A DNA stretch of 26,156 nucleotides from a virus. Location of the stretch: the IMG/VR virus record IMGVR_UViG_3300025137_000247, positions 1 through 26,156 of that record. One strand, given 5' to 3'. The notes under the pieces are model-generated. The model was not told the origin of the DNA. It made no database searches and saw only the letters and a list, made by a program, of their open reading frames with translations. The position numbers were made by a program, and so were the translations under genes. Positions 1 through 26,156 of the stretch are shown here, piece after piece; the stretch's first letter is position 1; each line of letters opens with the position of its first letter.

Positions 1-1
1 C

Positions 2-547
2 GTGGCCAACGTGCAGTGCAAGCGAAACCTGCGAGAAATTGGAGACAGTGGAAAAACGGAAACAGAGACACAAAGCGGAAGGCAAAAAAACGCCAGGACT
101 AATGAAACTTGGCACAACAGTCCAACTGACGGGGTGGCCAACAGCGACGTCAAGAGATTACAAAGACACGGGCAAAAATCTGAGCAACAGCAACACGCGC
201 AAGGACGGCAAATCACGTCTAAACACAGTGCCGAGAGTTGCGACACTGACGGGGTGGCCGACGGCAACAAGAAGCGACGGCACGAAAGCAGTCAATCGAA
301 TGAGAGACAACCACCAAAACGGACTGACAGCGTACGCAACATTGACGGGGCCGGCCCGACTAACGGCTACTGGCGAGCTGCAGATTGGATCTGGTGCAGA
401 GATGAAAAGTGGAGGCCAGTTAAACCCGGCCTTGAGCCGTTGGTTGATGGGTCTTCCGCCCGAATGGTGCGATTGCGCGGTTACGGCAACGCCATCGTCG
501 CGCCCCAGGCGCAAGCGTTCATAGAATCTTACCTGGAGACAGAATAA
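2..547 (+). CDS. DNA cytosine-5 methyltransferase, C-terminal part (5' end outside window)
   Basis: The frame is open to the left edge, so only the last ~181 residues are present. They end with [12 protein letters not shown] (about 117-128), [12 protein letters not shown] and then [13 protein letters not shown]. This is the layout of the C-terminus of phage C5-cytosine methyltransferases, with YGNAIVAPQ as conserved motif X. The catalytic PCQ, ENV and QxRxR motifs would lie upstream. Residues 1-115 are a hydrophilic linker with repeated GVANSD/GVADGN segments, as in other phage enzymes of this type. The TAA stop shares its last base with the ATG of the next gene (TAATG), so this frame is coupled to the operon. 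Such enzymes usually modify phage DNA against host restriction; the target sequence cannot be read from this part. An overlapping frame is also protein-like; see the next entry. Confidence 0.68.
3..524 (+). CDS. Overlapping WPT-repeat phage protein, C-terminal part (partial)
   Basis: This is the +1 frame relative to the methyltransferase and is also open to the left edge; the first internal ATG is at 39. It encodes WPT-type repeats ([13 protein letters not shown] and [10 protein letters not shown]), then [29 protein letters not shown] and a basic tail PRRKRS. Phage proteins annotated as methyltransferase-associated carry the same WPT repeats and an LNPxxSRWLMGxPxEW ending. The overlap has a simple cause: tGGCCAAC or tGGCCGAC reads as VAN/VAD in one frame and WPT in the other. 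It could be a real dual-coding gene, the product of programmed frameshifting of the methyltransferase, or a residual frame. It is reported because the protein signature is specific, but translation is unproven. Confidence 0.45.
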
Positions 548-990
548 TGTTTAATCTACCCATACTTGGCACGGCACAAGTTTCACAAATGTTTAGCATA
601 CCCGTTCGCAGACTTACTGCGTTTGCCGATTTGCAGATCGTCGATCACCACGACCAGCGACCCGGCACTGGCACGACCCGACGCTACAGCATAGCCAACC
701 TTATGATGACTAAACTTGCGTGGAACTTGCAAGCGCTTGGCGTAGCTCCAAAAAAGCTATCACGCAAAGCAGAACTTTTAAATCACGGTATTGCCCGATT
801 CCTTAACGAACCCAATCCATCGCGCTACATGTCACTCTGGGTGGATTCAGATGCGGAAATAAAAGTGTCATGGCACACCAGCACCACTTTCACGTATCCA
901 ACGTCCATTTTAATTGATTTAAAAATGCTGCACGACGACGTAATGGACGCGCTTAATAAACAATCGGACATCCTATGCCAGATGAAATAA
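547..990 (+). CDS. MerR-like DNA-binding regulator, copy 1
   Basis: A 147-residue protein. Residues 5-70 fit the MerR winged-helix pattern: an N-terminal helix-turn-helix (TAQVSQMFSIPVRRLTAFAD), a PGTGTTRRYSI wing and a following helix (AWNLQALGV). No metal- or drug-binding domain of a classical MerR protein is recognisable in the C-terminal half. It is clearly paralogous to the gene at 1207-1647: both share IPxRxL, IVxxxxxxPGxGTxRR, SIxN, AWxLQ, KKxS and IxRFL in the same order. GGAGA at 534-538 precedes the ATG at good distance, and the start overlaps the upstream stop (TAATG). It probably acts as a phage transcription regulator, perhaps in the lysis-lysogeny switch. The target is unknown. 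Confidence 0.72.
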   Translation: MFNLPILGTAQVSQMFSIPVRRLTAFADLQIVDHHDQRPGTGTTRRYSIANLMMTKLAWNLQALGVAPKKLSRKAELLNHGIARFLNEPNPSRYMSLWVDSDAEIKVSWHTSTTFTYPTSILIDLKMLHDDVMDALNKQSDILCQMK

Positions 991-1004
991 TACTGGAGCA
1001 TGAA

Positions 1005-1217
1005 ATGGTAATTGTGGTTGAGGTCACGGCTGAAGTTTTAGGCGAGAACCGCGATGCCCGTTTTGACGAGCCAGGTGAGTGCCAGTATTCCGGTGATGTA
1101 AAAGTAGTGTGGAACAACGAGGACATTACGAATAAGCTCGACAATGAAGACATAGAAAAAATCAGAAACCACATAGACGGAGAAATACAATATAGAGGAG
1201 CAACCAATGAACTATAG
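1005..1217 (+). CDS. Small acidic protein of unknown function
   Basis: About 70 residues, acidic, with no transmembrane segment. It opens with a hydrophobic strand (MVIVVEVTAEV) and ends with a DITNKLDNEDIEKIRNHI helix. I do not recognise the family firmly. It resembles in shape the small phage proteins that end in a short 'xLxxxxIExIxxxI' helix. I chose the ATG at 1005 because GGAG at 995-998 lies six bases upstream. An in-frame ATG at 975 would add ten residues and overlap the previous gene by 16 bases, but has no clear ribosome site. The 3' end overlaps the second MerR-like gene by 11 bases, so the protein sits between two paralogous regulators and could modulate or partner with them (inference). 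Confidence 0.6.
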   Translation: MVIVVEVTAEVLGENRDARFDEPGECQYSGDVKVVWNNEDITNKLDNEDIEKIRNHIDGEIQYRGATNEL

Positions 1218-1647
1218 CCTACCGATGCTGACCGCTACGGAAGTGTCGGAGCGATTCGAGATACCGTTACGCGCCCTAAAGCAATACGCAGAGTTAGGCA
1301 TTGTTAAACTCGCTAAACCACATCCTGGTATCGGCACACCCAGACGGTTAAGCATCAGAAATATTATACAAGCCTATACCGCGTGGCATCTACAGATCAT
1401 GGGCCTAAACCAAAAGAAAATCTCAACACTGCAAAAAGACATGATCTACCAAATCAATCGATTTCTTGATAACGTGGAGACAAATAATAAACACCTGATG
1501 CTATGGCCGTCCTACACAGACTTCGGCCCTCAAATAGACGTTGGTCGCAGCGATACACCACGGCCACTTTTCATCGGGTCTGTGGCTATAAATCTTCGCA
1601 CGTTGCACGACACTGTGTTGGAAAAATTAGAATGGAGTGAACAATGA
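1207..1647 (+). CDS. MerR-like DNA-binding regulator, copy 2
   Basis: A 146-residue protein with a MerR-type winged helix at about residues 6-72 (TATEVSERFEIPLRALKQYAE, then PGIGTPRRLSIRN and AWHLQIMGLNQKK). It aligns along its N-terminal half with the product of 547-990. The C-terminal half is more divergent but keeps an IxRFL helix and a final leucine-rich helix (NLRTLHDTVLEKLEW). AGAGGAG at 1194-1200 is a strong ribosome site for the ATG at 1207. The stop overlaps the next start (ATGA). The pair suggests a tandem duplication with divergence. They may bind related operators or form heterodimers, which is inference. Confidence 0.72.
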   Translation: MNYSLPMLTATEVSERFEIPLRALKQYAELGIVKLAKPHPGIGTPRRLSIRNIIQAYTAWHLQIMGLNQKKISTLQKDMIYQINRFLDNVETNNKHLMLWPSYTDFGPQIDVGRSDTPRPLFIGSVAINLRTLHDTVLEKLEWSEQ

Positions 1648-1859
1648 TAAGCAGACCCATAATGCAAAAATTGTTTGGCATCCTGAGACGTTTGCATAGA
1701 CGACAAAACACACTCACCACACCTGACCTAATTGAAGTAAAAAAAGAACTATATGAGGCATTAAAGATGGCATGTGATCGCCACAGAAATTATCAGGATT
1801 GGCTCGACAGAGAAATAAATCAAATCAGACAAAACGAAAAAGAGGCAAGAAATGGATAA
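1644..1859 (+). CDS. Small charged protein of unknown function
   Basis: A 71-residue, strongly charged and probably all-helical protein. The N-terminus is basic (QKLFGILRRLHRRQ). The second half has a potential coiled coil (LIEVKKELYEALK through WLDREINQIRQNEKE). No motif or family is recognised. GGAG at 1633-1636 precedes the ATG, and the start overlaps the preceding stop as ATGA, so it is probably translated by coupling with the second MerR-like gene. Its 3' end overlaps the LexA-like gene by eight bases. Its position inside a regulatory operon is the only clue to function. Confidence 0.6.
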   Translation: MISRPIMQKLFGILRRLHRRQNTLTTPDLIEVKKELYEALKMACDRHRNYQDWLDREINQIRQNEKEARNG

Positions 1860-2115
1860 ACGACAATTTCGAGATACGCACAACACGCCCATCACTCCGG
1901 CACAACAACGGGTGCTGGATGTCATACGGCGACACTTAGAGGAACACAATCGAACACCGACCATTAGGCAGATATGTGAAGAGTTAGGCTTGAAGTCCAC
2001 GTTCTCTGTCAGCACCCAAATAAACCGGTTACAGAAGAAGGGTCATTTAGCATATGGGCCAAGAGTCGCATTGTCTGACCGGTATCGAACGGTTGTATTG
2101 GAGAAGAGCGAATGA
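1852..2115 (+). CDS. LexA-type winged-helix DNA-binding protein lacking a peptidase domain
   Basis: An 87-residue protein. Residues 13-80 match the LexA N-terminal DNA-binding domain: TPAQQRVLDVIRRHLEEH, then TPTIRQICEELGLKS with the recognition helix, then INRLQKKGHL and a short wing. LexA proper is about 200 residues and continues into an S24 autoprotease domain; here nothing follows. It therefore cannot be inactivated by RecA-stimulated self-cleavage. It could be a short phage repressor, or a competitor that binds LexA-like boxes of host or phage. GAGG sits just upstream of the ATG, and the 3' end overlaps the excisionase-like gene (ATGA). The DNA-binding assignment is firm; the biological role is inferred. 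Confidence 0.75.
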   Translation: MDKRQFRDTHNTPITPAQQRVLDVIRRHLEEHNRTPTIRQICEELGLKSTFSVSTQINRLQKKGHLAYGPRVALSDRYRTVVLEKSE

Positions 2116-2327
2116 GCAAAATAGAACCTATTGCAATGAATGTAAATGAGGCAGCAGAATATTTGTCTGTCGGGCGCACCAGTTTATACCAATTAAAGAG
2201 CCAAAATAAAATTAAATATTTTAAGATCGGAAGTTGTTTACGGTTCAGAAAAGTTGACTTGGAAGAGTTTGTTGAGCAGCAGGTAGCTAAAGCCAACAAG
2301 GAAATAAAACGACGCGAATGGCATTGA
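2112..2327 (+). CDS. xis: Excisionase-like HTH protein (recombination directionality factor candidate)
   Basis: A 71-residue protein of the MerR/excisionase helix-turn-helix family (HTH_17 type). MNVNEAAEYLSVGRTSLYQL forms the helix-turn-helix, IKYFKIGSCLRFRKVDLEEFV forms the wing and final helix, and the tail is basic. Small proteins of this type bend DNA at att sites and favour excision by tyrosine recombinases. It is the last gene of the early operon. Its TGA stop lies inside the left 27-bp att repeat, and the integrase is just beyond the att core. That context supports an Xis role strongly. Unlike the usual int-xis arrangement, attP lies between the two genes. It could alternatively be a generic transcription regulator. 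Confidence 0.72.
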   Translation: MSKIEPIAMNVNEAAEYLSVGRTSLYQLKSQNKIKYFKIGSCLRFRKVDLEEFVEQQVAKANKEIKRREWH

Positions 2328-2350
2328 CTGTCAAACATACGTCAAACATA
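2324..2350 (+). repeat. Left arm-type att repeat (27 bp)
   Basis: A 27-bp sequence beginning TTGACTGTCAAAC and ending GTCAAACATA is found again at 2577-2603 with 25 of 27 bases identical. Each copy contains two tandem GTCAAACRTA-like half-units. The two copies sit on either side of the tRNA-derived core in the same orientation. This is the arrangement expected of arm-type binding sites for a tyrosine integrase or its excisionase. The left copy overlaps the stop codon of the excisionase-like gene. Confidence 0.7.
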
Positions 2351-2368
2351 GCACATATTTAAACCAAA

Positions 2369-2406
2369 ACAACCACCTACGAATTGACGTAAGTGGTTGT
2401 TTTTTA
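2369..2406 (+). terminator. Rho-independent terminator of the early operon
   Basis: ACAACCAC pairs with GTGGTTGT, and inside that TACG pairs with CGTA, with a single C/A mismatch and a six-base loop. A run of six T follows immediately. The stem lies 42 bases after the excisionase-like stop codon and directly before the att core. It would stop early transcription before the integrase gene, so the integrase needs its own promoter. A shorter run of A on the left side might allow weak termination of leftward transcription as well. Confidence 0.85.
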
Positions 2407-2453
2407 TGGTGAGCCCGGCGCGAATCGAACGCGCGACCAATTGATTAAAAGTC
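2407..2453 (-). other. attP: attP core: 3' part of a tRNA-Lys(UUU) gene
   Basis: On the minus strand this segment reads GACTTTTAATCAATTGG (anticodon loop with UUU and 3' anticodon stem), then a T-arm GCGCG-TTCGATT-CGCGC, the 3' acceptor strand and the encoded CCA end. The 5' half is absent: beyond 2453 there is no D-arm, and the bases that should complete the anticodon stem do not pair. It is therefore a tRNA fragment of the kind phages carry to restore the host gene after integration. Phage genes and paired 27-bp repeats on both sides show it is attP rather than attL or attR. The strand exchange point would lie in or near the anticodon region. Confidence 0.88.
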
Positions 2454-2576
2454 CGTACAGCTATTACTTGCAAGCTATTGACAAAACAGCTACTTACAAA
2501 CCTGACGCTACTATTATAGTATATTATGCTGTTCGTGCCTGTTCGTGGCTTACATCAGCTATGTGCGTTTTTGAGC

Positions 2577-2603
2577 TTGACTGTCAAACGTATGTCAAAC
2601 ATA
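2577..2603 (+). repeat. Right arm-type att repeat (27 bp)
   Basis: The second copy of the 27-bp repeat, differing from the left copy at two positions (both transitions). It lies 124 bases right of the att core, whereas the left copy lies 56 bases left of it. This asymmetry is typical of lambda-like attP arms. It is 46 bases upstream of the integrase start, so integrase or excisionase bound here could also control integrase transcription. Confidence 0.7.
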
Positions 2604-2605
2604 TT
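2577..2605 (+). promoter_or_regulatory. Possible integrase promoter overlapping the right att repeat
   Basis: TTGACT at 2577-2582 resembles a -35 box (5 of 6). After 17 bases, CATATT at 2600-2605 resembles a -10 box (4 of 6). A transcript from here would have a leader of about 40 bases before the integrase ATG at 2650. The terminator upstream means the integrase needs a promoter in this interval. The -10 match is modest, and A/T-rich stretches at 2511-2527 are alternatives. If correct, the promoter lies within the arm-type site and would be autoregulated. Confidence 0.35.
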
Positions 2606-2649
2606 TAACTAAAGCCCACATACTACCATGCGTTAAATTGGAGGAACTC

Positions 2650-3885
2650 ATGGCAAACCCACAAGTTGGTTCTGTAATGATACAACGACAAACAGGCAGA
2701 AAAGTTTATCAAGGATATTATAGAGATAAATTTGGCAAACGTAAAAGTGTTTCTCTTCGCACAACAAACTTAAAAGAGGCCAGAGTTCGTGCTGGTGAAT
2801 TAAGCAAGCGGATCCTTAATGATGAAGTAGAAAAACATAATGAGGTAAAAAAAAATAGAGGCGTGACCTTTGCCCAAGTGACTGAAGAATACTTTAATGG
2901 CGAAACGCAAAACACGAAGAAGTTGCGTAAGCGTCGCCTTAAGGCCGTGAACGAAAAGAGTGCTGCTACGGTAAAAGGTGAGCAGTCATTTGCACGAACC
3001 ATTTGCGCTGATTTTGGCAACCTACCTGTAGCATCAATCACTGCACTGGACATCACAAAATGGTTGACCAAGATGTCGAAGAAAGGCGTAAGAGGGTTAG
3101 ACGGTGGATGGACACCCAGCACCCGTAATCGCCATAAATCATTTTTCAGTTGCGTGCTACACCTTGCCGAAGAGAAAAACTACATCGCACGTTGGCCGAT
3201 GGACGAGGTAGACCATGTAGACGAACTGGTCGATGAAAAGGATTTGCCCACACAAACAAAGTTTGACCAGTTACTGGGGTACCTGCCCCCGTATGTTTCA
3301 TTAATAATGAGCCTGATGCGATATACCGGAATGAGGGCCGGTGAGCTACATAGCCTCGTATGGCGAGATATAGACTGGACGGACAATGTTATTGTAATCC
3401 GACCAAGTAAAGAGAAAGCATCAAGGGGTCGTAAGATACCAATGAATGACTATGTCAGGCCCACACTGGATGGCTTACGCGGTGGCAGTTCATGGGTGAA
3501 AGAGAAAAGTGGTCACAAAGTGCCTACCATCTTTTGGCCGTCGGATGAAAACCTGGACGATCTAATCATACCGCCGATCAATATATATAACACACTCAAA
3601 CGTGCCGTCGATCAACTACTGGAAGATACCAAGCATTTGAAAGGTGAGGATCGGTGGACAATTAAAAAGGTTAATCGTCACATGATGCGACATCTGTTTG
3701 CTACCGATGGATCAGATAGAGGAATGCGCGATTCGGTATTAATGGATATAGGTGGGTGGAACTCTATTACTATGTTACGTCGCTATCGCCACGAATCGGC
3801 CAAGCGTAATCAGGAAGAAATGCAGTTACTTAATGGCATTGCGAATAAGCCAAAGCCAAAACTAAAAGCTACAAAATCAGCCTAA
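2650..3885 (+). CDS. int: Tyrosine recombinase integrase
   Basis: A 411-residue site-specific tyrosine recombinase. Residues about 1-65 form the N-terminal arm-binding region, about 70-165 the SAM-like core-binding domain, and about 190-390 the catalytic domain. The active-site set is visible: Arg229 in TGMRAGEL, a lysine in the KEKASRGRK beta-hairpin, His344-x-x-Arg347 in HMMRHLFAT, Trp370 in GGW and the nucleophile Tyr379 in RRYRH. I chose the ATG at 2650 because GGAGG at 2640-2644 sits five bases before it. An in-frame TTG at 2638 would overlap that ribosome site. It stands between attP and the end of the late operon, and should integrate the phage into tRNA-Lys. The catalytic residues appear intact. 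Confidence 0.96.
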   Translation: MANPQVGSVMIQRQTGRKVYQGYYRDKFGKRKSVSLRTTNLKEARVRAGELSKRILNDEVEKHNEVKKNRGVTFAQVTEEYFNGETQNTKKLRKRRLKAVNEKSAATVKGEQSFARTICADFGNLPVASITALDITKWLTKMSKKGVRGLDGGWTPSTRNRHKSFFSCVLHLAEEKNYIARWPMDEVDHVDELVDEKDLPTQTKFDQLLGYLPPYVSLIMSLMRYTGMRAGELHSLVWRDIDWTDNVIVIRPSKEKASRGRKIPMNDYVRPTLDGLRGGSSWVKEKSGHKVPTIFWPSDENLDDLIIPPINIYNTLKRAVDQLLEDTKHLKGEDRWTIKKVNRHMMRHLFATDGSDRGMRDSVLMDIGGWNSITMLRRYRHESAKRNQEEMQLLNGIANKPKPKLKATKSA

Positions 3886-3891
3886 CACAAA

Positions 3892-3954
3892 GACCGCACC
3901 GGGCGTGACAACACCCACACGGATTGCCACAAGTAGTTAAAGCCCGGCACGGCC
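3892..3954. terminator. Imperfect inverted repeat at the convergent int/late junction (possible bidirectional terminator)
   Basis: The 76 bases between the integrase stop and the convergent late operon contain GACCGCACCGGGC (3892-3904) and GCCCGGCACGGCC (3942-3954), which can pair at 10 of 13 positions. A T-rich stretch (ATTTGTTTTATTT) follows on the plus strand. The long loop includes a smaller CGTG/CACG stem. Convergent transcription makes a terminator likely here, but the stem is imperfect and the loop is long, so this is a weak call. Confidence 0.35.
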
Positions 3955-3961
3955 ATTTGTT

Positions 3962-4132
3962 TTATTTAGCGTGGGCATCTACATAGGCTTGACCCAGCAC
4001 ATAGGCGGCGGCTACCAGTGCTATGGGCCATGTGACCTCTACTGCACCGGTTCCGGCTGCTGCGCCAATGGCAGCGGTTACGCCAAGTTTTCGGCTACCA
4101 AGTTTTTCTTTTAAATCATTCAGAAGTTTCAT
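3962..4132 (-). CDS. Small membrane protein, holin-like candidate
   Basis: A 56-residue protein. It has a short basic amphipathic N-terminus (MKLLNDLKEKLGSRKLGV), then alanine-rich hydrophobic stretches at about 17-31 (TAAIGAAAGTGAV) and 34-49 (WPIALVAAAYVLGQAYV), and ends DAHAK. Small holin-like phage proteins often share the SRKL...hydrophobic...LGQxYVDA layout. This is the last gene of the late operon and lies in a cluster of membrane proteins, which fits a lysis role. An upstream ATG at 4156 would add eight residues. I prefer 4132, where the mature-looking MKLL start falls, but neither start has a strong ribosome site. It overlaps the end of the preceding gene by 17 bases. Confidence 0.6.
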   Translation of the reverse strand: MKLLNDLKEKLGSRKLGVTAAIGAAAGTGAVEVTWPIALVAAAYVLGQAYVDAHAK

Positions 4133-4316
4133 CGTTATCGCTTTCTGCACTGGCATCCTGTTGTAGCTGTTCCAGTGCCGTTATTGCGCCACTTTGACGT
4201 TGTATCAGGGCGTTCAGTTCCGTGACTTTTGTTTGCGCCTCCTGGAGCATCTGGAGCGCTTCCTGACGGTTGTTTGTTAGCTCGTCGATTTTGTTTACAA
4301 CAGCCGATTCGGTCAT
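4116..4316 (-). CDS. Small coiled-coil protein
   Basis: A 66-residue, glutamine- and acid-rich protein with a long predicted helix (about 5-52). Its heptad-like pattern (IDELTNNRQEALQMLQEAQTK, then VTELNALIQRQ and ALEQLQQD) suggests a coiled coil. The acidic tail ends SDNDETSE. There is no membrane segment. GGAGAGGA a few bases upstream on the minus strand gives a strong ribosome site for the ATG at 4316. It precedes and overlaps the holin-like gene, so it may belong to the lysis group, or be a chaperone or spacer protein. No family is recognised. Confidence 0.62.
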   Translation of the reverse strand: MTESAVVNKIDELTNNRQEALQMLQEAQTKVTELNALIQRQSGAITALEQLQQDASAESDNDETSE

Positions 4317-4345
4317 CTTCCTCTCCGTGGGTTAGTTGAGTTTCT

Positions 4346-4495
4346 CTATCGTTTTTTTGCCGTCTTTTTACTTGCACGAAACGCCTTTGCCGTGGGCGAA
4401 CCTTTAGTGCCGGGTTTCCTCATCTTCTCACCCGACCCACCGGCTATCCGTTTCCGCTTGGCGTGGATATTAGCATACAATCCTCGTTTAGCCAT
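4346..4495 (-). CDS. Small lysine/arginine-rich phage protein (49 aa)
   Basis: A 49-residue, very basic ORF that begins MAKRGLYANIHAKRKRI, continues GSGEKMRKPGTKGSPTAKAF and ends with a lysine-rich tail. Small phage proteins of the form 'GLYANIHAKRKRIxxGSGEKMRKPG' are common in environmental and cyanobacterial podoviruses, next to structural genes. Function is unknown; nucleic-acid binding or packaging is possible given the charge. It starts three bases after the stop of the neighbouring basic gene (4499-4786), with a weak GGTAAG ribosome-like site supplied by the end of that gene. Coupled translation is likely. Confidence 0.75.
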   Translation of the reverse strand: MAKRGLYANIHAKRKRIAGGSGEKMRKPGTKGSPTAKAFRASKKTAKKR

Positions 4496-4498
4496 AGC

Positions 4499-4786
4499 TT
4501 ACCATTTCGTTTTATGCGACCAATACCGAGCCGACATTTTGGATGGTTTACTGTCCTGGGCATTGTGTCGAGCGTAGTAGGATTTCTTACGCGCCTTTTG
4601 CTTTGCTGACGTAGGGTTTTTACCTGCACCACTAACCCCTTGTTGCCCAAATCGAATGGTCTTTGTTTGACCGCCTGACTTAGCCACAACCACATGCGAC
4701 TTGGTTTTGTGGTTAGGCGTTCGCTTGGGTTTGTTGTAAGCGCTGACCCCTGCTCTTGCAAGTTTCGGATCTCGTTTTGCTGGCAT
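4499..4786 (-). CDS. Basic conserved phage protein (95 aa) of unknown function
   Basis: A 95-residue basic protein with a conserved-looking layout: KRDPKLARAGVSAYNKPKRT near the N-terminus, KSHVVVAKSGGQTKTIRFGQ in the middle, then QGVSGAGKNPTSAKQKARKK and SARYWSHKTKW at the end. I recognise this pattern from conserved hypothetical proteins of marine phages, where it accompanies other small basic proteins. The central strand-rich segment suggests a small folded domain between basic tails. Its ATG overlaps the TAA of the gene at 4786-4887 (TAATG). No enzymatic motif is visible; a DNA- or virion-associated role is inferred from the charge only. Confidence 0.8.
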   Translation of the reverse strand: MPAKRDPKLARAGVSAYNKPKRTPNHKTKSHVVVAKSGGQTKTIRFGQQGVSGAGKNPTSAKQKARKKSYYARHNAQDSKPSKMSARYWSHKTKW

Positions 4787-4887
4787 TAGCGACCTCGTTT
4801 TTTAGGCTTGGCTTTCTTTTTCGCTTTGGCAGCGGCCTTCATACCCTTTGCTGTATATGGAAATTTCTTACCCTTTACATTTGGCAT
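4786..4887 (-). CDS. Tiny lysine-rich phage protein (33 aa)
   Basis: A 33-residue ORF: MPNVKGKKFPYTAKGMKAA followed by alternating Ala/Lys and an RGR end. AAGGAGA lies about eight bases upstream of the ATG on the minus strand, an excellent ribosome site. The stop is fused to the next start (TAATG), so it behaves as a genuine coupled gene despite its size. The MPxVKGKKFPYTxxGMKAA pattern recurs in environmental phages. The protein is almost entirely disordered and positively charged. It forms a trio with the basic genes at 4499 and 4346. Confidence 0.72.
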   Translation of the reverse strand: MPNVKGKKFPYTAKGMKAAAKAKKKAKPKKRGR

Positions 4888-4888
4888 A

Positions 4889-5284
4889 TCAGTCTCCTTT
4901 TTGAGATGTGCCTAAATCCAATTTGTCGAGTTGTCGTTCGATGCGTAACGATCCTAATTCGTTGTTTGCAACACTCAATAACGTGCCACCTATGATGGCT
5001 CCGGCCTCGTCTGTCTCATACACGTAAAACGTGGTAGTCGTTATTGCTGTCTTGCTAATTCTTGCCGGTCTACGCTCACCGCCTACCTGTATCCAGCATG
5101 TTTGGTTCTCGTCGTATTTACTGCCAAAAAACACCGCACATCCGGCCAGTATATTCTCTATTGAGTTTTTCAAAAACAAGAGCGCAAAGCCAACCACAAA
5201 CAGCCATGAATACTGCTCTACCAGCAGACCGATACCGGACTGTTCACTAAATTTTTGTAGAGCCTCTGCTGCTTCTGTTTCCAT
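4889..5284 (-). CDS. Membrane protein with MscS-like layout
   Basis: A 131-residue protein with one long hydrophobic region at about 19-53 (YSWLFVVGFALLFLKNSIENILAG and AVFFG), then a soluble, strand-rich segment at 57-118 (CWIQVGGERRPARI, TTTTFYVYET, IGGTLLSVAN, LRIERQL). A pore helix with a NSIENILAG kink followed by a small beta domain recalls the TM3-beta region of mechanosensitive channels of the MscS type. That resemblance is my inference from layout, not a motif match. It has no strong ribosome site and may be translated by coupling with an overlapping upstream ORF. It could be a holin, a channel or an inner-membrane protein involved in lysis or superinfection exclusion. Confidence 0.68.
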   Translation of the reverse strand: METEAAEALQKFSEQSGIGLLVEQYSWLFVVGFALLFLKNSIENILAGCAVFFGSKYDENQTCWIQVGGERRPARISKTAITTTTFYVYETDEAGAIIGGTLLSVANNELGSLRIERQLDKLDLGTSQKGD

Positions 5285-5375
5285 CTTTTTTTGCCATCCG
5301 CGCTCTTGGACTACGCTTGTCTTTTAGACGCTTTCGGTGCAACAATTTTTCCAGCCAACTCCAAAAGCGGTTCAT
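5247..5375 (-). CDS. Possible 42-aa basic protein overlapping the membrane-protein gene
   Basis: A short ORF starting one base after the stop of the gene at 5377-5817 and overlapping the start of the gene at 4889-5284 by 38 bases in another frame. It begins MNRFWSWLEKLLHRKRLKDK, an aromatic and basic amphipathic helix, and ends in a basic tail. It fills what would otherwise be a 92-base gap in a nearly gapless operon, and would couple translation to the following gene. No ribosome site is evident and no family is recognised, so it is a tentative call. Confidence 0.4.
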   Translation of the reverse strand: MNRFWSWLEKLLHRKRLKDKRSPRARMAKKDGNRSSRGSTKI

Positions 5376-5376
5376 G

Positions 5377-5817
5377 CTATTTGTGGCCGGAAGTAGCCTT
5401 ATACACTTCAGCAAACATCACCGTTGTGAGCCAAACAATGACCCCGTAGACTGCCTCATGGCTCCAGAACTCCATCCATTTTTTATCAGCACCGTTTCGT
5501 GCAAATGGAAACCCGATAGTATGCCAAAGTTGGTATAGGATGGTTACGCATATAGCAGCACCGCCCGACCAGGCAGCAGCCTTTTTTGATTCATCTGCGG
5601 CTTTTTGCCGACGGCTTAACGTAATGATAGATCGCTTGGCAGATTTGAGTTCGCCCTGCAAATCATCGCGGTCACTTTTGTATTCTTTAGCCACGATGTT
5701 TTCGGATGAAACCATTTTACGCAGATGGTCGATCTCTTTCACCGCCTCAACGTAGAGTAGCCGTTGTCGCTCCGCAGACGGTATCTGTTCCGGAGGTGGA
5801 TATTTATTCGGACTCAT
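5377..5817 (-). CDS. Coiled-coil membrane protein, possible holin or spanin-like component
   Basis: A 146-residue protein. Residues 1-12 are proline-rich. About 15-80 form a charged helix with coiled-coil character (VEAVKEIDHLRKMV, DDLQGELKSAKRSIITL). Two hydrophobic segments follow at about 81-103 (AAWSGGAAICVTILYQLWHT) and 120-138 (AVYGVIVWLTTVMFAEVY), with a short basic loop between them. The long cytoplasmic-type coil followed by two membrane segments fits a holin or pore regulator better than a classical Rz. Its start overlaps the stop of the chaperone gene by one base (TGATG). It lies between the fibre genes and the small membrane proteins, where phage lysis genes are often found. Confidence 0.65.
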   Translation of the reverse strand: MSPNKYPPPEQIPSAERQRLLYVEAVKEIDHLRKMVSSENIVAKEYKSDRDDLQGELKSAKRSIITLSRRQKAADESKKAAAWSGGAAICVTILYQLWHTIGFPFARNGADKKWMEFWSHEAVYGVIVWLTTVMFAEVYKATSGHK

Positions 5818-6116
5818 CAGCTACCTAATGTGGGCCTTGTAGTTGGAAAATTACTGGTGCTTGGCCAATCTCTCAACTGTGTGCGATAAGTCATATAGGC
5901 ACTGCGTTGAGGGTGGTCAGATAAAGGCACAATAAAGTCTGTTTGCAATAATTCATTGTTACGCCATTCGCGTTGCCTGGCATTAATCATTCCTTGTGTT
6001 TCCTCTACTTCTCCATTCAATTCGTAAGACGCACCCGCAATGTTTTTACACCACTCTTCGTTGGCTATAATATTGTTAGTAGACCCATCGGCATATGTAA
6101 TTTTGTAGTTTGGCAT
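5817..6116 (-). CDS. Tail fibre assembly chaperone-like protein (Phage_tail_APC type)
   Basis: A 99-residue protein. The C-terminal part, RQREWRNNELLQTD then DHPQRSAYMTYRTQLRDWP and FPTTRP, fits the phage tail assembly chaperone family: paired RxWRxxELxxTD and YRxxLRDxP motifs at about 47-90. Such proteins are encoded just downstream of a fibre or adhesin gene and help it fold or attach. Here it directly follows the glycine-rich adhesin gene, with a five-base gap. The N-terminus (MPNYKITYADGST) is strand-like. GGGGTAG upstream serves as the ribosome site. Confidence 0.8.
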   Translation of the reverse strand: MPNYKITYADGSTNNIIANEEWCKNIAGASYELNGEVEETQGMINARQREWRNNELLQTDFIVPLSDHPQRSAYMTYRTQLRDWPSTSNFPTTRPTLGS

Positions 6117-6121
6117 TTTTT

Positions 6122-7141
6122 CTACCCCATACTTTCAGGAAAAATAATGACACTGCCTTTTCCACCTCGACCGCTATACCCTTCACCCGTTCCAGAAGTC
6201 TTTCCATTTAGACAACTTCCTCCACCGCCTCCTAACGTAGCTGACCCTGCATACAGGTAATCATAAGTTCCTGAGTCATCAGCTAGAGAATTTCCTCCGG
6301 CAAAAGCACCTGACGGATGTAGTGTGTTGATCGTAGACGACCTTCTGTAGTCAAAACCTTCATACGTAAAACTTTGAGCGTTGGCAGGAAAGTGGTTTTG
6401 TGCTGTTTCTCTGTTTGTGCTACTTATATAGGCACGAGAATCACCATTTGAAATAGTATACAAATCGCTGAATGGACTCATCACAGTGCTATATCCATCG
6501 TTACCTGAGTTATATCCGTATCGTAAATCAGTATCACCATATTGGTTACCCCCCTGCGAACCGTGCATCGAGCCACCGTCTCCAACATTCTGAGCGCCAT
6601 AACTCGCGTGGTAACCAACATTATCACCTGGCCGTCCAGTAGCAAACAATCCAACACTTCCACCTCCACTACATTTCCGTGTAGCACCAGAATTTGCAGA
6701 TGCACCCCCTGCTATGTTGGCTAAATTTCCTGTAGAACCTGCACTACCTCCAGTTGCACCCGTTGAGCTATCGCTTGTAGCAATCGTACCTGCTGATCCT
6801 CCATTAGCTGACATATTTGTTATATCACTACCCTCAAACGTAGTAGTTCCTCCGGCCTGACCTACAACAGCAGTAGTTCCTCCAGTTACATTACCCCCTG
6901 CTCCACAAGTCACGGTATAGGTAACGCCCGGATTTAATATTAGTCTGCTAATTGCCGTTGCCCCTGCTCCACCTCCGCTAAATCCTGAGTCACTATTTCC
7001 ACCTCCGGCACTTCCACTGCCACCTCCTCCAATACAATAAACTATTGCCTGGAATCTTACGCTCGGTGCGAAGGTAAGCGTGTGCATAAAAAGCATATTT
7101 GGTAAACCATTAGCACCCCCATCTTGTCCTAAAAACGCCAT
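6122..7141 (-). CDS. Glycine-rich receptor-binding adhesin / distal tail fibre protein
   Basis: A 339-residue protein extremely rich in Gly, Ser, Thr and Asn. After a non-repetitive N-terminus (1-35) it has glycine clusters: CIGGGGSGSAGGG near 36-48, GFSGGGAGATA, GQAGGTTTF, SGGGSVGLF and LGGGGGSC near the end. It closes with RGGKGSVIIF, a final strand common at the end of glycine-rich phage adhesins. The organisation resembles polyglycine-II sandwich adhesins such as T-even gp38 and environmental 'glycine-rich domain' fibres, whose loops between Gly clusters contact the host receptor. Location after the fibre gene and before its chaperone supports a tip or adhesin role. It probably determines host range and should evolve quickly. 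Confidence 0.82.
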   Translation of the reverse strand: MAFLGQDGGANGLPNMLFMHTLTFAPSVRFQAIVYCIGGGGSGSAGGGNSDSGFSGGGAGATAISRLILNPGVTYTVTCGAGGNVTGGTTAVVGQAGGTTTFEGSDITNMSANGGSAGTIATSDSSTGATGGSAGSTGNLANIAGGASANSGATRKCSGGGSVGLFATGRPGDNVGYHASYGAQNVGDGGSMHGSQGGNQYGDTDLRYGYNSGNDGYSTVMSPFSDLYTISNGDSRAYISSTNRETAQNHFPANAQSFTYEGFDYRRSSTINTLHPSGAFAGGNSLADDSGTYDYLYAGSATLGGGGGSCLNGKTSGTGEGYSGRGGKGSVIIFPESMG

Positions 7142-7153
7142 TCTATATCTCCT

Positions 7154-8974
7154 TTATAACGATGCCCAACCAATGGTTGAGTCAACATAAACTAATTGCA
7201 CACCTGCATTTTCAAGCAGTGTGCCGTCTTCAGCAGCACTGTTAATTTTTTCTGAGTTACGTCCTACGGTTATTGTGGCTGCTCCAACATTTTTTATTGT
7301 CACTGAATTACCTGCTGACGGGCTACTTGGCAGGGTAATGGTAAATGCGCTACTTGCATGGTTGCCAATTAACTGATCGCCTGATGATGCTGTATAGGTT
7401 GTTGTTTTTACAGCCCAAGCGTTGTATGCACCACCACCTGCATCTTGCCACGACATCACACCCGATCCGTTGGTGGTCAAAACTTGATCTGCATCTCCGT
7501 CTGAGTTGGGTAGTGTCAACGTTATGTCTGCTGTAGAGGCAGGGCCAATAAGGGTGACTTTATTTGTTCCATTATCTGAGTCCTCAAAAAACTCAAGGAA
7601 CCCTGCGCTTGTTGCACCATTTTTTAGTTGGATACCTGCGTTAGCTATTGGAGTAGTTAGCGTTGGGGTTGTAAGTGTTTTATTCGTAAATGTCTGTGTA
7701 GCTGCAATACCTGCTAAAGTGTCTGTTGAGGCAGGTAAAGTCAGCGTCACATCGCCACTAAATGCGCTATGTGCAGGTGCTTGGATTTGAGCGTAATGTG
7801 CATTTGAGCTTTCACAATAAAACTTAATCGTAGACTGTGTTCCACCGTTTTTAATGGCAATATCGCCCTGTGAAATGACCACTCCATTTGACGATCCACC
7901 AGCCGCTCCAATAGTTCCGGCTCCAGAAATGTTATTTGAATCGTCTATAATAACGGAGCTTGCCTGTACAGTTGACCCACCTGTTCCATTAGCCCTTGGC
8001 ACTGCATTATCTGTAGAGCCTACTGAACCTGATATGTCACCACTGGAAGCAGCACCCCATGCCGGAATACCAGAGTCCAGTTTTAATACTTGGCCATTTG
8101 AACCAACAGCTAAACGCACAAACGCACCACCTGATGACCTGTAGTAGATGTCTCCGGTAGCGTCAGAACCCACGTTAATCACAGGTGTGGTTAATGTTTT
8201 GTTGGTTAAAGTGTCTGTGGTTGCCTTACCGACTAGTGTATCAGCAGAATTTGGTAGCGTCAGTGTTACATCAGCAGTTGAGGCAGGGCCGATAAGCGTA
8301 ACAGCATTTGACCCATTGTCCGAGTCTTCATAAAACTTTACAAAACCTGCACTCGATGACCCGTTTTTGACATCAATACCAACAGATGCCGTCACAAGCC
8401 CTGTTACGCCCAACGTGCTACCTATCGTTGCTTGCCCTGCAATGGCTGTAACCCAAGATGTTGTGGTTGCATGGGGCGTAAGCGTTAGCCCTGTAACATA
8501 TGATCCGGCAGAGGCTATATCGTTGCCGAATGTAAGGACACCGCCATCGGCTATACCAACCTTCCATTCATCACCAGCATCGTCACCCTGATCAGCTTTC
8601 AACACTAACGCAAATGCTGCACCCTCTACCGCAGCGGCAATCTCCAGAGCATCGTTAGTTGTTTCATCATATTGTATAGTGATGTCATCGTTGCTACCCA
8701 GAGAAAGTGCCTTATTGTCTGCCAATTTTAACGTGCCGGACAGCGTTAAATTGTTTACCTGGTTCGATGCAGACGTATCGTCAAGGTCACGGCTTGAATC
8801 GACAACCAGTGCTTTTGATGCCGTAACCTGCCCGGCTGTTACACCTAAGTTGGACGCATCCAAGCCACCATTTATGGCTGACGAAGTTAGTAAATTGTCG
8901 AACTCGTTATTGAGTTGTGCAGCGGTTAAAACCGCGCCTGATGCAAATGTATGTACTCTGGATATGGAACCCAT
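7154..8974 (-). CDS. Modular tail fibre protein with internal repeats
   Basis: A 606-residue beta-rich protein low in cysteine and aromatic residues. The N-terminus, ISRVHTFASGAVLTAAQLNN, is the typical virion-attachment start of environmental tail fibres. Three related modules follow: about 200-265, 372-437 and 448-510. Each contains KNGxxSAGFxxFxEDSDNGxN or a variant, then VTLTLP, and two contain TFTNKTLTTP or TLTNKTLTTP. The C-terminus (about 515-606) forms a separate beta domain (AFTITLPSSPSAGNSVTIKN) common at the ends of fibre shafts. The first and third modules are most alike, and their DNA is also similar (7530-7635 and 8274-8380). It probably trimerises into a shaft carrying the adhesin encoded next. 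Confidence 0.86.
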   Translation of the reverse strand: MGSISRVHTFASGAVLTAAQLNNEFDNLLTSSAINGGLDASNLGVTAGQVTASKALVVDSSRDLDDTSASNQVNNLTLSGTLKLADNKALSLGSNDDITIQYDETTNDALEIAAAVEGAAFALVLKADQGDDAGDEWKVGIADGGVLTFGNDIASAGSYVTGLTLTPHATTTSWVTAIAGQATIGSTLGVTGLVTASVGIDVKNGSSSAGFVKFYEDSDNGSNAVTLIGPASTADVTLTLPNSADTLVGKATTDTLTNKTLTTPVINVGSDATGDIYYRSSGGAFVRLAVGSNGQVLKLDSGIPAWGAASSGDISGSVGSTDNAVPRANGTGGSTVQASSVIIDDSNNISGAGTIGAAGGSSNGVVISQGDIAIKNGGTQSTIKFYCESSNAHYAQIQAPAHSAFSGDVTLTLPASTDTLAGIAATQTFTNKTLTTPTLTTPIANAGIQLKNGATSAGFLEFFEDSDNGTNKVTLIGPASTADITLTLPNSDGDADQVLTTNGSGVMSWQDAGGGAYNAWAVKTTTYTASSGDQLIGNHASSAFTITLPSSPSAGNSVTIKNVGAATITVGRNSEKINSAAEDGTLLENAGVQLVYVDSTIGWASL

Positions 8975-8984
8975 TTTAGTTTAC

Positions 8985-11624
8985 CTATCTTGACGGAGGC
9001 AGTGTTGAACCTCCACCTGTCGGTGGCGGCGTTGTTGGATTTTCAAATCTTCCGGCTCGACTAAGCGTAGCCAAGATGTTACGTCGCGTTTCTTCTTCTT
9101 GCCCTTGCTCAACAGAACGATTCGTAGCCACGCCACCACGCAGAAGACTTTTCAATGTGGTGATCTCTTGACTGCCTACCGACTGTTCTAAGATTTCTCT
9201 CATTGTTCGCACTTCGGTAAGCGTCTTAGCACGATCAGCAGGGGTGATTTTGTCTATGGATTTACCCGTGCGCTCCGCAGACAACTTATTCAGCAAAGGC
9301 ACGTTACCGGCAGAAAGTATTTCTTCTAATCGACCTACACCTTGAGTAGCAAGATCAACGCCTTTACCCGGCAACGAAGACAACTCTGCTGCACCCGAAG
9401 GCGAGTAGAGATAACTTAAAGCCATGCCTCCATACTTTGGACTAAACCCTGCTAAAACAAGCGGAGCAGTAAAAACATTAAACACATTGTAACTAAGTGC
9501 TGCTCGACCGATCTGGCTTATTTCTGATTTTACAACCAAACCTTCACCAAATATGGGTCGCATACTAAGGCCAACTATTTTTGGCAGTAAATCCTGACGG
9601 CCAGTATCGTCAAGCAATACACGCAGATTTCTCAATGCAATCTCACGATCTGCACCGCCGAATGCGTTCAACATTGCCTTGATAACTGTTTGTGGGTTTT
9701 TACTTTGTCGCAAAACAGCAAGCGTTTCCTCACCGCCAAACTTCAGTTGCGGATCTTTCACGCCTAATGTTGCCTCTATGTCATCTAAGCGCGTAACGTA
9801 ATCTTCATACTCAGCCATAGCTGCTAAATACGGATTAGGCCCGGTTCCACTTACGCCAAGTTGCTTACGTACGTCTTGTGCATCGTATCTTTTAACTATT
9901 GCATCATAAACGATACCCCGTAACGTATTCAACTGACTTTGCGCTTGTCCTTCTGACACCTTTTGCAGTTTAGATATTCTTCTTTTTGCTAAATCCAATT
10001 CTGCTATACTGGCATTTTCCGGCAGATTAATCACATATTCAAACGCCTCCTTTACCGCAGCAACCCCCTGACCCATTGCCGGTATATCCGTGCCTCCGAA
10101 ATTGATGTTGTCCGGTTTAAATCCTTTTTCGCCTGGCGTAGCTGGTCGTTCCTTAAAAACCCTACCGCCTACAGGCCCCATTCCTATATCATCTGACACC
10201 GTTCCAAACTCAAATACTACACCTTGATCGCGTAAATTTGGATCTTCGATAATGGCTTGCCGTATGGAAGGCATGTTGGTTTTAACTTTGTTCATCTTCA
10301 ATGCTTGACGGGTATCCAGTGAACCGTCACGCATCTTTTCCGACCATTCATTTACCGCTGCGGTAAGTTCAGAAATAATTTCATCGCCTACCGTAACGTA
10401 ACGACTGCCTGTATCATACTCGCGGTTTGCCGCTTCAAGCATAATCTTACGTTGCGCCTGGTCATCAATGCGACTTATCCTGACAATCTCATCTATTACA
10501 TCAGAACCAAGACCTGTTGTGAAACCCATGAACTGAGCAACAAGTCCATCTGCTAATCCTTTTGTTTTAACCGGGCCAACCTGATCCATAGTGCGTTGAC
10601 CTACCTGTTCTGTTACAAACTCTTCTGCTTTTTTGTTCAAATCTTTTATAGACTCTAAAGCAGACCTTCCACGCTCACGTATTGTTTGACCTTTTCTTCC
10701 AAATATGTTTGCAAACCGACCATCAAACCCTTCTTGTGCAAACTCTTTAAAACCAGTTACTGCCTCTTGAAAGTTTTTAAACGTCTGTTGCGCCTGGCTA
10801 CCTTGATAGGCTTTAGCTATAGGCTTAAGAACAACTTCTTTGCCTACTTGTTTAATGCCTCCAAGTGCAGTTTTACCACCAAGCTGCGCTCCTTTTAACA
10901 TACCTCTACTAATTGCTGTTGTCGGATCAAAAAGCTGAGATGCCTTTTCAACTTTTTCTGCACCAGACGCGAACCTTTCTGCGCCTTCTCTTACTTGATC
11001 TGCACCGCGTTTACCGGCCTGTTTAGCAACTTGTCTTGCCGTTCGTTTAGCTATGTTTGCTCCTAATCCAGTGCCGCCAAACAATGTGCTAATTGCTGCC
11101 AATGGCCGATTCTGCAATCCTTCTCCGGTAAAATCTAATGTTCCATCCGGACTGCGAGTAAACCCAACATCAGCAAGCACACCTTCCTTCATTTCTCTTG
11201 CGACCTGTTTGCTCTCCGGAAAAATATTTGTTCCGGCCAACCCTTCAACAGCACCAATTCCAGCTTGCACCATTGTCTTTCCGGTTGTATACGGACTACT
11301 TAATGCTGTTAAAATATTCTTGCCTTCTTCTACTGCACTTTCCGGAAGATTTTGCGCTGTACCTAACGCAGAGAATCCTTCATCCGGTATAAACGGAGCA
11401 AATATTGGAGCGTCCTCTTCCGTGATCGTAATCTTTTGCGTTGGCGCATATCGCTTATGGTATTTTAGACCCAAAGATCGACTATCCACATCACGATACT
11501 TTGTAACGCCTTCGCTTTCTGCGGTTTGTTTTAAATATTCACCCAACTGTGTGTATGTCGGAGCTTCAATCTCCACTTGTGCATCCTGATCTCGCGTAGT
11601 TGTGACACGATTTTGTTCAGCCAT
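8985..11624 (-). CDS. Large internal virion / ejection protein candidate (879 aa)
   Basis: An 879-residue protein placed between the tail nozzle group and the fibres, where podoviruses encode internal ejection proteins. It is largely helical. About residues 185-230 are basic and amphipathic (IAKRTARQVAKQAGKRGADQ), and 708-742 form a hydrophobic stretch (SYNVFNVFTAPLVLAGF and GMALSYLY) that could insert into membranes. The C-terminus is Pro/Gly-rich (NPTTPPPTGGGSTLPP). No enzymatic motif is recognisable. The start overlaps the stop of the preceding gene (TAATG). The ejection-protein assignment rests on size, composition and position, not on a family match. Confidence 0.65.
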   Translation of the reverse strand: MAEQNRVTTTRDQDAQVEIEAPTYTQLGEYLKQTAESEGVTKYRDVDSRSLGLKYHKRYAPTQKITITEEDAPIFAPFIPDEGFSALGTAQNLPESAVEEGKNILTALSSPYTTGKTMVQAGIGAVEGLAGTNIFPESKQVAREMKEGVLADVGFTRSPDGTLDFTGEGLQNRPLAAISTLFGGTGLGANIAKRTARQVAKQAGKRGADQVREGAERFASGAEKVEKASQLFDPTTAISRGMLKGAQLGGKTALGGIKQVGKEVVLKPIAKAYQGSQAQQTFKNFQEAVTGFKEFAQEGFDGRFANIFGRKGQTIRERGRSALESIKDLNKKAEEFVTEQVGQRTMDQVGPVKTKGLADGLVAQFMGFTTGLGSDVIDEIVRISRIDDQAQRKIMLEAANREYDTGSRYVTVGDEIISELTAAVNEWSEKMRDGSLDTRQALKMNKVKTNMPSIRQAIIEDPNLRDQGVVFEFGTVSDDIGMGPVGGRVFKERPATPGEKGFKPDNINFGGTDIPAMGQGVAAVKEAFEYVINLPENASIAELDLAKRRISKLQKVSEGQAQSQLNTLRGIVYDAIVKRYDAQDVRKQLGVSGTGPNPYLAAMAEYEDYVTRLDDIEATLGVKDPQLKFGGEETLAVLRQSKNPQTVIKAMLNAFGGADREIALRNLRVLLDDTGRQDLLPKIVGLSMRPIFGEGLVVKSEISQIGRAALSYNVFNVFTAPLVLAGFSPKYGGMALSYLYSPSGAAELSSLPGKGVDLATQGVGRLEEILSAGNVPLLNKLSAERTGKSIDKITPADRAKTLTEVRTMREILEQSVGSQEITTLKSLLRGGVATNRSVEQGQEEETRRNILATLSRAGRFENPTTPPPTGGGSTLPPSR

Positions 11625-13864
11625 TATTCATCCTCCAGATTTTCCAGCGCCTTCACAATAATTGGAGCATTGGTAACCTTTACCCCTGTATCCTGTTCGA
11701 TCTGCGAAGGTGTGCCAAAAAGCCTATCGTAGTATCTGTCGAAACTTGCGCGTTCTTCCGGCGGTACAGCCTCAGACAAATAAGCGTTTAGTCTGCCACG
11801 CGCTTTACCGGCCAAATCTTTATACAGGGCATCACCCAATCGTTTCATTCTTCTCAATTGAGTATTTGAAAGAACGTGTCCTACGCCTCTGGCACGTTCA
11901 AAAAACGCTGCAATTTCTTGCTGAATACCTTGCGCTCGTTCCTGTAAGTTGAGGTCACCTTCTCGTACGGTTGCAGCATCAATCATCTGTTGATAAAAGT
12001 TAAAGATGGCAGTACTGTTTGCTGCATTTGGATTATCATCAAAATCTTCAAAAGCGGCAGTGAGTCCTGTATATATCTTTAAAGTTCCTCGTTCATCGGC
12101 CAGGAATCCGCTTATCTCCTTATTGGCTTCTGTCACTACATCTCTAAAGTTTTCATACCGATCACCATACACTGCCTTTAACGCTTCATCGGCTTCGTTT
12201 TGCAATTTTTGCACATACGCATCGGCTTTTTTGACATAGGCATCAGTTTTGGTCTTATCCAGATTTAATCTCTCTTTTGACAACTCGTATGCTCTGTTTT
12301 TATCCTCAACACTTAGCTTAAAGAATTCGTCCTTACGTCTTTGGCCCCACTGTTCTGCTTGTAAATCAGCGTTTTCCCAGATGTTTTTCCAATCCAACGC
12401 TTTTTGTGACAACTCAAATTTTGCAAGGTCTAAATCAAAACCTTGTTGATCTAAACCTCTGCGAAAATATCTTTCATACTCTCTTTTTTCCGCTTCACTC
12501 ATATCCATTGTGGCATCAAATATTGACTTATTTATTTGTTCAGCAGTTAAATTGTTTAAAGCAGCAGTACGGGCAGACATCACCGCATCTCTACGTACCT
12601 TCCTTGTCAACTCGTCTTGTTTTAACTGTTGTACATCTCTCTGTTTAAGCGCTTCCATGCCAGTTTCACCAGCTACGGCAAGTCCTTGACCAATACGACC
12701 TAACAATCCAATATCAGGCTGTTCTTTACTTACGCCCGGTGTGACTCTTCCACTTGTTAAAGCGTTTATAAAATTCGATTTGCCAGTGGCTTGCCTTACG
12801 CGCTCATCTTCTTTACGCTGACCGCGACCCTGACCAATGGCGGCTAATAAACTGCCAATAGAACGTGTTCCGGCCAGTGCCATTTCGGGGTTGTCTCTAA
12901 CTGCTTTGCCAAGACGAGCCAGCATAGACTGTTGAGGTTGTTCTACCTCTTCTTCATCTGTAAAAGTTGGAACCGCAACTGCTTCTTCATCTCCACGTTT
13001 CGCATCAGTTTTAATTAATTTGTTCTCTATAGTGTTTTCCGGAATTTCTATATCTACCGGTTTAACTTCCACCTTGTCGATAGATCCTAAAGGCAATTCT
13101 GGAACCTCAGAACGTGGTGGCAATTCATCCGTAACAGGTGACGTAGGCTGACCAGCCGTAGGCGTAACTTGTTTATCCTGTTCCAAGATACGCGCCGTTA
13201 ATTTGTCGTCAGTTTGGCCCGTAATCGTGTCTTGCAAATCTGCTCCGGCTCCAGCAGCGCGTAATCTGTCTTTGCGGTATTGTATGCGTTCTGCCGGAGT
13301 CATCTTAGCCAACTCTTCAGCAGGTATAAATTTAGGCATTTGCATAGTTTGCTCATTTGTCGCAGGTGGCGTAGGTCGCGTAGTTAAATTTTTCACTAAA
13401 GGATCATTGACGCTTGCAGTGTCAGCTAAAACGTCAGCAAAAACAGGCTTAAATTGTTCTTGATTTTGAAGGCCACCTTCACTAAGCGTAAGTGCATCCA
13501 TAAAAGCATCAGTAGGTATATCAGCCACAAGAGTAGTTAAATCTGCTTCTATACCATCTCTTTTAAGTATTGCCGGTATGTTAATTTTGTGGTTAGCAAT
13601 ACCTGTAGAATCACCACTTGTATGCGCTTCTATAAATTGACCAAGCGTAAACCCTTTATCTTTTTTTACGCCATAGTCGTGAAGTGCCGCTTTAACGCCC
13701 GACCTGTCATCTCCAAACTCAACAAAACCGCTTGGAGTAGTGCCGGTAACCGTAGATTCGCCAAATGCAAATGCCGGGTTATCAGGCGAATAATATTGTT
13801 TAGCCTTACTTTTTGAAAGGCGTATGCCTGTGGGGTTACGTGACCTACTTAAAACATTGCTCAT
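11624..13864 (-). CDS. Large virion protein with possible cell-wall-acting N-terminal domain (746 aa)
   Basis: A 746-residue protein in three zones. About 45-131 (GFVEFGDDRSGVKAALHDYG, then FTLGQFIEAHTSGD and ALTLSEGG) recalls the 'F-x-F...GxxAxxxxLxxY...TxxxxI...EGG' layout of phage structural proteins linked to peptidoglycan degradation. I see no clear catalytic pair, so that is tentative. About 150-300 are Pro/Glu-rich and probably flexible (TPPATNEQTMQMP, PEVEVKP-like segments). About 380-700 are charged helices with coiled-coil tendency. It overlaps both neighbours (ATGA at its start, TAATG at its end). It is probably an internal virion protein ejected with the DNA. Confidence 0.62.
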   Translation of the reverse strand: MSNVLSRSRNPTGIRLSKSKAKQYYSPDNPAFAFGESTVTGTTPSGFVEFGDDRSGVKAALHDYGVKKDKGFTLGQFIEAHTSGDSTGIANHKINIPAILKRDGIEADLTTLVADIPTDAFMDALTLSEGGLQNQEQFKPVFADVLADTASVNDPLVKNLTTRPTPPATNEQTMQMPKFIPAEELAKMTPAERIQYRKDRLRAAGAGADLQDTITGQTDDKLTARILEQDKQVTPTAGQPTSPVTDELPPRSEVPELPLGSIDKVEVKPVDIEIPENTIENKLIKTDAKRGDEEAVAVPTFTDEEEVEQPQQSMLARLGKAVRDNPEMALAGTRSIGSLLAAIGQGRGQRKEDERVRQATGKSNFINALTSGRVTPGVSKEQPDIGLLGRIGQGLAVAGETGMEALKQRDVQQLKQDELTRKVRRDAVMSARTAALNNLTAEQINKSIFDATMDMSEAEKREYERYFRRGLDQQGFDLDLAKFELSQKALDWKNIWENADLQAEQWGQRRKDEFFKLSVEDKNRAYELSKERLNLDKTKTDAYVKKADAYVQKLQNEADEALKAVYGDRYENFRDVVTEANKEISGFLADERGTLKIYTGLTAAFEDFDDNPNAANSTAIFNFYQQMIDAATVREGDLNLQERAQGIQQEIAAFFERARGVGHVLSNTQLRRMKRLGDALYKDLAGKARGRLNAYLSEAVPPEERASFDRYYDRLFGTPSQIEQDTGVKVTNAPIIVKALENLEDE

Positions 13865-14139
13865 ACTGCACCTAACGGTTTTATGCCGAATTTGTCTTGG
13901 GCTATTTGTTCAAGCAGTTTGCGCGTCATTGGATCGCTTACTAATGTTTGGCCAATGCCCGGTTGCGATGCCTGTTGTGTTGTTGTAGGCTGGGCTTGCG
14001 GATTGAACGCCTGTATCAGCTTGTCTTGTTTGGCCTGTTCTTCTGCTCTTTTACGATCACGTTCAGCCTGTTGATTTGCGTACATACCTTGAGCAAGACT
14101 TAACCCTGCCGGTATTGCAAATGGTAAAAACCCTGCCAT
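13861..14139 (-). CDS. Small virion-associated protein candidate (92 aa)
   Basis: A 92-residue protein with a hydrophobic N-terminus (AGFLPFAIPAGLSLAQGMY, about 2-20), a strongly charged helix (QQAERDRKRAEEQAKQDKL, about 23-42), a Gln/Thr/Pro-rich linker and a final helix (TRKLLEQIAQDKFGI). Its stop overlaps the next start as ATGA. It sits between two large putative ejection proteins and could be a small ejection protein, a membrane-inserting peptide or an assembly partner. No family is recognised. Confidence 0.62.
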   Translation of the reverse strand: MAGFLPFAIPAGLSLAQGMYANQQAERDRKRAEEQAKQDKLIQAFNPQAQPTTTQQASQPGIGQTLVSDPMTRKLLEQIAQDKFGIKPLGAV

Positions 14140-14157
14140 TTTATTCTCCTTTAACCC

Positions 14158-16341
14158 TTACGGACTGTATCTTTGTGTAGGTATAATTCTTATATCTTCA
14201 CCTACGTCAAAATATTCACCAGCAGCAGTATCCACTGGCTGGTTTCCGTCTTTATATTTATCAGCTATCGCCCTGGCATCGGCTATCAAATTAGCTCTTT
14301 CCGTAGGACTTATATCACTTCCACGCTCTTTTACTATTCTCATTATTTTGTCGTGAGCTGCTTGGTCATCTATGTTCATATTTGGAGGCATCACTGGAAA
14401 TTCTGCCCCACTTTGTTCATCTAAAAATCTTGTAAGTTGATCTTGTGATAATGTTTCATCTGCTATGTTACCGGCTAAACCGCGCATTAACGGATCAAGT
14501 CCTTCTAATTCTGCATCAGCACCAGCCAATATTGCACCTATGGTATCCATATCAGCTCCTCTTCCAGCCAATGTTAGGCGCTCGTCTTCGCCTTCTCCTA
14601 TTCTTCCGGTCATTGCGGCTGTACGTAGCCTATTTTCAAGAGTATCAACTGGCAACACATCATCAGCTGCATCTTCTTCTATGAATTGTCCAGTAGCCCC
14701 TGCGCGTGTGGCAGCGCGTCCTAATGCAGCCGTATCCAATTCACTACCTAATGCTCTTGCTTGCTGAGTCTGTACTGGAGCCATGTTCGCTGCGCCTGTA
14801 TCAAACAGTCCGGTCTGACCAGCTTCAGCTATTCTGCGTTGTAGGTTTTCCGTGTCTAATCCGCTTTGTGTGGTTTCACCCGTTAGCGTCTTTGTACCAT
14901 CAATCTCACCATATAACTGCGACTCTAACTGCTGCCCAGCCAATGTTTTCTGATTGTCTAACTCTCCAAACAATTCTGCTTGTTGGCGTTGTGCCTGTAA
15001 GGTCTGCTGACCATCTTCGCCAAACTTTCCAGTTAATTCAGCGTCTGCACGTTCCTGACCCCTACTTAACGCATCGAGCTCTGCGCTCTGTCTTTTTGCA
15101 GCCATTGTTTTATCGCGTTCAAATATTCCAGTTTGACCGGCTCTGGCAATGTCACGATTTAACGCTTGCGTTAAGGTGTCCTGTTGAGATTGAGTTTCCT
15201 GTAGACCCATACCGCGCTGACCTAAATCAAAGCCTTGAGCATCACGTAAATCCTGTTGTCTGCGTTGTGCAGCTTGAGCTTTGAGTGCTAATCGGTTACG
15301 CTCATCGCCTTCACCCATTCTCGCTAAAGCGGCTGCGGTATCGCCACCGCCTCGCAACACGCCATACCGACCTAACTGCTCGACGAGTGCCTTACGCGCT
15401 TCGTTCTGGCGCATCTGCTGATCGGCTAACTGTGAGTCCATAATAGGATCATCTGCTCCACCCACTCTATTCATGTATTGCTGACGTAGTGCCTCTTCTA
15501 ACGTATCAGCCATTGGTGCAGCTTCTGATTCAACCACATTCTGAGCGTCTGCCATATCCGCACCAGCATCTGGATCGTAAGGCGGCGTTACCGGTGCGCC
15601 CGGCGTACTTGTACCGCTTGCATACGGATTTTCTACTTCTGGTATCACTGGTGCGCCCGGCGTACTTGTGCCGCTGGCATAAGGATTTTCTACTTCTGGT
15701 ATCACTGGCGCACCCGGAGTGCTTGTACCACTTGCGTAAGGGTTTTCAACTTCTGGTGTTACCGATGCACCTGGTGTACTCGTACCGCTTGCATATGGGT
15801 TTACAACTTCTGGTGGATCTGGTGTTACCGGTGCACCCGGTGTGCTTGTACCGCTTGCGTAAGGATCTACAACCTCTGGTGTCACCGGTGCGCCCGGTGT
15901 GCTTGTACCGCTTGCGTAAGGATCTACAGGCGGTTTATTATCTGGCGTTACTGGCGCACCTGGAGTACTCGTATTGCTTGCGTAAGGGTTTGCAATTGGT
16001 GGAGGTGGAGGTGGAGGTGGAGGTGGAGGTGCGCCCGGAGTACTTGTGCCACCTGCATATGGATTTTCTACTTCTGGTGTCACCGGTGCGCCCGGCGTAC
16101 TTGTGCCGCTGGCATAAGGGTTGTTTGCACCTAATCCACCGCCAGTAGCACCTTCAGTTATGGCAGCAACTAATGGGTCAGCCGTGTTTCCTCCAACGCC
16201 TGGTGCTTGATTTACGGCTTTATTACCGCCATATGTTTGTGGTGGTTTTGCCGGAGTGCTACCTCCACCAGCATACGGATCAAACGGCTGTTGCTTGTTC
16301 TTTTTTTTGCCTAACATCATCTCGTTATAGCTTACCGCCAT
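14158..16341 (-). CDS. Repeat-rich virion protein with NPYASGTSTPGAP repeats (727 aa)
   Basis: A 727-residue protein with two different repeat regions. Residues 74-256 hold nine copies of [N/D]PYASGTSTPGAP separated by short acidic or proline linkers; one linker gives a run of 11 prolines (105-115). A degenerate copy, DPYAGGGSTP, lies at 21-30. Residues about 404-598 hold seven degenerate units of 19-24 residues with consensus TGxF......TLAxQ....AEL. Between and after them are Gln/Arg-rich helices. The first part is probably an extended disordered stalk and the second a solenoid or coiled rod. Position after the tail nozzle gene suggests an ejection protein. Both ends overlap or abut neighbours (TAATG at the start). 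Confidence 0.72.
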   Translation of the reverse strand: MAVSYNEMMLGKKKNKQQPFDPYAGGGSTPAKPPQTYGGNKAVNQAPGVGGNTADPLVAAITEGATGGGLGANNPYASGTSTPGAPVTPEVENPYAGGTSTPGAPPPPPPPPPPPIANPYASNTSTPGAPVTPDNKPPVDPYASGTSTPGAPVTPEVVDPYASGTSTPGAPVTPDPPEVVNPYASGTSTPGASVTPEVENPYASGTSTPGAPVIPEVENPYASGTSTPGAPVIPEVENPYASGTSTPGAPVTPPYDPDAGADMADAQNVVESEAAPMADTLEEALRQQYMNRVGGADDPIMDSQLADQQMRQNEARKALVEQLGRYGVLRGGGDTAAALARMGEGDERNRLALKAQAAQRRQQDLRDAQGFDLGQRGMGLQETQSQQDTLTQALNRDIARAGQTGIFERDKTMAAKRQSAELDALSRGQERADAELTGKFGEDGQQTLQAQRQQAELFGELDNQKTLAGQQLESQLYGEIDGTKTLTGETTQSGLDTENLQRRIAEAGQTGLFDTGAANMAPVQTQQARALGSELDTAALGRAATRAGATGQFIEEDAADDVLPVDTLENRLRTAAMTGRIGEGEDERLTLAGRGADMDTIGAILAGADAELEGLDPLMRGLAGNIADETLSQDQLTRFLDEQSGAEFPVMPPNMNIDDQAAHDKIMRIVKERGSDISPTERANLIADARAIADKYKDGNQPVDTAAGEYFDVGEDIRIIPTQRYSP
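15574..16122 (-). repeat. Coding tandem repeats ([N/D]PYASGTSTPGAP, nine units) with a (GGAGGT)n tract
   Basis: Units of 57-66 bases are repeated nine times within the 727-residue virion gene. The plus strand shows a pure GGAGGT-type hexamer run near 15998-16031 that encodes the polyproline linker. Protein copies are nearly identical, but the DNA copies differ at many third codon positions; for example, copies 7 and 8 spell GAP as GGTGCGCCC or GGCGCACCC on the complementary reading. This indicates selection on the amino-acid repeat rather than very recent slippage. Confidence 0.9.
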
Positions 16342-17840
16342 TATTCTATACCCGTGTTGCGTTCGCGTGTATTTCCAATAGGCTTGTATTGAAGGTTTGC
16401 ACGTCGAACAGTAAATGGTTCATCTAAGTTAAAGTTGGAAAAGCGCAGCATAGTTCGTGGATCGTAACCAAACAAATCTGAATCCTGAGTTAGTGCAGAT
16501 ACGTCTGACTCTAACAATGACGAGTCCAAAACAAACGAACTGTCCAGCCGACTACCTACGTTACCCATTGTGATGGTTTCTGTGTTAGAAACAATACCGG
16601 CAGCTATCTGCGATATACTAAGATCAAACGCTCCAGTATTATCAAACAGCGTCCGGTTATACAGCCAGCGACATGATACTGCATCACCGCGTGGAGCTAT
16701 TGAGGCCGTTTCAAAATACGCCTTAATAGCACTTCCATCGTCGTTCGTTCCGCTATCGTGCTTGTTGATGCGCCCGGCAAAGTCACCGGCATGTGGTAGA
16801 TCGTCAATCAACGCTGCACTGTCACGGGTAAAATTATTATACGGGCCAAACCACGCATTGAGTCGTGCAGAGTAAATCACCACACTGTTCATCGTTGTTT
16901 GCGATGCACCATACGGTAAGAAAAACCATACTTGTTCCTGTGCAGGGTAATACATAGCAAATGAATACGGCAGACGAGCTACATTTAGTTCGCTCCAATA
17001 TCTGTCATCCAGCGCCAAAGAAATCTTCTCAACACTTGCACCGCCTGACCATTGGTAGATGCCATCATTACGAACAAATAACTGACGCTCACCAGGAACC
17101 GTAACAATACTTTTGCCGGCTACAGTTCCGCGTTGTGTGCGTTGCTGTTGCTGAAACGGTATGGTCGCGTTACCCGTTGGCGTTAATGTATGAATGCCCT
17201 GCTCTGTGTGGATAGATAAATAGTTTTGGAATGGGCGTAACCCGGTAATGTCAAAACCTACGCTGTTAAAACTGAGTGAACCCCACGTTTCAATGTCACC
17301 GGCATCGCTTCGCCATATACGATCTGCGGCTCCGTTTATGTTGCCAACCCATGCACGATTTTCCCAAAAGGTTACCCATTTAGGTTTGGTGAATCGAGAG
17401 CTATCATCAAGTGTTGCTGCGTTTGACGTTCCACCTGCCCACTTGATGCCGTCTGTGTCCTGACCGTTTACTGCGATCAATGTGCTACCGGCCAATACCC
17501 AATCCCACGTATAGTCATTTCCAGCGGTTATGGTTACGCTTCCTGTTCGGTCTGTTGCCGTTCCACCTGTAACATCAAAAAACTTATCACCGCAAAAAGC
17601 GAAAACCTTTTCTGTTCCAGCCAATACAACCTGACCACATGCAGTTACCGTAGCACCGCTGTTCATTGCAGAACTGTTAAACTTTGCAAACCCGTTACGT
17701 TTGGCTACCTCACCGGCTAATCCAACGGTGCAGTTTTCCATTTCAAACAGACCGTCCGGTGGCATGTCTTCAGCCGGTAAGCTGTAGTTTACCCCACTTC
17801 TCCAAGGGCCAAGACGTAACGATTCAGCAGCAATCGGCAT
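16341..17840 (-). CDS. Tail nozzle / stabilization protein (P22 gp10-like)
   Basis: A 499-residue, strand-rich protein with regularly spaced aromatic residues (WDWVLAGSTLIAVNG, FWENRAWVGNI, QVWFFLPYGA, NAWFGPYNNF), consistent with a beta-propeller-like tail nozzle. The start GPWRSGVNYSLPAEDMPPDGLFEMENC followed by AKRNGFAKFN is typical of podoviral tail proteins with the P22 gp10 or T7 gp12 role. It follows the adaptor gene, with a TAATG overlap, as gp10 follows gp4 in function. The product would sit at the end of the short tail tube and close it after packaging. The assignment comes from position and overall pattern. Confidence 0.72.
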   Translation of the reverse strand: MPIAAESLRLGPWRSGVNYSLPAEDMPPDGLFEMENCTVGLAGEVAKRNGFAKFNSSAMNSGATVTACGQVVLAGTEKVFAFCGDKFFDVTGGTATDRTGSVTITAGNDYTWDWVLAGSTLIAVNGQDTDGIKWAGGTSNAATLDDSSRFTKPKWVTFWENRAWVGNINGAADRIWRSDAGDIETWGSLSFNSVGFDITGLRPFQNYLSIHTEQGIHTLTPTGNATIPFQQQQRTQRGTVAGKSIVTVPGERQLFVRNDGIYQWSGGASVEKISLALDDRYWSELNVARLPYSFAMYYPAQEQVWFFLPYGASQTTMNSVVIYSARLNAWFGPYNNFTRDSAALIDDLPHAGDFAGRINKHDSGTNDDGSAIKAYFETASIAPRGDAVSCRWLYNRTLFDNTGAFDLSISQIAAGIVSNTETITMGNVGSRLDSSFVLDSSLLESDVSALTQDSDLFGYDPRTMLRFSNFNLDEPFTVRRANLQYKPIGNTRERNTGIE

Positions 17841-18538
17841 TAGCTTAACGACCCTTCAGTGGGCGTAAAAGAAAACTTGTTGCTGTAGCTGTCATCCGAC
17901 CTACGCATACGATATGAACGGTTACCCTGCACATTCATGTTTTGGCGACCTGCAATAGCAATTACGCGCTCCATCTCTTGCTTGTCTGATATTGCGCCCT
18001 GATCGTCACCCTTCTCTTGTTTATACAATGCAGAGATGCCGTGTATAAGTGCCGGCTGACATACAGGTGCTACATACGGATTTATGGAGTCGCTATCTTC
18101 AGATTCTGTAAACGTGGGTATAGACGAGTAGTAGCGATATGCAATCGTGTCTACGCCGTCCGGTTCCGGATACAGCGTAACTTCTATGTTACCACTGGAG
18201 TCTACGCCATCAATAGCAACCCATCGCGGATCGCCGTTTATACTGGCATCCGGATCAGCCGCATCAATATCCTGAGTAGACATGATGAGAATAACGTGAT
18301 CTTCGGTAGTGTTGCGAAACGACAACGGAGCCACTACGTCACTGGCCAGCGAATACGTACGAGTGCCGTTTACCGTATTAAAAGTTGAACCTTTAAACAG
18401 CCAGTTCCATTTTTCACGCGAGGCTATATCCTGAGTGACTAAGTTTAGATAGTCACGCGCTCCGTCTTTAAATGTCGAACTACCTGTATTCAGACCTACA
18501 CGCCGTAGCGCAATCTGAATGATCTGCAAATTTGTCAT
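17840..18538 (-). CDS. Head-tail adaptor protein (gp4/Gp11-like)
   Basis: A 232-residue protein. The N-terminal helices (LQIIQIALRRVGLNTGSSTFKDGARDYLNLVTQDI, split here by function into a leading helix and a second one at about 23-40) are followed by KWNWLFKGSTFNTVNGTRTYSLASDV, a signature layout of podoviral adaptor proteins. A strand-rich middle (about 80-145) and C-terminal helices (ALIHGISALYKQEKGDDQG) complete the pattern. Such proteins form a ring under the portal and carry the tail nozzle. It lies directly before the gp10-like gene and overlaps it by one base. Confidence 0.78.
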   Translation of the reverse strand: MTNLQIIQIALRRVGLNTGSSTFKDGARDYLNLVTQDIASREKWNWLFKGSTFNTVNGTRTYSLASDVVAPLSFRNTTEDHVILIMSTQDIDAADPDASINGDPRWVAIDGVDSSGNIEVTLYPEPDGVDTIAYRYYSSIPTFTESEDSDSINPYVAPVCQPALIHGISALYKQEKGDDQGAISDKQEMERVIAIAGRQNMNVQGNRSYRMRRSDDSYSNKFSFTPTEGSLS

Positions 18539-18545
18539 GCTAACC

Positions 18546-18773
18546 CTATATCAAGTTAGCCCATGCTCCATTTTCATACCCTTGAAACTTGTTGTCCGTA
18601 GAGTTGTAAATAAGCATTCCGTTTGCTGCGGTCAGTGCGTTGCGTTCGGTTGTCGTTAAACTTGCAACCGTTAACGTATCTGACAATTTTACGGTGTCTG
18701 CCTCTACCGCTCCGATCAACGCAGAGTCGCCAAAGAAACTGGCCGCGTTGACTTGTCCAAAAGTTTCTGACAT
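18546..18773 (-). CDS. Short fibre-like virion protein (75 aa)
   Basis: A 75-residue protein that ends NGMLIYNSTDNKFQGYENGAWANLI, a motif repeatedly found at the ends of trimeric fibre or spike modules. The N-terminal half (VNAASFFGDSALIGAVEADTVKLSDTLTV) reads as short beta repeats. On its own it is too short to be a full tail fibre. Its place between a linker gene and the head-tail adaptor suggests a head fibre, capsid spike or tail needle tip. It starts directly after the preceding stop and ends seven bases before the adaptor gene. Confidence 0.68.
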   Translation of the reverse strand: MSETFGQVNAASFFGDSALIGAVEADTVKLSDTLTVASLTTTERNALTAANGMLIYNSTDNKFQGYENGAWANLI

Positions 18774-19196
18774 CTACTGATGCGCCGTAGCTGCAATCTG
18801 ATCTAAATCGTATTCAGACAAGTTGTCGCCGTTGTTGTCCAACCAGCGGTCTTGCCAAATGCGTACGGCTTCCTCGCCACGATCTTTAATACGCGACGGT
18901 GGATCGGGTACGAATCCTGGTGCATGAGTTACTTCGCCAACAGCACGAACATGATTCCGCACTTGGCTGTTGGTTACCGGTGACTTGCGCTGACGAGTGT
19001 GCGTTTTATCCAGGTCGAGCGCCTTGCGAATTGCATTTTTTGTTTCATCAGACCCCTTCAAAATGAGGTCAGCAATCTGATCTGGCGTGACACTGGCTGT
19101 CGGTGCTTCAACAGGTGTAGCATCTTGCACTACTTCGGCCAACTGTTCCGGCAGGGTATGCTCTTGCGTTTTTGCTGTAGGCATACGTTTTGCCAT
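18774..19196 (-). CDS. Hypothetical protein in the head gene cluster (140 aa)
   Basis: A 140-residue protein. The N-terminal ~50 residues are Thr/Pro/Val-rich and probably disordered. The segment PDQIADLILKGSDETKNAIRKAL (about 40-62) is helical, followed by basic residues (THTRQRK). The C-terminus (GEEAVRIWQDRWLDNNGDNLSEYDLDQI) is acidic and helical. No family is recognised. It lies between the probable decoration protein and the fibre-like protein and may be a virion or assembly component. An 86-base gap upstream (19197-19281) contains no gene; I see no clear terminator or promoter there. Confidence 0.58.
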   Translation of the reverse strand: MAKRMPTAKTQEHTLPEQLAEVVQDATPVEAPTASVTPDQIADLILKGSDETKNAIRKALDLDKTHTRQRKSPVTNSQVRNHVRAVGEVTHAPGFVPDPPSRIKDRGEEAVRIWQDRWLDNNGDNLSEYDLDQIAATAHQ

Positions 19197-19281
19197 TTGT
19201 AATCTCTTTCGTTAATACGTGCGACGATGGGCTGGAGGTATCACATTGTGAGAACCCACCGCCACACGAAAAGTGAACTGC

Positions 19282-20070
19282 TTATCTGCTGATACCCTGC
19301 AATACAACACCCACATGTCCAGTGGTGTCGGGTGCAAATGTGGCAAAACCAACCAGCGGTTCTGTCTCTGCATCCTTTGCATGTACCGCACCGGCTACGC
19401 CATCAGACAAGGTTAGGTTTTGTCCAATAGCTATGGTTCCATCCGCTAAGATGGTTGATACACCAGCGGTCTGAATCCAACCGTAATAACCCGACTGCAT
19501 CACTCGAGCTGTAACGCCAGAAATGACGTAATCAGTTCCTGCGGTTGATGCAACAACTTGGTTATACAGGTTACCCGTAATCGCAACATCAGTAGCCGTA
19601 GTTACTGCAACAACCAACCCGTCATACAGGGTGAATGTCACCGCGTTGCTACTGGCTGCCGTGTTAGATTTGATACGGTAGGTGTAACCTTCTGAGGCAT
19701 CGTCTGTAGTATGCAAGTATCCACCGGCATACTGGTTAGCAGTTGCCGACCCTAAAGTTCCGCTATCGGTCAGAATAACTTCTGTTGCACCGATTGCTGC
19801 TGCGGTTGCTTTATTGTCAACTTCTACAACGGCTGTAGCAGATAAATCTTGCGACACCAACACACCGGCTGCTGTAGCACCGGCAAAACTTCCGTAACGA
19901 AATACTCGACCGTCTTCAAACTCACGCTTGTTTCCGATAGGATATTCCTGTGTTGATGACTCTTCGTAAATTCCTTGTGGTGAACCACCGGTTGCACCGG
20001 CAATCGACCCTAACGAATCTGTTGTTGCATTGTTATAACCTGTTCCCAGGTCTTGCGCTCCACTTGGCAT
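19282..20070 (-). CDS. Probable head decoration / minor capsid protein (262 aa)
   Basis: A 262-residue protein rich in Ala, Thr, Gly and Val with a predicted all-beta character. Recognisable segments include YPIGNKREFEDGRVFRYGSF (about 43-62), GYTYRIKSN, YGWIQTAGVSTILADGTIAI and a final GHVGVVLQGI. Genes with this sequence style are found just downstream of the major capsid gene in many environmental podoviruses, and are usually taken as decoration or capsid-associated proteins. AAGGAG upstream is a strong ribosome site, which fits high expression. The 67-base gap before it holds no gene. The role is inferred from position and composition. Confidence 0.68.
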   Translation of the reverse strand: MPSGAQDLGTGYNNATTDSLGSIAGATGGSPQGIYEESSTQEYPIGNKREFEDGRVFRYGSFAGATAAGVLVSQDLSATAVVEVDNKATAAAIGATEVILTDSGTLGSATANQYAGGYLHTTDDASEGYTYRIKSNTAASSNAVTFTLYDGLVVAVTTATDVAITGNLYNQVVASTAGTDYVISGVTARVMQSGYYGWIQTAGVSTILADGTIAIGQNLTLSDGVAGAVHAKDAETEPLVGFATFAPDTTGHVGVVLQGISR

Positions 20071-20137
20071 TTCTATTTCTCCTTTGCCTTTTTGCTCGGC
20101 TCAAAAGACGCATTGGCTTGCGACTTGGAATTGTTTA

Positions 20138-21124
20138 TTAACTGATACCTGTAATTACACCCTGACGACGACGGTTATTTGTAACAAGATTTAAGCCCAC
20201 TGTGATAAAGGCAACCTTCGCCATTTGGTTTGCATTTTCGCGGAATGGAGTCTTGCTAAAATTCATACCTGACTGCATGTGCATCTTCAAGTAATTGGTA
20301 TTGAAGAAATACATACGACCCGATCCGCAGTCACGGTCATACTGAACCGGAATACCACGAAACGACGGCAAACGGCCATCTACACCCGGCGAATCGTTAC
20401 CCGAAAGACGCTGATAACCCGTGCCTTCAAATATCTCTTCAAACTGTGCGTAAATAGAATTTGTCGTGAAGATATTGGTTGGCTGTTCATTGCCTTCGGA
20501 TGTTGCATTCCAAAGACTTGCCATCCGCAACATACCTTCGTAAAAGTTTGTTCCGGTAATCGTTCTAAACGACGTATCACCAGACGCATCTTCCGTTTTG
20601 TTTTTCCACCATGTATTACCGGACACCGTGATACCGCCCAACGTAGTTGGAGTTGTTCCTGGTGCATCAGCAATAATGTCTTGGAATCCTAACGGAGCCT
20701 TACCGGTCTGAGCAGAATACAGCGAGGCATTAATCTGATCGCGCAACGTAAGCATGGACTGACGAGTCTTTGCTTCCAAAAGCGACATAACAGCTTCGCG
20801 TTTACGGTTCTCTTGTTCTTCGGTAAAGTTGATCGTAATAGGCACTGCGGCGTACCGGAACGGATAGAACGCGGCTGTGATTCCATCAACCGCATCTGTG
20901 TTAAGTACGTCATAGCCTGAGAAATATTGCGCTGAGTTACCGGCATACAAAATGTCTGCCTGTATCTCTTTGCCACCGTTGTCTGTAACTAATGCTCCAC
21001 CTTTACGAAACATGTCTAAAGTTGGGTATGCGTCAAAGAAGTTATCGGTCAACTCTTTGCGCTTACTACGCATAGTTAAAGTCCAAGCGGCATCGAAAAC
21101 TGAAGTACGTGATGTTGCTGCCAT
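20138..21124 (-). CDS. Major capsid protein
   Basis: A 328-residue protein directly after the scaffold gene. It begins with a helical N-arm (VFDAAWTLTMRSKRKELTDNFFDAYPTL, split into two helices), then the E-loop-like strands (GGKEIQADILYAGN, YFSGYDVLNTD). A long spine helix follows (FTEEQENRKREAVMSLLEAKTRQSMLTLRDQIN region, about 98-132). The C-terminal part has the P-domain-like strands FRGIPVQYDRDCGSGRMYFFN and FITVGLNLVTNNRRRQGVI. This order fits the HK97 capsid fold used by tailed phages. AAGGA precedes the ATG. No N-terminal protease signal is seen, and the separate scaffold suggests assembly without a fused delta domain. Confidence 0.87.
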   Translation of the reverse strand: MAATSRTSVFDAAWTLTMRSKRKELTDNFFDAYPTLDMFRKGGALVTDNGGKEIQADILYAGNSAQYFSGYDVLNTDAVDGITAAFYPFRYAAVPITINFTEEQENRKREAVMSLLEAKTRQSMLTLRDQINASLYSAQTGKAPLGFQDIIADAPGTTPTTLGGITVSGNTWWKNKTEDASGDTSFRTITGTNFYEGMLRMASLWNATSEGNEQPTNIFTTNSIYAQFEEIFEGTGYQRLSGNDSPGVDGRLPSFRGIPVQYDRDCGSGRMYFFNTNYLKMHMQSGMNFSKTPFRENANQMAKVAFITVGLNLVTNNRRRQGVITGIS

Positions 21125-21137
21125 AATCTATTTTTCC

Positions 21138-22007
21138 TTATTCAAAACCCAATTTGGATAACCCTGATAAAACATCAGAATCTGTTAATGGGCCGTTACC
21201 TTCTGTTGCATCAACACCCTGCGTTCCACGCACTGCACGTTTTGAGGACTTACGTGCTGACGAATCGCTGTCACGCAAATTGGCCGCCTTTTGAGCAGTG
21301 ATACCTGCGTGTAGCTCATACGCCTCTTTAACCGTATACGGGTTACCCGTAGTCGGGTTATTGATCTTGGTCGTAGCAACAATCTGATCGGTATACGCAT
21401 CTAAATCATTGCCATACGCTTGTCGCGCATCACCTACCTGCGTGGCAATATGCGCGGTCTGCTGACCCTGCACGTAATTGTTGGCCGTAGCCAACTGTTG
21501 CTGTAACTGCTGCACCTTACCGTTCAGATCGTTTACTACATTGCCTACCCTATGTTGAATGATCTGCTCTACGGCATCTACACCGCGAGCTTCATCTTCC
21601 GAAAGGTTGGCTCTCATTGCATCAACTGGATCTTGCTGCTGCTGTTGGGGTGTAACAAGGGTTTGCACCCTGTTGGCCCATTCGCCCTGTTGTGCTTCGA
21701 TCTGTCGGCGCTGCTCTGCTAAGTCCTGTTGCGTACGCGTGAATTGCGCTTGCATGTTTTTTGCCAACGGAACTAACGGCTGATACTGCTCCGGCACATT
21801 GTCTGCGTTACCGCGTAACCAATCGTGCCGTTCCGGGTCAAAATCTGACTGTGCATCAGAGTGTCCAGATGTTTCCGACGGTGCTTCATTGGGTGTGTCA
21901 TCTGTGAAAAAATCAAGTGATGATTCAGTTGACTCTTCACTGGATGAACCCTCTGAAGGTGACGTGTCTTCTGCACCGGAGTCCAAAGCGAGTGCTGATT
22001 CGGACAT
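21138..22007 (-). CDS. Scaffolding protein
   Basis: A 289-residue protein. Residues 1-65 are acidic and Ser-rich (disordered). About 85-115 and 150-200 are glutamine-rich coiled-coil helices (QQDLAEQRRQIEAQQGEWANR; LNGKVQQLQQQLATANNYVQ). A helical region about 200-245 includes DARQAYGNDLDAY. The tail is basic (SSARKSSKRAVRG) followed by an acidic end. Acidic, coiled-coil proteins between portal and major capsid genes are scaffolds that guide procapsid assembly and leave before or during packaging. AAGGAG lies upstream of the ATG, and the MCP gene follows after 13 bases. Confidence 0.83.
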   Translation of the reverse strand: MSESALALDSGAEDTSPSEGSSSEESTESSLDFFTDDTPNEAPSETSGHSDAQSDFDPERHDWLRGNADNVPEQYQPLVPLAKNMQAQFTRTQQDLAEQRRQIEAQQGEWANRVQTLVTPQQQQQDPVDAMRANLSEDEARGVDAVEQIIQHRVGNVVNDLNGKVQQLQQQLATANNYVQGQQTAHIATQVGDARQAYGNDLDAYTDQIVATTKINNPTTGNPYTVKEAYELHAGITAQKAANLRDSDSSARKSSKRAVRGTQGVDATEGNGPLTDSDVLSGLSKLGFE

Positions 22008-22409
22008 CTAATCTGCTCCTTCGTTAAATCTCTTCTCTGCCAGAGCCACTGCTTCTTCGGGTGTGTTACCAAAAGAAGGCGTTGGGGTATCTGTTGGAGT
22101 TGAGTCTGTTACATTGGAGTTGATATGACATCGAGAACCACCAACTGCATCGGCACTCTCTGTCACGTTGTATTTTTTTAACAATTCCTGTTTATGGCTG
22201 TAGCTCTCCACCACTTCACCAAAACCAGCGTGAAACTTGCCATACATATTGCTGTGTGAGTTATGTATAAAATTGCTTACGATAAACAGCATGGCTGCAC
22301 TTTTATCGCACTGATTGCATTCAATCGTGCGCCTGACCTTGCTTGAGTCGTTGGCTACGTCAATCTGACGATGTCCGTCTTCGCATTCATAATCGTGAAA
22401 TACCAGCAT
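22008..22409 (-). CDS. Zinc-ribbon-like protein (133 aa) between portal and scaffold
   Basis: A 133-residue protein. The N-terminal 40 residues carry Cys9-x3-His13 and Cys31-x2-Cys34, a possible four-ligand zinc site of the FmdB/zinc-ribbon type (FHDYECEDGH...ECNQCDKS). The following segment, KFHAGFGEVVESYSHKQELLKKYNV (split around residue 73), resembles the 'GLGxxVxSxSHxxxLMxExG' segment that follows such ribbons in many phage proteins. The C-terminal part is Thr/Pro-rich. Its ATG overlaps the portal stop (TAATG), and it ends next to the scaffold gene. It may be a head maturation or DNA-contacting factor; the function is unknown. Confidence 0.7.
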   Translation of the reverse strand: MLVFHDYECEDGHRQIDVANDSSKVRRTIECNQCDKSAAMLFIVSNFIHNSHSNMYGKFHAGFGEVVESYSHKQELLKKYNVTESADAVGGSRCHINSNVTDSTPTDTPTPSFGNTPEEAVALAEKRFNEGAD

Positions 22410-24451
22410 TATCCTTGTCCTGGTGCGTTTTGTATGGCCTGAGAAACTTCTTGAGCTTGGCTACGTACAAGTGACATAATATTGCCCTCTGCTACTCCGG
22501 CATTACTGCCACCACCGGCTGCTTGCGGTGCTTGACCTTGCGCCATCTGGTTCAGCATCTGCTGATGTTGCTGTATGTGGTTTTGCACTATACCCATTAC
22601 CTGTTGCTGTTGTTGTGGTAATAGTTGCTGAAACTGTGGAAGTTGTTGTATCTGTTGGTGGATTTGTATGTGCATCTGGTGATTCTCGTTTGGCGTGACA
22701 CCCGGATCGCCACCGTTAATCAGGTAGGCTACGTTCTCCAGTTGTGCCGCTTTCAACGTGTCACCGTCTTCTGCATCACCTAAATATTTATCAGGATCTT
22801 GCACACGAAACGATGCCAGTAATGACTTGATCGCTTCAATGCGGTTTATCTCCGGAAGGTTGATCGTCATGTTAAAAAGCTGTAGTGCGTCCTGACGTTC
22901 CAATTGTTCGGTCAACGGCTGCATACTACCGGCTTCGATGTCAATCTTGTAACGTATCCGTAGAATGTCAGCAGTCACCGCCTCGTATACTGGATCTTCG
23001 GTATCTCTGGCTACGTTGACTAAGAAGTCATCGGGTAAATATCTTTCATCGGCCATCATACGTAACGAGTTGCGAACAACAGCACGGTAGCAATCGGCTA
23101 CGCGCAACTGCATCCACTCGCGGTTGACCTGAGCAAAACTTGCAGACAAACTGGCCTGTGTAGCCGTAACCTTCGGCCCACCGCCCATTGCCATCTGCGA
23201 TACGTTTAAACTTTGTTCCTCGTAACTTTGTGCATCCGACTCCAGACCCAACTGATCCGGTGGAGGGTTGCCAAAGTTCATCTCGCGCATACTGGTATTA
23301 GGATCTTCCACCCAGATAATCTCACCGTCACGACCGCCCTCTAACGTATCACCAATATCCTGGTTGGCTTCGCGTTCTCGGCGCGAGGCTAAGACCACAC
23401 GCTGGAACCGTTTTAACAGATCGGCTCTGCGTGATACGGACTCAACAATGAGCGACTGCGTGTCCTCGACATACGCCATTGGCGGTTCGCCGTAAAACGA
23501 GCGTTCGGTCTGGTCAAACCGCAGTGCGTGGTATGGAAAGCCACCGTCCATCAGATAGCCACCAGCCGGTTCAAACTCACCGGTCATCATCTCTTCGCCA
23601 GTAAAAGGATCAGTTTCTGTAATTGGTTTCATTGCTAAAAACGGATGATCGACTTCTTCAATCGGATCGGTCACTCCTTCGGCAAACGTGATGCGCTTTT
23701 TATGCAGACGGTCATGGATTTCATACAGGCAAACCATCTGACCTTGCTTGGAATGCTGCACCGCGTCATACTCGTCAGAGTGTTCGGCATCTTGCATGTC
23801 ATAAATAAAAGCGTCGGCCTGATCTTCATCTGACATCGCCTCAATCTGCCTACGGTTTACAAACCGGTCGTCCTCTTTTACAAACTCTAAAGGCACCATC
23901 ATCTTTTCGATGATATACCGTGCGCCTGACAATTTGTGCGGAGGACATAATGGATCAACGTAGACGTTAAACGGCGACACCCGATGCACATACGGAAAGT
24001 CGTTTTCCTGAGCATCGTTAATGGTGTATGGTGCAACAATGTCATCATCACCTGGAGGGTTATAGCCAAACTTCAACCAACCCACACTACAAAACAGCGC
24101 ATCAAAAATAACCTGTTGCACTTCGCGTTTTGCATCCATTTGCTCTAACGCAGCATTGGCTACACGCTCAAGTATCTCCGCAGCAAACTCTCTACCCGGT
24201 TCTTCAACTTTGAAGAATACATGCGGATAGTTAAACGAAACACTGGCTATGATCTGACGTGCCAACGGATACATGCGAGAGATCTTGACAATCTTATCTT
24301 CGTCCAGACCAGGCACATCAAAGTCAAGTTCATAAGTCTTCAAAAGTCTACGCCACGTTTTGTGGCGCGTCTTCATGTACTTACGACCGTCTTCTATGGC
24401 TGCTCGCCAGTATTCAATTTGTTTCTGCTTCAAACTATTTGCCTTTGCCAA
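22409..24451 (-). CDS. Portal protein (P22-like)
   Basis: A 680-residue portal. The N-terminus (IEYWRAAIEDGRKYMKTRHK) is helical, and a central beta-rich clip/wing region includes YVHRVSPFNVYVDPLCPPH (about 150-170). A long stem helix and helical crown follow. The C-terminal ~90 residues are exceptionally rich in Gln and His (IHQQIQQLPQFQQLLPQQQQQ), reminiscent of the helical barrel at the C-terminus of P22-type portals. The length fits P22 portals (~725) better than HK97-type ones (~430). The longest reading starts at a TTG (24451) that touches AAGAAGG; a TTG at 24433, better spaced after AAAGG, is an alternative start. It forms the DNA entry ring with TerL. Confidence 0.86.
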   Translation of the reverse strand: MAKANSLKQKQIEYWRAAIEDGRKYMKTRHKTWRRLLKTYELDFDVPGLDEDKIVKISRMYPLARQIIASVSFNYPHVFFKVEEPGREFAAEILERVANAALEQMDAKREVQQVIFDALFCSVGWLKFGYNPPGDDDIVAPYTINDAQENDFPYVHRVSPFNVYVDPLCPPHKLSGARYIIEKMMVPLEFVKEDDRFVNRRQIEAMSDEDQADAFIYDMQDAEHSDEYDAVQHSKQGQMVCLYEIHDRLHKKRITFAEGVTDPIEEVDHPFLAMKPITETDPFTGEEMMTGEFEPAGGYLMDGGFPYHALRFDQTERSFYGEPPMAYVEDTQSLIVESVSRRADLLKRFQRVVLASRREREANQDIGDTLEGGRDGEIIWVEDPNTSMREMNFGNPPPDQLGLESDAQSYEEQSLNVSQMAMGGGPKVTATQASLSASFAQVNREWMQLRVADCYRAVVRNSLRMMADERYLPDDFLVNVARDTEDPVYEAVTADILRIRYKIDIEAGSMQPLTEQLERQDALQLFNMTINLPEINRIEAIKSLLASFRVQDPDKYLGDAEDGDTLKAAQLENVAYLINGGDPGVTPNENHQMHIQIHQQIQQLPQFQQLLPQQQQQVMGIVQNHIQQHQQMLNQMAQGQAPQAAGGGSNAGVAEGNIMSLVRSQAQEVSQAIQNAPGQG

Positions 24452-24554
24452 CCTTCTTTAAGTTGTCCGACCCTGCTGCCTTTGGCGTTACGCGACTGCC
24501 TTTTTTACTGCGGTTCGGCTTGGTTGTCATTGGCGTTCCATTAAAACCCTTCAT
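24435..24554 (-). CDS. Small basic protein between terminase and portal (39 aa)
   Basis: A 39-residue basic ORF (MKGFNGTPMTTKPNRSKKGS, then RVTPKAAGSDNLKK and a GKGK end). AGGAG lies eight bases upstream of its ATG on the minus strand, and it overlaps the start of the portal gene by 17 bases, so translation may be coupled. It begins 14 bases after the TerL stop. The protein is probably disordered and may bind DNA. It belongs to the same style of tiny Lys/Gly-rich proteins as those at 4346-4887. Confidence 0.65.
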   Translation of the reverse strand: MKGFNGTPMTTKPNRSKKGSRVTPKAAGSDNLKKVGKGK

Positions 24555-24568
24555 AGCATTTTCTCCTG

Positions 24569-25948
24569 TTATGCCAGTGCGTAACGCCCTTTGCGTACGC
24601 CCCAGCCTTGTTCCATCATGTCGATAACTTCTTGTCCGGTGCCTTCATACGGTTGTTCATCTTCCGGCTTGTGCGGTCGATATACGTGCATCATTGCATA
24701 GCGTAATTCATCCGCTGCGTGGTCTTCTGCGTGAGTGTCCAGATCCTCCGGATTCTTGTTGCTTCGTGGCAACGCCGGCATGGTTCGCATCAGTGCATCG
24801 TTCCAGCCGTTAAAGCAGAAAAAGCGTTCTTTAATCAGCGCGTCGTTAATTACACGCCATCCAGTAATCCGGTCGTTGGATGCTCTGGTTAAAAACAACC
24901 CATGCTCTGCAAAAACATCTGCCGGTGAATGAGAGATAGCAGCCGACAACCGGCGCTTGGTAAACATTGAAGGATCGCAATAGATCGTTTGTGGGTAGCG
25001 TCCATCCGTAAACGGACAACTATCAATCATCTTTGTGATGTTGTCTGCATGTTGCGATGCACTGGCGTTGTCCTGGTAATATTCTGCAATGCGATAGACG
25101 TTTCCATCGTAGTCTACCGTGTATAGGCCAAAAGAAGTAGGTGCAGCTTCACCGTAATCCATAGCGCCAAACAATGGCCAGTGTTCGGGTATTTCGTAAC
25201 TGTTAACCGTGATCTTCTTTTCGTTCCAGTTGGTGAAATATTGGCCGACGAACGCATCCCAATCGCCTTCAAGCCATGCCTTTACCAAATGCTCGTCACC
25301 CACGCTTTTCAAACGGTTGATGTAGTGCGGATCGCGGTCTAACAAAATCTTGTTGTCCGTAACCAGACTGCGGATATACATACGGTTCATACCGTCTTCA
25401 CCCTCAATCACCGTGCCTTCCGGTGCAGGGTCAATAAAGTATTTTTTGATATTCTGGTGATTCGGCCCACCGGGGTTACCGGAACTGACAATCTTTTTGT
25501 CCGGCACATCGGCACTGCCCGAACGCAAACACGCCTTGATCTTGTGATAGGCTTTTAAGTCACTCCAGCTACCTAACTCATCAAAAGCAACAAACGTAAA
25601 AGCCATACCCTGATAATGGTCTGCATCAGCCTCGTTTTCTATGTGTCTGAGCTTGAGCGTAGCCCCGTTTGGAAACTGCCACTGATGCGTTCCGACCTTG
25701 TATTCTGCATCCGGATAAAAATCACGATACATTTTGCGCGTCTGGTCTATAATCTCGTCCAACTCCGGGTAGGTTCGCCTAAACAACACACCCTTCCAAT
25801 GTTCACCGTATTTTTCTACACCCATCAGGAACATATAGCACAATGTCCACGACTTACCACCGCCTCGACCGCCTCCGTAGAATATTTCATCTACAAAATT
25901 GGCACGTATCGCCTTTTCTTGGGGGCCGACCTGCGGTTGCCAGTTCAT
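24569..25948 (-). CDS. terL: Terminase large subunit
   Basis: A 459-residue packaging motor. The ATPase domain has Walker A GGGRGGGKS (25-33), Walker B FVAFDE with Asp123 and Glu124, and a coupling motif SSGNPGG (155-161). The nuclease domain (about 255-420) has an RNase H-like layout with acidic candidates Asp264 in GAMDYG, Asp325 in YCDPSMF and Asp413 in AADELRYA. It would cut concatemeric DNA and pump it through the portal. The ATG overlaps the stop of a 52-residue upstream ORF (ATGA). A recognisable small subunit is not in the window and probably lies just beyond the right edge. Confidence 0.95.
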   Translation of the reverse strand: MNWQPQVGPQEKAIRANFVDEIFYGGGRGGGKSWTLCYMFLMGVEKYGEHWKGVLFRRTYPELDEIIDQTRKMYRDFYPDAEYKVGTHQWQFPNGATLKLRHIENEADADHYQGMAFTFVAFDELGSWSDLKAYHKIKACLRSGSADVPDKKIVSSGNPGGPNHQNIKKYFIDPAPEGTVIEGEDGMNRMYIRSLVTDNKILLDRDPHYINRLKSVGDEHLVKAWLEGDWDAFVGQYFTNWNEKKITVNSYEIPEHWPLFGAMDYGEAAPTSFGLYTVDYDGNVYRIAEYYQDNASASQHADNITKMIDSCPFTDGRYPQTIYCDPSMFTKRRLSAAISHSPADVFAEHGLFLTRASNDRITGWRVINDALIKERFFCFNGWNDALMRTMPALPRSNKNPEDLDTHAEDHAADELRYAMMHVYRPHKPEDEQPYEGTGQEVIDMMEQGWGVRKGRYALA

Positions 25949-26103
25949 TTTGCCTTAACCTTGACCTTTTTCGGCTTTTCAACCGGAACGCTACGCCAAT
26001 CTCTGTTTTCACGGTGCAGACCGCCCCAATCGTCCACGATCTTAGGCGCACGACTATCGGTTGGATAGATTTTTGGCTGATAGGTCTGCTCTTCAAGTCT
26101 CAT
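25945..26103 (-). CDS. Small protein directly upstream of terL (52 aa)
   Basis: A 52-residue ORF beginning MRLEEQTYQPKIYPTDSR, with APKIVDDWGGLHREN in the middle and a lysine-rich end (EKPKKVKVKAK). It overlaps the upstream partial ORF and the terL start, both as ATGA, so it is embedded in a coupled chain. It is too short for a typical small terminase and has no visible helix-turn-helix. GAGG lies about ten bases upstream of the ATG. Function unknown; an accessory to packaging is possible from position alone. Confidence 0.62.
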   Translation of the reverse strand: MRLEEQTYQPKIYPTDSRAPKIVDDWGGLHRENRDWRSVPVEKPKKVKVKAK

Positions 26104-26156
26104 CCGACTGTTTCCTCAATTGTGTATTGCGCTTCCACCATCTGCTCGTTCTGTTT
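26100..26156 (-). CDS. C-terminal end of an upstream gene (partial at window edge)
   Basis: An open minus-strand frame runs in from the right edge and ends at 26100 with its TGA overlapping the next start (ATGA). Only 18 residues are visible, ending MVEAQYTIEETVG. The overlap pattern matches the other late genes. By position it could be the small terminase subunit or another packaging gene, but nothing in the fragment proves it. Confidence 0.45.
   Translation of the reverse strand, partial: KQNEQMVEAQYTIEETVG

Follow-up and report, generated by a model that had tools for sequence, protein, structure and literature searches.

A reading frame nested in phage C5-cytosine methyltransferase genes is under amino-acid constraint of its own

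Two overlapping frames at the contig start and in related phages

The window, i.e., the whole stretch of DNA analyzed, was a viral contig from IMG/VR, 26,156 bases long, whose first base falls inside a gene. Genes for an integrase, an excisionase-like protein, a terminase, a portal and a major head protein were present in the contig, and its virus is probably a temperate tailed phage. Two genes that overlap on the same strand were represented at positions 1–547 by their 3′ ends, the contig start having truncated both, namely, frame 2 (gene A), which was open at 2–547 including the stop (181 aa), and frame 3 (gene B), which was open at 3–524 (173 aa); the remaining plus frame of this region contained 14 stops. 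Two overlapping protein-like frames had been reported here in the first-pass annotation, and this was borne out, as both were open from the first contig bases and had distinct PHROG matches: frame 2 matched phrog_363, a phage DNA methyltransferase family (E-value = 5 × 10−13), and frame 3 matched phrog_31772 (E-value = 9 × 10−30) and phrog_1008 (E-value = 3 × 10−16). The gene A part (2–547, plus strand) was also assigned, as had been proposed, to the C-terminus of a C5-cytosine methyltransferase from its tblastn matches to phage cytosine methylases and from its relatives; it covers the region between motifs VIII and X, followed by motif X itself (GNAxxPQ-like, 479–508, plus strand, located by sequence and alignment). 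The gene B part (3–524, plus strand) belongs to a nested +1-frame protein of the phrog_1008/phrog_31772 family that was open in nearly all relatives. It contained, on the basis of sequence and module clusters, a 40-aa module of the recurring type W[PT]TP..RDxKD.. (135–254, plus strand) and a 32-aa module (255–350, plus strand), and it carried a 16-aa terminal motif of the LNPxxxRWLMGxPxxW type (420–467, plus strand), which was near-invariant among B proteins according to the alignment and to hhalign with a second family. The linkage of the VAN/VAD and WPT repeats noted previously was also found, the same GGGTGGCCNAC bases reading as GVAN/GVAD in frame 2 and as GWPT in frame 3 (TGG at 135 and 255).

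When frame 2 of the window alone was shuffled synonymously, frame 3 acquired 3.2 stops on average and was open in 0.6% of shuffles (P = 0.006). Comparison of the window with its four closest relatives revealed more silent-in-B than silent-in-A changes per site in three cases. The first two thirds of the gene, on its 5′ side, are missing from the window, and the starts and the catalytic domain are visible in relatives only. Downstream of the methyltransferase, at 547–990 and 1207–1647, there were two similar proteins of approximately 147 aa, apparently paralogs with a MerR-like look, for which the PHROG search returned no matches. A structural-region protein at 14158–16341 (minus strand) contained a (N/D)PYASGTSTPGAPVTPE repeat in about nine copies, which keeps an antisense frame open, and a polyproline run.

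Scans of viral contigs returned at least 600 matching stretches each. The two translations were searched separately, and each matched approximately 200 phage records, with most records and positions shared between the two; intact homologs of both frames were found across relatives. In the viral contigs found with either frame, A was typically an ORF of 266–629 aa with a full catalytic domain (in frame A in L001–L003), and B was usually an ORF of 200–540 aa in the +1 frame relative to A, beginning just upstream of motif I and ending a few codons short of the stop of A. The overlap amounted to approximately 250–440 codons and covered nearly the whole host gene. The pair was carried by tailed dsDNA phages and by prophages from many bacterial phyla, including N15 (gp58), epsilon15, a Vequintavirus, Kagunavirus and Cyanophage Cy-LDV1. 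In the Kagunavirus phages K1ind2 and fTaEco03, the depositors had annotated both ORFs, with B as "Mte8-like" (ADA82427.1 and TE3_033, respectively). A very different methyltransferase family ("GGILGG...ENSP...AIGNGQVP"), found via two Planctomycetota genomes and hereafter termed the second family, also carried a nested B.

All 68 A homologs matched PF00145, and the A relatives carried motifs I (FAGxG), IV (PCQ), VI and VIII (QRxRxR), with motif VI reading EQV rather than ENV in the family of the window (family 1). A matched HhaI in the profile search (E-value = 5 × 10−18) and HaeIII/HhaI in the fold search; PDB 8yf3, a DNA cytosine C5-carboxymethyltransferase, also ranked among its best fold matches. 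The AlphaFold model of A had a confident catalytic domain (pLDDT 81) and low confidence between motifs VIII and X (pLDDT of approximately 50 at residues 170–200), and the PF00145 match of the modelled protein ended at profile position 160 of 324. Neither a structured target-recognition domain nor motif IX was found in the same chain by AlphaFold, by the PF00145 match or by constraint. All of the 111 B proteins scanned matched phrog_1008, which is labelled "DNA methyltransferase", and none of those scanned against Pfam gave a methyltransferase match; because B has no methyltransferase domain, the label of phrog_1008/phrog_31772 looks like a mis-transfer.

Among the loci examined, no stand-alone B, i.e., one without a methyltransferase gene, was found; the candidate L265 was rejected, as its surroundings showed nesting in a methyltransferase there too. 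Locus L146 was considered as an ancestral in-frame fusion of the catalytic domain and the LNP end in one frame and was likewise rejected, since this arrangement arises via an indel by which motif X is split off as well. Frame-swapping indels in the module or tail region, joining the N-terminal part of B to motif X of A or the catalytic part of A to the tail of B, were observed in L138, L146, L181, L169, L057/L059 and L249, and such loci were a small minority. In an E. coli prophage (L249), A was annotated as two incomplete pieces, and annotations of E. coli prophages give the L138-like gene as broken. Near the 3′ end of the pair, ORFs for HNH or endonuclease VII were inserted in phage phiKX2 (L256:2997–3515) and in Cy-LDV1 (L252:2932–3597).

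Stop codons, start signals and selection in the nested frame

Frame-B stops were counted between motifs I and X and compared with synonymous-codon shuffles preserving the A protein and its codon use. Family-1 loci were sampled by the catalytic N-terminus of the methyltransferase alone, with a query built from loci known to carry B. In the 140 family-1 loci with an intact A, 8 frame-B stops were observed against approximately 415 expected, and 133 loci were fully open, these loci being related so that the counts are not independent events; in the +2 frame, there were 1609 stops against 1428 expected, i.e., no depletion. Because the family-1 query came from B-carrying loci, the test was rerun on the second family, which was sampled blind, and a single frame-B stop was found in 75 viral loci against 358 expected (74 open). 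In the negative control, 128 stops were counted in 13 ordinary C5-methyltransferases drawn by PF00145 (128.6 expected); just one of them was open, and it belonged to the nested kind. Frame B was also open in loci of 46–55% GC. For single loci, the shuffle probability of an open frame B was as high as 0.28.

Start signals of B were identified in both families. In family 1, 193 of 199 loci had a frame-B ATG among the 25 codons preceding motif I (against 111 expected), the B start lying 9–23 codons upstream, and the best score for a Shine–Dalgarno sequence plus start was 4.09 compared with 1.42 under synonymous resampling. The commonest family-1 start was found where A reads E-D-V: the Asp codon was GAT in 149 of 184 cases (baseline 40%), and the Arg four codons before it was AGG in 31% (baseline 9%), giving AGGAG at a spacing of approximately 8 nt. 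In the second family, the starts of A and B were 4 nt apart, ATGAATGAG, with the ATG of B after that of A, and where the second codon of A encodes Asn, it was AAT in 38 of the 39 cases (baseline 34%), which places the ATG of B. On this codon evidence, B has a predicted ATG and Shine–Dalgarno sequence of its own, kept by biased codon choice in A, which favours separate initiation over frameshifting.

Constraint was evaluated by classing changes by their effect in each frame in 46 non-overlapping locus pairs, with neighbouring single genes as the baseline. In the neighbouring genes, the rates of change at sites silent in the shifted frame and in the real frame were 0.26 and 0.55, respectively. 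The order was reversed in the recognition region (from motif VIII to the last 60 codons), with 0.70 for sites silent in B and 0.32 for sites silent in A; here B was constrained (dNN/dNS = 0.39) and A was nearly free (dNN/dSN = 0.85). Both frames were constrained in the last 60 codons (0.45 and 0.40), and A dominated in the catalytic region (0.24). The constraint on B in the catalytic region was modest, the dNN/dNS of 0.53 (0.48–0.59) having an interval that overlaps that of the neighbouring genes (0.65; 0.43–0.83). In distant pairs, B-frame identity in this region was 0.305 compared with a synonymous null of 0.233, so that the excess was double the one in the +2 control, the second family contributing no catalytic-region pairs under the chosen cut-off. 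Thus, the nested frame B is under independent amino-acid constraint, which is strong in the module and C-terminal regions and modest in the catalytic region.

Taken together, these data argue, with a probability of roughly 0.87, for two complete same-strand genes that overlap almost end to end, A being the methyltransferase and B a separate nested protein; judging by sequence, two proteins are most likely made from one message. True dual coding was one of three explanations given in the first-pass annotation, and it is supported by the intact homologs of both frames in relatives, which is the opposite of the refuting outcome named in that annotation, by the depletion of stops in frame 3, by the lack of such depletion in the third frame and by the amino-acid constraint that frame 3 has of its own. 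Of the other two, a frameshift-expressed isoform would start on A and shift by +1, so that B is the C-terminal half of a product joining the catalytic domain to the B modules. The partition of constraint, with A constrained in the catalytic domain and motif X and B in the modules, is what such a fusion would give; however, a frameshift is not needed, as B has an internal start with a Shine–Dalgarno sequence kept by biased codons, and a shift downstream would not require frame B to be stop-free and conserved throughout the catalytic region, which makes this explanation improbable. Still less probable is an untranslated B, whose frame would be open owing to GC content and to the conservation of amino acids in A. 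Chance often leaves the +1 frame open in GC-rich genes, and the shuffle probability for single loci reaches 0.28, but the shuffles expect hundreds of stops where 8 and 1 were seen, neither ordinary C5-methyltransferases nor the +2 frame are depleted, and loci of 46–55% GC are open. An old frame conversion or a decaying gene, in which one frame would survive as a remnant of the other, is the least probable of all: frame swaps do occur in the loci listed above, including the gene annotated as broken in E. coli prophages, but true swaps are rare module-region indels, and outside these loci neither frame is broken and both are constrained across deep divergence, with which a conversion is at odds.

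The modular nested protein and its possible role

The B proteins consisted of a conserved N-terminal half, 0–7 modules beginning with W(P)TP (median length 38 aa) and an LNPxxxRWLMG end. The B proteins of the two families were homologous (hhalign E-value = 5.5 × 10−21 over 219 columns). Coarse clustering, which left many modules in no cluster and gives approximate figures, revealed 23 recurring module types, many of them at different array positions and in loci with catalytic identity down to 41%. Among the 217 pairs of loci whose catalytic domains were at least 88% identical, 198 differed in the B module array. HNH-like domains in frame with B, and not with A, were seen by eye in L006:2925–4271 and L058:2798–4429; they sit in the catalytic-region part, and A was open through the same DNA. 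One B of the scanned set matched endonuclease PHROGs.

Sequence and profile searches matched B to no Pfam, NCBIfam or PDB family. Its AlphaFold model was weak (pLDDT 65, pTM 0.28), with two better parts, the best being a helix plus hairpin at residues 70–113, and a fold search against PDB with this weak model gave no match. The LNPxxxRWLMGxPxxW end was also considered as motif IX (LTPREcARLqGFPdxF), which it resembles by eye; this likeness is no more than a lead, as a motif IX–X profile, a small one built from a handful of C5-methyltransferase segments, scored B no better than shuffled B.

Three features point to B as a DNA-recognition component: its modules sit at the target-recognition position between motifs VIII and X, the sequence of A is unconstrained at this position, and close relatives swap modules while the catalytic part stays the same. 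B thus shows modular exchange with an unchanged catalytic domain, as target-recognition regions do. According to the proposed mechanism, A in the ancestral frame would yield a C5-cytosine methyltransferase with motifs I–VIII, a low-constraint linker and motif X; B would be translated from its own ATG and Shine–Dalgarno sequence in the +1 frame as a separate protein of 200–540 aa; and B would work with A, conferring or modifying specificity in the way of the tandem recognition domains of Bacillus-phage enzymes. That B gives the methyltransferase its DNA specificity is a tentative proposal, somewhat short of even odds, and the counter-evidence is that the searches linked B by sequence neither to known recognition domains nor to motif IX. 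With similar reserve, widespread phage C5-methyltransferases may be a two-protein enzyme in one DNA stretch, with a catalytic A and a swappable multi-module recognition protein B.

A role for B as a methyltransferase regulator or in counter-defence is about as likely as one in specificity. B would then be real and separately translated and would act otherwise than as the recognition partner of A, e.g., as a regulator of the methyltransferase, a counter-defence protein or a protein of the toxin–antitoxin type. It is consistent with this possibility, again held with less than even confidence, that no relation of B to known target-recognition domains was detected, that a protein arisen de novo could serve any function and that the N-terminal half over the catalytic domain is conserved and includes the best-modelled part; on the other hand, the constraint on B is highest exactly where A lacks it, the swapping of modules resembles that of target-recognition domains, and B was always found with a methyltransferase gene among the loci examined.

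Significance and comparison with known systems

Annotation pipelines forbid long overlaps, and consequently, in hundreds to thousands of phages and prophages, one conserved protein of the two is absent from the annotation or wrongly labelled "DNA methyltransferase". The A/B pair is unusually large, old (common to two divergent methyltransferase families) and widespread, which makes it a strong natural test bed for dual-coding evolution. If B supplies specificity, cloning a single gene or predicting motifs from A alone would in principle give misleading results, and the array of modules would amount to a library of DNA-recognition units. If the two-protein enzyme is real, each recombination in the module region would exchange specificity and yet would have to keep two frames open.

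The "Mte8-like protein" of Kagunavirus and phrog_1008/phrog_31772 are B itself, named without the nesting being recognised as general; in PMC5582158, a "putative Mte8-like protein" is only listed among the genes differing between phages. No description of the A/B arrangement was found in the open-access literature on overlapping, nested or overprinted genes and phage methyltransferases. Overlapping genes are a known kind, and what is new is the length and spread of the A/B pair and the split of constraint between its frames.

Lambda Rz/Rz1 and the phiX174 pairs are overprinted same-strand phage gene pairs. Tymovirus p69/replicase is an overprinted pair in another virus (PMC8227390). The A/B pair is like all of these in that one gene is fully nested in a shifted frame with its own start and both frames are selected; it is unlike them in the extent of the overlap (approximately 250–440 codons), in its occurrence in many phyla and in two methyltransferase families, and in the modular nature of the nested frame.

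The C5-methyltransferases of the Bacillus phages SPR, phi3T and rho11 are multispecific and have tandem target-recognition domains between motifs VIII and IX. Such tandem domains of Bacillus-phage enzymes are mentioned in PMC8936443. The A/B pair shares with these enzymes a phage C5-methyltransferase and an array of modules of approximately 40 aa at the same gene position, whereas its modules are in the +1 frame and form a separate protein, with no sequence relation shown. M.AquI is a two-subunit C5-methyltransferase with a catalytic subunit and a recognition-domain subunit, whose genes are essentially consecutive. If B is the recognition component, the A/B pair has the same division of labour as M.AquI; it differs in the nesting of its genes and in the position of motif X, which the catalytic subunit retains.
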